This document shows, piece after piece, positions 1 through 64,000 of a stretch of 64,000 nt of DNA. The DNA comes from Candidatus Koribacter versatilis Ellin345 (GTDB lineage: Bacteria > Acidobacteriota > Terriglobia > Terriglobales > Acidobacteriaceae): NCBI RefSeq assembly GCF_000014005.1, contig NC_008009.1, positions 4,092,001 to 4,156,000 of the forward strand. Reading direction: 5' to 3'. Under the pieces are notes generated by a model. The model did not search any database, was not told the origin of the DNA, and saw only the letters and a program-made list of their open reading frames with translations. Positions within the stretch are counted from its first letter, which is position 1, and every line of letters starts with the position of its first letter. Position numbers and translations under genes: made by a program.

Positions 1-1
1 C

Positions 2-1030
2 GTCCAGCAGGACAGCGGCGCACTCTTCTCGGGCACGCTTGGCATCGGCAAAATTCCTGCGACCGGCGCCGGCTATCGCATGATGTGGCATCCCTACAAG
101 GCCGCATTCCGAGTCGGCGGAGTGACTGCCACAGACTGGGACGACCCGAATATCGGCTTTTACTCGTTCGCTGGAGGTCACGACACCCTCGCAAGCGCCT
201 TCGGTTCGTTTGCGTTCGGGGACGGCACGCTCGTCTCAGGCACCGATGCAGTGGGTTTTGGGAATGCGAACCACGTAACCGGAACCATTGGCTTAGCCAT
301 TGGGGCCAGCAACTATGCCAGTGGTTTCGGCTCCACCGCTATCGGATATACCGAGTGGTCTCAAGGCCAGGGATCCGTGGCGATCGGTTATCGCACGGGT
401 GCCTGCAACGACTACGTCGTCGCGTTGGGCCACCGGGCAACCAATGACCACGCCCAGGCCGATGCCGTCGCTCCACCTTGCTCAACCGCCGGAACACCCA
501 GCGGATACACCGGCACCTTCATCTGGGGCGACGAAAGCACGACCAACAACGTTGCGAACCAGGCTAACAACGAATTCCGTATTCGCGCCTCGGGCGGGGT
601 CCGCCTGCGAACTTCCGTCAATGCCAGCAGCGCGCTCGGCACCAACAGCAACACCGGATGCGACCTCCCTGCCGGGTCCGGCGTCTTCAGCTGCGCTTCG
701 TCGCGCACCGTAAAGGAGAACTTCGCGTTCCTCAGGGGCACCGACGTTCTCGCTCGCCTGCGCGCCATGCCCGTCTCCACGTGGAACTACAAAGCTGAAG
801 GCGCAGAAGTCCGCCACATGGGCCCCGTCGCCGAAGACTTCCGCGCCGCGTTCGGACTCGGTGAGAACGAAACTACCGTCGGCGTCAACGACCTCGCCGG
901 CGTAAGCCTGGCCGCAGCCAAAGCCCTCGACGAAGAAAACGCGCGCCTGAAGAAAGAACTCCGCGAACAAAAGGCCCTGATCAAGGCCCTTAACGCGCGC
1001 CTGACCAAGCTCGAACAATCCAGGAAATAA
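2..1030 (+). CDS. YadA-like head-repeat adhesin with S74 chaperone tail (5' partial)
   Basis: The reading frame is open from the first bases, so the start lies upstream of the window and 342 residues are visible. The first half carries short repeats of the pattern G-S-x-A-x-G-x-x-x, for example around GSFAFGDG, GLAIGASN, GSTAIGY and GSVAIGY. These resemble the left-handed beta-roll head repeats of YadA-type trimeric adhesins. After residue ~230 a segment SSRTVKENF begins an intramolecular-chaperone (peptidase S74) domain like that of phage tail spikes, with the expected Ser...Lys arrangement, followed by a terminal coiled coil rich in Glu, Lys and Leu. S74 domains trimerise the upstream fibre and then autocleave; that this one does so is inference. 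Its last 41 bases overlap the end of the convergent cytochrome gene. It could be a cell-surface fibre or a phage-tail-derived protein. Confidence 0.75.
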   Translation, partial: VQQDSGALFSGTLGIGKIPATGAGYRMMWHPYKAAFRVGGVTATDWDDPNIGFYSFAGGHDTLASAFGSFAFGDGTLVSGTDAVGFGNANHVTGTIGLAIGASNYASGFGSTAIGYTEWSQGQGSVAIGYRTGACNDYVVALGHRATNDHAQADAVAPPCSTAGTPSGYTGTFIWGDESTTNNVANQANNEFRIRASGGVRLRTSVNASSALGTNSNTGCDLPAGSGVFSCASSRTVKENFAFLRGTDVLARLRAMPVSTWNYKAEGAEVRHMGPVAEDFRAAFGLGENETTVGVNDLAGVSLAAAKALDEENARLKKELREQKALIKALNARLTKLEQSRK

Positions 1031-2345
1031 CCAGGGTTTCCCCACTCAATTGCGAAGCACTAGGGTGGGGACTTCCCTTCTTCCTCTCAAAAAACTCTTC
1101 TTTGTCGGTCGTAGCCGGCACCGCGACGTCGAAGAACCCCACCATCATCTCTTCGTACGTCTGCCCGCCCCACTTCACGTACTGCGACGGATCGGGATTG
1201 TGCATGTTGCCGTCGCTGTTGTCGAAGGTCGCGACAGCCTGCAGCACCGTTCCAGCCTTTAGCGGAATCGGCTGCGCCAACTTGTAACTTAACTGCCAGT
1301 GGAAATGATAGTTCACCTTCAGCAGCGGTTCTATTTCGCCATTCGGTTTAACGATGTCATATTCAAACTTCTTCCCTCTTAAGTGCATGTGCGGAAAGAA
1401 ACTTAATAGAGTCGCATCATTCGGAAGAGTACCGCGCTCATAGACTTCATAGTTATCTGTTCGCGGAGGAATGACGAAACTATGATTCGTGAGCTGCAAT
1501 GTGAGCACTCTCTGCATCGGCTTTCCTTTGGAAAATACTACGCCAATCGAAGTCTGATCGGTAGTCCCGTGCCCATTTGTCGTATAGTGCATCTGGAAAA
1601 TGAGATCGCTTCCCGCAGGCAAATACTTCGCCATCCCATCCGGCCACCTATCCGGCTCACTCCCCGGCGCATAGACAAGTAGCATGTCCGAAGTAGTCGC
1701 CAACGCCTCGGCATGCGCCTTTGGGTCCACCATGTCGCCAGCGGTAAAGGGCTTCCCCAGCGGCGCATCGCGTAGCCAGGTCGACGCCGGCGGCCGGATG
1801 TACACCACCGCATGGTGCACATGCTCGCGCGAGCTCGGCCGTATCTCCGACATCTGCACCCACCGCCCCTCGCTAAAGTGCGTCGGGACGATCTCGTACG
1901 TGTACTCCACGTCGCCGTGCGCGGGCAGATCGACCGGAACCGGCATGGTGAACACTGCATCGGGCTGCGGGATGAGCCAGCCTTCTGCGTAGCGTGGCGC
2001 GGGTGGGGCGTCCTTCGGATTTCCGCGCGGGGCGTGAGCTTCGGCCCACTTCACAATCGTCTGGATCTGTCTATCGCTGAGCGAGGGATCGTTGGAGAAC
2101 CGCCCGCAGCGCGGGTCGGCGAACCAGGGCGGCATGCGCTTCGACGCCACCGCAGCCTTCATCGCGTCCGCGTAGGGCTTCACCTCTTCATAAGTGGTGA
2201 ACGCCATAGGCGCGATCTCGCCACGCCGATGGCACGACTGGCAATGCGCCTGCAGCAGCGGCAAGACGTCCTTGTAAAAAGTAGGCCCCTGTTGCGCCAC
2301 CGCGCTAGCGCCAAGCATCAGGCCAATCCAAATCAAACGGGACAC
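990..2345 (-). CDS. Secreted c-type cytochrome fused to PHM-like copper monooxygenase domain
   Basis: This 451-residue protein starts with a short signal peptide (cleavage near AVAQQ). A cytochrome c domain follows with one haem motif CQSCH at about residues 35-39 and a later MPPWF that could supply the axial Met. The remainder resembles the copper type II ascorbate-dependent monooxygenase (PHM) fold. Three copper-ligand-like clusters are visible: EHVHHAVVY, FQMHYTT and FFPHMHLRG. The protein is therefore probably a periplasmic oxidoreductase delivering electrons from haem to copper; the substrate is unknown. Its last ~30 residues, after DKEEFFERKK, look foreign: they are encoded by a REP-like palindrome and overlap the convergent adhesin gene by 41 bases. 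No neighbour clarifies the pathway. Confidence 0.8.
   Translation of the reverse strand: MSRLIWIGLMLGASAVAQQGPTFYKDVLPLLQAHCQSCHRRGEIAPMAFTTYEEVKPYADAMKAAVASKRMPPWFADPRCGRFSNDPSLSDRQIQTIVKWAEAHAPRGNPKDAPPAPRYAEGWLIPQPDAVFTMPVPVDLPAHGDVEYTYEIVPTHFSEGRWVQMSEIRPSSREHVHHAVVYIRPPASTWLRDAPLGKPFTAGDMVDPKAHAEALATTSDMLLVYAPGSEPDRWPDGMAKYLPAGSDLIFQMHYTTNGHGTTDQTSIGVVFSKGKPMQRVLTLQLTNHSFVIPPRTDNYEVYERGTLPNDATLLSFFPHMHLRGKKFEYDIVKPNGEIEPLLKVNYHFHWQLSYKLAQPIPLKAGTVLQAVATFDNSDGNMHNPDPSQYVKWGGQTYEEMMVGFFDVAVPATTDKEEFFERKKGSPHPSASQLSGETLVISWIVRAWSGAR
1040..1070. repeat. REP-like palindrome inside the 3' end of the cytochrome gene
   Basis: The arms CCCCAC and GTGGGG flank a 19-base centre. The sequence matches the CCCCACCCTA / TGGGG ends of the REP copies around 9.7-10.6 kb. 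It lies within the C-terminal codons of the minus-strand cytochrome gene. Confidence 0.5.
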
Positions 2346-2471
2346 AAGAATGATTCTAGCTGTTCGCCATCAGCTCTCGCCCCAGAAGTCCCACCCCATC
2401 CGCCAAGTAGTCAGTCGGATGTCCGATCTCGGCCAGCCCGCACCGCCATGTCCCCCACGCAAAAGCGTCCT

Positions 2472-2500
2472 GTCATCCTGAGCGCAGCGAAGGATCTGCT
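2472..2500 (+). repeat. GTCATCCTGAG-type dispersed repeat, copy 1
   Basis: This copy carries the conserved ends GTCATCCTGAGC and GCGAAGGATC. It sits between the cytochrome gene and the end of the ABC permease gene. Three other copies in the window (5744, 11535, 16023) are also intergenic. Confidence 0.7.
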
Positions 2501-2535
2501 GTTCCCCGAAGATCACACTCTGCCTACGTGGCCGA

Positions 2536-5217
2536 TCATTCCGCCTTTAGCGCATCCACAGGATTGATGACGGCAACCCGCGAAGCCGGCAGAAAGCTTG
2601 CCAGCGTCGCTGCCGCAAAGAGGATCAATGGGACCGCGGCGAAACTAAAGGGATCCAGCGGGCTGACGCCGTACAGCAGGGTCGTCAGCAGCCGCGCGAC
2701 GCCAGCCGCCGCCCCTAGTCCGATCACGATGCCTATCCCCGTGAGGACTAAAGCGCTCCGCACCAGCATCCATCGCAGCTCCAATTTCTGGGCGCCGAGC
2801 GCCATGCGGATGCCGATCTCCCGCGTGCGTTGCGATACCGAATAGGAAATCACCCCATAGATGCCGATGATGCCGAGTGCCAGCGCCATTGCGGCGGCAA
2901 CTCCCAACATCGCGAGGGTGAAGGAAGTGCGCGCCAGCGACTTCGAGTAGATCTCCTGCATGGTGCGAGGCGCGGCCACAGGCAGGTCAGCGTTGACGCT
3001 CCGGACCGACTGCTGGATCTCGTTGACGAGCGCTTCCGTTCCTGCGCGCTTGCTACGGATCACGAACGCGACCGAGCGTGGCGTAAAGGTTCCGAGCCAG
3101 GGATTGCGGATAATCGCCGGCCAGTACACGATCGCCGGTGCTCTTTCATTCACGCCGTTGTAGTGCACGTTCTCCGCAACGCCAATCACCTCACTCCACG
3201 GCTCCGATGGCGCTTCCCGAAAGCGTTTTCCAATAGCATTGGCAGCGCTGCCCCATTCTTCGCGGGCAAGATTCTCAGAAACGATCGCGCGTGGCGCAAC
3301 GTCGTAGATTTCTTTCCAGGTAATATCGCGGCCCGCAACTAGATGTGTGCCGATAGTCTGAAAGTATCCCGGAGAGATGTAGTTATAGAAGCGGAGTGGC
3401 GGATCTCCTGCATAGGTTTTCCCTTCCGCGCGAATCGCGTTCCAACCATGCTGGGCATCTTCCATCGGGACGAGCAGGGCAAACCCCACGTCGCTCACGC
3501 CGGGAAGCGAGGCGAGTTTGTCCGCAATGTTGTTCTCGACGCGCGCGACCATCTGCGGATCCGCGATGGACGACTCGGGGATCGCGATGCGCAGGGTTTG
3601 CAGCGTAGGGGCATCCGTAAATCCCGGATCAACCGCCGACAGTTCACGGAAGGTGCGGATCATCAGCGTCGCGCAAACCAGCAGTACAACCGCCATCGCG
3701 ACCTGGGCGACGATGAGAATGTTGCGCGACCTATGCCGCTCGCGGCTCGCGCTCACCGTGCGTGTGGCGCCAAGACTCACATTGCCACGATACCGTGTGT
3801 ATTTCCACGCCGGAATCGATCCGAAGAACAGTCCCGATAAGAGTGACAGAACGAATGCAAAGAGAAGCGAGCGTGCATCGAGAGTGATCTCAGTCAGTCG
3901 CGGCAGGTTCGCGGGGCCAATTGAAACCAGCAAGCGCAAGCCTGCCAAAGCCACGCCGATTCCCATGATCCCGCCGAGCAGACCGAGCAGCGAACTTTCA
4001 AAAAGCAGCTCGCGCGCGATCCGTCCCCGTCCGGCGCCCAGGGCTGCGCGGATCGAGAGTTCGAGCTGCCGCGCCTCGGCGCGAACCAGCAGCAGATTGG
4101 CCACATTCACGCAGGCAATCAACAGCACGATTCCAATCGTGCCCATCACCACCCAAAGAACGCTGCCCACATTCCCAACCACTTCCTGTTTCAAGGAATG
4201 AAAATCCGGCGTGATCCTCCACGCGTCGTACCAGTGCGGGTCCGATCCGGGGCCGTTTGAAAATGAGTCCATCCACACCGGCACCAGGCGCGCGATGTCT
4301 GCGTTGGCCTGCGCGATCGTCACTCCGGGTTTGAGCCGCCCAATTCCCTGCAGTCCAAAGCCGGCCAACGATTGCTTGTTGCGCTCGAACGCCGAGGGCG
4401 CCAGCACGTCGAAGTCATGGTCCACGATGCGGAATCCACGCGGCATCACCCCGACAATAGTGCGCGCCTGCGAATCCATAACAATCGCGCGGCCGATAAC
4501 GGAACGATCGCCACCGAAGCGCCGCTGCCAGTACCCATAGCTGAGCACCACATTCTTTGCGCCGTTCGGCGCTTGGTCTGCCGCCGTCAGTTCCCGGCCC
4601 GCCAGGGGAGGCACCCCGAGTGCTTCGAGAACTCCGTCGGTCACGAGCACGACATTCACTTGCTCCGCCTGCGCCACCCCGCTCACGTTGGCCCTGGCGG
4701 AGGTCCACGTCCCCAGCGACTGAAAGGTGCGGTTGCTCTCGCTGAAGGTGAAGTACATCGAGGAGGAGAGGGGGAGGCCGTTCTGGAAGTCGGCGAGACC
4801 GGCTGCCCCCGGGGCGTTCAGCCGCAGCGAGACAAGCTGATCGGCCTCCGGATACGGCAGCGGTTGCAACAGCACCCGGTTGATCACGCTGAAGACGGCA
4901 GTATTTGCGCCGATGCCGACCGCCAGCGTCAGCAGCACGGTCGTCGCAAAACCCGGCGACCTGCGCAAGCGCCGCAGAGCGAGTCTCAGGTCAGCCAGCA
5001 GCGATTCAAGCCGCGGCCACTGCCAGACCTCGGTGCTCTGTGTCTCCACCAGCACCGGATTGCCGAACGCGCGCAGCGCAGCCTCACGCGCCTCGCTTCG
5101 AGAGAGGCCGTCCAGGCGCATGAGCTGCTCGGTCTTCTCTTCAATGTGCAGCCGCAGCTCTTCGGCCAATTCGTCGCTAAGACGCCGACGGCGGAAGATG
5201 CGCTCGATCCAGCCCAT
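2536..5217 (-). CDS. ADOP-family ABC transporter permease (MacB/FtsX type)
   Basis: This 893-residue membrane protein has the architecture of the acidobacterial 'duplicated orphan permease' family. A cytoplasmic prefix domain comes first (RRRLSDELAEELRLHIEEK, repeats of Glu and Leu, residues 1-~90). A transmembrane helix and MacB-like periplasmic domain follow, then FtsX helices near 375-475, a second periplasmic domain, and a final FtsX four-helix block near 770-890. No ATPase gene lies beside it, as is usual for this family, so its partner is presumably encoded elsewhere. It follows the PadR gene by 9 bases and the two are surely cotranscribed. The substrate is unknown; macrolide or lipoprotein-type export is only a family-level analogy. 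Confidence 0.9.
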   Translation of the reverse strand: MGWIERIFRRRRLSDELAEELRLHIEEKTEQLMRLDGLSRSEAREAALRAFGNPVLVETQSTEVWQWPRLESLLADLRLALRRLRRSPGFATTVLLTLAVGIGANTAVFSVINRVLLQPLPYPEADQLVSLRLNAPGAAGLADFQNGLPLSSSMYFTFSESNRTFQSLGTWTSARANVSGVAQAEQVNVVLVTDGVLEALGVPPLAGRELTAADQAPNGAKNVVLSYGYWQRRFGGDRSVIGRAIVMDSQARTIVGVMPRGFRIVDHDFDVLAPSAFERNKQSLAGFGLQGIGRLKPGVTIAQANADIARLVPVWMDSFSNGPGSDPHWYDAWRITPDFHSLKQEVVGNVGSVLWVVMGTIGIVLLIACVNVANLLLVRAEARQLELSIRAALGAGRGRIARELLFESSLLGLLGGIMGIGVALAGLRLLVSIGPANLPRLTEITLDARSLLFAFVLSLLSGLFFGSIPAWKYTRYRGNVSLGATRTVSASRERHRSRNILIVAQVAMAVVLLVCATLMIRTFRELSAVDPGFTDAPTLQTLRIAIPESSIADPQMVARVENNIADKLASLPGVSDVGFALLVPMEDAQHGWNAIRAEGKTYAGDPPLRFYNYISPGYFQTIGTHLVAGRDITWKEIYDVAPRAIVSENLAREEWGSAANAIGKRFREAPSEPWSEVIGVAENVHYNGVNERAPAIVYWPAIIRNPWLGTFTPRSVAFVIRSKRAGTEALVNEIQQSVRSVNADLPVAAPRTMQEIYSKSLARTSFTLAMLGVAAAMALALGIIGIYGVISYSVSQRTREIGIRMALGAQKLELRWMLVRSALVLTGIGIVIGLGAAAGVARLLTTLLYGVSPLDPFSFAAVPLILFAAATLASFLPASRVAVINPVDALKAE

Positions 5218-5226
5218 GGCAGCCTC

Positions 5227-5589
5227 CTAATTGGCCTCGCGCTTAGCCGGTCCGAGCACCATTTGAATGCCATCGAGCATGCGGTCGAAGCTGGAGATCT
5301 CGCGCTCCAGGTGGCGCAATCCAGCTTTCGTGATCTCGTAAACACGGACCCGGCGATTGGTCGAAGACGAAACCGTCCACTCGGCCTTCACCAGCTTCCC
5401 TTTGAGAAGGCGCTGCAAGGCCGGATACAGCGACCCTTCTTCCACCTGCAGCAGGTTGTTCGAGCGCTGCTGGATGTGCTGGACCAGCGCATATCCATGC
5501 GCCGGCTGACGCCGAAGCGATTCCAGGATCATCATTTCCAGTGCGCCCGGAAACAGGTCCCGCGAAGTGCTGTTCTCGTTATTTGGCAT
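5227..5589 (-). CDS. PadR-family transcriptional regulator
   Basis: This 120-residue winged-helix protein has the typical PadR core. It begins with LFPGALEMMILESL, continues with HGYALVQHIQQRS, and has the wing region EEGSLYPALQRLLKGKLVKAEW at residues ~20-75 followed by a dimerisation helix. It lies immediately upstream of the orphan ABC permease, an arrangement that recurs in Acidobacteriota. It therefore probably represses the permease operon and is itself autoregulated. The ligand is unknown. The start codon is preceded by a repetitive A+T-rich stretch, and no operator could be identified with confidence. Confidence 0.92.
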   Translation of the reverse strand: MPNNENSTSRDLFPGALEMMILESLRRQPAHGYALVQHIQQRSNNLLQVEEGSLYPALQRLLKGKLVKAEWTVSSSTNRRVRVYEITKAGLRHLEREISSFDRMLDGIQMVLGPAKREAN

Positions 5590-6234
5590 AAGGCATTGAG
5601 GAACAATGCCTAGACTAAAATAGTAATGGTCGGCGAGTCAAGTAAACGTCGGATCAGGAAATCGTCGGGGTCAAGTAATCATCGAGCGCCAGGGAGTCCA
5701 CCCCACCCGCAGCGCCGCCAGGGCGACGGTTGTCATGACGGTTGTCATCCTGAGGCGGGCGAGAGCCCGCCGAAGGACCCCCTATTCCCTCCGCAAACGC
5801 CCGGCGCCCACGGTCAGGGGAGTAACGAAACGGTACAGGTACCCTCCCCCACCCCCCATAATTGTGTTTTCAGCCACTTAGGCTGTGGAAAACCCGCAAA
5901 TATTACCATCTAAAGGTACTTACGGGTAAAAATTTGAAAACGCGCCAGTTAAGTCCAACAGTTGCAGACTCCTGCAACTCTGCCCGCTCTCCACCCGCTT
6001 ACCAGATGATCAACAGCTTCCCTTCGGTGCGGGAGTAACCCACATGAACAGTTTATGAGGCTCGCGTCACGATGTCTGTGACGGGTGAACACGGCGGGTG
6101 TGATGAAAGCACGCGCTTTGCTGTTTCGGTTCGATCACTTTTCCACAGCTAAAAGGAAAGTTTTCTTATTGCGAGACGTGAATGGAACGACCAGAATGCG
6201 ATAGTAACCGACTAGCGAAGAGAGGAGATAACGA
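5590..6234. other. 645-base intergenic region before the accessory island
   Basis: No convincing gene is seen. The region holds one copy of the GTCATCCTGAG repeat (5744-5783) and a small inverted repeat GTTGCAG/CTGCAAC at 5961-5978. The rest is mixed, relatively A+T-rich sequence leading into the small gene at 6235. It marks the left boundary of the island that ends near 11.6 kb. Confidence 0.6.
5744..5783 (+). repeat. GTCATCCTGAG-type dispersed repeat, copy 2
   Basis: The conserved ends GTCATCCTGAG and CGAAGGACCCC enclose a perfect internal hairpin GGCGGGC-GAGA-GCCCGCC. The internal palindrome differs from those of the other copies while the ends are kept. Confidence 0.7.
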
Positions 6235-6570
6235 GTGATCGAATTTGGCGGACTTGACGAACTTGCAAAGAAACTTGAGGATCTTGGCCAGAAGGCAGAG
6301 GACCTGCACGGAGAACATGAACTACCTGTATCTGAACTCCTAACACCAGCTTTCTTGGCAAAGTGCAGCCAATTCATTTCCGTTGATGACTTGTTTGCTG
6401 CAAGCGATTTTAAGGTCGAAACTCCTGAAGATTTCAAAGCGATTCCAGATGACCAGTGGGACGATTTCATCCGAAAAAATACGAGCTATGAAAGCTGGAA
6501 TGCGATGCTTACGGATGCAGCGAGCGAATGGACGGCAAAGAAGCTTGGGTTGAGTGGCGAGGAAGAGTAA
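6235..6570 (+). CDS. Small acidic hypothetical protein
   Basis: This 111-residue protein starts at GTG behind a good ribosome-binding site (AGAGGAGA, 6 bases away). The N-terminus has an amphipathic helix (LDELAKKLEDLGQKAEDL) and a following HELPVSELL segment. The C-terminal half is acidic and rich in Trp and Asp (IPDDQWDDFIRKNT, SYESWNAML). I recall similar small uncharacterised proteins scattered in prophages and islands, but no function is established. It stands alone on the plus strand and converges with the TIR gene, leaving only 19 bases between the stops. It may belong functionally to the adjacent cassette, for example as a modulator, but nothing in the sequence proves that. Confidence 0.7.
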   Translation: MIEFGGLDELAKKLEDLGQKAEDLHGEHELPVSELLTPAFLAKCSQFISVDDLFAASDFKVETPEDFKAIPDDQWDDFIRKNTSYESWNAMLTDAASEWTAKKLGLSGEEE

Positions 6571-6589
6571 TCGGTTCCCCATAATGCCA

Positions 6590-7525
6590 TTATTGGTATT
6601 GACGTTTCAGGCTGGGCGATATCGAAACGATATGAACGCTTCCGATGGTCGCGGATAGCTTTAACCACCGGCTCGAAGCGAACCACTCCAAAATCTTCCC
6701 AACAACGAACAGATTTAGCCCCGTCTCTTCGGCGATGGTTCTCGCGTTCATGAGGCCGTGATTCAAAATCATCATTGCGACCCGTCGAGCTTCGTCCTCA
6801 AATCCAGGGTTGTATGCTCGCATGTACACCATGAACCCGTTTAGCGAAGGGCGAAGAATTCCGATTCCGCGTGAGCCGCTTCCCGATAGGTGAGTGATTC
6901 TTACGTATCCCTTCTCTTCAAGAATTTCTGAAGAATCTAAGAACTGATCTTTCCCTAAAGAAGGAACCAGCTCAGACGCCTCATTGACAGACAACACCTC
7001 TCGACCTGCGTTTATCCAATGATCGTACAAGGCGCGGAAGAGAGCACAATCACTCTGTTGGAGCCCACTGATCTGCCTCTCCTTAACGTATGAAGGAGGG
7101 TCTCCGATTGGCGGTTTAGTGCGGACCTCGAATATCGCTGATAAAATCTGGTGCAACTCATCCACATAGCTCTGCAAATTGTGAATTCGCACCCATAGGA
7201 GACTCTTAAGACTTTCTGGGATCTCACAACTGTCGATTACGACCGGGATTATCTTCACCTGCTTTGTGATTCTGTTTACCGTAGCCGTGTCGAGTTCTGC
7301 TTTAACCCATGGTTTCACGACGCTCGTGGAAGAGACCACCACGATGACCGCATCGGCATTCTTCAGTCCCTCATTGAATAACTTTTCAACTAGACTGTCT
7401 CCCGGTAAGATCTCCCATCTGTCTAGCCAAGCTTCCACGCCGTTCGCGCGCAATTCGGTCGCGAATTGCAGGACAAACCTCTGTTTGTCCTCGCTGGCGT
7501 AACTGACGAACACTTTTGGCGGCAT
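6590..7525 (-). CDS. TIR/SEFIR-domain protein with C-terminal winged helices
   Basis: The 311-residue product opens with a TIR-like fold. VFVSYASED (residues 5-13) is the box-1 strand and loop, WEILPGDSL follows, and a strand IVVVSSTSVVKPWVKAEL ends in the W-x-x-x-E pattern whose Glu (about residue 77) corresponds to the catalytic Glu of NAD-degrading TIR domains. The C-terminal half appears to contain two winged-helix modules (about 155-240 and 245-311), which is unusual because bacterial TIR effectors more often carry STING, SAVED, TPR or WD40 sensors. It starts 17 bases after the HEPN-like gene and has a GAGG site 9 bases before ATG, so it is the last gene of a three-gene operon. An abortive-infection NADase role is inference from the family. 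Confidence 0.85.
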   Translation of the reverse strand: MPPKVFVSYASEDKQRFVLQFATELRANGVEAWLDRWEILPGDSLVEKLFNEGLKNADAVIVVVSSTSVVKPWVKAELDTATVNRITKQVKIIPVVIDSCEIPESLKSLLWVRIHNLQSYVDELHQILSAIFEVRTKPPIGDPPSYVKERQISGLQQSDCALFRALYDHWINAGREVLSVNEASELVPSLGKDQFLDSSEILEEKGYVRITHLSGSGSRGIGILRPSLNGFMVYMRAYNPGFEDEARRVAMMILNHGLMNARTIAEETGLNLFVVGKILEWFASSRWLKLSATIGSVHIVSISPSLKRQYQ

Positions 7526-7542
7526 TTCCAGGAACCTCGACG

Positions 7543-8463
7543 TTATGACAGGCGATTAACATATTCCACGATATTCATGGCGGTCCGAATCAGAAACTCG
7601 CTTTCACGGGCTTTGAATGAATGCGAGCTCCCCGAGTGCGCAGCGGCACTCGTGACCTCCCAAACCACCTGCATCTGTTCAGCAAGGAGCTTCGCCTCGG
7701 TGCCGTCTACTGTCTTGAAGTTATCTGAAATCCACGTCTCGACTTTCTGTTGAAACCTCATGCTCGGAGGGAGAGCGCTCGAGCCGCTCTCAAGTAACGC
7801 TTCGACGGATCGACGACAGTGGAGCACGGCCATATGACAATCGCCATCTAACAACGCTTTCTTCGCGTCTCGTATTTCCCCCACCGATTTCTGCAGATGT
7901 TTTCCGATAGTAGTTGATGCATAACGGACCTCAAGAATTTCCAAGCCGCCATATCCGAGCCCTGGCAAGAGATTGTCCACCCACTGTGAGCGCGGAATTG
8001 GGAACTTTAATCCTTCAATCCGTCCGACCTCGAAGATGACCGCCGCATTCGGCATATGAATGGCGAAGATCGGTAGCAGATTCAACATTACTTGAAGGTC
8101 TCCCGGTCCGCGAGACCGTTCAATCTGATCAATCGTCGAAAGATCGAGGGGAATCGAGAACGTCTGAACTCCATTGGTTGTTCCGTCGGCTCGTTCCGCG
8201 CGCAACATTGGATTGTGTTCGAAGCGAGCAACCGTGCGATGATCAGGCGATCGGAGTTCCCCGACAATCCGCATTAAAGTCAACGGGCATACAGCCGGTG
8301 TCGCTGCTCCGATCCTATCGCGAAATGCGTTGAGCGCCACCTCGGAGCTGATGGTGAGCACCGGGAAATAAGGGCCCCCGTATGATCCAATGTGCGTCAA
8401 TTCGAAGCTCACCGCTCCCACCGAATCCATGCTCCGGTTTAGATGGATCGTCCCTTTTGGCAT
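7543..8463 (-). CDS. Uncharacterised protein with HEPN-like C-terminal helical region
   Basis: The protein has 306 residues. I do not recognise the N-terminal ~190 residues, which look mixed alpha/beta. From about residue 195 the pattern changes to helices: KALLDGDCHMAVLHCRRSVEALLE, then a C-terminal helix pair ending IRTAMNIVEYVNRL. This resembles the HEPN/DUF4145-like helical bundles found in many toxin and defence proteins. A clear R-x4-6-H ribonuclease motif is not seen, although AAAHSGSSH lies between the last helices. It is the middle gene of the HNH/HEPN-like/TIR cassette, 67 bases after the HNH gene and 17 before the TIR gene. It could be a sensor or scaffold rather than a nuclease. 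Confidence 0.7.
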   Translation of the reverse strand: MPKGTIHLNRSMDSVGAVSFELTHIGSYGGPYFPVLTISSEVALNAFRDRIGAATPAVCPLTLMRIVGELRSPDHRTVARFEHNPMLRAERADGTTNGVQTFSIPLDLSTIDQIERSRGPGDLQVMLNLLPIFAIHMPNAAVIFEVGRIEGLKFPIPRSQWVDNLLPGLGYGGLEILEVRYASTTIGKHLQKSVGEIRDAKKALLDGDCHMAVLHCRRSVEALLESGSSALPPSMRFQQKVETWISDNFKTVDGTEAKLLAEQMQVVWEVTSAAAHSGSSHSFKARESEFLIRTAMNIVEYVNRLS

Positions 8464-8530
8464 CCTATTTTTCGCCTCTCAGTAATTGCAGACCCATCGG
8501 GCACCACGGTTGTCGCAACACCCGAATCGT

Positions 8531-9559
8531 TTAGCTTTTTCGTCGCTTCTTATCGCTGCCGCCTCGCGGCCTTTTACGGTCGGCCGACGAAAACCGATCC
8601 GCAGAAGCCGCTTGCGTTTTTAGGGCCGTGATCGCTCGCTTCCGTTCACCAAGAGCGAGATAAAGCTTCGGCAAGAGCAACAGATCATTCGACGCTTCGA
8701 TTTCAGATCTTTTCGCCACTAATAATGCGTCGAGTTCAGAGTTCCATCCAAGCTCTTCTAGGCACCGCACCTGCCACCACAAATCTCCGATCTTGCTCCG
8801 ACTCTCCAACTCCAATTCGAACAGTTTCGCGACAGCGCCGGCGTCGCACAACTCCTTGAGGTAATATGCTGCACTAAACTGATTGCCTCCATCTATCGAT
8901 TCAGCAATCCCTAAGCAGTAGTGCTTCACGGCATTCGGCCAATCGTTGATCTTTGCGTACGTGCGGCCGAGAGACAAGTAACTCTTGTCGCGCTGCTGAC
9001 GAGAGATGATCTCTGACACCTTTTCATTGGGGACTAGGTCTGCCCTTCCCTGCAGAGACCGTAGAAAAAGCTCCGATTCTGCTGATGTCCCTGAACGGAT
9101 AGCTTTCTCAATATATTTGTCTCGCAGATCAATACCGCCGTAAGTGTTGTAATGCATCGCAAGCAGTTCGTACGCCTTATTCTCCCGCAATGCCTCGGCG
9201 GTACTCGTTACGTAGTCGATCTGGTCGTCAGCCTGAACGAATTCTGATTCTCTCTTTTCTTCGACCATCCTCTGGAATGACACAATGCGAGCCCAGTCAG
9301 CCCTGTACAAAATGATTTGCTCAGCGTCTAACTTCTTCGCGAACCCTCCAATGAGCATTGTCAAATTGTGGCATTCAAAGCAGAGTACCGCGAGGTTTTC
9401 GATTGCGTTGTTCGATGGATTCTCATCTATGTGGTGAATCTGAACAGGCTTGCCACTCTGTCTGCAGACGCAGCATGTCCGGTCTGACAAGAACAATACT
9501 TTCGCGGAGATGCCTGCTGGGATGGCGACGCGGCGTTTCTTCACGCCCTTCTTGGACAC
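8531..9559 (-). CDS. HNH endonuclease with C-terminal helical (TPR-like) repeats
   Basis: The 342-residue product starts at GTG behind AGGGG. Its first 75 residues form an HNH nuclease with zinc knuckles. CxxC at residues 29-32, the catalytic region IHHIDENPSNN at 41-51, and LCFECH with CxxCH at 60-64 are all intact. From about residue 110 to 330 the sequence is a series of amphipathic helix pairs (YELLAMHYN, YLSLGRTYAKINDWPNAVKHY, LYLALGERKRAI), like TPR repeats, and it ends in a very basic tail. HNH-repeat fusions of this kind commonly cut DNA in defence systems. It is the first gene of the minus-strand cassette and its promoter must lie near 9.57-9.70 kb. Confidence 0.85.
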   Translation of the reverse strand: MSKKGVKKRRVAIPAGISAKVLFLSDRTCCVCRQSGKPVQIHHIDENPSNNAIENLAVLCFECHNLTMLIGGFAKKLDAEQIILYRADWARIVSFQRMVEEKRESEFVQADDQIDYVTSTAEALRENKAYELLAMHYNTYGGIDLRDKYIEKAIRSGTSAESELFLRSLQGRADLVPNEKVSEIISRQQRDKSYLSLGRTYAKINDWPNAVKHYCLGIAESIDGGNQFSAAYYLKELCDAGAVAKLFELELESRSKIGDLWWQVRCLEELGWNSELDALLVAKRSEIEASNDLLLLPKLYLALGERKRAITALKTQAASADRFSSADRKRPRGGSDKKRRKS

Positions 9560-9713
9560 ACCGATTAGCCCCTACTTTTTGACAGATTGTCCCACGAATT
9601 ACGCGAACTGGACAGAGACAAGGCGGGTGGACAGGGTGGACCTCCGGTCGGCCGCACCCGGCAGACTTCCAGAGATTATCGGCGGGTGGCCCACCCCAGC
9701 ACTTTCAACCTCT

Positions 9714-9764
9714 GGGTGCCCCATTCTAGGGATTCACTGCCTTTGTGAATCGCTAGGGTGGGGC
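9714..9764. repeat. REP palindrome near the RAYT gene, copy 1
   Basis: GGGTGCCCCATTCTAG on one side pairs with CTAGGGTGGGG on the other. An inner GATTCAC/GTGAATC stem and a short loop lie between. The orientation is opposite to that of copies 2 and 3. Confidence 0.7.
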
Positions 9765-9803
9765 GGTTTGTTGGTTGGACGATGACTCTCGACCTGACCG
9801 AAA

Positions 9804-9859
9804 TGCCCCACCCTAAGATTTCGCTCAACAGCGAAGCGAAATCTTAGAATGGGGCACCC
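9804..9859. repeat. REP palindrome near the RAYT gene, copy 2
   Basis: This is a long imperfect hairpin. The left arm CCCCACCCTAAGATTTCGCT pairs with AGCGAAATCTTAGAATGGGG across a 10-base loop. It lies 57 bases beyond the end of the transposase gene. Confidence 0.85.
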
Positions 9860-9915
9860 CTAAAATGGACACCCAGATGGACACCCATCGCATGAGACAC
9901 CCGTCGTGCTGAGGG

Positions 9916-10482
9916 CTATATCTTGGTAGACCCGGGATCACCGAAGGTCGTCGCGTCGCGATCTTTCTTGAGCTCGAACCGAATCCCGGCGCGTTCACGG
10001 CGAAGTGCCGTCCAGTGGGATTCGAGTTCTACAGTACCGATTTCACCGAAAGCATGATGGCGAAAGCTGCTCCAGGTCCACTGTTCCGGGCTTTTTACCA
10101 AACCGCGTTTTACAGGATTTTGGTGGAGGTAGTGGAGCTTCTCCCAGAACTTGTCCGCCGCGCGGACGTTGAAATCGTAATAACGCTTTTGCCAGAAGTG
10201 TTCCCTGCCGCCGATCAGGAGGCGCGAGACAGATTGCTTGATCGACTGGAGGGCCGTTGCCAGATTCGATCTCTGCGGTTCCCACACCAGCAGATGCACA
10301 TGCTCGGGCATCACGACATACCCTGCCACCGGCATCCCGTAGCGAACCCGAGTGTCTTCCAACGACAACTCGAATTGTTGTTTTGCGCTGGTACTCGATA
10401 AGTAGGGCAGACGGTGGTAGCAGCTGAAGGTTATGAAGTGGGACTGACCGGTGTGCTGGTATCGCTTGAGGCCCCAAGGCAT
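9916..10482 (-). CDS. REP-associated tyrosine transposase (RAYT, Y1_Tnp/TnpA_REP)
   Basis: The 188-residue protein is a single-domain Y1 transposase of the IS200/IS605-like superfamily. The HUH-type metal motif reads MPEHVHLLV, and the conserved block FWQKRYYDFNV carries the nucleophilic Tyr, followed by LHYLHQNPVKRGLV typical of TnpA_REP proteins. I chose the ATG at 10482 (MPWGLKRYQ) because upstream codons lie in REP sequence and lack family similarity. The gene is bracketed by REP palindromes at 9804-9859 and 10592-10647 in the same orientation, the expected arrangement for an enzyme that mobilises or propagates its REPs. It has no associated TnpB. It appears intact and domesticated rather than part of a classical IS. 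Confidence 0.92.
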   Translation of the reverse strand: MPWGLKRYQHTGQSHFITFSCYHRLPYLSSTSAKQQFELSLEDTRVRYGMPVAGYVVMPEHVHLLVWEPQRSNLATALQSIKQSVSRLLIGGREHFWQKRYYDFNVRAADKFWEKLHYLHQNPVKRGLVKSPEQWTWSSFRHHAFGEIGTVELESHWTALRRERAGIRFELKKDRDATTFGDPGSTKI

Positions 10483-10591
10483 ATTGAAAAGATAAGGAAT
10501 GCCGGCCGGCGCTTCTGTGATTCGGGTCTCGGATGAGTGTGACGATTTCGGGTATTCCAGGGATTCACTTCCTTGGTAAACGCGATCGAAC

Positions 10592-10647
10592 TGCCCCACC
10601 CTAAGCTTTCGCTCAAAACCGGAGCGAAAGCTTAGAATGGGGCACCC
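10592..10647. repeat. REP palindrome near the RAYT gene, copy 3
   Basis: The arms are CCCCACCCTAAGCTTTCGCT and AGCGAAAGCTTAGAATGGGG, closely matching copy 2 but with a compensated change (AGATTT to AGCTTT in one arm, with the matching change in the other). This copy lies upstream of the transposase gene. The shared compensatory change argues that the hairpin is selected. Confidence 0.85.
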
Positions 10648-10749
10648 AGAGGTTTACATGGTGGTTGGGTGGGCCACCCGCCCGGATTTAAGACTGAAGC
10701 TGATGTGATAAATGCATTTGCGGAATTGGCTGGAGGAAGAGGCATCTAG

Positions 10750-11241
10750 ATGGCTGTGTGGCAATTTAGGGTGGTTCTGCTCCCTGTCAGTCCGCTACAG
10801 CAGCGCCTTGGCAGCATACCTTCTCACATTCCGGCCGAGATAGCACAGACGACTAATTGGTGGCGAGGTCTTCAGCCTCCGACCGGATTTGAGCGGGGTA
10901 TCGACCTGCTCCTTCCCCAAAGACCTCCTTGGTCAGACAATCTGCTCGTTTGGGGAGATGAGGATTCGAATGACGCATACGTGTTTTACGAAACGCCCCA
11001 GAAAACCGTCGTCGAGGAAATCAGCTTCCGACTTGACGCTCGAGAGATCGACCTCCACCTAGTTGCAGGAATTTGCAACTTCGCTCGCCTGCTTGAATGC
11101 GTGTTAGTCACCGGCGAGAATATGGTCATTGTTCCTGAACAGCCTAATGTACTGGTGGCTTTCTTGCGATCCAGCGCGAAACACTTCGTCGATGACCCGG
11201 AGAATGCATTGAAGAGCATCCGGCGCGAGCGACTCCAGTAG
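10750..11241 (+). CDS. Orphan hypothetical protein
   Basis: This 163-residue soluble protein has no signal peptide or membrane segment. A ribosome-binding site (GGAGGAAGAGG) lies upstream of the ATG. The sequence contains Trp-rich patches (TNWWRGLQPP, PPWSDNLLVWGDED) and an alternating strand-helix pattern (YVFYET, ISFRLDARE, HLVAGICNFARLLECVLV). This profile resembles small immunity-type proteins linked to polymorphic toxins or island cargo, but I do not recognise the family. It stands alone between the RAYT/REP cluster and a large repeat and has no coding partner. Confidence 0.65.
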   Translation: MAVWQFRVVLLPVSPLQQRLGSIPSHIPAEIAQTTNWWRGLQPPTGFERGIDLLLPQRPPWSDNLLVWGDEDSNDAYVFYETPQKTVVEEISFRLDAREIDLHLVAGICNFARLLECVLVTGENMVIVPEQPNVLVAFLRSSAKHFVDDPENALKSIRRERLQ

Positions 11242-11262
11242 CGTCGTGTTATCTATGGTGTC

Positions 11263-11503
11263 AACAAAATCCTTCCACTTCCCTCATCCCACTTTTCGGG
11301 CAAAAGCGGCGACTTGAACACTTTTATGGTTCCAGGGTCACGTTTTAGCGCGTTTGGGGAAAAAAATCAGGGGGCTGGAACGCGATTTTTGCGGCGGCGT
11401 TTGGGACACCGTTTTGCAAATACCCGCTAAATAAGCACTTAGAAAAAGTTGTTTACCAACTTCTAACTTCGGGTTTTGCCGTGAGTTTTCCTGGTTTCTT
11501 GCC
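11263..11503 (+). repeat. Long intergenic repeat, copy A (inverted relative to 61021-61263)
   Basis: Read on the plus strand, this copy shares ordered blocks with the reverse complement of 61021-61263: CAAAATCCTTCCACTT, TTGAACACTTTT, CCAGGGTC, TAAATAAGCACTT, CAACTTCTAACTTCGGGTTT and AGTTTTCCTG. The blocks keep their order and nearly their spacing over about 240 bases, while the middle is diverged. It contains no open frame worth calling. Confidence 0.85.
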
Positions 11504-11534
11504 TGTAACTTGGTATGCGCAGCTCCGCAGAAAA

Positions 11535-11562
11535 GCAGATCCCTCGCTGCGCTCGGGATGAC
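11535..11562 (-). repeat. GTCATCCTGAG-type dispersed repeat, copy 3
   Basis: Read on the minus strand it begins GTCATCCCGAGCGCAGCG and ends GGGATCTGC. It lies between large repeat A and the ABC-F gene. Confidence 0.65.
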
Positions 11563-11589
11563 AAGAGGCAGCGAGGTAGATCAAAACAG

Positions 11590-13197
11590 TTAAGCAGTTG
11601 CTGAACTGTGGGACTGGAATTCTTCGTACGGGCCCTGGAAGTCTTCAATCTTCCCCGGCTCGAAGTGCCAGATTCTCGTCGCTACTTCATCGATCACATC
11701 GTGGTCGTGCGTGACCAATAACAGCGTGCCTTCGTAGCGCTGCAGCGCGATGTTGAGCGCGTTGATCGACTCTAAATCCAGGTGGTTCGTAGGCTCGTCG
11801 AGCACAAGAATGTTGGGCTTCTGCAGCATGAGCTTGCAGAAAATCAGGCGCGCGGTTTCGCCGCCACTCAGCGCCGCGGTCGGCTTCAGGCCTTCTTCTC
11901 CGCTGAACAACATCTGCCCAAGCAGTCCGCGGATTTCTTCTTTGCTCGCCTTCGCATCGAACTGCTGCAGCCAATCGGCGGCCGTCATTCCATGTTGAAT
12001 CGTGCCGGTGTGGTCCTGCGCGAAGTAGCCGATCTGCGCTTCGTGTCCCCACTTCACCGTGCCGTGATCGATGCCAAACCCGTAGTCATCGAGGCCCGGC
12101 GCGTTGGCCAGCAGCGCGCGCAGCAGCGTAGTTTTGCCGAGACCGTTGCGTCCCATGAGCGCGATTTTTTCGCCGCGCTGCAGTGCCGCGCTGAATCCGG
12201 TGATGACCTTGTGTTCACCGTAAGCCTTATGAACACCGGCGAATTCGAGCACGTGCCGTCCCGACGGCCGCACCTGGTCGAAGCGAATGTAGGGGCGCTG
12301 AATGTTGGAGCGCGCGAGTTCGGTGGTCTGAAGTCTCTCTACTTCTTTCTTACGCGACGTCACCTGGCTTGAACGCGTGCCGGCTGAAAAGCGCGCGATG
12401 AATTCGTTGAGCTGCGCGATCTTCTTTTCGCGCTGGGAATTTTCGGATTCGATGCGCGAGCGGACTTGCGTCTTGGCGACGACCATCTCGTCGTAGCCGC
12501 CGGTGTAGGTGATGATGGTTTGGTAGTCGATGTCGGCGGTGTGGGTGGTGACGCTGTTGAGGAAGTGGCGATCGTGGGAGATGACGATCATCGTTCCTTC
12601 AAAGCGATTGAGGAAGTCCTGCAGCCAGTGGATGGAGTCGAGATCGAGCGAGTTGGTGGGCTCGTCGAGGAGCAGCGCTTGCGGCTTGCCGAAGAGGGCT
12701 TGTGCGAGCAGCACGCGGACTTTCTGGCCGCCCTGGAGCTCCGACATCTTGCGCTCGTGAAAGCTGTCGGGGATATCGAGACCTTGCAGCAGGATCGCGG
12801 CGTCGGATTCGGCGGTGTAGCCGTCTTCGTCGCCGACAATGCCTTCGAGCTCACCGAGGCGGATGCCGTCGTCGTCGGTAAGGTCGGGCTTGGCGTAGAG
12901 CACTTCGCGCTCAGCGAGGGCGGCCCACAGGCCCTTGTTGCCCATGATCACGGTGTCGATGACGCGGAATTCGTCGAAGGCGTACTGGTCCTGCTTGAGG
13001 ACGGAGAGCTTTTTCGGGCGAACGACGTTGCCCTTCTGGGGCTCGAGCTCGCCGGAGAGGACCTTCATCAGCGTCGATTTGCCGGAGCCGTTGGGGCCAG
13101 TGAGGCCGTAGCGGCGTCCGGGGATGAAGGAGACGGAGACTTCTTCGAACAAAATTTTTGCGCCGTAGCGCATGGTTACGTTTGAAACAGAGAGCAT
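11590..13197 (-). CDS. ABC-F family ATPase (YbiT-like ribosome-associated)
   Basis: The 535-residue soluble protein has two ABC domains in one chain and no membrane segment. The first has Walker A GPNGSGKST (about residue 35), signature ELQGGQKVR and Walker B LLLDEPTN. The second has Walker A GRNGLGKTT, signature LSGGETAR and VLDEPTN. A charged linker rich in Arg, Glu and Gln (RSRIESENSQREKK, SRKKEVERLQ) joins them, as in ribosome-binding ABC-F proteins. I took the internal ATG at 13197 (MLSVSNVTMRYG) because the family begins there and the 26 upstream residues have no family character. It probably acts on stalled ribosomes in the E site. It is monocistronic, head-to-head with the PAS/motAB operon. 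Confidence 0.93.
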   Translation of the reverse strand: MLSVSNVTMRYGAKILFEEVSVSFIPGRRYGLTGPNGSGKSTLMKVLSGELEPQKGNVVRPKKLSVLKQDQYAFDEFRVIDTVIMGNKGLWAALAEREVLYAKPDLTDDDGIRLGELEGIVGDEDGYTAESDAAILLQGLDIPDSFHERKMSELQGGQKVRVLLAQALFGKPQALLLDEPTNSLDLDSIHWLQDFLNRFEGTMIVISHDRHFLNSVTTHTADIDYQTIITYTGGYDEMVVAKTQVRSRIESENSQREKKIAQLNEFIARFSAGTRSSQVTSRKKEVERLQTTELARSNIQRPYIRFDQVRPSGRHVLEFAGVHKAYGEHKVITGFSAALQRGEKIALMGRNGLGKTTLLRALLANAPGLDDYGFGIDHGTVKWGHEAQIGYFAQDHTGTIQHGMTAADWLQQFDAKASKEEIRGLLGQMLFSGEEGLKPTAALSGGETARLIFCKLMLQKPNILVLDEPTNHLDLESINALNIALQRYEGTLLLVTHDHDVIDEVATRIWHFEPGKIEDFQGPYEEFQSHSSATA

Positions 13198-13365
13198 GTC
13201 TTTTCGTTGAACCTGTGCTTGGAACTGCGGGTGGAAGACAGTATCGAGGGCGGGACCTACGATAGCTTCGTGCAACTTCTATTTTAGCGGAGATTGGCGG
13301 TTTGTGCTGCAGATGAGGCCATCTCAAGCCCTGCGCTTCTCTGCCGATGTACACCTCAGAACCCC

Positions 13366-14271
13366 ATGGCCGACCTGCTGCAAGACGGTGTGTTTCAGCG
13401 CGTGCTGAGCGAGTTGCTCGTGGGGGTGTACTTCACCGACCGGGAGCGCAGGATTGTGTTCTGGAATGCGGGGGCGGAGCGGATCACGGGGTATCTGAGC
13501 CATGAGGTGATTGGGCGGATGTGCCGGGAGGAGATCCTGATGCATTGCGACCATCAGCGGCGGAATGTGTGCGTGTCGTGTTGTCCGCTGGCGGAGGCGA
13601 TGCTGGATGGGAAAGCGCGCGAGGCTTCGTTGTTTTTGCGACATAAGACGGGGCATCGGGTGCCGGTACGGATTCACTCGATGCCGATCCGCGATGCGAA
13701 GGGGACGATTATCGGCGCAGCGGAATGTTTCCAGCGGCAGCATGATGTGTGGCATCCGGAGCGACGGGATGCGAATAACCGCGACAGTTACGCAGTGCGG
13801 GGAATTCCGGACTACAGCTTCATGGTGTCGGAGCTGAGGATGCGCCTGGGGCGATTCGAAGGAAGCGGCGCCGGATTCGGCGTGCTGTGCCTGGAGGTGG
13901 ACCGCTTCGATTCGCTGAGGTCGACACGCGGACACGAAGCGTGCGAGACGGTGCTGCACGTGATCAGCAATACGCTGCAGAACACGATCCGCCAGGGCGA
14001 TTGTTTGGGAGCGTGGTCGGAGGCGCGGTTGATGTTGTTGTTGAATGCGGCGACACCGGAAGCGGTGGTGCGGGCCGGAGAGCGGACACGAGGACTGGTG
14101 AGTTGTTCGAACGTGACGTGGTGGGGCGATCCAGTGCCGATCACGATTGCGTGCGGCGCGACGGTAGCGAAAACGCGCGACACGATGGAGTCGATCGTGC
14201 GGAGAGCGGAGCGCGCGTTGGACGAAAGCCTGGCGGCTGGCGGCAATCGCGTGATGCTCATACAGGAATAA
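13366..14271 (+). CDS. PAS domain protein with degenerate GGDEF domain
   Basis: The protein has 301 residues from the ATG at 13366 (MADLLQDGV). Residues ~10-125 form a PAS domain (FTDRERRIVFWNAGAERITGY) with a Cys-rich insert (CREEILMHC, CVSCCPL) often seen in sensory PAS domains. Residues ~165-300 follow the GGDEF fold (LCLEVDRFDSLRSTRGHEACE...VISNTLQ). The active-site loop reads SEARL in place of GGDEF, so catalysis of cyclic-di-GMP is unlikely and a binding or scaffolding role is more plausible. Its stop is 9 bases before motA, so it probably belongs to the same operon and may tune motility. Confidence 0.85.
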   Translation: MADLLQDGVFQRVLSELLVGVYFTDRERRIVFWNAGAERITGYLSHEVIGRMCREEILMHCDHQRRNVCVSCCPLAEAMLDGKAREASLFLRHKTGHRVPVRIHSMPIRDAKGTIIGAAECFQRQHDVWHPERRDANNRDSYAVRGIPDYSFMVSELRMRLGRFEGSGAGFGVLCLEVDRFDSLRSTRGHEACETVLHVISNTLQNTIRQGDCLGAWSEARLMLLLNAATPEAVVRAGERTRGLVSCSNVTWWGDPVPITIACGATVAKTRDTMESIVRRAERALDESLAAGGNRVMLIQE

Positions 14272-14280
14272 GGAAGGGCG

Positions 14281-15186
14281 ATGTTCGCGATCATCGGAAT
14301 TGTCGTAGTGTTCGGCTGCGTGATTGGGGGCTTTCTCATGGAGAAAGGCCAAATCATGGTGCTGTTACAGCCGGCGGAATTACTGATCATCGGCGGAGCG
14401 GCAGCGGGAACGATCCTAGTAGCGAACCCGATGCGCATTGTGAAGAAGATTGTGAGTGGACTGCTGGGAGTTTTGAAGGGATCGAAGTACAACCAGACGG
14501 CGTACGTAGACTCGCTGAAGATGATGTACGAACTGTTGAATAAGGCGCGAAGGCAGGGGCTAGTGGCGCTGGAGTCGGACATTGAAGAGCCGGACAAGAG
14601 CCCGATCTTCACCAAGTACAAGTCATTTACCAGCGATCACCATGTACGCGATTTTGTGTGCGACACGATGCGGATGTCGGTGACAGGAGGCGTAGATCCG
14701 TTCGATGTGGACCAGATGATCGATACGGACATGGAAGTGCATCACGCAGAAATCACGGAGCCGGTGGCGTCGCTGACGACGGTGGCGGATTCCCTGCCCG
14801 GACTTGGGATCGTGGCGGCGGTACTTGGCGTGGTGATCACGATGGGCGCGCTCGGCGGGCCTCCGGAAGAGATTGGGCACAAGGTAGCGGCGGCGCTGGT
14901 GGGAACGTTCCTGGGAATTCTGTTGTGTTACGGGATGGTGGGGCCGCTGGCGTCGAACATGGCCAAGACGGCGGATGAGGAGCACGCATACTACGGTGTG
15001 CTGCGGGTGGTGATGATTGCTTTCATGAAGGGCATTTCTCCGCTTCTGGCGATCGAGATGGGACGGCGTGCGATTCCGGGGTATGTGCGACCAAGTTTTG
15101 CAGACGTGGAGAAGGCGTGCCGAGAGGCAGGAAGCGGCGCGGCGGCGGCAGCGCCCTCAGACGCGCCCGATGCACCGGCGGCTTAG
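14281..15186 (+). CDS. motA: Flagellar motor stator protein MotA
   Basis: This 301-residue inner-membrane protein has four predicted helices. The N-terminal pair begins FAIIGIVVVFGCVIGGF; a cytoplasmic loop with charged residues spans about 70-170, and the C-terminal pair (SLPGLGIVAAVLGVVITM, VGTFLGILLCYGM) contains the conserved Pro of the proton channel. MotA and MotB form the stator that converts ion flow to flagellar torque. The ribosome-binding site is AAGGAAGG. The C-terminal tail is a low-complexity Ala-Pro stretch. It precedes motB by 9 bases. Confidence 0.95.
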   Translation: MFAIIGIVVVFGCVIGGFLMEKGQIMVLLQPAELLIIGGAAAGTILVANPMRIVKKIVSGLLGVLKGSKYNQTAYVDSLKMMYELLNKARRQGLVALESDIEEPDKSPIFTKYKSFTSDHHVRDFVCDTMRMSVTGGVDPFDVDQMIDTDMEVHHAEITEPVASLTTVADSLPGLGIVAAVLGVVITMGALGGPPEEIGHKVAAALVGTFLGILLCYGMVGPLASNMAKTADEEHAYYGVLRVVMIAFMKGISPLLAIEMGRRAIPGYVRPSFADVEKACREAGSGAAAAAPSDAPDAPAA

Positions 15187-15195
15187 GAGTGAGGT

Positions 15196-15990
15196 ATGTC
15201 GTCAGCAGCGCGGCCGATCATTATTAAGAAGAAGGGCGGGCACGGCGGCCATCATGGCGGCGCATGGAAGGTGGCATACGCGGATTTCGTGACCGCAATG
15301 ATGGCGTTGTTCATCGTGTTGTGGCTGATGAACACGAGTAAGCCGGTCAAAGAAGCGATCAGCGGATACTTCAAGGACCCGAGCGGAACGGCCAAGAAAA
15401 CGGGGTCTGCACAGAGCGGGACTGGCGAGAACTTCACGATCACCAAAGACAACATGCCAGAGCTGAAAGAGCAGTTGCAACGCGCGATCCGCAAGATGAA
15501 CAACTTCGAACAATTGAAGAAACAGATTGAGATCACGGTGACGTCAGAGGGATTGCGAATCGAACTGCTGGAGTCAGCGGCAGGAACGTTTTTCGATAGT
15601 GGCAGCGCACGTCCCAACGACAGCGGGAAAGAGTTGCTGGAAATGCTGGCGCACGAGTTGCAGAACTTGCCGAATACGATCTCAATCGAAGGGCATACGG
15701 ACTCGAAACCGTTCGTGGGAAACGGGAGCTACAGCAATTGGGAGCTTTCGGCTGACCGCGCGAATGCGGCGCGAAGACTGATGCAAGACAGCGGAGTTCG
15801 TGGGAACCAGGTGTCGCAGGTGCGCGGGTTCGCGGACCAGAATCTGCGAAAGAAAGATGCGCCGGAAGATCCATCGAACCGGAGGATCACGATATTGGTG
15901 CAGTATCTGCCGAAGGTGGAGGGGGAAAGCGAGGCTGCGAAAGCAGAGGGTGAGCACGAACGCGCGGAGGAAAAGCACGCCGAGCATTGA
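15196..15990 (+). CDS. motB: Flagellar motor stator protein MotB (OmpA-like)
   Basis: The 264-residue protein has a basic cytoplasmic N-terminus and a single transmembrane helix (FVTAMMALFIVLWLMNT) whose preceding Asp (about residue 30, in YADF) is the proton-binding residue. A periplasmic plug/linker follows, and a C-terminal OmpA-type peptidoglycan-binding domain extends from ~125 with TISIEGHTDSKPF and ELSADRANAARRLM. The end is a charged Glu/Lys-rich tail. It follows motA directly and completes the stator pair. No other flagellar genes lie in the window. Confidence 0.95.
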   Translation: MSSAARPIIIKKKGGHGGHHGGAWKVAYADFVTAMMALFIVLWLMNTSKPVKEAISGYFKDPSGTAKKTGSAQSGTGENFTITKDNMPELKEQLQRAIRKMNNFEQLKKQIEITVTSEGLRIELLESAAGTFFDSGSARPNDSGKELLEMLAHELQNLPNTISIEGHTDSKPFVGNGSYSNWELSADRANAARRLMQDSGVRGNQVSQVRGFADQNLRKKDAPEDPSNRRITILVQYLPKVEGESEAAKAEGEHERAEEKHAEH

Positions 15991-16022
15991 TGTTTTTTAC
16001 CAACAGCGTTAGTGCGAGGATA

Positions 16023-16070
16023 GGGGTCCTTCGACTTCGCACGCTTCGCGTGCTTCGCTCAGGATGACAG
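16023..16070 (-). repeat. GTCATCCTGAG-type dispersed repeat, copy 4
   Basis: Read on the minus strand it begins GTCATCCTGAGCGAAGCACG and ends with CGAAGGACCCC. The internal hairpin is GCACGC-TTC-GCGTGC. It sits just after motB and may help terminate that transcript. Confidence 0.75.
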
Positions 16071-16114
16071 GAGATTGACAGAGCTCATCTGTGCACCTAG
16101 GATTCGGGGCACTC

Positions 16115-17911
16115 ATGAATGTGCGCAGAGTTTCGTTGGTTGCGATCGCTCCGCTCCTGGTGATTTTCGCCGCGTCTGCTGATACGCCTACGGTTTCGCC
16201 GGCCGATCCGAACCGGTATATCGCGGATATCAAGGTGCTCGCGTCGCCTGAATTCGAGGGGCGAGGCGCGGGCACCAAGGGCATTGAGCGCGCGACGAAG
16301 ATGCTCGAACAGCGCTATAAGAGCCTGGGGCTGGAACCTGCGGGGATGAAGGGCTTTTTGCAGCCGTTCACGGTGACAACGGGCGCGAAGCTGAAATCGG
16401 ACAATCGCGCCAGCGTGAACAAAGCCGAGTTGCAGCTGACTAAGGACTACGTGCCGTTCAGCTTTTCATCTTCTGGAACGGTGACGGCGCCGTTGGTGTT
16501 CGTGGGTTACGGTGCGAGCGCGGATGAGTTCCAGTACGACGACTATGCTGGTCAGGATGTGAAGGACAAGATCGTTGTCGTCTTGCGCTATGAGCCCGAC
16601 AGTTTTTCGAAGAACGGCAAAGATGGGCTGACGCAACATTCGCACCTGATCACGAAGGCGATCAATGCGCGCAACCACGGCGCGAAGGCTGTAATCATCG
16701 TGAACGGCAAGCTGGCGGACAACGAAGAAGACGTCCTGCCGCGGTTTGGAAGCACGAGTGGGCCGCAGGATTCCGGTATTTTGCTGATCCAGGTAAAGAA
16801 CGCGGTCGCGGATGAATGGTTCAAGGCGGCGGGAAAGTCGCTCACCGAGGTGCAGATGCAGATTGCACATTCCGGCAAGCCGAACTCCTTCGCCTTCCCT
16901 GCGGACATGCAAGCCACGATCAAAGTGGACATTGAAGGAACGCATGCGCGCGTAAATAACGTGCTCGCCTATCTGCCGGGCAAGAGAGATGAGTATGTGA
17001 TCATCGGCGCGCACTACGACCATCTGGGATATGGCGATTCGAATTCGCTGGCGCCGTCGCAGATTGGGCACATCCATCCGGGAGCAGATGACAACGGTTC
17101 GGGTACGGCGGGTGTGCTGGAGTTGGCGCGGGTGCTGGCGCCGTTAAAGGGGCAGCTTCCGCGCGGGATTTTATTCATGTCGTTCGCGGGCGAAGAGCTT
17201 GGGCTGTTGGGATCGGCAGAGTGGGTGAAGCATCCGACGAAGCCGCTGGACAAGGCAGTAGCGATGCTGAACATGGACATGATCGGCCGCATTAAGGACG
17301 ACAAGGTTTTCATCGGCGGCGTGGGTACGGGTTCAAGCTTCAAGCAGTTCCTTGAGGAAGACCAGCCGAAGTCAGGATTCAAGGTGGAGTATTCGCAAGG
17401 TGGGTATTCGGCGAGCGATCACACATCGTTCGTGACCGCGAAGATCCCGGTGCTGTTCTTCTTCTCGGGATTGCACTCGGACTATCACAAGCCATCGGAC
17501 ACCTGGGACAAGATCAATGCACCGGAGGCGGCGAAGCTGCTGAACCTTGTGGATCAGGTGGCGCTGCAAATCGACGAGGACGCCAAGCGGCCGGAGTTTA
17601 AGACGGTCATCGAAGACAAGCCTGTTGGCGGCGGGGGGAGCGGCTATGGGCCGTACTTCGGATCGATTCCTGATTTCGGCGAGGTGAAAGAGGGAGTGAA
17701 GTTCTCCGATGTGCGGCCGGGATCGCCGGCGGCGAAGGCGGGGTTGAAGGGCGGCGATATTCTCGTCCAGTTCGGTGATAAGCCGATTAAGAACCTTTAC
17801 GACTTCACGGATGCGTTGCGGCGAAGCAAGGTGGGGGATGTGGTTAAGGTGAAGGTTTTGCGCGATGGGCAGCCGATTGAGGCAGACGTTAAACTCGAAC
17901 AACGCAAATAA
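16115..17911 (+). CDS. Secreted M28 metallopeptidase with PA and PDZ domains
   Basis: The protein has 598 residues from the ATG at 16115, which gives a good signal peptide (MNVRRVSLVAIAPLLVIF...ASA). A protease-associated insert follows at about 140-250. The M28 catalytic zinc core carries HYDHLGYGD, DDNGSGTAG, FAGEELGLLGS, MLNMDMIGR and the final SDHTSF/HSDYHKPSDTWDK His and Asp ligands. A C-terminal PDZ domain (about 510-598, with GSPAAKAGLKGGDILV) probably binds substrates. Members of this family are aminopeptidases. It ends 8 bases before the beta-propeller gene, so the two are cotranscribed. Confidence 0.92.
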   Translation: MNVRRVSLVAIAPLLVIFAASADTPTVSPADPNRYIADIKVLASPEFEGRGAGTKGIERATKMLEQRYKSLGLEPAGMKGFLQPFTVTTGAKLKSDNRASVNKAELQLTKDYVPFSFSSSGTVTAPLVFVGYGASADEFQYDDYAGQDVKDKIVVVLRYEPDSFSKNGKDGLTQHSHLITKAINARNHGAKAVIIVNGKLADNEEDVLPRFGSTSGPQDSGILLIQVKNAVADEWFKAAGKSLTEVQMQIAHSGKPNSFAFPADMQATIKVDIEGTHARVNNVLAYLPGKRDEYVIIGAHYDHLGYGDSNSLAPSQIGHIHPGADDNGSGTAGVLELARVLAPLKGQLPRGILFMSFAGEELGLLGSAEWVKHPTKPLDKAVAMLNMDMIGRIKDDKVFIGGVGTGSSFKQFLEEDQPKSGFKVEYSQGGYSASDHTSFVTAKIPVLFFFSGLHSDYHKPSDTWDKINAPEAAKLLNLVDQVALQIDEDAKRPEFKTVIEDKPVGGGGSGYGPYFGSIPDFGEVKEGVKFSDVRPGSPAAKAGLKGGDILVQFGDKPIKNLYDFTDALRRSKVGDVVKVKVLRDGQPIEADVKLEQRK

Positions 17912-17919
17912 CACTACCT

Positions 17920-19023
17920 ATGATGAAGAGCAAAGTTCTGCACGGCTTGTTTTCTACCTTGTTGATCGCGGCGTCGTTCTCGCTGGTTCGCGCCCAGGAC
18001 GCAGCAAAGCCGCTGACGCTTCCGGAAGAGAAGCACTTGAAGAATGTGCGCCAGCTTACATTTGGCGGCCAGAATGCCGAGGCTTATTTCTCGGCTGACG
18101 ATAAATATCTGATCTTCCAGCACCAGGGCGATGGCGTGCCCTGCGATCAGATCTACACCATGGAAGTCGATCCGGTGAAGGCGAATCACGCAACGTTGTT
18201 AGATCTCAGTCTCGCGCCCCCGAAGCTGGTGAGTACCGGCAAAGGGCGTACGACGTGCAGCTACTGGTTCCCTTCCGGCGAGCGGATTCTGTTTTCGTCC
18301 ACGCACGCGGCGAATGCGGAGTGCCCGCCGAAACCTGATTATTCGAAGGGCTACGTCTGGCCGATTTATGACACTTACCAGATCTATACGGCGAAGGCGG
18401 ATGGCAGCGATCTGAAGCAGCTCACGCACGAGAAGGGTTACAACGCGGAAGCCACGATCACCCGCGACGGCAAACACATTGTGTTTACTTCGACGCGCAA
18501 TGGCGACCTCGATATCTACACGATGGACGCCGATGGCTCGCACGTGAAGCAGCTCACGCACGAATTAGGTTATGACGGCGGGCCGTTCTGGTCGTATGAC
18601 GGGAAGAAGATCGTGTATCGCGCGCAGCATCCGAAGAACGCGGAAGAAGAGAAAGACTACAGGGACCTGCTGGGGAAGGGATTGATCCGTCCGGGAAACC
18701 TTGAGCTTTGGGTGATGAACGCCGATGGGAGCAACAAGCACCAAGTGACACGCAATGGTGCGGCGAACTTTGCGCCCTACTGGCTGCCGGATGGGAAGCG
18801 GATTATTTTCGCGTCGAACCAGGCGGACCCGAAGAACGGGCGTGACTTCGATCTGTACATCATCAACGAAGATGGGACCGGGCAGGAGCGGATCACGTTC
18901 CATCCGGATTTCGACGGCTTCCCGATGTTCACGTCGGATGGCAAGCGGCTGGTGTGGGCATCGAACCGCAACGGTAAAGCGCCGCACGAGACAAACGTGT
19001 TTCTTGCCGACTGGGCGGAGTAG
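17920..19023 (+). CDS. Secreted TolB-like beta-propeller protein
   Basis: The 367-residue protein has a signal peptide (LLIAASFSLVRAQ). PD40 repeats follow, each with a pattern like ARFTRDGKHIVFTSTRNGDLDIYTMDADGS at about residues 180-220, 240-280, 280-325 and 325-360. It folds as a WD40/TolB-like propeller and probably acts as a binding partner of the preceding M28 peptidase, with which it forms a two-gene operon. A second Met (residue 2) could be the start. The stop is immediately adjacent to the convergent PilZ gene. Confidence 0.85.
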   Translation: MMKSKVLHGLFSTLLIAASFSLVRAQDAAKPLTLPEEKHLKNVRQLTFGGQNAEAYFSADDKYLIFQHQGDGVPCDQIYTMEVDPVKANHATLLDLSLAPPKLVSTGKGRTTCSYWFPSGERILFSSTHAANAECPPKPDYSKGYVWPIYDTYQIYTAKADGSDLKQLTHEKGYNAEATITRDGKHIVFTSTRNGDLDIYTMDADGSHVKQLTHELGYDGGPFWSYDGKKIVYRAQHPKNAEEEKDYRDLLGKGLIRPGNLELWVMNADGSNKHQVTRNGAANFAPYWLPDGKRIIFASNQADPKNGRDFDLYIINEDGTGQERITFHPDFDGFPMFTSDGKRLVWASNRNGKAPHETNVFLADWAE

Positions 19024-19929
19024 TTAGCGCTCGACTTTGACTTCGGTGGTGCCGAGTCGGGCGTCGAATTCGGCGCGAAGACCAATGAGATCGTCGCGCA
19101 AGGAATTTGCGAACTGCTCGAGCTGATCGCGGTCGGACTTTTGCAGTGTCGCAGCCGCGGCCCAGGTGCGCAGTTGTTCTAAAGCTTCGGCAAGTTTTTC
19201 CAACGCAGGCAGGTCCGTTCGCTCTGGCTCAACGGTCGAGGGTGCAAGGATCTTCTCACGGATCAAACGGCTCAGGCGCTCTGCGTCGTCAGCGTTGGCG
19301 AAGGCAAATTCGATGCCCATACCGATGCCCGGAAACGAAGTACGAACTAGGGCAGGGATGAGCATGGATTCGTCCAGGAAGATCGTGAGCTCGAAGTTTG
19401 TGTTCGGCGGCAGTGGTGAGTGAGTGTCGATGTAACAGCCGCCGGGGCTGATGTCGGTGCAACGTGCCCACGATTTCACTGTCGAACCAGCGTGGCTGAT
19501 TTGGATCCCAAGGTCGCAGGGATGGCGAGGCGCAATGCGGCGCTCGATGTTGCCGGTGACCGTCGTCGGACTGTAGTTATTGCGTTTGAGAGCGGCCGAG
19601 GGTTCGAGATTCTCTTTGTGAGGACGATCGTCCACCCCCCAGATGTTGCGTGGGCCTTCGACGCACTCGATACCGATCTGTCCCTGAGAAGTAGAGCCTT
19701 TGCGGCCGATCCAGCGGACGCGGAACTTGCTCTTATAAACGCCTTTTTGCACGCCGATGAGGTCACCGGCAACAAGGGCTACTTCGACGCCCGCGAGCAG
19801 GCCGCCGCTCTTGGAGACATTGAGGGTGTGCGCAACTGCGTTGAACGGCTTGCCGGAGGCATCCATGCCGTAGATTCGCACCGGCAAAACGGCAGCGGTG
19901 CGAGGTTCTTTTCGGGTCGGATTATGCAT
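19024..19929 (-). CDS. Tandem PilZ-domain protein
   Basis: The 301-residue cytoplasmic protein contains two PilZ-like units. The first (residues 1-~95) reads RKEPRTAAVLPVRIYG and LNVSKSGGLL. The second (about 128-230) reads ERRIAPRHPCDLGIQI with the RxxxR site and DISPGGCYID with D/N-x-S-x-x-G. PilZ domains bind cyclic di-GMP, and the second has the full consensus. The C-terminal ~60 residues form a helical tail. It stands alone, converging with the propeller gene. A role in motility or exopolysaccharide control is inferred from the family and from the nearby motAB. Confidence 0.88.
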   Translation of the reverse strand: MHNPTRKEPRTAAVLPVRIYGMDASGKPFNAVAHTLNVSKSGGLLAGVEVALVAGDLIGVQKGVYKSKFRVRWIGRKGSTSQGQIGIECVEGPRNIWGVDDRPHKENLEPSAALKRNNYSPTTVTGNIERRIAPRHPCDLGIQISHAGSTVKSWARCTDISPGGCYIDTHSPLPPNTNFELTIFLDESMLIPALVRTSFPGIGMGIEFAFANADDAERLSRLIREKILAPSTVEPERTDLPALEKLAEALEQLRTWAAAATLQKSDRDQLEQFANSLRDDLIGLRAEFDARLGTTEVKVER

Positions 19930-20145
19930 TCTTCAAGTGCTCTTGCGAATCGTACTCGTGGGTTTGAGCCGGGGAAGAATTATCGTCGCGGTTTGGGAGA
20001 AAATTCCCAATCCCACAAACATGGATTCCGGGAGCGGGAGTCAAAGCAATTACGATTCGATGAACCGTGGAGAAAATCCGCAGCGCTTTGATGGCCTAAG
20101 ATTTACACTAAAGCAGCACGCCACGAAAAACAGATTCTTCCGGGA

Positions 20146-20676
20146 TTGCATCGCATCCTCTTGAAGACAGAAACGTTGCAAGACTACAAGCCCAAGTCGC
20201 ATTTACAAGGTCTGCGCACGGTTGCGGCCGTTGAGATCGCCAAAGGTGCGCTCGCGATCTTTTTCAGTGTTTGGCTGCTGAGTTTCCGGGAGAAAGACCT
20301 GGGCGACATGATGGCGAACTTGCTGGACCGTCTGCATGTGGATCCGGCGCATACCATCGCGATCAGGCTCGTGAGCATGGCAGACCGGATCACGCCAGAG
20401 AAGCTCGAGATCGTCGCGTTGATTGGAGTCTTGTACGCGCTGATTCGCTTCGTGGAAGGTTACGGGCTGTGGAATGCGCGGACGTGGGCTGAGTATTTTG
20501 CGCTGATCTCCGGCGCCGCCTATTTGCCGTGGGAAGTTTGGGAGTTCGCGCGGCGGCCAAACTGGTTCCACGCAGTGCTGATACTGATCAACCTGGCGGT
20601 CGTGGCATACATTGCGTACGTGCGGTTTGCGGTGCATCGCGAACACAAGCGCGAACGTGAGGCGGTACAGATCTAA
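20146..20676 (+). CDS. DUF2127 family membrane protein
   Basis: The 176-residue protein has about four hydrophobic segments: VEIAKGALAIFFSVWLLSF, IVALIGVLYALIRFVEGYGL, YFALISGAAYLPWEVWEF and FHAVLILINLAVVAYIAYV. The signature GLRTVAAVEIAKGA and RFVEGYGLWNARTWAEYFA match the uncharacterised DUF2127 family. The called start is a TTG with a poor ribosome-binding site, so the true start may be a little further downstream. It converges with the LytTR operon, and the last base pairs of the two genes overlap by 4 bases. Confidence 0.75.
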   Translation: MHRILLKTETLQDYKPKSHLQGLRTVAAVEIAKGALAIFFSVWLLSFREKDLGDMMANLLDRLHVDPAHTIAIRLVSMADRITPEKLEIVALIGVLYALIRFVEGYGLWNARTWAEYFALISGAAYLPWEVWEFARRPNWFHAVLILINLAVVAYIAYVRFAVHREHKREREAVQI

Positions 20677-21434
20677 GCGCCGCCGTCGAGGACTTCACGG
20701 AGCCGCGCGTATCCGGAACGGCTGACCGGAAGTTTCGTTCCATCCTGAAGAATCGCGACACGGCTGTCTTTGCCGTAGGGTTCGACCTTCGCCACGCGAT
20801 CTAAATTCACAATGTACGAGCGGTGGATGCGCAGGAACTGCTTTGGGTCGAGAACGGTCTCGATGCTGGAGATAGTTTGCTGCTTGAGGTGCTTAGCGCC
20901 TTTGCTGGCGAGGGCGATGTAGTCGTCCTGGGCTTCCACGAAATCGAGTTTCGCCGTAGGAATGATGTGGACGTTGGTGCCGTCGCGCACCACTAGACGA
21001 TCAGCATACTGGCCAGGAGCAGTGGCGGCGGCGCGAAGTTCGGCGGAAACCGGCGTGGGCTTCTTTTCGCGGGCACGTTCCTTGGCGCGGGCGAGGGCGG
21101 CTTCGAAACGATCGGCGCCGTAGGGCTTGAGGAGGTAGTCCACGGCGTGGACGTCGAAGGCCTTCAGCGCGTATTGGTCGTATGCGGTGGCAAAGACGAT
21201 CGCCATATCGGAGCCGATCAGTTCAAGAACTTCGAAACCATCGAGCTTCGGCATCTGGATGTCGAGGAAGAGCAGGTCGGGCTTGCGCTCGGTGACGGCC
21301 TTCACAGCTTCGAAGCCGTTGGCGCACTCGGCGATCAGTTCGATCTCGGAATGGTGAGAGAGCATCTCGTGCAGAACGGCGCGGGCGAGTTCTTCGTCAT
21401 CAACAATTACGGCGGTGAGTTTGGATTCGGTCAT
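20673..21434 (-). CDS. LytTR-family response regulator
   Basis: The 253-residue protein has an N-terminal receiver domain (VIVDDEELAR, LLFLDIQMPKLDG with the phosphoacceptor Asp, Thr/Lys near FATAYDQYALK and YLLKPYG). A linker and a C-terminal LytTR DNA-binding domain follow (about 150-250, with FVEAQDDYIALAS and RIHRSYIVNLDRV). It is the last gene of the envelope-stress operon and overlaps its cognate kinase by 4 bases, so the pair is translationally coupled. Confidence 0.95.
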   Translation of the reverse strand: MTESKLTAVIVDDEELARAVLHEMLSHHSEIELIAECANGFEAVKAVTERKPDLLFLDIQMPKLDGFEVLELIGSDMAIVFATAYDQYALKAFDVHAVDYLLKPYGADRFEAALARAKERAREKKPTPVSAELRAAATAPGQYADRLVVRDGTNVHIIPTAKLDFVEAQDDYIALASKGAKHLKQQTISSIETVLDPKQFLRIHRSYIVNLDRVAKVEPYGKDSRVAILQDGTKLPVSRSGYARLREVLDGGA

Positions 21435-22504
21435 GCGGGTACGCCTGCCTCGGCGGGGAGAATAAGTTGGACTTCAAAGGTGTCGTCTTTCTTATCGATA
21501 GCGAATTGTGCGCGGGTGCCGTAGCGAGCTTCCATACGCTGGCGCACGTTGACTAAGCCTACACCGCCGCGTCGGCGCGGAGGCGTATCGGGATCGTAGT
21601 TGTTTGCGACCTTGATGTGCAGCAGGTCCTGCTCCGGTTCGCGATTGACTTCGAGCTTTATCCATCCGCCTTGCGGCAGATTGGCGATGCCGTGGTTGAC
21701 GGCATTCTCGATTAACGGCTGCAACAACAGCGGTGGAACCGTGAGTGACAAGGTTTCCAGCGCGACATCTTCCTGCATTTGCAGGCGTGCGCCGAACCGG
21801 ATTTTTTCGACCGCGAGATATTTACGGAGCAGCGATAGTTCTTCGTCGAGCGGGATAACGGTCTTCTCGCCCATGCCTAGGGTGAGGCGAAGAAAGTCGG
21901 CAAGGGCGACGCACATGTCGCGTGCGCGCGCTGGATCAATCGACGTCAGTGCACTGATGGAATGAAGGCTGTTGAAGAGGAAGTGCGGGTTGATTTGCGT
22001 CTTCAGGGCGCGGAGTTCGGCATCGCGCGCGAGAACTTTCGCGGCGTTGAGGCGCTGCTCGGCGGCTTGCGAACGTTGTAAGGCGAGCAGAACGTAGTGC
22101 AATCCGACAGAGAGAAGATAAAGAAGGACGCCGGTAGCGAAGAGAATCGAGCCGATACGAGCGACGTGATGGGGCGCATCCGCAAAGCGCGGTGAATAAG
22201 CCATCAGCCGCGCAACGGCCTGCGCAACCAGCACCCATATCGAGCTCATGATGCTGGCGGCAAGTAGGTGCGTAGTGCCGATGCGCTGAATGCTTGACGT
22301 CTCAAGCGGCGTGGCCTTGCAGGTGTACCAGGCGGTGAGGCAGTCGAAGGCGTAGATAACGCAGAGAACCGGGACGAGAATGCCGGCCTCGGCGCGCGTC
22401 ATGCCGCCGACGGCGCCGAAGAGATAGTAGAGCAGCGCGGCGAAGGGGACCCATGCCAGCAGGTAGAGGAACAGTCGCCGCAGTTGGCTGAGGATCGGGT
22501 GCAT
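21431..22504 (-). CDS. LytS/YpdA-type sensor histidine kinase
   Basis: The 357-residue protein has four to six membrane helices in the first ~150 residues. These are followed by a short cytoplasmic kinase of the His_kinase (PF06580) family, with the phosphoacceptor block ALKTQINPHFLFNSLHSI and a HATPase-like end (LLQPLIENAVNHG, GGVGLVNVRQRME). It presumably senses membrane state and phosphorylates the LytTR regulator encoded right after it. The preceding LiaF-like protein probably modulates it, as LiaF does LiaS. Confidence 0.92.
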   Translation of the reverse strand: MHPILSQLRRLFLYLLAWVPFAALLYYLFGAVGGMTRAEAGILVPVLCVIYAFDCLTAWYTCKATPLETSSIQRIGTTHLLAASIMSSIWVLVAQAVARLMAYSPRFADAPHHVARIGSILFATGVLLYLLSVGLHYVLLALQRSQAAEQRLNAAKVLARDAELRALKTQINPHFLFNSLHSISALTSIDPARARDMCVALADFLRLTLGMGEKTVIPLDEELSLLRKYLAVEKIRFGARLQMQEDVALETLSLTVPPLLLQPLIENAVNHGIANLPQGGWIKLEVNREPEQDLLHIKVANNYDPDTPPRRRGGVGLVNVRQRMEARYGTRAQFAIDKKDDTFEVQLILPAEAGVPA

Positions 22505-22509
22505 CGCGG

Positions 22510-23214
22510 CTAGTTTTTCACTTCCACGCCGCCGAAGATAGCCGCGCCGCGCACGTAGAGGTTCTTGGCCGGCTTGCCGTCACTCGGAAGATGGACGGTG
22601 GAGTCTTCATAGCCGCCGAAGATGCCGGTGCCTTCGACGATGACATTCCACGTGGGCGGAACGCGAATCTCTCCGCCTCCGAAAACTGCGGTTGCTTCGA
22701 TCACCGCGGTGTCGCCTTCCATGTCAGCCTGGGTAAGGTCGAGTTGGAAGCCACCGAAGCAGGCGAAGACGGTGCCGCCGCGGAAGTTGCGGTCGCGCAC
22801 TTTGCGATCGGTACCACCGAAGATGTTGACCGAGTTCAGGCTGCCGTCACCGGGCGGGGGCGGACTATCCACTCCGCCGGTGCCGCGCCAATAGCTTTGG
22901 AACAATAGTGAAAGCCCGCCGCCGATCACGAAGAGCGGCCACAACTGATCAATGCCGTATTTGAAATTCGCGAAATAGTGAAGCAACAACAACACGCCGA
23001 TAAGGCCTAGGATGCCGCCCCACACGCGCTGGCCGGGGTTCGTGGCTTCAAAGACTTTGCCCAAGCCGACGATGATGAAAAGGCCGGGCCAGAAACGCCA
23101 GATCTCATGGAAATTGAGGTAACCCAACTGCGCGAGGAGCAGGAAGATCCCGATCGCGACGATGGCGACCCCGGTGAAGATTCCACCTTTTGGACCTCTG
23201 CGGCAACTGGTCAT
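22510..23214 (-). CDS. LiaF/YvqF-like membrane protein
   Basis: The 234-residue protein has three or four N-terminal hydrophobic helices (GIFTGVAIVAIGIFLLLAQL, FWPGLFIIVGLG, GGILGLIGVLLLLHYF, LWPLFVIGGGLSLLF). A C-terminal beta-rich domain with repeated FGG motifs follows (SVNIFGGTDRKV, AVFGGGEIRV, GIFGGYEDSTV, AAIFGGVEVKN), the signature of the cell-wall-active antibiotic response family. It acts in the membrane to hold the LiaS-type kinase off. It overlaps the preceding small membrane gene by 4 bases and precedes the kinase by 5. Confidence 0.88.
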   Translation of the reverse strand: MTSCRRGPKGGIFTGVAIVAIGIFLLLAQLGYLNFHEIWRFWPGLFIIVGLGKVFEATNPGQRVWGGILGLIGVLLLLHYFANFKYGIDQLWPLFVIGGGLSLLFQSYWRGTGGVDSPPPPGDGSLNSVNIFGGTDRKVRDRNFRGGTVFACFGGFQLDLTQADMEGDTAVIEATAVFGGGEIRVPPTWNVIVEGTGIFGGYEDSTVHLPSDGKPAKNLYVRGAAIFGGVEVKN

Positions 23215-23459
23215 TGTCTTTCTCCGCTCCGCGCGAGGGAACGATTCGAGGCCTTGCGCTCTTCGCGCTCAAACAGTAACAGAACGCCAACTCCAATCAG
23301 CAAAAGAGGCCACAGATGGCTGACGAGCGGAGGAGCCGCGACGCTCCACTGCAATACGATCACGCCCAACCGAACCAGGGTGGCGACCAGACCTATTATG
23401 ACGATTGCCGCCCCGATGACCATATCCGCTGTCCATACTTGATAACTGCTGCGTGCCAT
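23211..23459 (-). CDS. Small two-helix membrane protein (LiaI/DUF5668-like)
   Basis: The 82-residue protein starts at the ATG at 23459, chosen because AAGGAGCAG precedes it at ideal spacing; a longer frame lacks a site. It has two hydrophobic helices (DMVIGAAIVIIGLVATLVRLG and LWPLLLIGVGVLLLF). The second resembles the N-terminal helices of the LiaF-like neighbour. It is the first gene of the LiaI-LiaF-LytS-LytTR operon and probably its membrane-facing sensor component. Confidence 0.8.
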   Translation of the reverse strand: MARSSYQVWTADMVIGAAIVIIGLVATLVRLGVIVLQWSVAAPPLVSHLWPLLLIGVGVLLLFEREERKASNRSLARSGERQ

Positions 23460-23593
23460 TGGACTGCTCCTTCTTGAAACTGTCCACAAAGTACGCTTTG
23501 GAGGCCTACGGAACTGCCTTTATTCGGCAAATGGGGGGCGGCTACCGGTCAGTGGCGGTTGGAAAGGAAGGACTTGTAGGCGGATTTCGCCGA

Positions 23594-25075
23594 TCAGTGG
23601 AGCTGAAACCCGCCGACGGGAAAGGTCGCCTGAACCGGGCCGGTATCTTCCGTTGGCACCTGCGGAACGGAAGGCACTTGCTGTACGCGCGACTTCGACC
23701 GGAGGTTACGGTCGGCTTCTTCCAGCAGGCGCCAGTCAGCCTGAAACTCCGGCAGGACTTCGCGATTTTTCGACGCGCTGTAAAGTTCAGAGCGGATGCG
23801 CACGAGCAGGAGTTGGTAAGCGAGCTCGCTGTCTGAACCGTCCGAGTTGACGTTGCTCGCGCTGACACCTATTCGGCGGGTAGTTGAGCCGTCGCGATAT
23901 TCCATCCAAAGCGCGCCAGAGGGACCGACGATCGGCTCGCCATTTGCATCCATCGTTACTGCAAAGGCCTTCGCGGTGCGGCCGAAGCGCGCATCCAGTT
24001 CGGCTGCATCCGGGGAGATTTCCCGCAGAGCTTCGTTGTAGCGCTCCCACATTTCCGACGTGCCAAACTGTTGCGCGCGTTCCGCATTACTCGCGGATTT
24101 CAGTTCGCCGGCAAGTTGAGGACCGGCATTACGCTTGGCAGCTTTCGCTTCGATTATCTGCGATGTGACTTCCTCGGTTGGGCGGCGGCGTAATTCACGC
24201 TCCGGATTGAAACGTCCGGTGAGCAGGTAGCTGGCAGTGAAGATCATGAGTTCGTTGCTCCGAAATAGCATGGGAAAGAACCACTTCTTCGAAGTGAACA
24301 TGACCTCAGTGCCTTTGCGGGCATCGCTGCTGCGCCGATAGCTGCCGGGGATTTGGGTGATCCGCACAACATGAAAGTTGAGCTGATGCTTCACGGCATA
24401 GTGCGTAAAAGACTTCGCGATGGCCTTTGGGCTCGTCATCCCGAAGTCGTTGATGTAATCCGCCTGGGACGCTCCGGGAAAGTAGGTATTCACGACGAGG
24501 CGCGCGAAGTTGGCACAGTTCCGCGTGAAACCGTTATAGCGATCGACGTTGGGGAGAGCGTTGAATTTTGCGATGAAAACTTCGTCCCGCTCTGCCGTGG
24601 TCGAAGCGACGAACATGTAGATATCGCGGACGAAGGTGGCCGCGACAGTGTCGCGCCAGTTCGCCTTCTGGTCGTCGGTGCAAGGGCCTTGCGGACAGAG
24701 GTCTCGGAGCCAGGTTTGCCGGTAATGCGCCTGCAGCGCAGCCCGCAGGGCGGGCGAGCCATAGAGAGGACGATCGCCAGGGTTTTCTACTCCGTAGAGA
24801 TAGACGCTCAGCGGCACGGCATTCCACTCGAACGGCTTATCTTCCAGGAAATTGCTGTAGTTGCTGATTACGATTCCCTGCTCTCCCGGCGAACACAGCC
24901 GCAGGTGAACGGGAGAGTCAGCACAAACGTTTGAGAGATAGACGGAAGAGTGGCCGGAGCTGGTAATGCGCGAGAGACCATCGTTGGTGGATTCGGCGAG
25001 CATTAAGCCGATATCGGCACGAGCAACACAGGTTAGAAATAAAAGGACACAGAGGGTCCGAACGAATCCCCACAT
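23594..25075 (-). CDS. Secreted papain-fold (NlpC/P60-like, DUF4105-type) protein
   Basis: The 493-residue protein has a signal peptide (LCVLLFLTCVARA). The N-terminal half carries a circularly arranged papain-like signature. A His lies in SSGHSSVYLSNVC (about residue 42), and much later comes the NC motif of RYNGFTRNCANFARLVV (near 187). This order (His before Cys) is typical of permuted NlpC/P60 and DUF4105 families. The Cys-rich loop RDLCPQGPC could form a disulfide. The C-terminal half is helical and low in recognisable motifs. It is probably a periplasmic hydrolase; the substrate (peptidoglycan or lipid) cannot be told from sequence. Confidence 0.65.
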   Translation of the reverse strand: MWGFVRTLCVLLFLTCVARADIGLMLAESTNDGLSRITSSGHSSVYLSNVCADSPVHLRLCSPGEQGIVISNYSNFLEDKPFEWNAVPLSVYLYGVENPGDRPLYGSPALRAALQAHYRQTWLRDLCPQGPCTDDQKANWRDTVAATFVRDIYMFVASTTAERDEVFIAKFNALPNVDRYNGFTRNCANFARLVVNTYFPGASQADYINDFGMTSPKAIAKSFTHYAVKHQLNFHVVRITQIPGSYRRSSDARKGTEVMFTSKKWFFPMLFRSNELMIFTASYLLTGRFNPERELRRRPTEEVTSQIIEAKAAKRNAGPQLAGELKSASNAERAQQFGTSEMWERYNEALREISPDAAELDARFGRTAKAFAVTMDANGEPIVGPSGALWMEYRDGSTTRRIGVSASNVNSDGSDSELAYQLLLVRIRSELYSASKNREVLPEFQADWRLLEEADRNLRSKSRVQQVPSVPQVPTEDTGPVQATFPVGGFQLH

Positions 25076-25280
25076 CGCCAGTCCACACGCTCACTTCCCA
25101 AGGAATGCGGTCCGGCGAAAACCCAAGCCGAACGTGGCTCTTCCTTTAAGATGCGGGCGGCAGTCGCCTCTGCTGCTCCGGCTAGGTGTGAGAACCCGGA
25201 AGGCGTTCAAAAGTTGCGAGGTGGAAGGTGGCAGTCTCCTGAAAACATGAATCGTGGAACTAGATTTCGTGCCATCTCAT

Positions 25281-26561
25281 CTACCGTGCTTGGTAGATCA
25301 ACTGCCCGCCGCGAATCACTTGGTGAACTTTAGAAAAGGCGATGACATCTTTGCCAGGATCCCCATTCAGCACCACAAGATCGGCATCCATCCCTTCTGC
25401 GATGCGCCCGCGGTGACTCGAATACCCAAAACGCGCAGATGGATTCGTGGTGAGAGAAGCCAAAATCTGCTGGAAATTCAACCCGGCACGGGCCATCCAC
25501 GTAAATTCTTCGGAGGTATCGAACTGTTCGATATAGCCGACATCGGTACCGAATAGCACTTCTCCTCCCGCCTCAGAAAAGGCCTTCAACTGCTCGGCCG
25601 CCCTGGACATCCATTTCTCAGCTTGCTCGGATGAGACGCCACCTTTCTTGGCTTCTACATCCCACAGAGTCAGGGTGGGAGTGAGTGCGATGTGGGCAGC
25701 TACCAGGCGCTCGGCAAAAGGCGCGCTCCACAGATCCCCGGCGGGAGTGGTGTGGGCGAGTATATCGACGCCGCTCTGCAGCGCGACTTCGATCCCCTGG
25801 TCGTTGGAGACATGAGCAAAAACCGGTTTGCCAGCGCGGTGGGCCTCAGCGACGATCGCCTTTGCCAAATCCGATGGCATCGTCAATATCCTGTCGCGTT
25901 CGACGGAATTCGCAAAAATCTTAATCGCGTCCGCACCTCCATTGATCTGCTGGCGCACCCTAACGACGGCTTGTTCGGGGGATGAAACCTCGGGCATGAC
26001 GATGTGGTTGGCTTCAAGAAATCCTTTAATGTAGATCGGCGTTCCGCCCTTGACCCAGAACGGCTCACCAACGGTAAGGATCGTGGGGCCGGTAACCTCA
26101 CCACTCTCTATGCGACGGCGAATGAGAGTGGTGTTTTGCTGGACTGACGCGATGTCAAACACGGTTGTGAAACCCCAGCGAGTAAACATCTCCTGCAGTT
26201 CGGAACTGACATGCCGAGAAGTGAGTTTTTCTGCATGGAGAATGCCCGGGAAAAGAATGTGCACATGGCTGTTCCAGAAGCCAGCCGTCACAGCTCGGCC
26301 TTGGCAGTCGATGACATTCGCATGAATCGGGACTTTGACCCTGGCGCCTGGGCCGACTGCAACAATGCGGCTCCCACGCACAAGAATTACACCGTCAGTA
26401 ATCGCGGGTTGAGTGGGAGAACGATAAATCTTTGCGTGAACAAGCGCCAGATCAGAGCAGAAACCGGTCAGAGCCCAAGAGAGCGTCCACACGAGCAACG
26501 CCAGCGCGGTGGGTCGAATTCGGATGTAAGCAAGATGTCGCGCTGAGTAGCCGGGGATCAT
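25281..26561 (-). CDS. Secreted amidohydrolase (imidazolonepropionase-like)
   Basis: I take the ATG at 26561, because the resulting N-terminus (MIPGYSARH...ALALLVWTLSWALTGFCS) is a signal peptide and the longer frame runs into the thiolase gene. The 426-residue product has the metal-dependent amidohydrolase barrel. FWNSHVHI provides the first His pair, IKIFANS the bridging Lys, FAHVSNDQG and ILAHTT the next His residues, and LFGTDVGY the catalytic Asp. The C-terminal GRIAEGMDADLVVLNGDP is the classic second beta-domain. The substrate is unknown; secreted members often cleave dipeptides or lactams. Confidence 0.9.
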   Translation of the reverse strand: MIPGYSARHLAYIRIRPTALALLVWTLSWALTGFCSDLALVHAKIYRSPTQPAITDGVILVRGSRIVAVGPGARVKVPIHANVIDCQGRAVTAGFWNSHVHILFPGILHAEKLTSRHVSSELQEMFTRWGFTTVFDIASVQQNTTLIRRRIESGEVTGPTILTVGEPFWVKGGTPIYIKGFLEANHIVMPEVSSPEQAVVRVRQQINGGADAIKIFANSVERDRILTMPSDLAKAIVAEAHRAGKPVFAHVSNDQGIEVALQSGVDILAHTTPAGDLWSAPFAERLVAAHIALTPTLTLWDVEAKKGGVSSEQAEKWMSRAAEQLKAFSEAGGEVLFGTDVGYIEQFDTSEEFTWMARAGLNFQQILASLTTNPSARFGYSSHRGRIAEGMDADLVVLNGDPGKDVIAFSKVHQVIRGGQLIYQAR

Positions 26562-26637
26562 GCAATATCTCAGAAAGTTTGCTGCAAATCCGTAGTCGGA
26601 GGTTGTCGCGGCGTTCGGAATTGTCGCCAGACTTCTG

Positions 26638-27831
26638 TTAAACGCGTTCGATCGCCAAAGCAACTCCCTGCCCCACGCCGACACACATGGTGGCAAGAGC
26701 GCGATTGGCACCTGTTTTCTCGAGTTGATGTGAGGCGGTGAGCACGAGGCGAGCACCGCTCATTCCAAGGGGATGACCTAACGCGATCGCGCCACCATTA
26801 GGATTCACGAAGTCGGCGTCGTCAGGGATGCCGAGTTGGCGCAGGCATGCGAGCGACTGGCTGGCGAAGGCTTCATTGAGTTCGATGACGTCGAAGTCTT
26901 TGACTTTGAGGTTGAGTCGACGCAAGAGCTTTTGCACGGCGGGGACGGGGCCGATGCCCATGACGCGCGGAGGAACTCCGGCGGTGGCCATGCCGAGTAC
27001 GCGAGCTTTGGGAGTGAGATCGTGCTGCTTCACTGCTTCTTCGGAGGCGACGACCATGGTGGCGGCGCCGTCGTTCACGCCGGACGCATTGCCGGCGGTG
27101 ATCGTTCCATCAGGGCGGACGATAGGCTTGAGCCTCGCGAGGGCTTCGAGAGTGGTGTCGGGACGAGGGTGCTCGTCTTCGGTGACTTCCGCATTTTTGC
27201 CGGTTGCAACGGCGACGATCTCTTCGGCGAAGAATCCGGCGGCTCTGGCGCGGGCGGCGCGTAGCTGGCTACGAAGCGCGAAAGCGTCCTGATCGGCGCG
27301 AGAGATACCGAAATCGGCAGCAACATTCTCGCCGGTCTCCGGCATGGAGTCAGCGCCGTAAAGCTCTTTCATCCTCGGATGGACGAAACGCCAGCCGATC
27401 GTCGTGTCGTAGATTTCGGCCTTGCGCGAGAAGGCGGCGTCGGCCTTGGGCATAACAAACGGAGCGCGCGACATGGATTCCACGCCACCGGCAATGGCGA
27501 ATTCGATTTCGCCGGAGGCGATGGCGCGAGCAGCGGAGCCGATGGCGTCCATACCGGAGGCGCAGAGGCGATTGACGGTGGTGCCGGGAACGGCGACAGG
27601 TAATCCCGCAAGAAGCAGAGCCATGCGCGCGACATTGCGACTGTCTTCACCGGCTTGATTGGCGCAGCCCAAGTAAACTTCGTCGAGACGAGACCAGTCG
27701 GCACCTGTGTTGCGCGCCATCAACGCGCGGATGGTGATGGCAGCGAGGTCGTCGGGACGCACGTTGGCGAGGGCGCCACCGAAGCGGCCGATGGACGTGC
27801 GCACTGCGTCACAGAGGAACGCGACTTTCAT
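26638..27831 (-). CDS. pcaF: Acetyl-CoA acyltransferase, 3-oxoadipyl-CoA thiolase-like
   Basis: The 397-residue thiolase starts at ATG 27831 ([19 protein letters not shown]); a longer in-frame extension upstream only reads through the antisense of the hexosaminidase gene. The nucleophilic Cys lies in [11 protein letters not shown], the catalytic His in [14 protein letters not shown], and the second Cys in [10 protein letters not shown]. The repeated match to PcaF sequences ([27 protein letters not shown]) favours the aromatic/beta-ketoadipate enzyme over a general fatty-acid thiolase. No other pca genes are nearby. It is divergent from the GH20 gene. Confidence 0.85.
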
Positions 27832-27861
27832 TTCAGGCAAGGATATCCTACGGTCACGAAG

Positions 27862-27893
27862 AAAACCGTTTTTGTCGCGCCAAAAACGTTTTA
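27862..27893. promoter_or_regulatory. Two candidate operator half-palindromes in the thiolase/GH20 divergent promoter
   Basis: AAAACCGTTTTT (27862-27873) and AAAAACGTTTTA (27882-27893) are both near-palindromes centred on CG and lie two helical turns apart. They are followed by a TTGACG-like -35 for the GH20 gene. The arrangement suits a LacI/GntR-type regulator, but no such gene is in the window. Confidence 0.35.
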
Positions 27894-27936
27894 AATCAGG
27901 TATTGTGTTGACGTTATTCCGATTGCCCGAGAGACC

Positions 27937-29988
27937 ATGCGAAACCTTCTTCTGAGCGTTATTGCCGCACTCATGTTTATGCCGTTTGCCTTCTCCCAAA
28001 ACCAAAATGTCCCCAACCTGATGCCGCTTCCGAAGAGCATTCAGTATCAAAGCGGACAGCTGACGATTGACTCGTCGTTTTCGACGGCGATCACCGGACA
28101 CAACGAAGAGCGCTTGCAGCGCGCATTGGCGCGTATGACGACGACGCTCGGCCGGCAGACGGGGCTGACGATCAATGGCAAGAGTGGCGATGCGGCGAAC
28201 GCGACGCTGGTGATCCATGCGGACCAGGCGAGTGAAGAAGTACAGAAGGTCGGCGAAGACGAATCGTACGACCTCACGGTCACTGCGAAGGGCGCGAACC
28301 TGAAAGCAGCAAATCCGTTGGGGATTCTGCGTGGTTTGCAAACGTTTCTGCAACTCGTCGAGTTGACGCCCAAGGGCTACGCGGTGCCGGCGGTGACGAT
28401 CAAAGACGAGCCGCGATTCCCGTGGCGCGGACTGATGATCGATGTGAGCCGTCATTGGCAGCCGATCGAGGTAATCAAGCGGAACCTCGATGGCATGGAG
28501 GCGGTGAAGCTCAACACCTTCCATTGGCATCTCTCGGACAACCAGGGCGTTCGCGTGGAGAGCAAGAAGTTTCCCAAGCTGCAGGAGATGGGCTCGGACG
28601 GTCACTTCTTCTCGCAGGAAGAAGTGAAAGACGTAATTGCGTATGGTCGCGATCGCGGGATTCGCGTAATTCCGGAATTCGATTGGCCGGGACATAGCAC
28701 CGCGTTCTTCGTGGGGCATCCGGAACTGGCGAGCGGGTCGGGGCCGTATTCGATTGAACGCGAGTTTGGAATCTTCGATCCGGCACTCGATCCGACAAAA
28801 GAATCTACCTACAAATTCCTGGACGCGTTTATCGGAGAGATGGCAGCGCTCTTCCCTGACCCGTATTTTCACATCGGCGGCGACGAGGTGAACGGCAAGG
28901 AGTGGGACCGCAATCCGAAGATCCAGGAGTACATGAAGGCGCACGGCATCAAGAACAATGATGAGTTGCAGGCGACCTTCACCAAGCGGGTACAGGAAAT
29001 CGTCGCCAAGCACCACAAGACGATGGTGGGCTGGGACGAGATTCTCTCGCCAGAGATCCCGAAATCCATCGTGATCCAGTCGTGGCGGGGACCCGTGTCA
29101 CTGGCGGCAGCGGCAAAGCAAGGCTACAAAGGGCTGCTCTCGTTCGGCTTCTACCTCGATTTGTTCCAGCCGGCGTCGTTCCACTACTTGAATGAACCAA
29201 TTTCCGGCAAAGCAGCGGAACTCAACGACGAGGAAAAGAAGATGATCCTCGGTGGCGAGGCCTGTATGTGGTCGGAGCTGGTAACGCCAGACACGATTGA
29301 TTCGCGCATCTGGCCGCGCATGGCTGCGATTGCGGAGCGGCTCTGGTCGCCGCAGAACACTCGCGATGTCCGCTCGATGTACACGCGCATGGAAGCGGAG
29401 TCAATGCGGTTGGAGTGGCTGGGCCTGAAGCATCGTTCGTACTACCAGCCAGCGCTGGAGCGCCTCGTGGAATCGAATGACATTGCTGCGATCAAGACTC
29501 TGGCCGATGTCGTCTCGGCACCGCAGGAATACGGACGCGAAGGAGTGCATGTCGCACAGACCGGACATGTGTACCGGAGCACGGAATCCTACAACCGGCT
29601 GGTGGATGCGACGAAGCCGGAGAGCATCACGGCAGTGGAATTCGGCTTCATGGTAGATGACTTGCTCGCCAAGAAAGCCACGCCGGCGGAAATTGAAAAG
29701 ATGAAGACGATGCTGACGGCATGGCGAGACAATGATCCCAAGCTGCAGCCGCAGTTGCAGGCATCATTCTTATTAAAGGAAGCGGTACCGCTGTCACAGA
29801 CGCTGTCGGCGACGGCGAACTCAGGGCTAATGGCGCTGGAGTATCTGCAGAACGGAAGCAAGCCGGCACCAGGGTGGGCGAGTCAGCAAATGGCTGCGAT
29901 TGACGCAGGCAAAAAAGCGCAGGGCGAATTGCTCGTCGCGATTGCACCTGCGGTACAGAAACTGGTGAAGGCCGCCGGGGCTCAGTAG
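27937..29988 (+). CDS. Secreted beta-N-acetylhexosaminidase (GH20)
   Basis: The 683-residue protein has a signal peptide (LLLSVIAALMFMPFAFS). An N-terminal GH20b-type domain spans residues ~30-155. The GH20 barrel follows, starting with RFPWRGLMIDVSRHWQPIEVIKRNLD and with the catalytic Asp-Glu pair in HIGGDEVNG (near residue 315). It removes terminal N-acetylglucosamine/galactosamine from chitin or glycans by substrate-assisted catalysis. The remainder (after ~520) is a helical C-terminal region. It is divergent from the thiolase gene. Confidence 0.95.
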   Translation: MRNLLLSVIAALMFMPFAFSQNQNVPNLMPLPKSIQYQSGQLTIDSSFSTAITGHNEERLQRALARMTTTLGRQTGLTINGKSGDAANATLVIHADQASEEVQKVGEDESYDLTVTAKGANLKAANPLGILRGLQTFLQLVELTPKGYAVPAVTIKDEPRFPWRGLMIDVSRHWQPIEVIKRNLDGMEAVKLNTFHWHLSDNQGVRVESKKFPKLQEMGSDGHFFSQEEVKDVIAYGRDRGIRVIPEFDWPGHSTAFFVGHPELASGSGPYSIEREFGIFDPALDPTKESTYKFLDAFIGEMAALFPDPYFHIGGDEVNGKEWDRNPKIQEYMKAHGIKNNDELQATFTKRVQEIVAKHHKTMVGWDEILSPEIPKSIVIQSWRGPVSLAAAAKQGYKGLLSFGFYLDLFQPASFHYLNEPISGKAAELNDEEKKMILGGEACMWSELVTPDTIDSRIWPRMAAIAERLWSPQNTRDVRSMYTRMEAESMRLEWLGLKHRSYYQPALERLVESNDIAAIKTLADVVSAPQEYGREGVHVAQTGHVYRSTESYNRLVDATKPESITAVEFGFMVDDLLAKKATPAEIEKMKTMLTAWRDNDPKLQPQLQASFLLKEAVPLSQTLSATANSGLMALEYLQNGSKPAPGWASQQMAAIDAGKKAQGELLVAIAPAVQKLVKAAGAQ

Positions 29989-30054
29989 GATAGGACTAAG
30001 GTACAGGAAGCCACTTCCGAGGGTTCGTGCATCTAACTCATTTGGTATCCGCAA

Positions 30055-30336
30055 GTGACGAACCCAAAGAGTCCTATGCTGTCAAAATGCGCCAATCCGG
30101 GATGCTCTGAACTGTTCCGTTATTTAGGTGAGGGCCGTCTCTTCCAACTGGAGCGCACGTTTGCTTCGGATCAGGGAGGCAAGGCGGTTCGTAAAATTGA
30201 ACACTACTGGCTCTGCGACCGGTGCTCGCGAGCGATGCGCGTAGGCGTACTTGAGAACGAAGCACTGCTGATCTTCAGCGATCCGGACGGCACGGTGACC
30301 AATACCTCGCCGGTTGACCGGGTCCAGGCCGCTTAA
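30055..30336 (+). CDS. Small zinc-ribbon-like protein
   Basis: The 93-residue protein carries a CxxxxC pair (CANPGC, near residue 12-17) and a second CDRC (near 54-57), suggesting a structural zinc. It also has the phrase FRYLGEGRLFQLE, which I have seen in short acidobacterial proteins of unknown function. A start at ATG 30076 (MLSKCANPGC) is also possible and is closer to AAAGAG. No partner genes are evident. Confidence 0.7.
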   Translation: MTNPKSPMLSKCANPGCSELFRYLGEGRLFQLERTFASDQGGKAVRKIEHYWLCDRCSRAMRVGVLENEALLIFSDPDGTVTNTSPVDRVQAA

Positions 30337-30495
30337 AAACAATCTGGACATCATGAGGGAAGGCCAACCGATGCCTTCCCGACTTTATTTGGCGCGATTT
30401 CCGTGGCAAACAATACGCCGCCGGAAAGCATCTACTTACCTTATACGGCGGCCAGAACAATACTGTCGTTTCGTTTCCCCTGGGCGACATAAAAG

Positions 30496-31605
30496 ATGAC
30501 GATGAATAAAGGAAGTTTCCGTTCGGCACTCATTCTGGGCGGAGCTGGCTTTATCGGCTCCAATCTGGCAAGTTGGCTCCTCCAAAATACCTCGGCTAAA
30601 GTACACATTTTCGACAACTTATCGCGTTTCGGCGTGCGCAACAATTTGGATTGGCTGCAGGGAATGGCGGCCACTTCTGGGCGGCTGCAGATCACCGTTG
30701 GGGACGTTCGCGACGCCGCCCACGTGGAGCGAGTGGTTCGGCACGCGACGGAGATCTACCACTTCGCGGCGCAGGTTGCAGTAACCACATCAATCTCCGA
30801 TCCGAGGCACGATTTCGAGGTAAATCTCGGGGGGACGGTCAACGTACTCGAAGCCGCGCGGAAAAGCGACAATCAGCCCTTCATCTTCTTTACTTCGACC
30901 AACAAGGTATACGGCGATTTCGGTGCGGAAGACCTTTATTTAGACGGCAAGCGGTATCGCAGCAAAAACGCAGCCGGAACTTCAGAAACGCAGCCGCTGG
31001 ATTTCCACTCGCCCTATGGATGCTCGAAGGGGGCGGCCGACCAATACGTTCGTGACTATGCCCGGATTTATGGACTGAACACGGTAGTGTTCCGGATGTC
31101 GTGTATCGCGGGCCAGCAGCAGTTCGGCAATGAAGACCAGGGATGGGTGGCACATTTTCTGTACTCTGCTCTGCGCGGCGCGCCGATCACGATCTACGGC
31201 AATGGCAAACAAGTCCGCGATGTGCTCTGCGTGGATGACCTGGTACGCGCAATCGATCTGGCGCGGCAGTTGCCGGCCTCATCCGAGGGGCGGATTTACA
31301 ACATCGGTGGCGGCGCGGAGAATGCGCTCTCGCTTCTCGAATTAATGGACCTTGTAAAGAGCGTGACGGGGCACGGCTGCGATGTGACCTACGATGCCGC
31401 TCGGCCCGGTGACCAGCTTTACTACGTCACCGACTTCGCGAAGTTCAAGCGGGATTCAGGGTGGCAACCGGAGATCAGCCCCGAAGGCACGCTCAAAAAG
31501 ATCTACGACTTCTACAAGAAGAACCGCGATCTGTTCGCGCTGACTGCTGCAAGACCTTCGATCTTGCCTGCGGCTTCCGCTTCGGAGCTGGCGCAACCGG
31601 CATGA
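30496..31605 (+). CDS. NAD-dependent nucleotide-sugar epimerase (CDP-paratose/tyvelose 2-epimerase-like)
   Basis: The 369-residue extended SDR has the GGAGFIGSN nucleotide-binding loop and the FFTSTNKVYGDFG segment typical of the tyvelose/paratose epimerase branch. The catalytic YGCSK and a C-terminal VCVDDLVRAI substrate-binding block are also present. Its stop overlaps the next start by 4 bases (ATGA), so it opens the polysaccharide operon. It supplies a modified sugar nucleotide for surface polysaccharide assembly; the exact sugar is not determinable from sequence. Confidence 0.88.
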   Translation: MTMNKGSFRSALILGGAGFIGSNLASWLLQNTSAKVHIFDNLSRFGVRNNLDWLQGMAATSGRLQITVGDVRDAAHVERVVRHATEIYHFAAQVAVTTSISDPRHDFEVNLGGTVNVLEAARKSDNQPFIFFTSTNKVYGDFGAEDLYLDGKRYRSKNAAGTSETQPLDFHSPYGCSKGAADQYVRDYARIYGLNTVVFRMSCIAGQQQFGNEDQGWVAHFLYSALRGAPITIYGNGKQVRDVLCVDDLVRAIDLARQLPASSEGRIYNIGGGAENALSLLELMDLVKSVTGHGCDVTYDAARPGDQLYYVTDFAKFKRDSGWQPEISPEGTLKKIYDFYKKNRDLFALTAARPSILPAASASELAQPA

Positions 31606-32915
31606 AGTATGCGTTCGTAAATCCGAAGTGGAGCTTTACGGGTTCAACCTATTTTGGTTGCCGCGACCCGCACTACCCGCTGGAACTATTGTTCGCGGCG
31701 CAGAAGGTGGAGAACGCCGGACACGCTCCCCTGCTCGTTGACGCTCAGAACGACGACCTCGCGCTGGAAGAAGTGAAGCGCAGAGTAGCGGAGTTCGAGC
31801 CGGACTTCCTGGTGATTCCGTCGGCGCCGTCGTACTTGTTCTGGCGTTGTCCGCCGCCGGAGTTGCGGGTTCCGATGGATTACTTCCGGGCGATCGAGAC
31901 GAGTGCGACCAAGGTTTGTATCGGACCGCACGCATCGGCAACTCCGGCCGCAGTGTTGCGCAAAACTGGCGCCGACATCGTTATCAAAGGAGAGCCGGAA
32001 CAAGCGATTTTCGAGCTTGCCACGAAACCGTGGGAGCAGATTGATGGAGTTTGTTATCGGCGCGGCGATGGTAGCCTTCACATCAGCCCTACGTTGGCTG
32101 TCGTGGATATGAAGACCCTCACCGCGCTGGACTTCAGCAACTACAGCATTGAGCGGCACGCACACCGGCATCATGTCTTCTTCGGGGAAGGTCGCGGTGC
32201 GGAGTTGGAGTTCGCGCGGGGTTGTCCGTGGAATTGTTACTTCTGCAACAAGCAGCTCTTCCGCAACAAATTCCGCGAGCGGCCGGTGGACGCCATTCTC
32301 AGCGAGATTGATGCCGTCATTGCGCGCGGCGTGAACTATGTCTACTTCATCGACGAAATATTCGGGGTAGGCAAGAACGTGCGAATGCTGCTGGAGGAAA
32401 TCAGCAAACGCAACGTGTCGATTGGATTCCAGACGCGCATTGATTTGTGGGATGAGGACTCACTTGATCTTCTCGGGCGGGCGCATTGCATCTCGATGGA
32501 GTGCGGGATTGAGTCCATCACCGAAGAAGGTCGCGAGGAACTCAACAAGAACTGTCGTATGACGACAGAGCGAATCACCGAGCTTTTGATCTATGCGAAA
32601 GAGAAGGCCGGAATTCCTTGGGTACAGGCGAACTTGATCCTGACGGACAAGGACGATAAGAACGAGATCCACCGCTGGCAGGATAACTTGAAGAGCCATG
32701 GTGTGTGGGTTAGCGAACCGGTGCCGATGTTTCCCTTCCCCGGCAGTCCACTCTATTCGCAAACATTTGGGGCTGCGCCCGATGACAACGCGTGGGAACG
32801 CGCGCATTCGCATTACATGAGCCAATTCCGCGAAGGTGACTGGAGCGATATCCAGGAACAGCTTCCACGTTCGATTGCAGAATTGGAGTCGGTTGAGGAG
32901 AACGCCGCGCGATGA
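31602..32915 (+). CDS. B12-binding domain radical SAM protein in a polysaccharide operon
   Basis: I use the ATG at 31602, which overlaps the epimerase stop in ATGA; the longer frame has no site and its first 47 residues have no family character. The 437-residue product has an N-terminal cobalamin-binding-like Rossmann domain (about 20-165). The radical SAM core then begins ELEFARGCPWNCYFCNKQ, with the CxxxCxxC iron-sulfur motif near residue 205. Such enzymes do methylations or rearrangements; here the context points to a sugar or lipid-linked modification. I recall related proteins in small polysaccharide cassettes but could not check this. Confidence 0.85.
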   Translation: MKYAFVNPKWSFTGSTYFGCRDPHYPLELLFAAQKVENAGHAPLLVDAQNDDLALEEVKRRVAEFEPDFLVIPSAPSYLFWRCPPPELRVPMDYFRAIETSATKVCIGPHASATPAAVLRKTGADIVIKGEPEQAIFELATKPWEQIDGVCYRRGDGSLHISPTLAVVDMKTLTALDFSNYSIERHAHRHHVFFGEGRGAELEFARGCPWNCYFCNKQLFRNKFRERPVDAILSEIDAVIARGVNYVYFIDEIFGVGKNVRMLLEEISKRNVSIGFQTRIDLWDEDSLDLLGRAHCISMECGIESITEEGREELNKNCRMTTERITELLIYAKEKAGIPWVQANLILTDKDDKNEIHRWQDNLKSHGVWVSEPVPMFPFPGSPLYSQTFGAAPDDNAWERAHSHYMSQFREGDWSDIQEQLPRSIAELESVEENAAR

Positions 32916-34330
32916 ACATTGCGATGATCGGTTCAGGCTACGTGGGATTGGTCGCTGCGGCTTGCCTGGCGGAGATCGGCCACAACGTGATCTGCGTCGA
33001 TAACGACGCCAGGAAAATCGAAGCGCTGTCGGCGGGCTCAGAGGTCATCCACGAAGAGTTCCTGCCGGAATTGTTGGCGCGTCATCGCGGACGACGCCTG
33101 AAGTTCACGACCTCTCTGCATCACGCAGTTCGGCCGAGTGAAATCGTGTTCATCGCGGTCGGCACGCCACCTTGTGAGAGCGGCGAAGCGGATGTGAGTT
33201 TCATTGAGAATGTTTGCCGCGACATTGCGGCAGAGATCAATGGCCACGGGCCGAAGACGCTCGTGGTAAAGAGCACGGTGCCGGCAGGCACGAGCGACTG
33301 GATTCGCAGCGTGCTCGTACGCAACGGCGTGCCGGCAAGCAACTTCGAACTCGCTTCCAATCCCGAGTTCTTGCGGGAGGGTTCGGCGGTAACCGACTTC
33401 CTCTATCCCGATCGAATCGTAATCGGCAGCAGCAGCGCGACAGGCACCGAACTGCTCCGCAGGGCTTATCTCCCTCTGACGAGCGGATCCTATCACGGCT
33501 GTGTCAGCCGGGTCCCTCAGCCGGATGACAGTTGTAGTCCAGCGAAGTTGATCGTCACGAAGCCGGCGACCGCGGAGATGATCAAGCACGCGTCCAACGC
33601 ATTCCTTGCGATGAAGGTGTCGTTCATCAATGCGGTTGCGAACGTCTGCGAGGCGGTTGGTGCAGACGTGGAAGAACTCGTGCAGGGTATGGGAAGCGAT
33701 CGCCGCATAGGAACGCGGTTCCTGAAAGCCGGCATCGGATATGGCGGTTCGTGTTTCCCAAAGGATGTGTCGGCTCTGCGCGCGGTCGCGGAAGATCGCG
33801 GCTGCGATTTCCAACTGCTCGACGAGGTAATGCGCATCAATGAGAACCAGCGCAAAGCGTTCTTGCACAGGGTCCGCGACGCGTTGGGGAACCTGAAGGG
33901 CAAGCGCCTCGCGGTACTCGGGCTCGCCTTCAAGGGCGGAACGGATGACGTACGGGAGTCGCCGGCAATCGCCTTGGTGCAATCGCTGCTCCATGAGGGA
34001 TGCACAATTCAAGCCTACGATCCGGCCGCGATGGAGCGAGCTCGGGAAGAGTTCGCGCCGAACGGCAAGATTACGTTCGCTTCCTCTGCCTACGAAACCG
34101 CAAGGAATGCGGACGCCTTGCTTGTGCTTACCGATTGGGAAGAGTTCCTTACGCTAGACTTCGCACGCATTCGCTCGCTTTTGCGTCAGCCAATCTTGTT
34201 CGACGGACGCAACCTCTACAATCCCGATCGCATGCAAGATCTGGGCTATTTCTACTTCAGTGTCGGACGGCGCGAGATCGCACCACTACAGGCGAAAGCT
34301 GCAGAAGCGTCGAGCGAAGACGCCGCGTAA
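32912..34330 (+). CDS. ugd: UDP-glucose 6-dehydrogenase
   Basis: The 472-residue enzyme begins IAMIGSGYVGLVAAACLAE, the Rossmann fold of the UDP-glucose/GDP-mannose dehydrogenase family. It contains IAVGTPPCESGE and the active-site Cys281 in GYGGSCFPKD. It oxidises UDP-glucose to UDP-glucuronate, a precursor for acidic exopolysaccharides. There is an extra ~20-residue loop around residues 195-212 (GCVSRVPQPDDSCSP) just before the central helix. It overlaps the radical SAM stop by 4 bases. Confidence 0.95.
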   Translation: MNIAMIGSGYVGLVAAACLAEIGHNVICVDNDARKIEALSAGSEVIHEEFLPELLARHRGRRLKFTTSLHHAVRPSEIVFIAVGTPPCESGEADVSFIENVCRDIAAEINGHGPKTLVVKSTVPAGTSDWIRSVLVRNGVPASNFELASNPEFLREGSAVTDFLYPDRIVIGSSSATGTELLRRAYLPLTSGSYHGCVSRVPQPDDSCSPAKLIVTKPATAEMIKHASNAFLAMKVSFINAVANVCEAVGADVEELVQGMGSDRRIGTRFLKAGIGYGGSCFPKDVSALRAVAEDRGCDFQLLDEVMRINENQRKAFLHRVRDALGNLKGKRLAVLGLAFKGGTDDVRESPAIALVQSLLHEGCTIQAYDPAAMERAREEFAPNGKITFASSAYETARNADALLVLTDWEEFLTLDFARIRSLLRQPILFDGRNLYNPDRMQDLGYFYFSVGRREIAPLQAKAAEASSEDAA

Positions 34331-34443
34331 AATCAGCCGCCACTCTTCGCAATTACGAAGGTACTTCCAATCACACACGTCTGTGGTGGGTATCACATCT
34401 CGCCGCGCGACAATTGAATATCCTGCAGCTACAGCGAAAACGG

Positions 34444-35145
34444 ATGAGATTTCCTGATGGCGAAGCAGTCATGCTTTCCGTCCGACACGCTCGCAGGGCG
34501 CCGCAGACAGGACAACAGACGCCCGCGCTTGACCGGGACACTTCCCCAGGGCCTCACAGTGTGACCGTTGCTCCCCCTGCAGTCGATTTGGGTTTTGCAA
34601 ATCAGTCCGAACAACCTGGCTTATATCATTCGCTCTCGTGGTCGGCGCTTTTTACCTATCCGCGGCATGAAAAGAAAGTCGCGGAACAACTGCTTTGTCG
34701 CGGAGTGGAATCGTTTTTGCCGCTATATGCGGAGAAGAGGACTTGGAAGAATCGGCAGACGGTCACCCTCACACTGCCACTCTTTCCCGGATATGTCTTT
34801 GCCCGCTTCGCGAGGCGAGATCGCGTCCGCGTGATGTCCCTTCCCGGCGTCGTGAGCATTGTCGAGCGGGCCGGGGCTGTGTCATCGATCTCAGACCACT
34901 ACATCGAGAAGCTACGTGCGGGTATCCGGCTTGGACGCGTGCGTCCTTTCCGTGAAGCAATTCTCGGAGACCGCGTGCAAATCACGAGCGGACCGCTGTC
35001 CGGACTCGAAGGCGTGCTCATGCACTTCCGGTCGGAGTTCCGCGTCGTGGTCTCGATCGGGATGATCGGACAGAGCGTGTCGATTGAGGTCCTACGCGAC
35101 GAAATCGCGCTGCTTCCCTCTTCCCGCGAACGGAGGATGGTCTGA
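34444..35145 (+). CDS. UpxY/NusG-like transcription antiterminator
   Basis: The 233-residue protein has an N-terminal NGN-like domain from about residue 60 (WSALFTYPRHEKKVAEQLL, FLPLYAEKR, LFPGYVFARF). A KOW-like end follows (LGDRVQITSGPLSGLEGVL). The 50-residue N-terminal extension is low in conservation, and either ATG 34444 or ATG 34471 may be the start. Specialised NusG paralogues of this group act only on the polysaccharide operon that encodes them, which fits the position inside this operon. The stop overlaps the glycosyltransferase start by one base (TGATG). Confidence 0.9.
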   Translation: MRFPDGEAVMLSVRHARRAPQTGQQTPALDRDTSPGPHSVTVAPPAVDLGFANQSEQPGLYHSLSWSALFTYPRHEKKVAEQLLCRGVESFLPLYAEKRTWKNRQTVTLTLPLFPGYVFARFARRDRVRVMSLPGVVSIVERAGAVSSISDHYIEKLRAGIRLGRVRPFREAILGDRVQITSGPLSGLEGVLMHFRSEFRVVVSIGMIGQSVSIEVLRDEIALLPSSRERRMV

Positions 35146-36338
35146 TGCGCCGCGTCGTTTTTCTCGCTCCGTACGTCAAACACTATCGCTTGCCTTTCTT
35201 CGATCTGCTACACGCCGTGCTACAGAGTGACGGCATCGAGATGCGCGTACTCTACGGGCATCCGAACTCGCTTCATGAAGCGCGCAAGGACAATGCGGTG
35301 CCGCCGGACTCTTATGGCCGGCCGGTGAAGAGCTACTGGATTGCCGACCGGTTTGTGTATCAAGCAGCGTGGCGGGAGATCAGCGAGGCGGACCTGGTCA
35401 TCACTCCGGCAGAAAACAAAATGCTGTTGAACCCGATGCTGATTGCTCTGCGTTCGGCAGGAGTGAAACGCGTCGCATTCTGGGGAAAAGGCGACATCCA
35501 ACCTGCCAGGCTTTCGCAGCCGGACCGATGGCTGCGACACCGGCTGGCCGCGACCGTGGACTGGTGGTTCGCATACACACCACAGTCGGCGCAGAACCTG
35601 CGCAAGAACGGTGTGAGCTGCGGCATCACGCCGGTGGGAAACACGATTGATACTGCGGAACTACAACGAGAGTGCGACGCGATCTGCTCGGCATGCGTGC
35701 AGGAGGCGCGCGTCGGAATGGACATCCGGCCGGGGCCAGTCGGCATTTATTGTGGCAATTTGAGCCGGAACAAGCACCTCGATTTTCTCTTCGCAGCCGC
35801 GAGGCGGATTGCACAGGAGATCCCCGAGTTTACCCTTCTCGTAGTTGGGAATGGTCCGCTACGGAATCAGGTGGAACTGGTCGCCGTACATGAGCGATTC
35901 GTCCATTATGTTGGCCCGCGGATAGGTCGAGAAAAAGCGCTTTTGTTGAAGATGGCGGATGTTTTCCTCCTTCCGGGTGCAGTCGGTCTGGCGATCCTCG
36001 ATGCGTTCGCGGCACAACTTCCGCTGATTACAACGGCACTTCCGGACCACGGTCCGGAGATCAGCTATCTCACTCCGGGAAAGAACGGCCTCATCACGGC
36101 GCACGAGGAGCAGGCGTATGCGTCGGCTGTAGTTTCACTACTGAAGGCCCGGTCCCGACTTGTGGCGATGAGCCAGGCCGCGCGGATCGGCGCGGAAGAG
36201 CACACCATGGAAACAATGGTCCGAAACTTCCGTCGCGGCATCCTGGAATGCCTTGGATTGCCAGTGGTGGACTCGAAAATAGAGTCGCGGCGCGAGTCTC
36301 TCGCCAAATTGCAGTTCGTTCCAAATGGAAGAACGTAA
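35145..36338 (+). CDS. Glycosyltransferase, GT4-like
   Basis: The 397-residue protein has the two-Rossmann GT-B layout, with the C-terminal GNLSRNKHLDFLF and GNGPLRNQVE segments of the GT4 family. The usual E-x7-E nucleotide-binding motif is altered: it reads GAVGLAILDAFA, with Gly in place of the first Glu and Asp in place of the second. It might still function, or use a variant donor. It is the last gene of the polysaccharide operon and ends 9 bases from the convergent ABC permease. Confidence 0.85.
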   Translation: MRRVVFLAPYVKHYRLPFFDLLHAVLQSDGIEMRVLYGHPNSLHEARKDNAVPPDSYGRPVKSYWIADRFVYQAAWREISEADLVITPAENKMLLNPMLIALRSAGVKRVAFWGKGDIQPARLSQPDRWLRHRLAATVDWWFAYTPQSAQNLRKNGVSCGITPVGNTIDTAELQRECDAICSACVQEARVGMDIRPGPVGIYCGNLSRNKHLDFLFAAARRIAQEIPEFTLLVVGNGPLRNQVELVAVHERFVHYVGPRIGREKALLLKMADVFLLPGAVGLAILDAFAAQLPLITTALPDHGPEISYLTPGKNGLITAHEEQAYASAVVSLLKARSRLVAMSQAARIGAEEHTMETMVRNFRRGILECLGLPVVDSKIESRRESLAKLQFVPNGRT

Positions 36339-36347
36339 ATCCGCGCG

Positions 36348-38819
36348 TTATTCGCATCGCAATGACGCAGTTGGATCGATGCGAGAGGCACGGCGCGCCG
36401 GGATCACACTGGCGACAAACGCAGTACAAGTCAAAAGGACCGGAACCGCTACGAACGTGGCGATATCGACGGATCCGACTCCGTAAAGCAGTGAACGCAT
36501 CAGTCGCCCAACCACCAGCGCTCCTATAACGCCGATACCCACACCTGATACCGCCAGGACCAGCCCGCCTCTTACGATGAGGTTCATGATGTTTGCTCGG
36601 CTTGCTCCCAGCGCCAGCCGGATACCGAGCTCGCGGCTGCCCTGCCCTACCAGGTAGGCGACCAGCCCGTAGATTCCAATTACGGCGAGGCCAAACGAAA
36701 TTGCCGCGAACACTCCGAGGACGAGCATTACGAACCGGCGCCGCGCTAGCGATTTTTCCAAACGCTGCTGCATGGTCGTGACGTTGTAGAGCGGCAGGTC
36801 GGGATCAAGTTCGTGGATCTGCTGTTTGACCGCGCCAGCCAGCGTACTCGGATCGTTGTTGCTCCGCAGGACGACATTCATGGCTCGGGTGACGTACTGG
36901 GTTTGTGGAAGATAAAAGGCGATTCGTGCGTCCGAGTCCAGCGTGTATTGCTTCACACGACCGATCACGCCGACCACGGTGATCCAGGGAGAATCGGTCT
37001 CACCGATTCCGCCGAGATGAAGACGCTTGCCGACTGGGTCCTGGTTAGGCCAAAGTTGCTGCGCCATGTAGTCGTCAACGATCGCGACGGAAGGTTTGTC
37101 GAGGGCGTCGCCGTCGTTGAACAACCGTCCAGCGTGCAGCGGGATTTCCATGGCCTGGAAGTAGTGTCCGTTGACCATGCGTATGTCGGCGTTGATGAAC
37201 TTCTCTCCGGATGGCGGCACACGTCCCTCAACCGTGATGGGACCCCAGGCGAACATTTGGCTCAGAGGTAACGAAGTCACGGCGCCCGCCGCGCCAAGGC
37301 CCGGCAAGGTCTCAAGGCGCTGCCACAGATCGTGATAGGCGCCGAGAACTGCGAACTTGTCTTTATACCGCTCGCCCGTCATCGTGAGTTCGAGGGTAAG
37401 GACGTTTCGCGCATTGAAACCGGGATCAACATCGCGGACGCGCGCGAAACTCCGAATCAGCAGCCCAGCGCCAATTAAAACGACGGTGCAGAGGGCGATC
37501 TCGCCGATCACCAGGAAGCGGCGGAGGGAATCACCTTTGCCCCAAATCGCACTCACGCCTGCCGAGGTACGGCTGTTGTCCTGCATGGCCATTTGGACGT
37601 CGAGGCGGGAAACGCGAAGCGCGGGAGCCAGTCCAAACAGGATCGCCGACAGGATCGAAACTGTGAACGTGAATAGCAGAGCGGGAACGCCGATTTCGAT
37701 GTCACTCAATCTCGGAACGCTCTGCGGCCCCAGCAGCCGCACACAGCGCAGCGCGATTGATGCCACGAGGACGCCCAACGAACCTCCGCCAAGAGCAAGC
37801 ATTACCCCCTCTGTAAGCAACTGACGAAGAATGCGCACCGGCGTGGCGCCGAGCGCGGTGCGCACCGCGAACTCTTTCTTCCGCGCGACGGCGCGCGACA
37901 ACTGCAGGTTCGCAACGTTCACGCACGCAATCAATAGGACAAAAGCGACTGCACCCAGCAGCAGGTACAACGTGTGGCGAACGTTTCCGACTACCTGCTC
38001 GAGCAGCGGCACGATGCCAAACGTCAAGCCACCGTTCGGTGGATAGGCTTCAGGAAACTCATGGCGCAGACGCGCGGTAATCGTGTCCATTTCGGCTTGC
38101 GCTTGTTCAACTGACACGCCGCGCTTCAGCTTGCCGACGATGTTGTAGTCTTCGTGATCGCGATTCTGAGCTGCATTCGCAGGGAGTGGGAGCGGCAGCA
38201 GTATTTCCGCCTGCTCTGCGCCGTCGAGCGTAGGCATCACCTCGCGGGGCAATGAAAAAGATCGCGGCATCACGCCGACAATTTCGTAAGGCGCGCCGTT
38301 CAGCATCACCTTTTTGCCGAGCACGGCGGGATCGGACCCGAAGCGACGTGTCCAGGTTCCGTAGCTGAGCACAGCTGTTGCGGTGCGTCCCGGCACGTCC
38401 TCGTCGGCTGCGAAAGTTCGCCCTAGGGCTGCCTGCTGTCCGAGCATCGGCAACAAATTCGACGATACCCGGATTGCGCCCAAGCGCTCCGGCTCGCCCG
38501 ATCCAGTGAGGTTATAGTTCGCGCCAATGGCAATCGCGACCTGCTCGAAACCATGATGCCCGTTCTTGATGTCGAAGTACTGCGCCGTGGAGAACCAGTC
38601 TTCCGTAATGCCGAGGCCGGGCGAGCGGTTCCAAAGGATCACTAACCGTTCAGCATCTTTGTACGGAAGCGGACGAAGCAGGAGCCCATCCACGATGCTG
38701 AAGATCGTGGTGTTCACGCCAATCCCGATTGCCAGCGAGAGCACGGCGGTGAGGGTGAATGCCGGCGCAGCAGCAAGCATCCGAAGAGCAACGCGAATAT
38801 CTTTGAGCAGAATGCTCAC
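36348..38819 (-). CDS. ADOP-family ABC permease without prefix domain
   Basis: I place the start at GTG 38819 (VSILLKDIRVALRML), where the family similarity begins; a longer frame would run into the tRNA. The 823-residue membrane protein has one N-terminal helix, a MacB-like periplasmic domain, an FtsX block near 310-430, a second periplasmic domain, and a final FtsX block near 700-820. Unlike the permease at 2536 it has no cytoplasmic prefix domain and no PadR neighbour. The partner ATPase is not encoded nearby. The substrate is unknown. Confidence 0.88.
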   Translation of the reverse strand: MSILLKDIRVALRMLAAAPAFTLTAVLSLAIGIGVNTTIFSIVDGLLLRPLPYKDAERLVILWNRSPGLGITEDWFSTAQYFDIKNGHHGFEQVAIAIGANYNLTGSGEPERLGAIRVSSNLLPMLGQQAALGRTFAADEDVPGRTATAVLSYGTWTRRFGSDPAVLGKKVMLNGAPYEIVGVMPRSFSLPREVMPTLDGAEQAEILLPLPLPANAAQNRDHEDYNIVGKLKRGVSVEQAQAEMDTITARLRHEFPEAYPPNGGLTFGIVPLLEQVVGNVRHTLYLLLGAVAFVLLIACVNVANLQLSRAVARKKEFAVRTALGATPVRILRQLLTEGVMLALGGGSLGVLVASIALRCVRLLGPQSVPRLSDIEIGVPALLFTFTVSILSAILFGLAPALRVSRLDVQMAMQDNSRTSAGVSAIWGKGDSLRRFLVIGEIALCTVVLIGAGLLIRSFARVRDVDPGFNARNVLTLELTMTGERYKDKFAVLGAYHDLWQRLETLPGLGAAGAVTSLPLSQMFAWGPITVEGRVPPSGEKFINADIRMVNGHYFQAMEIPLHAGRLFNDGDALDKPSVAIVDDYMAQQLWPNQDPVGKRLHLGGIGETDSPWITVVGVIGRVKQYTLDSDARIAFYLPQTQYVTRAMNVVLRSNNDPSTLAGAVKQQIHELDPDLPLYNVTTMQQRLEKSLARRRFVMLVLGVFAAISFGLAVIGIYGLVAYLVGQGSRELGIRLALGASRANIMNLIVRGGLVLAVSGVGIGVIGALVVGRLMRSLLYGVGSVDIATFVAVPVLLTCTAFVASVIPARRASRIDPTASLRCE

Positions 38820-38978
38820 GCCGGAATTACACCCCGTCCGGCCAATGTAACCCAGCAGCAACGCAACACGCACTACAGAATGTGGTCTAGGGATGTACAC
38901 ACGTTGGCAAGCCGAGAGGACGGCCTGAGCCGCGGGTGCGGCTACAAGCTGCTGTAAGATATACGCATGTAAAACGCT

Positions 38979-40103
<1,125 letters not shown>

Positions 40104-40169
40104 CGAAAAACCTCCCGGAACCTAGCTTGGATTAACAAAAGACAGCTAAAGTCGCGGAAGAAGGGACAG

Positions 40170-40195
40170 AAAAAGCCCGCGGGTGCGGGCTTTTT
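40170..40195. terminator. Bidirectional intrinsic terminator with no obvious upstream gene
   Basis: The hairpin GCCCGC-GGGT-GCGGGC is flanked by A5 and T5, giving a T-tract on both strands. It lies between two divergently transcribed genes (starts at 40103 and 40464), so neither is terminated by it. It sits just beyond the stop of the candidate small gene at 40198-40329 on the minus strand. Confidence 0.85.
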
Positions 40196-40197
40196 CT

Positions 40198-40329
40198 TCA
40201 GAGGATTTGTTGAATGCCTTGCGGGGGCCTGGTGGCCTTGCTCGTAGGCCGGGGTTCCAGCGCTCCCCGCATGGTCTTTTTACGGGTTGAAGGCATTCTG
40301 CCGAAACGCCGCTTTTGCTTGTATCCCAC
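40198..40329 (-). CDS. Candidate small basic protein or structured small RNA
   Basis: A GTG-started frame of 43 residues (VGYKQKRRFGRMPSTRKKTM...) ends 2 bases before the hairpin terminator. It is rich in Lys, Arg and Pro; an internal ATG at 40296 would give 32 residues. No ribosome-binding site is convincing. Alternatively the same stretch is a small RNA. On either strand it can fold with outer arms GAATGCCTT/AAGGCATTC (40212-40220, 40290-40298), GCGGGG/CCCCGC and an inner GGCC stem. The terminator position supports a transcript; protein versus RNA is undecided. Confidence 0.35.
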   Translation of the reverse strand: MGYKQKRRFGRMPSTRKKTMRGALEPRPTSKATRPPQGIQQIL

Positions 40330-40463
40330 GGTGGTAGTAATTAGACCCTCGTTTGTGGACAGGGTCCTGTTGAAACTAACAGGAAACTCCAGTTTCCCAA
40401 TCAGCCGTGCTTGTGCTATCACTTATGCACTGCTCGAACATCCCTACAGGAGCTGAACGTCTG

Positions 40464-41150
40464 GTGGCGCAAGCAAAGGCAACAAATGCCCGCGGTATAG
40501 CTCGCATACTGATTGCGGATGATGATCCAATCGTCCGGGACATCCTGCGCAACGTGCTTTCCGCACGCACGGAATTTTCAGTCGTCGGTGAAGCCAAGAA
40601 CGGCGACGAGAGTGTTCGACTCGTCCGTGAACTCAAGCCGGACCTCCTGTTGCTCGACTTACTGATGCCGAATCTCCCGGGACTCGATGCCCTCAAGGAG
40701 ATGACGACTACCGACAGCCTGGTACGGACGATCGTACTCACGGCGTCCATCACCAAGCAGCAGGTGCTGCAGGCGTTGCAATTGGGGGCGCGTGGTGTCG
40801 TTCGCAAGGACGCGCTGAACGAACTGGTGGCCGCAATCCGCGCGGTACTCGATGGCCAGTACTGGCTCGACGGCAAGATCGTGCCGAACGTCGTGCAATT
40901 GCTGAATGAGTTGGCCGCCAGCAGCCGTACGGAAGCCCCGCGAAACGATTTTGGCCTCACGCCGCGCGAACTCGAGATTGTTGCGCTGGTGACGGAAGGT
41001 TGCGGGAATCGCGAAATTGCTACTCGCCTGACCATCAGCGAAGAAACTGTAAAGCGGCACCTGACGCATATCTTCGACAAAGTGGGCATGTCGACGCGGT
41101 TGGAGTTGGCGCTGTTCGCGCTGGACCACAACCTGGCGCGTCGCGCGTAG
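40464..41150 (+). CDS. NarL/LuxR-family response regulator
   Basis: I chose GTG 40464, which has AGGAG 11 bases upstream; earlier in-frame starts (40407, 40425) lack sites. The 228-residue protein has a receiver domain (ILIADDDPIVRD, LLLLDLLMPNLPGLD with the phosphoacceptor Asp, VRKDALNELV) and a C-terminal LuxR-type helix-turn-helix (LTPRELEIVALVTEGCGNREIATRLTISEETVKRHL). It precedes a large sensor kinase by ~90 bases, and the two probably form part of one signalling operon. Confidence 0.92.
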   Translation: MAQAKATNARGIARILIADDDPIVRDILRNVLSARTEFSVVGEAKNGDESVRLVRELKPDLLLLDLLMPNLPGLDALKEMTTTDSLVRTIVLTASITKQQVLQALQLGARGVVRKDALNELVAAIRAVLDGQYWLDGKIVPNVVQLLNELAASSRTEAPRNDFGLTPRELEIVALVTEGCGNREIATRLTISEETVKRHLTHIFDKVGMSTRLELALFALDHNLARRA

Positions 41151-41241
41151 ACCGGCGGTTAGTATCGCTCGGCTGAGAAAAGAGCGACAATAGCAGCACT
41201 CTTGGGAATGAGCGTCGGAACTACACCCGCGGCGCAGAGTC

Positions 41242-44200
41242 ATGTCACCAGAAACCATCTCTTTCGATCGTCAGCCTTCGCCGGGTATGGAACGCCGCGC
41301 GCGCTCATTCCGACCGGCCGTGGCATTTGCATTTCTCGCGGGCATGGCGATCATCCTGATCGTGGGTTGGCTCAGCTATCGCACCACGACCACCCTGATC
41401 GAAGACAGTTCCTGGACATCGCATACCCAGGATGTAATTACCAATCTCGACCAACTGCAATCCACCCTGGAGCACGCCGAGTCATCCCAAGGGCGTTACC
41501 TCATCACCGGCGACGAAACATTCCTGAAGAACTATGAATTGGACGTCCGGACCACGCGTGAGCTTAGCCGGAACCTGTTGCAACTGACTTCCGATAATGC
41601 CACGCAGCAGTTGCGCTTAAAGGACCTCCAAGGGCTGATCGAACAAAAAATCGATCACATGAATTTGACCCTCGTTTTGAGGCGAAATAACGGATTGACG
41701 GAGGATGTGCAACGTCGTGTCGCGACCGAAGGCAAGCGTCGGATGGATGAGATCCAGACGAAGGTCTCGGAAGGCGTCGCACTTGAAACCAGGCTTCTGA
41801 GCGTACGGATCGAGGCGCAACGCCGCAGCGCGGGGAAATCACTCCGAAGCATCCTCACCGGCGGATTGCTCGCAATGTTGTTCCTAGCGGCGGCGGGACT
41901 GGTCCTGCAGCGCGATATCCAGAAACGATTTGCAGTCGAGCGGCAACTCCAGCGCACAACCGCCCTGCAGCGAGCGGTGCTGAACAGCGCGAATTACGCC
42001 ATCATCTCCACCGACACCTCCGGCACGATCATCAGTTTCAACTCGGCGGCTGAACAGATGCTTGGCTATCACGCGAGTGAAGTAGTCGGCCGGCTCGCCC
42101 CGGAAAAGCTCCACGACCCTACGGAACTCGAACAGCACGCCGAACAAATGAGCCGGTTCTTCGGACAGAGCATCTCCGCCGGCTTCGAATCTCTGATCGC
42201 AAAGGCTCGATTAGGAACCATCGACGAAAGCGAATGGACCTATGTCCGCCGTGACGGTTCCCGCTTCTTTGGCCTGCTCTCCACCAGCGCGATGCACGAT
42301 GAAAACGGCGCTATCACCGGGTACGTATTCATCGTCAGCGATGTCACCCGGCGCAAAGATGCGGAGAAGGCCAAGAGCCAAATCGAACGGCGCTACCGTG
42401 CGTTGCTGCAAAACAGTAGCGACATGGTCGCCGTAATCGACGCGGCTGGACACTTGCAGTACATTAGCCCGGCAGTCGAAAGGCTGCTGGAATTCGAAGT
42501 ACAGGAACTAGTCGGCCGCGAGATCTTCGACATCATTCATCCCGCGGACGTGGAAACCGCGCGGACCTCTTTCTACTCGATCGCTTTGACTCCGGGTTAC
42601 TCTGCTCCGCAGGAACTGCGGTTGCGTCGCGCCGACGGCGAATACCTAACCACGGAGATTGTCGCCAACAACCTCCTCACCGACGAAGTGCTGCACGGCA
42701 TCGTTTTAAATGCTCGCGACATCACCGAGCGCAGCCGCGCCCGGGCACAACTCGAAGTGCAGAACGCCGTTGCTCGTGTGTTGGCGGAAGCGGAGAACCT
42801 CGACCAATCGATTCCCGAGATCTTGCAGGCTCTCTGTAACAACCTTGACTGGGAACTGAGTGAATTTTGGGGAGTAGATCCTGAACAAGACTCGATGACC
42901 TTCAACTTCGCGTGGTCGCTTCCTGGAATCGATCTGAGCGAGTTCCTCGATATCAGCCAGCACACCCGCATCCAGCGCGGCGAGGGACTCGCCGGCCGAG
43001 TTTGGGAGAAGGCGACAGCCATCCAGGTTCCAGACATCACGCAGGAAGAGAATTTCGTTCGCAAGATCGAAGTCGAAGCACTTTCGCTGAAGACAGCTGT
43101 CGGCTTTCCCATCCGTTCGCGCGAAGGCGTGATCGGCGTGTTCACCCTGTTCAGCATGCGGCATCGTCACGTGGACAACCACCTCCTCTCGATGCTGAAT
43201 ACGGTGGGAGCGCAAATCGGCCAATTCATTGCACGCAAGCGCGCCGAACAGGAAATTACCCAGAACGAGGATCGTTACCACTACCTGTTTGAGAATTCGG
43301 CGGACTTGATCCTCACCTTTGGGACTGACGGCACGATCCTGCATCCGAACTCCACGTGGATGAGCACGCTGGGATATTCCCGCGAGGAACTCCTGAAAAA
43401 GCCGCTCTTCGACCTCATCGGTCCCGAAGACCGCGAACGCTGCAAAGCGATCATCGGAATGATCGTGAGGAGCGGCAGCACGGACAAGGTTGAGCTCACC
43501 TTCCGATCGCAGGATGGTCGCAAGATCGTCGTCGAAGGCACAATCAGCTGCCGGTACGGCATAACGGGCGTGGAATATTGCAGTGCGATTTTCCAGGATG
43601 TAACCAAGCGGCGTGAAGTCGATCGTATGAAGAACGAGTTCATCTCGGTGGTGAGCCATGAACTACGCACGCCGCTGACATCTATCCGCGGCTCGCTCGG
43701 GCTGCTCGCTGGAGGCGCCTTACGTAAAGATCCGGAGAAAGCCGACCGGATGCTCGACATCGCACTGAAGAACACCGAGCGATTGGTGCGGCTCATCAAC
43801 GACATTCTCGACATCGAGAAGATCGAATCCGGTAACATCGCGCTAAACGTCCAACCGCTCGATGCCGCAGATCTGATTTCGCAAGCCAGTGCAACCATGC
43901 ATGCCATGGCAGACGCTAACAAGGTTCGGCTGGAGACCCATTCGACGCGGGGCATCCTTTATGCCGACCGCGATCGTATGCTTCAAACCCTCACCAACCT
44001 GTTAAGCAATGCCATCAAGTTTTCCAAGCCCGACAATACCGTGACGATCAGTTCCCAGCGCCGGGGAGGGGGGCTCCTGATTCGCGTGCGTGACCAGGGC
44101 AGAGGCATTCCGTCTAACAAGCTGCAAACGATTTTCGAGCGTTTCCAGCAGGTAGATGCGTCGGACTCGCGCGACAAAGGCGGTACAGGTCTTGGCCTGG

Positions 44201-44373
44201 CGATCTGCCGCAGCATCGTGCAGCAGCACGGCGGATCGATCTGGGTCGACAGCATCGACGGAAAAGGTAGCGAATTCTTTATCCTGCTTCCCCGCTTCCA
44301 GGAAGAAGACGCCTCCATAGTGCAAGCCGATGCTTCCCCCGGTCCCACTTCCGGGGCCGCCCCTGCAAATTAG
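41242..44373 (+). CDS. CHASE3-PAS-PAS-GAF-PAS sensor histidine kinase
   Basis: The 1043-residue protein has a transmembrane helix (about 28-46), a CHASE3 periplasmic domain (50-195), and a second helix (203-222). Two PAS domains (about 245-365 and 385-505), a GAF domain (515-675), and a third PAS (680-800) follow. It ends in a HisKA block with the phospho-His near residue 806 (SVVSHELRTPLTSIRGS) and a HATPase with a clear N-box and G-boxes. It integrates several cues and probably signals to the receiver proteins next to it. It is followed at 67 bases by a single-domain receiver. Confidence 0.95.
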   Translation: MSPETISFDRQPSPGMERRARSFRPAVAFAFLAGMAIILIVGWLSYRTTTTLIEDSSWTSHTQDVITNLDQLQSTLEHAESSQGRYLITGDETFLKNYELDVRTTRELSRNLLQLTSDNATQQLRLKDLQGLIEQKIDHMNLTLVLRRNNGLTEDVQRRVATEGKRRMDEIQTKVSEGVALETRLLSVRIEAQRRSAGKSLRSILTGGLLAMLFLAAAGLVLQRDIQKRFAVERQLQRTTALQRAVLNSANYAIISTDTSGTIISFNSAAEQMLGYHASEVVGRLAPEKLHDPTELEQHAEQMSRFFGQSISAGFESLIAKARLGTIDESEWTYVRRDGSRFFGLLSTSAMHDENGAITGYVFIVSDVTRRKDAEKAKSQIERRYRALLQNSSDMVAVIDAAGHLQYISPAVERLLEFEVQELVGREIFDIIHPADVETARTSFYSIALTPGYSAPQELRLRRADGEYLTTEIVANNLLTDEVLHGIVLNARDITERSRARAQLEVQNAVARVLAEAENLDQSIPEILQALCNNLDWELSEFWGVDPEQDSMTFNFAWSLPGIDLSEFLDISQHTRIQRGEGLAGRVWEKATAIQVPDITQEENFVRKIEVEALSLKTAVGFPIRSREGVIGVFTLFSMRHRHVDNHLLSMLNTVGAQIGQFIARKRAEQEITQNEDRYHYLFENSADLILTFGTDGTILHPNSTWMSTLGYSREELLKKPLFDLIGPEDRERCKAIIGMIVRSGSTDKVELTFRSQDGRKIVVEGTISCRYGITGVEYCSAIFQDVTKRREVDRMKNEFISVVSHELRTPLTSIRGSLGLLAGGALRKDPEKADRMLDIALKNTERLVRLINDILDIEKIESGNIALNVQPLDAADLISQASATMHAMADANKVRLETHSTRGILYADRDRMLQTLTNLLSNAIKFSKPDNTVTISSQRRGGGLLIRVRDQGRGIPSNKLQTIFERFQQVDASDSRDKGGTGLGLAICRSIVQQHGGSIWVDSIDGKGSEFFILLPRFQEEDASIVQADASPGPTSGAAPAN

Positions 44374-44440
44374 AACTGCAGCGCTTTCACGGCCGTTGTT
44401 GTATATTCTGCAAACCTGTTCCAATCAGCCGGGGTAGACC

Positions 44441-44824
44441 ATGGCGGCTAAACGCATTTTAGTGGTAGATGACGAGGACGACATTCGCGAGGTAGCCGCG
44501 CTGAGCCTCGAGACGGTTGCGGGCTACGAAGTGTTGAGCGCTCGATCCGGAATCTCCGCGTTATCCATTGCCGCCAGTGAACAGCCCGACGCCATCCTGC
44601 TCGATGTGATGATGCCCGAAATGGATGGGCCGACCACTTTCCAGAAGCTCCAGGCACAACCCTCGACCTCCCACATACCGGTGGTCTTCTTGACGGCGAA
44701 AGTTCAGCCGAGCGAGAAGGCGCGGTTCGCAAGCCTGGGCGCCTCGGCGGTTCTATCCAAACCCTTCGACCCTCTGACACTCCCGGCGGAACTTGCAGAT
44801 GCCCTGGGATGGCCGAGGCCCTGA
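44441..44824 (+). CDS. Single-domain response regulator
   Basis: The 127-residue protein is a stand-alone receiver: RILVVDDEDDIRE, the phosphoacceptor Asp in AILLDVMMPEMDG, Thr in FLTAK and Lys in LSKPFDP. It has no output domain and probably transfers phosphate between the kinase upstream and the Hpt-containing protein encoded 3 bases downstream. Confidence 0.95.
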   Translation: MAAKRILVVDDEDDIREVAALSLETVAGYEVLSARSGISALSIAASEQPDAILLDVMMPEMDGPTTFQKLQAQPSTSHIPVVFLTAKVQPSEKARFASLGASAVLSKPFDPLTLPAELADALGWPRP

Positions 44825-44827
44825 ACT

Positions 44828-46825
44828 ATGTCGCACTCGCCCGCGAACCCAACCCAACAGACCAAAGCCATGTTGGCCGTGGTGTGGAACAAGAACCGCG
44901 ACCTGCTCCTGCACCGGCTCGATACTATCGAGAGTTTTTGCCGGCAATTGCCGGATTCCGCTTCCGACGTGGACCTTCGCTCCGATGCCTCTTCGGACGC
45001 CCATAAGCTGGCTGGATCCCTAGGAATGTTCGGGCTCTCGGAGGGGACCTCGGTCGCTCGCGAAATCGAGTATCGCCTCCGCGAAGATGCCGCCGACGCA
45101 CTACTGACTGCGAATATCCCTGGATTGGCTTCGCAATTGCGTTCTCTGATCGAGAAGTTTCATGTCACCGTCGCCGAGCCTGAGCCTGAACGACGAAGGA
45201 AGTTGCTGATCGTCGAAGGAGATCCAGTTGTGGCGCGCGGGATCGCGGCGACGGCGGAGAAGCGCGGTATCGAATCCAGGACCGCAGTGGATCTCCCCGG
45301 CGCTCGCCAACTCCTGCAGGAAGATCGGTTCGACGTACTTGTCCTCGACCTCGCAACCGCCCAGTTGAGCGGAAACCCCGCAGTGGAAGACGAAAGCGAT
45401 CAGGTGCGCGACTTGATACTCTCGCGCGCACCGATGCAGGTCCTCGCGCTTACGTCCGAAGATACCTTTGAAGATCGCGTGACCGCAGCCCAAGTCGGCG
45501 CTCACGGATTCTTGCCGAAAACCGTGCCGGTGATGGAGATCGTGGACACCTGCGAACATCTGCTCGATCTGCAGAGCGCGCAGTTCAAAGTTCTGATCGT
45601 GGATGACGACGTGGCTGTGCTCAACGCCATCCAGGTGTTGCTCGACCAGCACTCGATTCGAGTAACCTCACTTGCCGATCCGCGCCTCTTCTGGAGCATT
45701 CTGGAAGAGACCTCGCCGGACCTCGTGATCCTCGATCTCGAAATGCCCAATTTTTCGGGCCTCGAACTTTGCCGTGCAATTCGCAATGACAGTCATTGGA
45801 ACCGATTGCCGGTGTTGTTCCTTAGCTCAACCTCCGACGCCCTAACGGTGACTGGCATTTTCTCGGCCGGCGCAGATGATTTCGTCGCCAAGCCGATCAT
45901 TGACATTGAATTGATCACGCGCGTGCGCAACCGCCTCGATCGCGACCGGCTTTATCGCAACCTCTCCGATTACGATCCGCTCACCAGCGTACGCAATCGC
46001 CGCAGCTCAAACGTCGTCATCGCAAACTATCTCCGCTTGGCCGAACGACATGGCTTGCCGTTGTCGCTTGCGGTCATTGATCTCGACAAATTCAAACGGG
46101 TCAACGATACCTATGGCCACCAAGCCGGCGACGACGTGCTGCAACACCTCGGCTCACTTCTGCGACAATCCTTCCGCAGCGAAGACGTAGTTGCGCGCTG
46201 GGGCGGCGAGGAATTCGTCGTGGCAATGTTCGCTATGCGCCGCGGTGATGCCATCGAACGCATGGCGCACGTCCTCGAAGGCCTCGAGGCGCACGCATTT
46301 GAGGCATCGCAGGGTGTGCATTTTCACGTTTCTTTTAGCGCCGGATTATCGGAGTTCCCTGCCGACGGAAAGGATCTGCACTCCCTCTATCGCGTCGCCG
46401 ACGAAGCTCTGTATCGCGCGAAGGCTGCGGGTGGGCGTCGTATTTACTCGCAATACACGGAACCGGCCGAAACCCAGGCCCCATTCGACATCGCTGTCGT
46501 GTGCGCAGATGTCGCGGTCTCGGCGCCGCTGCGGCACGTCCTCGAGATGCGCGGCTATTCGGTGGAGCTTTACCAGAGTGTAAGCGCGGCTTTGCAGGAC
46601 CTCGCCGGAGCGGAGGCCTCTGCCTGTGCCCGTGCTGTGTTGGTCGAGCCGCCGCTTGCAACCGCAGAGTTCCTACGCAAGCTGCGCGCGCAGTCTCCAG
46701 CACCGGTGGTGATCGTCCTCGGCGAGATCGCCGACCCCGGCGACGCCGGAGTCGAAGTCCTCCAGCAGCCCTACAAACTCTCGCACCTCATGCAGCGCCT
46801 CCGCCGCATCCTGCCACGCTCATAA
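44828..46825 (+). CDS. Hpt-REC-REC-GGDEF diguanylate cyclase with C-terminal receiver-like domain
   Basis: The 665-residue protein begins with a histidine phosphotransfer domain (SSDAHKLAGSLGMFG, residues ~10-105). Two receiver-like domains follow: about 123-240, with a degenerate Asp region, and about 258-370, with LVILDLEMPNFSG. An intact GGDEF domain (about 388-545) has the active site WGGEEF and DLDKFKRVNDTYGHQAGDD. A final receiver-like stretch (about 560-660) lacks obvious catalytic residues. It is expected to make cyclic di-GMP in response to the phosphorelay formed by the two genes before it. Confidence 0.92.
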   Translation: MSHSPANPTQQTKAMLAVVWNKNRDLLLHRLDTIESFCRQLPDSASDVDLRSDASSDAHKLAGSLGMFGLSEGTSVAREIEYRLREDAADALLTANIPGLASQLRSLIEKFHVTVAEPEPERRRKLLIVEGDPVVARGIAATAEKRGIESRTAVDLPGARQLLQEDRFDVLVLDLATAQLSGNPAVEDESDQVRDLILSRAPMQVLALTSEDTFEDRVTAAQVGAHGFLPKTVPVMEIVDTCEHLLDLQSAQFKVLIVDDDVAVLNAIQVLLDQHSIRVTSLADPRLFWSILEETSPDLVILDLEMPNFSGLELCRAIRNDSHWNRLPVLFLSSTSDALTVTGIFSAGADDFVAKPIIDIELITRVRNRLDRDRLYRNLSDYDPLTSVRNRRSSNVVIANYLRLAERHGLPLSLAVIDLDKFKRVNDTYGHQAGDDVLQHLGSLLRQSFRSEDVVARWGGEEFVVAMFAMRRGDAIERMAHVLEGLEAHAFEASQGVHFHVSFSAGLSEFPADGKDLHSLYRVADEALYRAKAAGGRRIYSQYTEPAETQAPFDIAVVCADVAVSAPLRHVLEMRGYSVELYQSVSAALQDLAGAEASACARAVLVEPPLATAEFLRKLRAQSPAPVVIVLGEIADPGDAGVEVLQQPYKLSHLMQRLRRILPRS

Positions 46826-46845
46826 TTTCAGCAACCAATAAAAAT

Positions 46846-46867
46846 GGGGAGCTCTTTCGAGCTCCCC
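46846..46867 (-). terminator. Intrinsic terminator of the TonB-receptor gene
   Basis: GGGGAGCTC-TTTC-GAGCTCCCC forms a perfect 9-pair hairpin. On the minus strand it is followed by ATTTTTATT. It lies 23 bases beyond the receptor stop and just after the convergent GGDEF gene. Confidence 0.85.
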
Positions 46868-46890
46868 CAAGTACTCAAACTTCGAGTGAA

Positions 46891-49800
46891 TTAGAAGATC
46901 AGCTTGAGACCGAACTGAACGTTACGGCGCTCGTCTGTCGAGTTGCCGTAGCCGCCCTTCGACGCCTGCACGTTCGGAAGACCCGTGCTCACGTCGTTAT
47001 TCCCGGTCAGGATGTACAGGTTGTGATTGTTGAACACGTTGTACATCTCACCGCGGAACTGGAGGCTGAAACGTTCCGTCAACTTGAACTGCTTACCGAC
47101 AACCATGTTGAACTGGTGGTTACCCGGTCCAATGTAGTTGTCGCGCGGTCCGGTGTACATCTGGCAGCCGACCGCGCCCTGGCAAGGCGCCAGAGGCAAT
47201 TCGACGGAACCGCCGCGACCCGGAGTTCCGGGGAACGCTGGGTTCGTTCCATCGTCGTGCGGAGCACTTCCATCTGCAGTGGCCCAGACTGGGTTGATGG
47301 ACATGTAGTCGAACACGCCGGCAGCGTGCGCCGTTCCGTATCCACCGTCCCGACCCTGTGCACCAGCGGGGATGAAATGCGAGCAGTTGTAGATGCCGTT
47401 CCAGCAGTCCCAAATCGTGTAGGGCTGGCCGGTACGGTAGGTGATGATCGGAGAAACGCTCCATCCGCCAAGAGCTGCGCGAACGAAACCGTTGCTCGAC
47501 TTCTTGCCGAACGGCATGTCCCACACGCCGCTGATCGCCAGGCGGTGCGTCGCGTTGAACTCCGCGCTGCCGGTGTCAAGGTTCGGGTGGAAGTAGTCGG
47601 TGTAACCAAGCTGGAAGCTGTTCGAGCCTTCGCTGAATGTGTTGCTCAGGTTGTCGATGGCATGCGACCAGGTCCAGTTGAAGTTCAACTGCAGTCCGAG
47701 GTTGAACAGGTTGTTCGAGGTGAACCGGGTGTTCAGGGAGTTGTAATGCGAGAAGCCCTGGTCACCACGGTTGTTGGCATTGCCGTACTGCTGGTTCAAC
47801 TTGCAAAGCGGGTAGCAAGGCATGTCGGACGCATCAGCAAGACCGAGAACGCCCGTGGCATACGCCTGCATGTCGGCTGGATCGTAGTAGTTACCGAAGC
47901 CGGCCTTGTTCACGTTGCCGATGTCATAAAGATGCACACCGTGCGAACCGGAGTATTCGAACGCCAGGATGCTGTTCTTGAGAACTTCGCGCTCAAGGCT
48001 CAAGCTCCAGAACTCGGAGTAGGCAGTCTTGATGTGCGGAGATACCAAGCGCAGGCTGGGCTGGCTCAAGCCGATGAGCGTTCCATCGGGCAGGCCGCCG
48101 TTGATCGAGTCGTAGTTGCCAGTGGTCAAAGGAATGCCGCCGGCAGTGACGACCGCATAGTTCGGCGGGTTCTGAATCACGTTGTACGTGACGTTGCCGA
48201 AGTTACGTTCGTAGCTGATGCCGTAACCACCACGGATGGAAGTCTTGCCATCGCCAAACACGTCCCACGCAAAACCAATGCGCGGAGCATAGTTGTTGGT
48301 GTCTTTGTCCCACAGACCGTTGGACGGGCTGTCTTTTCCAATCATGACCTGGCCGCTGTAGATCTGCGCCGGCAGGGACGATCCCGGACCCTCGTAGAAG
48401 TTCGACTCGAGGTTCGGGTCGGAGTTGTGCTGCACGCCGTAGTATTCCCAGCGCAGGCCGAGGTTCAAGGTCACGCGCGGGTGAATCTTCCAGCTGTCCT
48501 GCACGTACCACGCGCCGTCGTTGTAGCCATTGTTACGCGAGAAGGACGGCGGACCGACCGGAGTGGTGTATTGGCAGTAAGCCGGCTTCGGAGTGAGGTA
48601 ACGCGGGCAGGGATATGCGCCTTGCGGATTCACGCCGACTTCGAACAAATCCAGGGTGCCATCGCCGCCGCCTGAGGCTGCGGAAAAGAGGTTGTTGATC
48701 GCGCGGTCGGCATTGCCGTTGCTCAGAATCGAAACCGCGGTCTCATAAGCACCAAACACGCGATTGTCGCGGGTCTGGATGTAGTCGCCGCCGAAACGGA
48801 ACTGGTGCTTGCCCTTGGTCCAGGAGAAGTCCTGGTAGAGCTGGTACAGGTTCTGCGGTCCACCGAACGGGATCGCGTTGCCCGGGCTGAACGGCAGATA
48901 CCCAGGATAGAGAAGCTCCGCACCGTTGATGCGGGGCACGGTGTTCGCCTGCGAGTACAGCGTCGGAGCGATCGGAGCAGCACCGAGCGGCTGTTGGTTG
49001 TTCAGGCGGTTGTAAATGATCTTCGACTGGCTCACGAAGTTCGGCGTGAACACGTGGGTCAGGTTGATATTGAGATTGTTGTTGAAGACATTCGTGCCGG
49101 TATCGAAACCATCGTACGGGCTCCAGCTGTTCGTGCCCGCAGCATCGGCTTCGCTGTACAACGCGTAGCGGCCGTAGAGAGTTGTCTTATCGCTGATGTT
49201 CCAGTCCACACGGTTAACGGTGGAGTAGGTGTTCTGCGGTGCGCCGCCGCCCGAATCATTGGGCAGCGTGAACGACACGAGCTGATACAGATCCTGGCTT
49301 CCAGGAATGGCAGTCGGACACTGACCCAGCGGCTTCGTCGGGGTTATGGTCTGATCACAAGTGACATGACCGACTGTCGTCGCGCTGGAACGGAGGCTCG
49401 CCGAGTTCAAAAAATCCACAACGTTCGGAGCAAGGTAGCCGGAACCGATCAACGAAGGATCGATCACAGCTGCGTTCTGCGTAGCGCTGCTGCGGACGCG
49501 CGTCCATTCCGTGCTCGAGAAGAAGAACAACTTGTTCTTCACCACCGGGCCGCCAATGGAGTAGCCGAACTGGTTACGCGTGAAACCACCCTTCTTGCCG
49601 GCATCGCAAGGCTGTCCGACGACGCAGGTCGGGTCGAGCCCATCGATCGGAACGCCGTTGAAGGCATCGTAACGGGTCGAATCATTGATGTAAGTGTTGG
49701 CTGCAAGTGCCGACACGCGGTTGAATTCGTATGCCGTGCCGTGGAACGCGTTAGTACCCGACTTCGTGGCCACGTTCACCACGCCGCCCGATGCGCGGCC

Positions 49801-50478
49801 GTATTCGGCCGAGAAGTCGCTCGTGATGACGCGGAATTCCTGCACCGAATCCAAAGGAACTGACTGACCAACGGTCGCCGTGAACAAGTCCACGTTCTCG
49901 CCGCCGTCCAGAAGAATGTCCGTCGAAGCCGAACGCTGGCCGTTAATCGACAGGCCTGCGCCACGCGCCGAAGGATCGTCGTTGACGTTGCCCGAGGTTG
50001 CAACCAGGTCATAGGGGTTACGGGTCAGGGTCGGAAGCTCCGTCACCTGCTTCGAAGTTACAACCGTCGAAAGCGTCTGCGACTCAGTGTTGACCTGAGC
50101 GGCTCCGCCTTCTGCCGTTACTTCGACCGTCGTACCGCCACCGGTCACTGACATCTGGGCCGATACTTCATTCTTGGAACCGACGGTCACATCAACACGC
50201 CGGGTGAATTTCGCGAAACCGGATCCTTCCACTACAACATCGTAGGTAGACGGCTTCAGGTTCGTGAATGTGTACGAGCCAGAACTATTCGTCGTGCCCG
50301 TACGCTGGGCGCCGGTGTTCACGTCGGTAATCGTGACCTTGGCGCCTGCAACGATTGCTCCCGAGGGGTCCGTCACCGTTCCCGTCACCTGTCCGGTTTC
50401 CGCCTGGCCAAACACCAGCGACGTAAACACAAACAAGAGAGCCAGAACCGCGAGTACCCGAATTACGGTTGTTCTCAT
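46891..50478 (-). CDS. TonB-dependent receptor, Oar-like, with carboxypeptidase regulatory domain
   Basis: The 1195-residue outer-membrane protein has a signal peptide (LAVLALLFVFTSLVFG). An N-terminal CarboxypepD_reg domain follows (about 28-110, GTVTDPSGAIVAGAKVTITD). A plug domain spans roughly 130-240 (LSTVVTSKQVTELPTLTRNP, STDILLDGGENVD), and a large beta-barrel ends in an aromatic residue (FGLKLIF). Oar-type receptors take up sugars or peptides; the ligand is unknown and no TonB-box could be pinned down. It is monocistronic, with a perfect terminator right after it. Confidence 0.93.
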   Translation of the reverse strand: MRTTVIRVLAVLALLFVFTSLVFGQAETGQVTGTVTDPSGAIVAGAKVTITDVNTGAQRTGTTNSSGSYTFTNLKPSTYDVVVEGSGFAKFTRRVDVTVGSKNEVSAQMSVTGGGTTVEVTAEGGAAQVNTESQTLSTVVTSKQVTELPTLTRNPYDLVATSGNVNDDPSARGAGLSINGQRSASTDILLDGGENVDLFTATVGQSVPLDSVQEFRVITSDFSAEYGRASGGVVNVATKSGTNAFHGTAYEFNRVSALAANTYINDSTRYDAFNGVPIDGLDPTCVVGQPCDAGKKGGFTRNQFGYSIGGPVVKNKLFFFSSTEWTRVRSSATQNAAVIDPSLIGSGYLAPNVVDFLNSASLRSSATTVGHVTCDQTITPTKPLGQCPTAIPGSQDLYQLVSFTLPNDSGGGAPQNTYSTVNRVDWNISDKTTLYGRYALYSEADAAGTNSWSPYDGFDTGTNVFNNNLNINLTHVFTPNFVSQSKIIYNRLNNQQPLGAAPIAPTLYSQANTVPRINGAELLYPGYLPFSPGNAIPFGGPQNLYQLYQDFSWTKGKHQFRFGGDYIQTRDNRVFGAYETAVSILSNGNADRAINNLFSAASGGGDGTLDLFEVGVNPQGAYPCPRYLTPKPAYCQYTTPVGPPSFSRNNGYNDGAWYVQDSWKIHPRVTLNLGLRWEYYGVQHNSDPNLESNFYEGPGSSLPAQIYSGQVMIGKDSPSNGLWDKDTNNYAPRIGFAWDVFGDGKTSIRGGYGISYERNFGNVTYNVIQNPPNYAVVTAGGIPLTTGNYDSINGGLPDGTLIGLSQPSLRLVSPHIKTAYSEFWSLSLEREVLKNSILAFEYSGSHGVHLYDIGNVNKAGFGNYYDPADMQAYATGVLGLADASDMPCYPLCKLNQQYGNANNRGDQGFSHYNSLNTRFTSNNLFNLGLQLNFNWTWSHAIDNLSNTFSEGSNSFQLGYTDYFHPNLDTGSAEFNATHRLAISGVWDMPFGKKSSNGFVRAALGGWSVSPIITYRTGQPYTIWDCWNGIYNCSHFIPAGAQGRDGGYGTAHAAGVFDYMSINPVWATADGSAPHDDGTNPAFPGTPGRGGSVELPLAPCQGAVGCQMYTGPRDNYIGPGNHQFNMVVGKQFKLTERFSLQFRGEMYNVFNNHNLYILTGNNDVSTGLPNVQASKGGYGNSTDERRNVQFGLKLIF

Positions 50479-50711
50479 TAAGCTTCTCTCCGCTTCTAGG
50501 TTGGAGCCGCCCTCATGTTTTCCAAGGGTGGTCGTCCGAGGAGAGTAGGTGCACGATTGGCACCAAAGTCAGGGTCTTTGGATTCAACGCTTTGCATCGT
50601 CTTTTTTACATTTCGATACGATTACTTGGATGTTCTCTACACGTCTTCTATGAAAAATCATAAAAAGGTGCGGGGCGTGGCAATTTCAATGCCATTTTGT
50701 GACATGAAAAA

Positions 50712-50733
50712 TGCCACGATTTGTATCGTGGCA
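50712..50733 (-). terminator. Intrinsic terminator of the 2-oxoglutarate dehydrogenase gene
   Basis: TGCCACGAT-TTGT-ATCGTGGCA is a perfect 9-pair hairpin; on the minus strand it is followed by TTTTTC. It lies 27 bases beyond the stop of the E1 gene and upstream of the divergent TonB-receptor promoter. Confidence 0.85.
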
Positions 50734-50759
50734 CGATTTGTAATGTTATCTTTCTGTGA

Positions 50760-53222
50760 TTAATTCTTGATCGATGTAAAGGCCATGTTCAGCAGCGTCT
50801 TCTGCTCCAACTCATGCGCCTTGTGCGACCCCGTCGCCGGCGTCGCGCTTGCGGCTCGCTTAATCGTCCGCACCCCCGGCCCAATGATCCGGTGCAGCCT
50901 CGGCTCAACGAACGACAAAGCTCCCATGTTCGCCGGCTCTTCTTGCACCCACACGAAATCTCTTGCGTTCGGATGCTGCGCCAGCGCTGCTTCCAATTCG
51001 TTTTCCGGGAACGGATAAATCTGGTCGAGCGACAGGATTGCTGTCGAAGTATCACGACGCCGTCGGCGTTCCATCCTTAATTCATGTCCGATCTTTCCGG
51101 TACAGAGCAGCAAGCGTTCGGCGTTCTGTACTTCGTGGTCCGGCACGACGGTCTCGAAATGCGGCTTAGTCAGATCGCTCAGCGGAGACACCGCTTCCGG
51201 ATGCCGCAGCATGCTCTTCGGCGTGAAGCACACCAGCGGCTTCCGCCACTTTCGCAACGCCTGCCGACGCAGAAGATGGAAGTACTGCGCTGCGTTCGAC
51301 GGCTGGCACACCTGCATATTGTCGCGAGCGCACAGTTGCAGATAGCGCTCGATGCGCGCGCTGGAATGTTCCGGCCCCTGGCCTTCGTGCCCATGCGGCA
51401 ACAGCAGAACCACACCCGAGAGCAGGTCCCACTTGTCCTCACCGGCAACTAGAAACTGGTCAATGATGATCTGCGCGCCGTTTGCGAAATCGCCGAACTG
51501 CGCCTCCCACATCACCAGCGCTTCCGGAAAGTCGCGCGCGAAGCCATACTCGAAGCCCATCACCGCAGCTTCCGATAACTCCGAGCTATAGATCTCGATC
51601 CACGCCTGGTTCGGCGCGAGGTTTGCCAGTGGCACATACTCGTGCTCGTCCTCGATATCAATGAGCACGGCATGCCGTTGATTGAAAGTCCCGCGCTTCG
51701 AGTCTTGCCCCGTGAGCCGCACCGGAACGCCATTCTTCACGAGAGAACCAAACGCCAGTGCCTCGGCCATGCCGTAATCGAGCGGCTTCTTCCCTTCACC
51801 CATCTCGCGCCGCTGCTCAAGGAGCTTCGCGACCTTGGGATGAATGTTGAAGTCGGACGGATAGCTCGTAATGCCTTCCGTGATCTTCAGCAGCTCTTCG
51901 GTACTCAAACCGGTCGGCACTTCGAGCGATGCATTCCATGGACCGCCCTTGAACGGGTCCCAGTATGACGGCAGGTCGCGCATGGAAGGCTTCTTTTGCA
52001 TCGCCTTGCCTTCTTTTTGCGCGACGTCCCACTCTGCCTGCACTGCTTCCGCCATCGGCTTCGTATCGGCGCCAATCTTCGCCGCGTACGATTCCGAAAT
52101 CAGCGGCATATCTTTAATCTTGCGATAGACAATCGGCTGCGTGATCGTAGGATCGTCCACTTCACTATGTCCGTGGCGGCGATATCCGATGAGGTCCACC
52201 AGCACATCGCTCTGGAAACGGTCGCGGTATTCCATCGCAATGCGACCGACACGCACTACCGCGTCGGGATCCTCGGCATTCACGTGGATAATCGGCATCT
52301 CGAGTCGCTTCGCGATGTCGCTCGAGTAGCGCGACGAATACGCCTCCCGCGGATTGGCAGTGAAACCGATCAGGTTGTTGGCGATCACGTGCACCGTGCC
52401 ACCGATGTCGAAGCCCGGCAGGTGCTCGAGGTTAAGAGTTTCGGCAACAATGCCCTGCCCTGCGAACGCCGTGTCGCCGTGCATGATCAGCGGCACGACC
52501 TTGGGAATCCCGCCTTCCCCAATGCGCTGCTGCTTTGCCTTCACGCGTCCTGCCGCCACGGGATTCACGGCTTCCAGGTGGCTCGGGTTCGACGCAAGAT
52601 GGATATGCACGGTCTGGCCGTTCGCGGCGTGATAGTCGCCCGTCGAACCGATGTGGTACTTCACGTCGCCGCCGCCCAACACGCTGCGCGGATCCACATC
52701 TTCAAAGCCCGCAAAAATTTCTGCCGCCGGACGATTCACCACGTTCACGATGACGTTCAATCGTCCGCGGTGACTCATCGCCATCACGGCCTGCTCAGCG
52801 CCATGTTCCGCAGCCGCGTTCAGAATTTCGTGCAGCAGCGGAATCAGCGATGTATTGCCTTCGAGCGAGTAGCGCTTCGTTCCGATGTAGCGCGACTGGA
52901 GCGTCTGCTCAAACATGTCGGCACGGACGAGGGCATCGAGCACGCGCCGATGATCAACCGGTCCTGGCTCGCCTTCGAATTTTTCAGCGATCCAGCGGCG
53001 ACGCTCGGGATCGGCAATGTGCATAAACTCCACGCCGATCGTGCCGCAATAAATCTTCCGAGCGAACTCGGACTCGTCTTCCGGAAACTCGAGGTCAGGA
53101 TGCGCTACGGGCTTGAAGTACCCGATCGGATCAATGTTGGCCTGGAGATGTCCCCAGCGGCGGAACGCGTCCAGAATGCGTTCTTGTTTCTCGTTTGCCA
53201 CGTTGATTGTTGCGGTAGACAC
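50760..53222 (-). CDS. sucA: 2-oxoglutarate dehydrogenase E1 component
   Basis: The 820-residue enzyme starts at GTG 53222, with GGGAG about 12 bases before. It shows the thiamine-diphosphate E1 motifs: a short N-terminal part (LDAFRRWGHLQANIDPIGY), GGGDVKYHIG, HGDTAFAGQGIVAETLNL, RRHGHSEVDDP and a C-terminal LVWVQEEP-like stretch. It catalyses decarboxylation of 2-oxoglutarate in the TCA cycle. It is somewhat shorter than the ~930-residue E. coli enzyme at the N-terminus. The E2 and E3 genes are not adjacent. Confidence 0.94.
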   Translation of the reverse strand: MSTATINVANEKQERILDAFRRWGHLQANIDPIGYFKPVAHPDLEFPEDESEFARKIYCGTIGVEFMHIADPERRRWIAEKFEGEPGPVDHRRVLDALVRADMFEQTLQSRYIGTKRYSLEGNTSLIPLLHEILNAAAEHGAEQAVMAMSHRGRLNVIVNVVNRPAAEIFAGFEDVDPRSVLGGGDVKYHIGSTGDYHAANGQTVHIHLASNPSHLEAVNPVAAGRVKAKQQRIGEGGIPKVVPLIMHGDTAFAGQGIVAETLNLEHLPGFDIGGTVHVIANNLIGFTANPREAYSSRYSSDIAKRLEMPIIHVNAEDPDAVVRVGRIAMEYRDRFQSDVLVDLIGYRRHGHSEVDDPTITQPIVYRKIKDMPLISESYAAKIGADTKPMAEAVQAEWDVAQKEGKAMQKKPSMRDLPSYWDPFKGGPWNASLEVPTGLSTEELLKITEGITSYPSDFNIHPKVAKLLEQRREMGEGKKPLDYGMAEALAFGSLVKNGVPVRLTGQDSKRGTFNQRHAVLIDIEDEHEYVPLANLAPNQAWIEIYSSELSEAAVMGFEYGFARDFPEALVMWEAQFGDFANGAQIIIDQFLVAGEDKWDLLSGVVLLLPHGHEGQGPEHSSARIERYLQLCARDNMQVCQPSNAAQYFHLLRRQALRKWRKPLVCFTPKSMLRHPEAVSPLSDLTKPHFETVVPDHEVQNAERLLLCTGKIGHELRMERRRRRDTSTAILSLDQIYPFPENELEAALAQHPNARDFVWVQEEPANMGALSFVEPRLHRIIGPGVRTIKRAASATPATGSHKAHELEQKTLLNMAFTSIKN

Positions 53223-53357
53223 GAATCAATAACTCCCTTGGAATCTCTACCAATTAGATGGAATAAATGCCCGTTCGATGCGACGGCATCGCCATAAGGC
53301 GGAAGTCCCAATGCCCACTATGAACAGTATATAGCGAACCGCAACGGCCAATCCCGC

Positions 53358-54041
53358 CTATCGCGACAACTCAGGGGGCACCCCGACCGAAGCGGTATTC
53401 CACTGGGAAAGCGTGTAGGTGTACTCGTGGCCATTCTCCCGCGAACGCACAACCTGGGGCAGGTTGCTCGCCGCATTGATGCAAACCGTGTACCGCGGCG
53501 GCTCACCCACACTCAGAGACACGTCAAACCAGGTGCAGTCAAAGCCATTCGCGGTCATCTTCTCCCCCGGAACGATCGCGCCCTTCCGAATCACCTCATC
53601 CAGTTCCGAATACAAAGAACCATCCCAAACCCGTGCCGGGCCTTCGCCGCATCCGATATTCAATTTTCCTGGAATCTTCTTGTCCGCATCTTTGAGGGTC
53701 TCCCAATACCGTCCATCGCTCGTGTACCAGGTGCCGTCAAACCAGATTTCGTGCACGATCATGCGGCCTTGGCTGTCGAGCTCTTCCTTCACCGGCCGCA
53801 TCGTCCACATCATGTCGCGACGCGACAGGCACTCCACCTTCGACAGGAAAAGCGGCGTCCATCGGCCACTTTCATTCACCGACGCATCCTCCTGCCAACT
53901 CCACGCCGCACGCACGGCCTCGCGCGACGACTGCAGTTCCTTGACGCCCGGCTTCGGGGGTGCAAGTTTGGTGCATGCAAGCGTCCCTGCCAGCATAGTC
54001 ATGCCAAAAACGCTCACCGCTAATCGTGAAACGGTAGTCAT
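53358..54041 (-). CDS. Probable lipoprotein of unknown function
   Basis: I take the ATG at 54041, which begins a signal peptide ending near LAGTLAC; the Cys would be lipidated, although Thr at -3 is unusual. The 227-residue product has a charged, Trp-rich body (WTPLFLSKVEC, WTMRPVKEEL, YTSDGRYWETL) and a later CINAASNLPQ segment. I do not recognise the family. It is probably periplasmic-facing and monocistronic, with its start near the divergent SDR gene. Confidence 0.7.
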   Translation of the reverse strand: MTTVSRLAVSVFGMTMLAGTLACTKLAPPKPGVKELQSSREAVRAAWSWQEDASVNESGRWTPLFLSKVECLSRRDMMWTMRPVKEELDSQGRMIVHEIWFDGTWYTSDGRYWETLKDADKKIPGKLNIGCGEGPARVWDGSLYSELDEVIRKGAIVPGEKMTANGFDCTWFDVSLSVGEPPRYTVCINAASNLPQVVRSRENGHEYTYTLSQWNTASVGVPPELSR

Positions 54042-54129
54042 CGCGTGCAATTTACACCGCCCATCCGCCCCGGCCAACTCGCACGTACGAAATGCATCCG
54101 ATTAGTGAATAGAGAACTCAAACTGAACC

Positions 54130-54897
54130 ATGCGACTCAAAGGCAAGCACGCTTTGATAACCGGCGGCGATCAGGGCATTGGTCGCGGCATCGCTCTTCG
54201 TTTTGCGCAGGAAGGTGCCGACGTGGCCATCGGCTTCCTCTCGAATGATGATCATGCAAAGTCGGCTGTCGAGGAGATGCGTTCGCATGGAGTGAATGCC
54301 GCTGCGTTGCAAATCGACGTCAGCAACATCGGCGCGCTGGCAAAGTTCTATGCCGACGCCACCCGAGCCCTCGGCCCGCTCGATGTGCTTGTCAATAACG
54401 CCGGCATCGAGAAGCGAGACGAGTTTCTCAAGTCAACCGAAGACGACTTTGATTCGGTGATCGCAGTGAACCTGAAAGGCCCGTACTTTCTCTCGCAGTT
54501 GTTCGCGCGCGATCTCGCCGAAGCGAAGCGCCCGGGCAAGATCATCAACATCAGCTCCGTCCACGAAGAACTCCCCTTCCCCAACTTTGCGTCGTACTGC
54601 GCGGCGAAGGGCGGCTTGAAAATGCTCTGCCGAAATCTGGCGATCGAGCTTGCTCCGTACGGCATCACGGTGAACAACATAGCTCCCGGCGCCATCAAGA
54701 CGCCGATCAACGACAAACTCCTGCACGACCCCTCAAAACTAAAGCCCCTGCTTGAGCACATCCCGCTGAAACGGATGGGGACGACGGACGACGTCGCCGG
54801 CTGTGCCGCCTTCCTCGCATCGTCCGATGCCGACTACATAACGGGAACAACCCTGGTTGTGGATGGTGGCCTCTTGTTCAACTACCACGAGCAGTAA
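54130..54897 (+). CDS. Short-chain dehydrogenase/reductase (glucose-1-dehydrogenase-like)
   Basis: The 255-residue SDR has the TGGDQGIGRG nucleotide loop, NNAG, SS and the catalytic YCAAK motifs. A C-terminal GTTLVVDGG follows, typical of the 3-oxoacyl-reductase/glucose-1-dehydrogenase group. The substrate cannot be told from sequence. It is monocistronic. Confidence 0.9.
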   Translation: MRLKGKHALITGGDQGIGRGIALRFAQEGADVAIGFLSNDDHAKSAVEEMRSHGVNAAALQIDVSNIGALAKFYADATRALGPLDVLVNNAGIEKRDEFLKSTEDDFDSVIAVNLKGPYFLSQLFARDLAEAKRPGKIINISSVHEELPFPNFASYCAAKGGLKMLCRNLAIELAPYGITVNNIAPGAIKTPINDKLLHDPSKLKPLLEHIPLKRMGTTDDVAGCAAFLASSDADYITGTTLVVDGGLLFNYHEQ

Positions 54898-55028
54898 CCG
54901 GACACCTGCCCAATTGCACCACCGTAACTCCTTCTAAGGCAATTCTTTCGCCTCCGCCTCACTCGCCCGCGAGTACACTCCGTGGCCTGAAAAATCGTGC
55001 CTTCCTCCGAACCCGTCAAGGAGACCAA

Positions 55029-57341
55029 ATGCCCCTTTTCTCCTACCGCCTGTCGTCCTGCCTCCTTCTGCTTGCCGCCCTCCCTGGGTTCTCCCAAACT
55101 GCCGCAGAGCCGAAACTCAAAGACGTCGAAGCTAAATCCGGATCCGTCACGATCTATGGTCCCTTCCCCGACGCCGAAGGTCCCGTGACTGCTACTCCCG
55201 AGCCAGAAAACGCGGGAGACGAAGACGCCGATGATGGTCCCCACGACGTCGTAGATCCCAACCACGTCACCACCGTCGCCGTGAGTCAAACGAAAGTCTC
55301 CGGCGTCGCTATGGCCGGACACACCGCGGTGCTCGCCTCCGAAATGAATGGAGGTCCTGAAAAAGTGCTTCGTGACGAGATCGTTTTTGGAGAGTCCTTG
55401 TTCCTGTCACCCAGCCTTCGCAGCCAGGCGCTCACCTACAAATTTCCCGCTGATGCTTCGGAGAGTACTGGCGCCGTGGATCCCGAACTCGCCGTTGGCA
55501 CCAACGCGGTTGGCGTTCTTACCTGGGACTCTCTCGTTTTCTATTTCAAGTCTGGAAAGCGAATTGAAAGGACTGTGGGCTTTACCGGCGACATCAAACT
55601 CCGCGATCAGATCTTCAAAAACCTGATCGTCGGCATCGACAAGGTCCTCAATCTCAATCAGGACGTGAAACCGGGTAAGCTCCTCATGTCCTCATCCACA
55701 AGCCAGATCGGCGATGCACGCCTCGCCTTCGACGAGTTTCATCATCGTTTTGTGTTGCTCGCCACCGCCAAGAATCAGAGTGATGCCACCGATTCTCTGA
55801 GCATTTCGCAGCGGCGCACCAAATTCTTTCTCGCGGTTTCCTGCAACGAAGATCCCTGGGTGCCTTGCCCCGGAAACCCCCACCAGCACTTCCACGTTTA
55901 TGGATTCAACGCTGTACCCGGTGACGGAGACTGCAGCTCTCGACAAGAGGAACAGTGCCCGCACTCACCGTTCACTCCCGGCAATGCCGCCGACTATCCC
56001 ACCCTCGGCATCACGCCGTCGCGCTACATCATGGCTATCAAGGTCGGGCACGCTCCACTGGATGGCGGCGATCACTCCGATCTTTACTCCTACATGATCG
56101 CGGTGAATGCAGACGACGTGGGTTTCGGAAGTAAGGCTCCAGAGATCCACACCTTTTGGGATTGGCAGGAAGCCAATGGAAATAATTCTCAAGGGAACGT
56201 TGCGGCGGTTGTAATGCACGACCACCTCGCCGCTGGAAAATCGGATGACGCCGGTATGCTCGCCAAGTATGAGGACGGCCAGATCATCCTCACTATGATC
56301 TCCGAAACCAATCCGGTGAAATTTCAGTCCATGGCCATCGATCTGCCGAATCTGAATTCCTCAACAACCTGGGTTCAGAAAGGAAGCCCACGGCCTATCA
56401 ACTATGGCAATGTCTCTCATTTCCCCGTCGAGGCCCACTTCACCAAGGGAACCCTCGTCCTCACTTTCAACGATTGCATCCAGTGGACGAACAACTCCAA
56501 TGGCTGTGTGCCGTCCGCCCGACTCGTCACCCTCGACATGGCCAACTACCCGCACGGAGTCCATGTCGACATCGATCGCGTCATCGGCTGGCGCAACTTC
56601 TTTGACGATCCCCCGAACGCTCTCAACGCCTACGGCCTGCCGGGCGCAGTCATGAACCGCGATGGCAACATCGCCATGGTTTTTGCTCGTACCGGCAAGG
56701 ATCTTTTTCCCGAGGCGCGTTACAGCGTATTTCTAAAGACCGAAAAAGACATTCGCCCCAGCGCCCTGTTATCGAAAGGAACCGGGCCCTCCTCGCCTTT
56801 CGATCCTTTGAACCCGAAGCTTAAGCCGCGTCTTCTCGATACCGCAGGCATCGCGCTTGATCCCTTCGATCGCACTTCTATCTGGATGGCAACTTTCACC
56901 GGTAGAGCAGGCACTTCCTGGAAAGTGGCCGTGGGCAAGGTTTTCGGAGAGGTTCACCCGGACCTGGATGTGCACGACTCGATCAAGGTCACTCCGTTCT
57001 CCGCTCGCCCAGGCGACACCATTACCGTGGAATGTCTCATCAGCAACGACGGCGACGGCATCGCCAAGAATCCTAAGTTCGATGTTCTGGCCGTCGATCA
57101 AAATAACAAACTCACCATCCTCAGTCATCGCGATGGCAACGACTATTCTCCGGGCGAAGCTCGTCGCGTCACGTTTAAAGAGAAGCTCCCCCAGGACCTG
57201 CCCCAGGGAAAATACATCATCCGCATCAACGGTTCCCTGGCCCAGAACGAATACCGCACCGACAATGATTCTTCGGAGATTCTCAACTTCACCATCTTGC
57301 CGAAATACACCACCGGAGGTGGGCCAACGAGCAAACCCTGA
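55029..57341 (+). CDS. Large secreted protein with C-terminal CARDB-like domain
   Basis: The 770-residue protein has a signal peptide (LLLLAALPGFSQT) and a good ribosome-binding site (AAGGAGACC). The middle region (about 120-600) has regular beta-rich repeats with many Asp, Gly and Asn residues, suggesting a propeller-type fold. It includes Cys-rich stretches such as CNEDPWVPCPG and DGDCSSRQEEQC. The last ~100 residues (KVTPFSARPGDTITVECLISNDGDG) resemble a CARDB/Ig-like cell-surface domain. I do not recognise the family; it is probably extracellular. It is monocistronic. Confidence 0.75.
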   Translation: MPLFSYRLSSCLLLLAALPGFSQTAAEPKLKDVEAKSGSVTIYGPFPDAEGPVTATPEPENAGDEDADDGPHDVVDPNHVTTVAVSQTKVSGVAMAGHTAVLASEMNGGPEKVLRDEIVFGESLFLSPSLRSQALTYKFPADASESTGAVDPELAVGTNAVGVLTWDSLVFYFKSGKRIERTVGFTGDIKLRDQIFKNLIVGIDKVLNLNQDVKPGKLLMSSSTSQIGDARLAFDEFHHRFVLLATAKNQSDATDSLSISQRRTKFFLAVSCNEDPWVPCPGNPHQHFHVYGFNAVPGDGDCSSRQEEQCPHSPFTPGNAADYPTLGITPSRYIMAIKVGHAPLDGGDHSDLYSYMIAVNADDVGFGSKAPEIHTFWDWQEANGNNSQGNVAAVVMHDHLAAGKSDDAGMLAKYEDGQIILTMISETNPVKFQSMAIDLPNLNSSTTWVQKGSPRPINYGNVSHFPVEAHFTKGTLVLTFNDCIQWTNNSNGCVPSARLVTLDMANYPHGVHVDIDRVIGWRNFFDDPPNALNAYGLPGAVMNRDGNIAMVFARTGKDLFPEARYSVFLKTEKDIRPSALLSKGTGPSSPFDPLNPKLKPRLLDTAGIALDPFDRTSIWMATFTGRAGTSWKVAVGKVFGEVHPDLDVHDSIKVTPFSARPGDTITVECLISNDGDGIAKNPKFDVLAVDQNNKLTILSHRDGNDYSPGEARRVTFKEKLPQDLPQGKYIIRINGSLAQNEYRTDNDSSEILNFTILPKYTTGGGPTSKP

Positions 57342-57472
57342 TCCTCTCAAACCCCGGTCCTACCGCACCCGAGATGGAGACTGGCTCTTCCAATGCCACG
57401 AGCCGAGGAGCGGACTCGTTCGTCCCCCTTCGCGCTCCGTCGTGCCCTTCGTTTGTGCAAGATTTTGTTCGA

Positions 57473-57715
57473 TCACACCTTGCTCTTCCGCAAGTTGAAC
57501 ACCCAGAACGCACCGAACAACAAGATGTGCCCGATGACAATCTCCAGATAGCCCTTATGCAGAGGAAACAGCACGATCACCGATACCGCCAGGCTCGCCA
57601 GCCCAGTCAAATATCCCTTTTCATATTCGATATCGCCGATCCGCCAGAAGAGCACCGCAAACAGAATTGCGAACACCAACCCGAGCACAATGTCGAAATA
57701 GTCGTATGGATCCAT
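57473..57715 (-). CDS. Small membrane protein
   Basis: The 80-residue protein starts at ATG 57715 (MDPYDYFDIVLG). It has two or three hydrophobic helices (IVLGLVFAILFAVLF, GLASLAVSVIVLFPL, EIVIGHILLFGAFWVFNL). It lies 58 bases after the ECF41 sigma gene on the same strand and may be cotranscribed with it. Function is unknown. Confidence 0.65.
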   Translation of the reverse strand: MDPYDYFDIVLGLVFAILFAVLFWRIGDIEYEKGYLTGLASLAVSVIVLFPLHKGYLEIVIGHILLFGAFWVFNLRKSKV

Positions 57716-57773
57716 CCTGGGCGCCCTTAAACGAACCGACCATTGGACGCCCAAATCCGCGCAACATCAACTC

Positions 57774-58661
57774 TCACTCCGGCAGTAGCTGTACATCCAT
57801 CACCGCGAGCCGCTCTTTCTCCCCGATGATCTCTACCTCGCGAATACGTCCCTCATCCGAAATCGAGAGACGCACAGCCCGGAATAGTTTGCCACGCGGC
57901 GCCATCACCACACCGACTTCGCCATCCACCAACACCGTCCGCGCCAAGCGTGCGCCTTCTGCGAATTGGATCGCACCACGAGCCCAAGTTTCGGCGCCGC
58001 GAATTTCGATGTCCTTCCCACCAGTCGCTGAGAATTTATCAATGCGCACCACGACATTAGGATCGAGCACCGAGACCAATCCTTCAAAGTCCCTCGCCCG
58101 CAGCGCCGTAAGAAACGCATCCACCACTCGCCGATGCGCATTGAGCACGTTGCGTTCAATCGCCGGCGGCCCCTGAACTCTGCGACGCGCGCGGCTCGCA
58201 AGCTGACGCACCGCAGCCGGCGTCTTGTCCAACACCGCCGCAACTTCCTCGAACGACTGCCCGAACAAATCATGCAAAACAAACGCCAGCCGCTCCGCCG
58301 GACTCAGCCGGTCCAGCACCACCAGCAGCGCGATTCCTACCGAGTCTGCGAGCATCGCTTCCTGCTCTGGATTGTTTCTTTTTTGAGTCGACGCGACCGG
58401 CTCCGTAACTTCTGTATCCAGCGCTTCCTCGCGCCGCGCTTTCCGCGAGCGCAGCGTGTCCAGACATACCCGCGCCACCACCGTCGTCAGCCACGCATTC
58501 AGGTTATTCACCTGTTGCGTGTCCGCGCGATTCAGGCGCAGCCATGCTTCCTGCACAGCATCCTCGGCCTCAGTCGCCGAGCCCAGCATCCGGTACGCCA
58601 CCGCGCGCAAATGACTGCGGTTCTCTTCAAATCGTTCTGCGAGGAATTTTTTCTCGTCCAT
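57774..58661 (-). CDS. ECF41-type RNA polymerase sigma factor
   Basis: The 295-residue protein has sigma region 2 (about 10-80, with AYRMLGSATEAEDAVQEAWLRL) and region 4 (about 115-170, with LSPAERLAFVLHDLFGQSFEEVA and TPAAVRQLASRARRRV). A C-terminal SnoaL-like extension (about 180-295, with GGKDIEIRGAETWARGA) follows, the hallmark of the ECF41 group, where it regulates activity. It is divergent from an AhpD/carboxymuconolactone decarboxylase-like gene, the classic ECF41 partner. Both genes have an ECF41-like promoter. Confidence 0.95.
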   Translation of the reverse strand: MDEKKFLAERFEENRSHLRAVAYRMLGSATEAEDAVQEAWLRLNRADTQQVNNLNAWLTTVVARVCLDTLRSRKARREEALDTEVTEPVASTQKRNNPEQEAMLADSVGIALLVVLDRLSPAERLAFVLHDLFGQSFEEVAAVLDKTPAAVRQLASRARRRVQGPPAIERNVLNAHRRVVDAFLTALRARDFEGLVSVLDPNVVVRIDKFSATGGKDIEIRGAETWARGAIQFAEGARLARTVLVDGEVGVVMAPRGKLFRAVRLSISDEGRIREVEIIGEKERLAVMDVQLLPE

Positions 58662-58662
58662 C

Positions 58663-58689
58663 TGTCACATTCTCCCACCGTCGTTCGTC
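58663..58689 (+). promoter_or_regulatory. ECF41-type promoter for the AhpD-like gene
   Basis: TGTCACA (58663-58669), 16 bases, then CGTC (58686-58689). This is the ECF41 target consensus as I remember it (TGTCACA-N16-CGTC). It ends 51 bases before ATG 58741. Confidence 0.8.
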
Positions 58690-58697
58690 ACTTGGTT

Positions 58698-58724
58698 GAC
58701 GAACGAAATTCACTTTTTGTGACA
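58698..58724 (-). promoter_or_regulatory. ECF41-type promoter for the sigma gene (mirror image)
   Basis: On the minus strand TGTCACA (58724-58718) is followed by 16 bases and CGTC (58701-58698). It has the same spacing as the plus-strand copy. It ends 36 bases before the ATG at 58661, so the sigma factor is probably autoregulated. Confidence 0.8.
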
Positions 58725-58740
58725 GAAGGAGCTCATCTTT

Positions 58741-59244
58741 ATGAAATCAAGAATGACCAATCCCGCCTTAATCCTTCCCGAAGCCATGCAGGCCCTGCGC
58801 ACCATCTCGACGCTGATTGAGAAGGCCGGCGTGCCGGTCACCACCCTGCAACTGATCGAGCTGCGCGTCAGTCAAATCAATGGTTGCAGCGTCTGCCTTG
58901 AGATGCACGCATTCGTTGCCAAGAAGGCAGGCGAGACTGACACTCGCCTCGTCGCCCTCGCCGGCTGGCGCGACGCTCCTTACTACTCCGATGCCGAGCG
59001 CGCCGCCCTCGCCCTTGCCGAGCATGTCACGCGCCTGAGCGATCGCAGCGATCCGGTTCCCGACACAGTTTGGAACGAAGCCGTCCGCCACTATGATGAG
59101 AAAGGCCTCTCCGCCCTCCTCCTCGCAATCACCTCGATCAATACCTGGAACCGGTTGAACGTCGCAACACGACAGGTTGCGGGTGAGTGGATGAAATTCC
59201 CGGAAGCGGTGAAGATGCTGGAAGAATACGCCGTGGCAAAATAA
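58741..59244 (+). CDS. AhpD/carboxymuconolactone decarboxylase-family protein
   Basis: The 167-residue protein carries the CxxC plus His signature (INGCSVCLEMHA, near residues 47-58) typical of AhpD-like peroxidase adaptors and carboxymuconolactone decarboxylases. The N-terminal helix pair and C-terminal WNRLNVATRQVAGEW complete the fold. It is divergent from the ECF41 sigma gene and is the likely ECF41 target. Its role is probably peroxide or electrophile stress. Confidence 0.9.
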   Translation: MKSRMTNPALILPEAMQALRTISTLIEKAGVPVTTLQLIELRVSQINGCSVCLEMHAFVAKKAGETDTRLVALAGWRDAPYYSDAERAALALAEHVTRLSDRSDPVPDTVWNEAVRHYDEKGLSALLLAITSINTWNRLNVATRQVAGEWMKFPEAVKMLEEYAVAK

Positions 59245-59248
59245 TTCG

Positions 59249-59280
59249 GGTGCCCCAGGTCTCGCAATTTGAGACCTGGG
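59249..59280. repeat. REP-like palindrome/terminator between convergent genes
   Basis: CCCAGGTCTC (59254-59263) and GAGACCTGGG (59271-59280) form a perfect 10-base stem with a 7-base loop, preceded by GGGTGCC. The GGGTGCCCCA start matches the REP copies at 9.7 kb. It may also terminate the AhpD-like transcript. Confidence 0.6.
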
Positions 59281-59295
59281 TGCGTCGAAACGCCG

Positions 59296-60925
59296 CTACC
59301 CAGTCGGAAAGAACATCGAGAACACCGTCCCGTGATTCGCGTCGGCAGTGCTGCTACGAACCCGCAGCGTGGCACCGTGCTGGTCCAGGATTTCCTTCGA
59401 GATCCAAAGCCCCAGGCCGGTGCCTGTCATTCCCTTCGTAGTGAAGAAAGGTTCGAAGAGTCGCTGTAGCACTGGCCGCGACATCCCCGTTCCCGAGTCG
59501 CACAGAGTGATGCGAACTCCTTTTTGTTGGCTGGAGAGATCGACAGAATCTCGAAGCCGAACCACGATGCGTCCACCTGGACGACAAGCATCGACCGCAT
59601 TATTGATCAGGTTCACGAATACTTGCCGCAGATCGCCCTCACGGCCCACAATCTCGCCACGCGTAGCAAAGTCTTTCTCAACCGTGAGACCAGCATTTCG
59701 CAACCGGCCCGCCAGCAACGTGATCACGTTGTCGACAATATCTTGCAGGAACACTGCCTTCTTGTTCGTGCTCTCGCGATGAAAGCGCAACGTTTGGGTT
59801 GTAATCTTCGCGACCCGATCCAGTTCCTGCTGCGCCGACTTCAGGAAAGCCATGCGCTGCGCTCGTTCATCCGTGACTTCGACCAGGTACAGCAGATTGG
59901 TTACGGCTTCCAGCGGGTTATTGATCTCGTGCGCGATGCTCGCCGCGAGACGGCCCACCACGGCAAGTTTCTCTGCCTGCACCAATAAACGCTCCGCCTT
60001 GTTCCGGTCGGAAACGTCGGTTCCCAGCGCAATAATGCCAGTCACGTTGCCATCGGAATCCCGAACCGGTTGGTACGCGAAATCCAGAATTCTCGGCTCC
60101 GGCGGAAACCCTGCCTTTCGCGCAAGGAGAATCTGGGAACCATGCGCCACATGCGGCTCCCCGGTGTGGTAAACGCGATCGAGAATCTTGAGATAACCTT
60201 GTTCGACAGCTTCCGGAACAGCCTCGCCTACCGGCTTTCCCAGGAGTTCACGGTCCCCGATCAATTCCCGGTAGAGTGCATTGGTGAACTCAAAAACGTG
60301 CTCAGGGCCCTTCAGCACCGCCACAAAAGCTGGCGCCTGGGTTAGCAGTTCCAACAACCGTTGCCGTTCATGCTGCAACTCCGCCAGGAGATGCGAGCGC
60401 TGCTTCTCCAACTGGACCCGCCCCGTCGTCTCCGAGCATGTAACCAGCGTCCCGCAGATCGTTCCATCCGCGGAACGGACGGGGCTGTAGCTGTACGTCC
60501 AATAGACGTCCTGCAGCACTCCATTGCGGTAGATCGGAACCAACTGGTCTTCGTACCAACATGCATCGCCCCGCGACATCACGGCCGCAATGTCCGGCCC
60601 AATGATGTCCCAAATTTCGGGCCAACATTCCGGGCCGCTCTGTCCCAATGCCCGCGGATGTTTGTCCTCTCCTAAGCTTGGCCGATACGCATCGTTGTAA
60701 AACTGCGTGAGTTCCTTGCCCCACCACAGGAACATCGGCTGCCGGTTCGCCAGCAGAAGGTTCACTGTAACCACGAGCACATCCGGCCAGGCCCTCAATT
60801 GGCCCGACGGGGGTTCGGCTCCAGTCGAACGCACGCGTCCGGTCCGCCATTTCACCGGCGCCGAAGATGCGTTGGGTTGGCTGCTGCAAGTCGTTAGGAT
60901 CGTTGGAATTGGAGGGTGTCGCCAT
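59296..60925 (-). pseudogene. PAS-type sensor histidine kinase with a frameshift near its N-terminus
   Basis: The family N-terminus (MATPSNSND...GEMADRTRAFDWSRTPVGP, starting at 60925) lies in one frame. The rest (AWPDVLVVTVNLLL... through the kinase) lies in another. Deleting one G from a GGG run at 60792-60794 (plus strand CCC) restores GPIEAWPDVL, the expected consensus, giving a 542-residue protein. The rest has a PAS4-like domain, a second PAS, and a complete HisKA (IAHEINNPLEAV) and HATPase. Either a real +1 mutation or a sequence error is possible. If real, a short start at 60855 could still give a truncated kinase. Confidence 0.8.
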
Positions 60926-61490
60926 GGGGAGAAGTTCGTCGTGCCCTGAGCTTGAGCATATTATTTCGTCCGCGCTCAGTCAAAGAAATGGGTGCCTGAC
61001 CGGACTTCGCGTACGAGGTTACCGCGAAGAAAGCAGGAAAACTTATGGTAAAACCCGAAGTTAGAAGTTGATAAACATAGTTTTCCAAGTGCTTATTTAC
61101 TCGTTATTTGCGGAGAGCGCGTTTAAACGCGGTCGGAAAAATGCCGGTTTTGCTCCGTGAATTTCTTCCTGGAATGCCATAAAACGCGACCCTGGAGCCA
61201 GAAAAGTGTTCAACTCGGCTTTTTGCCGCAAAGGTGGTACAGAAAAGTGGAAGGATTTTGTTTGGTGAAGAGTAAATAGCGAACAAAGCCTTTGTTGCCT
61301 GTGCTTTCCATTCCCATTTTGGCTTACTATCCCCGGCTAAGTTGCTGAATCCACGTGCCGCGTGCACGCTCCCTATCTTGACCAGAGATGAGCACTGTCG
61401 TAATATTTCGCAGCTCACTTTCCCCTTCAAGTCCCCTTAAGGGCTGTTTCATTGCCCAGCTGAACCCCGCTCTTCGAGAAAGGTCTATCG
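60926..61490. other. 565-base intergenic region with large repeat copy B
   Basis: No gene was recognised. Positions 61021-61263 match 11263-11503 in inverted orientation. The remainder is unremarkable, leading to the metallo-beta-lactamase gene. Confidence 0.6.
61021..61263 (-). repeat. Long intergenic repeat, copy B
   Basis: Reverse-complemented, it shares the ordered blocks CAAAATCCTTCCACTT, TTGAACACTTTT, CCAGGGTC, TAAATAAGCACTT and CAACTTCTAACTTCGGGTTT with 11263-11503. Spacing is nearly identical. It is intergenic in both cases. Confidence 0.85.
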
Positions 61491-62795
61491 ATGCACGTGA
61501 CGTGGGTAAACCACGCTTCGTTCGTTGTTTCCGCTGCGAACGTCTCTATTATGTCCGACCCCTGGTTGGAGGGAACCGCGTTCGATGACGGCTGGGGCCT
61601 GCTTTCTGCAACGAAGTTCGGGTACGAAGAGTTCCGCGACATTACCCACATTTTCATTACCCATGAGCATCCCGACCATTTTTCTCCCAAGTCGTTGCGG
61701 GGCATAGCGCCTGAACATCGCGCACGGATTACGGTGCTTTACCACAAGACGAGAGATCGCCGCGTCCTGCAGTACTGCGCCTCGCTCGGGTTCAAGACGC
61801 AGGAACTTCCTGAGGAAGAGTGGTTCGCGCTCGCACCGGGCTTTGAGGTTTTCTGTGGGCGAACCGGGTTGATCGATTCGTGGCTTGCATACCGGGCGGA
61901 CGGCAAGGTCATCCTCAATCTGAATGATTGCATTTATACGACGAAGGCGAAGTTACTTCCGATCCGCGAGCGCCTGGGGAAACCTGACGCCTTGTTCACC
62001 CAGTTTTCCTATGCAGATTGGGCTGGCAATCCGGAGGATGAAGAACGCCACAAGCAGCACGCGCAGCGAAAGCTGGCCCAAATGAAAATGCAATGCGAGG
62101 TATTTGAGCCTCGCGTTGTGGTGCCATGCGCAAGCTTTGTGTGGTTTTGTCACAAAGAAAACTACTTCATGAACGCTCACGCCAATCGCATTGGTGACGT
62201 GCATCGATTCTGCACCGAGGACGTGAAGTGTGCCTCCGTGGTCCTGTATCCGGGAGACCAGTGGGAGGTGGTTACGGAGCACGACTCCGAGTCCGCTATC
62301 CGCAAGTACAACGAAGACTACGCCAGTCTCCCTTCACGGCCCCTGGTGTCGTCCCCGGAGATTCCCATCGAGAAGCTGAAAGATGCCTATCGCAATTACA
62401 TCCGCAAGGCGCGGGCCAAGAACACGCCAAAGCTCCTGGAACTCATCCCCGCCTCCGTGGTGTTTCTCAGTGATCTTGGGAAGAAAGTGCGAATTTCGAT
62501 GAAGCATGGGATCGAAGTGCTTGCTGAGGGAGATGCCACGCCCGCTGATATCTCCTTGGGATCGGAATCTCTGCATTACTGCTACCTGTTCGACTGGGGT
62601 GGCGCGACCTTGGGAGTCAACGGGCGATATACGGTGCCGCCGCAAGGACGTCCACGGCGCTTTTTCTGGAATTTCCAGGTCCAGTCCTACAACGCATCGG
62701 GGGTTCGCTTCGACATGAAGATGGTGAGCATCATCGCCGCCAGAAAAATCTTGAGTAAGTTTGGAGTACCGGTGCTGGAAACACTCGACGTTTGA
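61491..62795 (+). CDS. Metallo-beta-lactamase-fold hydrolase
   Basis: The 434-residue protein has the MBL signature THEHPDHF (near residues 57-64), preceded by a strand-turn region (FVVSAANVSIMSDPWLEG), with Asp in LNLNDCIYTT and further C-terminal metal-ligand candidates. The closest style is the cluster of MBL proteins associated with sugar or CMP-sialate metabolism, but I cannot name a reaction. It precedes the C5-epimerase-like gene by 63 bases and probably belongs to the same polysaccharide pathway. Confidence 0.8.
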   Translation: MHVTWVNHASFVVSAANVSIMSDPWLEGTAFDDGWGLLSATKFGYEEFRDITHIFITHEHPDHFSPKSLRGIAPEHRARITVLYHKTRDRRVLQYCASLGFKTQELPEEEWFALAPGFEVFCGRTGLIDSWLAYRADGKVILNLNDCIYTTKAKLLPIRERLGKPDALFTQFSYADWAGNPEDEERHKQHAQRKLAQMKMQCEVFEPRVVVPCASFVWFCHKENYFMNAHANRIGDVHRFCTEDVKCASVVLYPGDQWEVVTEHDSESAIRKYNEDYASLPSRPLVSSPEIPIEKLKDAYRNYIRKARAKNTPKLLELIPASVVFLSDLGKKVRISMKHGIEVLAEGDATPADISLGSESLHYCYLFDWGGATLGVNGRYTVPPQGRPRRFFWNFQVQSYNASGVRFDMKMVSIIAARKILSKFGVPVLETLDV

Positions 62796-62858
62796 AGTGT
62801 TTTCCATGCTGACAGTTTCAACTCACGGGCCCCTCTAGTTAGATTCGGAGATAAGGAA

Positions 62859-64000
62859 ATGAAAAGACTCGTGGTGTTCGGATTGCTCGTATTCCTGCAG
62901 GTCTCTTTTACACGCGTCGCACACGGCCAATGCGTCGCATTGGGAACGGTCGCACCGGTCACCACTTATAGCGCCGCCGGCGTGTACCTGAGCAGTCTCA
63001 CCGACGGCAACATCGCTCACGGATCGAATATTCAGTTCGACGGGAACGGAATCCCGATGGTGCTAGCCAGCGGGGTATTCGTATACAACCCGGTGACGGT
63101 TTCACAGTGGGCGCTTCAGCAGTATTCCTACTCCGTCGCTTACGGTACCGCCGGTGCTCAAGCCAATCTCGTCAAGGGAGCGGACTGGCTGATGAGTGTT
63201 CAGGACGCCACGACCGGCATTTGGTACATCAACTATAGCTTCACCGTCGCCGGCATGGGAGTGACGCTCAGTCCGCCATGGGGCGGCGCAATGGCGCAGG
63301 GACAGGCGATTTCCGTACTGAGCCGTGCCTACCAGGTCACTCACGATGAGAAGTATTTAACGGCAGCCAGCAAAGCCCTGGCGCCGTTAGCGAAGAAGGT
63401 ATCCGAGGGCGGGCTCACCGACGATTTTTTTGGTGATCCCAACCTTCCGCATTACGAGGAATATCCCACCGTACCCGCCTCTTACACGTTGAATGGCTTT
63501 ATGTTCACGCTGGTTGGCCTGTACGATCTCTCGGCATTCGATGCGACGGCTCTGTCCATGTACAACGCCGGATTGAAGACCCTCGACGCGGAACTTCCGT
63601 ATCACGAAATGGGCGGGATCAGCGCGTACCATCTCGGTCACATAACGAATGCGCCCCGCGGGCCCCACGTCGCGTGGAGCTATCACCTGGTCCATCTCCA
63701 ACTACTGGGCGCGCTGAAGTACCTCAATCCGACGGACAAAGTGGTGAGTTTCTATTACGGCCAATGGTGTTCCTACCAGCGTGCACTCTCCCAAATCGTC
63801 CTCTCACCTGCTTCGGGAACCACTTTCAAGGCTGGACAGTTGTTTTATCTGAATGCCCAAATCAACCCGAATTACGCGATCGGGTTCGCGAATCTCACGG
63901 ATGGGGGCACACCGGTCTCCAAAGCGACGCTTGGCAATGGAAGAGCCATATTCCGGATTGATAATCCGACCGCCGGAACCCACAACTACCAGGTCTCCTA
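62859..64000 (+). CDS. D-glucuronyl C5-epimerase-like secreted protein (3' partial)
   Basis: The start ATG at 62859 has the ribosome-binding site GGAGATAAGG. A signal peptide (LVVFGLLVFLQVSF) is followed by a helical toroid. The family blocks MAQGQAISVLSRAY, YEEYPT and TLNGFMFTLVGLYDL match the catalytic domain of D-glucuronyl C5-epimerases, and an Ig-like region begins near residue ~310. The frame is open to the window end, so the stop is beyond it. These enzymes convert glucuronate to iduronate in polysaccharides; bacterial examples are rare. UDP-glucuronate could come from Ugd at 32912. Confidence 0.85.
   Translation, partial: MKRLVVFGLLVFLQVSFTRVAHGQCVALGTVAPVTTYSAAGVYLSSLTDGNIAHGSNIQFDGNGIPMVLASGVFVYNPVTVSQWALQQYSYSVAYGTAGAQANLVKGADWLMSVQDATTGIWYINYSFTVAGMGVTLSPPWGGAMAQGQAISVLSRAYQVTHDEKYLTAASKALAPLAKKVSEGGLTDDFFGDPNLPHYEEYPTVPASYTLNGFMFTLVGLYDLSAFDATALSMYNAGLKTLDAELPYHEMGGISAYHLGHITNAPRGPHVAWSYHLVHLQLLGALKYLNPTDKVVSFYYGQWCSYQRALSQIVLSPASGTTFKAGQLFYLNAQINPNYAIGFANLTDGGTPVSKATLGNGRAIFRIDNPTAGTHNYQVS

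Follow-up and report, generated by a model that had tools for sequence, protein, structure and literature searches.

The interlocked promoters and their flanking genes

The window, a stretch of 64,000 nucleotides from Candidatus Koribacter versatilis Ellin345 (G000:C1:4092001-4156000, in a genome that is a single contig), carries a divergent gene pair, an ECF41-like sigma gene and an AhpD-like gene, with two putative ECF41-type promoters facing each other between them. The features are as follows:

57774-58661, minus strand: ECF41-like sigma gene, 295 aa, with sigma2, sigma4 and a C-terminal SigJ-like extension (Pfam, NCBIfam, profile and fold)
58662-58676, minus strand: sigma ribosome-binding stretch GGGAGAA, then TGTGACA (the -35 box of the opposite promoter), then one base before the ATG (read from the sequence; relatives are alike in layout)
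58663-58689, plus strand: predicted promoter toward the AhpD-like gene, -35 TGTCACA at 58663-58669, -10 CGTC at 58686-58689 (ECF41 consensus as given in PMC3426412)
58686-58701, no strand assigned: common centre CGTC-N8-GACG, predicted to be a single melted region for both directions (from the gap statistics and the S. meliloti start)
58689, minus strand: predicted +1 of the sigma transcript (G; 28-nt leader), placed by the S. meliloti spacing
58698, plus strand: predicted +1 of the AhpD-like transcript (G; 43-nt leader), placed by the S. meliloti spacing
58698-58724, minus strand: predicted promoter toward the sigma gene, -35 TGTCACA at 58724-58718, -10 CGTC at 58701-58698
58741-59244, plus strand: AhpD-like / carboxymuconolactone decarboxylase (CMD) gene, 167 aa, with a CSVC motif (Pfam CMD 9e-17; ahpD_dom)

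Interleaved, the two promoters form a 62-bp mirror, TGTCACA-N16-CGTC-N8-GACG-N16-TGTGACA. A previous sequence-only reading had placed TGTCACA-N16-CGTC on both strands, at 58663-58689 and 58724-58698, and both copies are indeed exact and lie at these coordinates. Its view of them as an ECF41-type promoter pair between the sigma and AhpD-like genes is backed by sequence, family matches and conservation, and is probably right. The exact symmetry that it reported is confined to the promoter boxes (-35 and -10) and the inner 9-10 bp and does not extend to the spacers, in which 6/16 positions are complementary vs a mean of 5.3/16 when halves of different mirrors are paired. Similarly, the arms of the palindromic centre are present (CGTTCGTCA at 58682-58690, TGACGAACG at 58697-58705), while the longer centre (CGTT/AACG) is not conserved among mirrors. 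The pattern TGTCACA-N14-18-CGTC has 2 matches in the 64-kb window, both from the mirror, where 0.17 would be expected, and only 1/100 shuffled windows contained at least two. In the whole genome (5.65 Mb) it has 7 matches at 6 places vs 4 for a reversed control pattern; two of these six places fall inside ORFs (L014; L017/L018).

The sigma protein matches Pfam Sigma70_r2 and r4_2, and NCBIfam SigJ at residues 7-286, below that model's cut-off. Like Mycobacterium tuberculosis SigJ (5xe7), which it matches by profile over 11-286 (E 3.7e-69), it includes the C-terminal domain in a nearly full-length match. The same structure is the best PDB match of the predicted fold (pLDDT 88), followed by SigG1 (7qh5) and, lower down, NTF2-type folds. 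Identity over the fold alignment is 33-34%, and the whole predicted model fails to superpose on 5xe7 (TM 0.32), as expected if the domains were differently placed. A string search of the protein found no WLPEP, NPDKL-type or DGGG string; NPDKL and DGGGR are names of conserved ECF41 C-terminal motifs. The 5xe7 profile match over 11-286 and the NTF2-type matches show the large, SnoaL-like C-terminal extension of ECF41 sigmas, and Pfam SnoaL gave no match in the protein at E 0.001. Two further ECF41 traits reported in PMC3426412 were found at the locus, the TGTCACA-n16-CGTC promoter and the adjacent CMD gene.

Because the other sigma matches in the same genome reach only 26-34% identity and at most 39.1 bits, the window sigma is taken, by sequence, as the sole one of its type there. 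Beside the sigma/AhpD pair, neither an anti-sigma gene nor the gene of a DNA-binding regulator was recognised, the neighbours being a 93-aa ORF without a Pfam match and a histidine kinase. The latter, a PAS-histidine kinase gene at 59296-60855 on the minus strand, runs toward the AhpD-like gene.

Recurrence and register of the mirror

Among 396 genomes of the phylum, scanned with the inner gap free from 0 to 30, the mirror occurs in 4, each time with a gap of 8, and the reversed control pattern in none. A wider scan with exact boxes and the same free gap, covering one genome for each of 84,980 species, returned at least 119 stretches, against a chance expectation of about 0.45 in 257 Gb for all gaps together (uniform bases). 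Eighty of these stretches were examined, and with the window and L053 they provide 82 mirrors. Among these matches listed, the gap is 8 in 79/82, 9 in 2 and 11 in 1, and gaps of 7 and 10 are absent. The 80 listed stretches come from Actinomycetota (53), Pseudomonadota (18), Acidobacteriota (5), Chloroflexota (2), Myxococcota (1) and candidate division FCPU426 (1), with Rhizobium (14) and Kribbella (8) as recurring genera. The 73 distinct gap-8 mirrors among the matches listed are on average only 41% identical at their free positions; thus, the spacing of the boxes persists as the letters between them diverge.

Sigma ORFs are found on 75 of the 80 listed stretches. On each of the other five, tblastn detected an AhpD-type gene, and on three of them (L063, L081, L102) a sigma fragment as well; with such genes on every stretch, a mobile repeat is an unlikely origin of the mirror. 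At L097 the mirror stands 56 bases from the stretch end and the sigma side lies beyond it. At L082 (L082:672-1675), an exact mirror is flanked by AhpD on one side and, in the sigma gene's place, by a DoxX-like gene on the other, with no sigma match on the stretch by tblastn.

What else might be conserved in the mirrors was assessed by comparing complementarity within mirrors with that between halves of different mirrors, using 36 of the 73 distinct mirrors after near-duplicates were dropped. The z values were -0.21 (spacer), -1.04 (N8 inner), 0.05 and -0.50. As the two halves of a mirror are no more complementary to each other than halves drawn from different mirrors, nothing seems to be conserved but the two promoters, and an operator or cruciform was rejected by this test. 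As RNA, the window element folds at -23.4 kcal/mol (z -4.2); a role as an RNA hairpin was set aside, as neither predicted transcript spans both arms.

The favoured gap becomes intelligible when start sites are considered. In S. meliloti, an ECF41-type motif lies 9 nt upstream of a mapped start (PMC3616915), a spacing from one species that may leave either 8 or 9 bases between motif and +1, depending on how it is counted. Applied to the window, it would make each +1 a G opposite the last C of the other promoter's -10 box. Unidirectional promoters of the clade (18, to which some loci contribute more than one) read CGTCA-N6-TGA after the -35 box and spacer, with A at 1 in 13/18, T at 8 in 10/18, G at 9 in 11/18 and A at 10 in 11/18. 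CGTCA ends in the complement of TGA, so that a gap of 8 lets the same bases act as -10 box and, on the other strand, as initiator. Judging by these sequences, this double use accounts for the favoured register of 8. Since point mutations might create an initiator at other gaps as well, a further cause of the register, such as a common bubble, is likely. The mirror also has a regular position relative to the sigma gene: in the 77 listed mirrors with a sigma ORF, the sigma start lies at +1 in 27, at -1 in 17 and further on in 12, and 21 have no assigned distance because a GTG inside the box was taken as start. Seen from the sigma strand, the AhpD-side -35 box reads TGTGACA and separates the sigma ribosome-binding stretch from the start codon.

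To avoid selection by promoter pattern, loci were also sampled by protein, searching with the sigma protein in 396, 346 and 337 genomes at E limits of 1e-25, 1e-45 and 1e-40. Of 138 matches, 133 were read (5 weak ones from the 396-genome search were left out): the canonical motif strings are missing from 78 and represented at least once in 54, and the fragment L047 was excluded. A promoter within one mismatch, with a spacer of 16, stands near sigma at 46 of the 78 clade loci. Among these 46, an opposing promoter (at least 9/11 positions) occurs at gap 8 in 11, 9 in 5, 11 in 4 and 4 in 1; the remaining gaps between -4 and 25 are empty. Three of the 11 gap-8 cases are the window itself (L001) or lie in genomes chosen by their mirror (L206, L228); leaving out the four anchored loci that these three genomes contribute, gap 8 accounts for 8/42. 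The register is therefore looser here (8, 9, 11) than in the exact-match scan. At 32/78 loci no such promoter was found in the 300 bp before sigma (31 when spacers of 15-17 were allowed), and 5/78 have pairs at a negative offset, mostly in a back-to-back layout (L024, L032, L180, L205, L227). Because of these two groups, the second of which includes the near relative L024, the mirror is not essential. Among the 54 motif-bearing, canonical ECF41 loci there is no interlocked pair, but just 7/54 have a usable promoter near sigma; three have negative-offset pairs, and one canonical promoter has GACG 8-11 nt downstream.

The sigma proteins themselves separate the two groups. Motifs were counted in the 68/77 sigma ORFs beside listed mirrors whose end lies inside the stretch, the remaining 9 being cut at the C-terminal side. 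WLPEP, in the sigma2-sigma4 linker, is present in 1/68 (L073) vs 19/20 in L033-L052, an NPDKL-type motif in 0/68 vs 12/20 (string search), and DGGG in 2/68 vs 17/20, both times near the start of a stop-to-stop ORF of more than 420 residues, ahead of the sigma domain. The absence of the NPDKL-type motif from all 68 mirror-side ORFs is a stronger fact than the control by canonical loci (0/54). In a tree of 87/150 sequences, made by a quick method with SH-aLRT support only, the 29 motif-bearing sequences and the 58 others form two sides of one branch (SH-aLRT 99), and mirrors are scattered over the second, motif-poor side with 15 changes. As the motif strings are nearly absent and the branch is supported at 99, the window sigma is called, on motifs and tree, a member of a clade beside ECF41 and not of ECF41 itself. 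The promoters are of ECF41 type; the sigma is non-canonical by the motifs tested.

On the other side of the listed mirrors, 38/70 partner ORFs of at least 100 aa are AhpD-like, although some picks may be wrong frames. Nine other partners were recognised by Pfam: three NAD(P)H-binding, one PNPOx, four glyoxalase-type and one ABC.

A promoter that may limit itself

We propose that the 62-bp element probably works in both directions as an autoregulatory promoter that limits itself, and that it consists of two interlocked ECF41-type promoters, both read by the adjacent sigma. The proposal builds on the observed sequence, recurrence and favoured register, and extends, as we infer, to sigma recognition, start sites, exclusion and self-limitation. 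One promoter would drive the sigma gene, giving positive autoregulation, and the other the AhpD-like gene. As the -10 boxes face each other across 8 bp, each transcript would begin at a base that pairs with the opposite -10 box, and the two open complexes would need to melt one and the same 16-bp segment. That segment would have room for a single polymerase at a time, so that the two directions would exclude each other. It is tempting to speculate that under strong activation this competition would tie sigma and enzyme output to each other and limit runaway self-activation. To our knowledge, no anti-sigma is known for the window sigma. Competition of this kind has been described for Escherichia coli bidirectional promoters when strongly activated, often via polymerase alone, and their constrained transcription lowers cell-to-cell noise (PMC12825309). 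As a counterpoint, the same paper reports that five E. coli bidirectional promoters, when tested at their basal level, were transcribed too weakly for competition to arise.

Part of this arrangement has been described before. Wecke et al. (2012; PMC3426412) reported TGTCACA-n16-CGTC as the ECF41 promoter, tested for two species, and the window promoters are identical to it. Among 55 divergent sigma/COE loci they found the motif in front of the sigma gene in 36 and in front of the COE gene in 41; with promoters before both genes, autoregulation in the divergent layout was already implied. The window resembles the ECF41/COE loci of that paper in its promoter, its CMD/oxidoreductase/epimerase neighbour, its divergent promoters, its C-terminal extension and the lack of a recognised adjacent anti-sigma. 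It differs in that its sigma belongs to the clade beside the WLPEP/NPDKL/DGGG bearers and that its promoters are interlocked in a favoured register. The main text of PMC3426412 makes no mention of such a geometry ('palindrom', 'inverted' and 'symmetr' have 0 matches), and no description of an interlocked mirror was found in the literature searched. What appears new is therefore the interlocked mirror geometry, whereas the ECF41 promoter and divergent sigma/COE loci were already known. The recurrence of its register in other genomes, the unusual part of the finding, went unnoticed in the sequence-only reading. There is also a likeness to the sigma70 bidirectional promoters of E. coli and Salmonella, whose -10 and start overlap reciprocally on opposite strands (PMC12825309, PMC10268837). 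These have been defined by divergent starts 7-25 bp apart on opposite strands (PMC10268837), with 18 as the commonest spacing in E. coli and 10 and 23 also common (PMC12825309). The window geometry would show the reciprocal overlap of PMC10268837 if +1, which is predicted, lies 9 nt after CGTC. In contrast to the sigma70 cases, the window would involve an ECF sigma, two full -35 boxes, predicted starts 9 bp apart and two protein-coding outputs, one of them the sigma itself.

The same sequence might instead hold two ordinary ECF41-type promoters packed tightly by chance, the register being inherited or leader-constrained and without regulatory meaning. Divergent loci with promoters on both sides have already been counted (PMC3426412), and the back-to-back layout of L024 and others is an alternative arrangement. 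A leader constraint is conceivable too, since one -35 box lies between the sigma ribosome-binding site and the ATG, and among the matches listed the start codon is nearly fixed from the mirror, as given above. Such a constraint, however, would fix the mirror relative to the sigma gene and not the -10 boxes relative to each other; gaps of 7 or 10 would leave both promoters whole, yet neither occurs in the 82 exact mirrors listed. Inheritance alone is also hard to hold when free positions are so divergent and mirrors are scattered over the clade. We consider this reading unlikely, though it deserves to be kept in mind.

Two other readings carry less weight with us. The AhpD-side promoter could be the only active one, with the sigma made from another promoter and the mirror copy vestigial, a view with which the COE genes as sole detectable targets in Bacillus licheniformis and Rhodobacter sphaeroides agree (PMC3426412). 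But the R. sphaeroides genes form an operon, so sigma rides on the target transcript there, and the sigma-side box is exact in the window and, since the search required it, in every exact mirror, where decay would otherwise be expected; we regard a vestigial copy as very improbable. Alternatively, the palindrome could be the operator of a dimeric repressor or activator (a CGTCA-N6-TGACG half-site pair), with the promoters secondary. The palindromic centre would suit this, as would the A at 28 (58/73) and the T at 35 (61/73) that extend beyond the CGTC boxes of the gap-8 mirrors among the matches listed. Against it, the A after CGTC also recurs in the unidirectional promoters, the complementarity within mirrors equals that between different mirrors, and the window has no visible regulator gene beside the pair, which makes an operator hardly credible.

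More tentatively, the bidirectional promoter read by its own sigma could characterise the clade beside ECF41, which occurs in at least five named phyla. It is possible, if somewhat doubtful, that this clade uses a register-favoured promoter with one bubble for two directions, in which each -10 box is the partner's initiator, competition replaces an anti-sigma and sets the sigma/effector ratio with low noise, and the effector is swappable (AhpD, NAD(P)H-binding, PNPOx, glyoxalase-type, ABC). A recurrent, geometry-constrained bidirectional promoter offers a testable answer to how sigmas of ECF41-type systems, without an anti-sigma, escape runaway self-activation. If true, bidirectional promoters, described for the sigma70 type in the papers cited, would extend to an ECF sigma with two coding outputs. 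Moreover, the recurrence beside related sigma genes in several phyla suggests that the layout itself matters.

Other candidate targets in the genome

The sequence-only reading had also seen the locus as a self-contained switch. This is supported only in part: beyond the mirror, two more exact promoters stand before other genes in the genome that are plausible targets (L019, L020). The L019 promoter precedes a CMD gene (L019:1573-2133; G000:C1:4613680-4614237) with an in-frame TGA in the context C-P-F-TGA; the promoter's centre is also CGTC-N8-GACG, by eye without the second -35 box. From its sequence, this gene is likely to encode a selenoprotein. One in-frame TGA is present in 12/13 other matches of the gene among 247 phylum genomes, in 7 of those 12 in the context C-x-F-TGA; tRNA-Sec is present in the genome, and the RNA after the L019 TGA forms a hairpin fold (z -1.95).

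In a genome of the same family, a sigma ORF is followed, about 0.8 kb downstream, by an 81% homologue of this CMD gene (L280:82-717 and 1501 onward; G073:C93). The sigma ORF matches the window sigma at residues 128-291 only, and no promoter within one mismatch was seen at L280.

The L020 promoter precedes, with a very short leader, a two-gene membrane-protein operon on the minus strand (L020:602-1476) whose genes overlap, the second being weakly DUF1440/YqhR-like, below cut-off. The only homologue found for this operon outside its own genome, among 247 genomes, is in G241, where it neighbours a canonical ECF41 sigma that has a promoter with one mismatch (L277, L294). Wecke et al. (PMC3426412) concluded that ECF41 sigmas generally control a single target. 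Contrary to this, the exact promoters at L019 and L020, together with the L020 homologue beside an ECF41 sigma in G241, are sequence hints that the window sigma may have more than one target.
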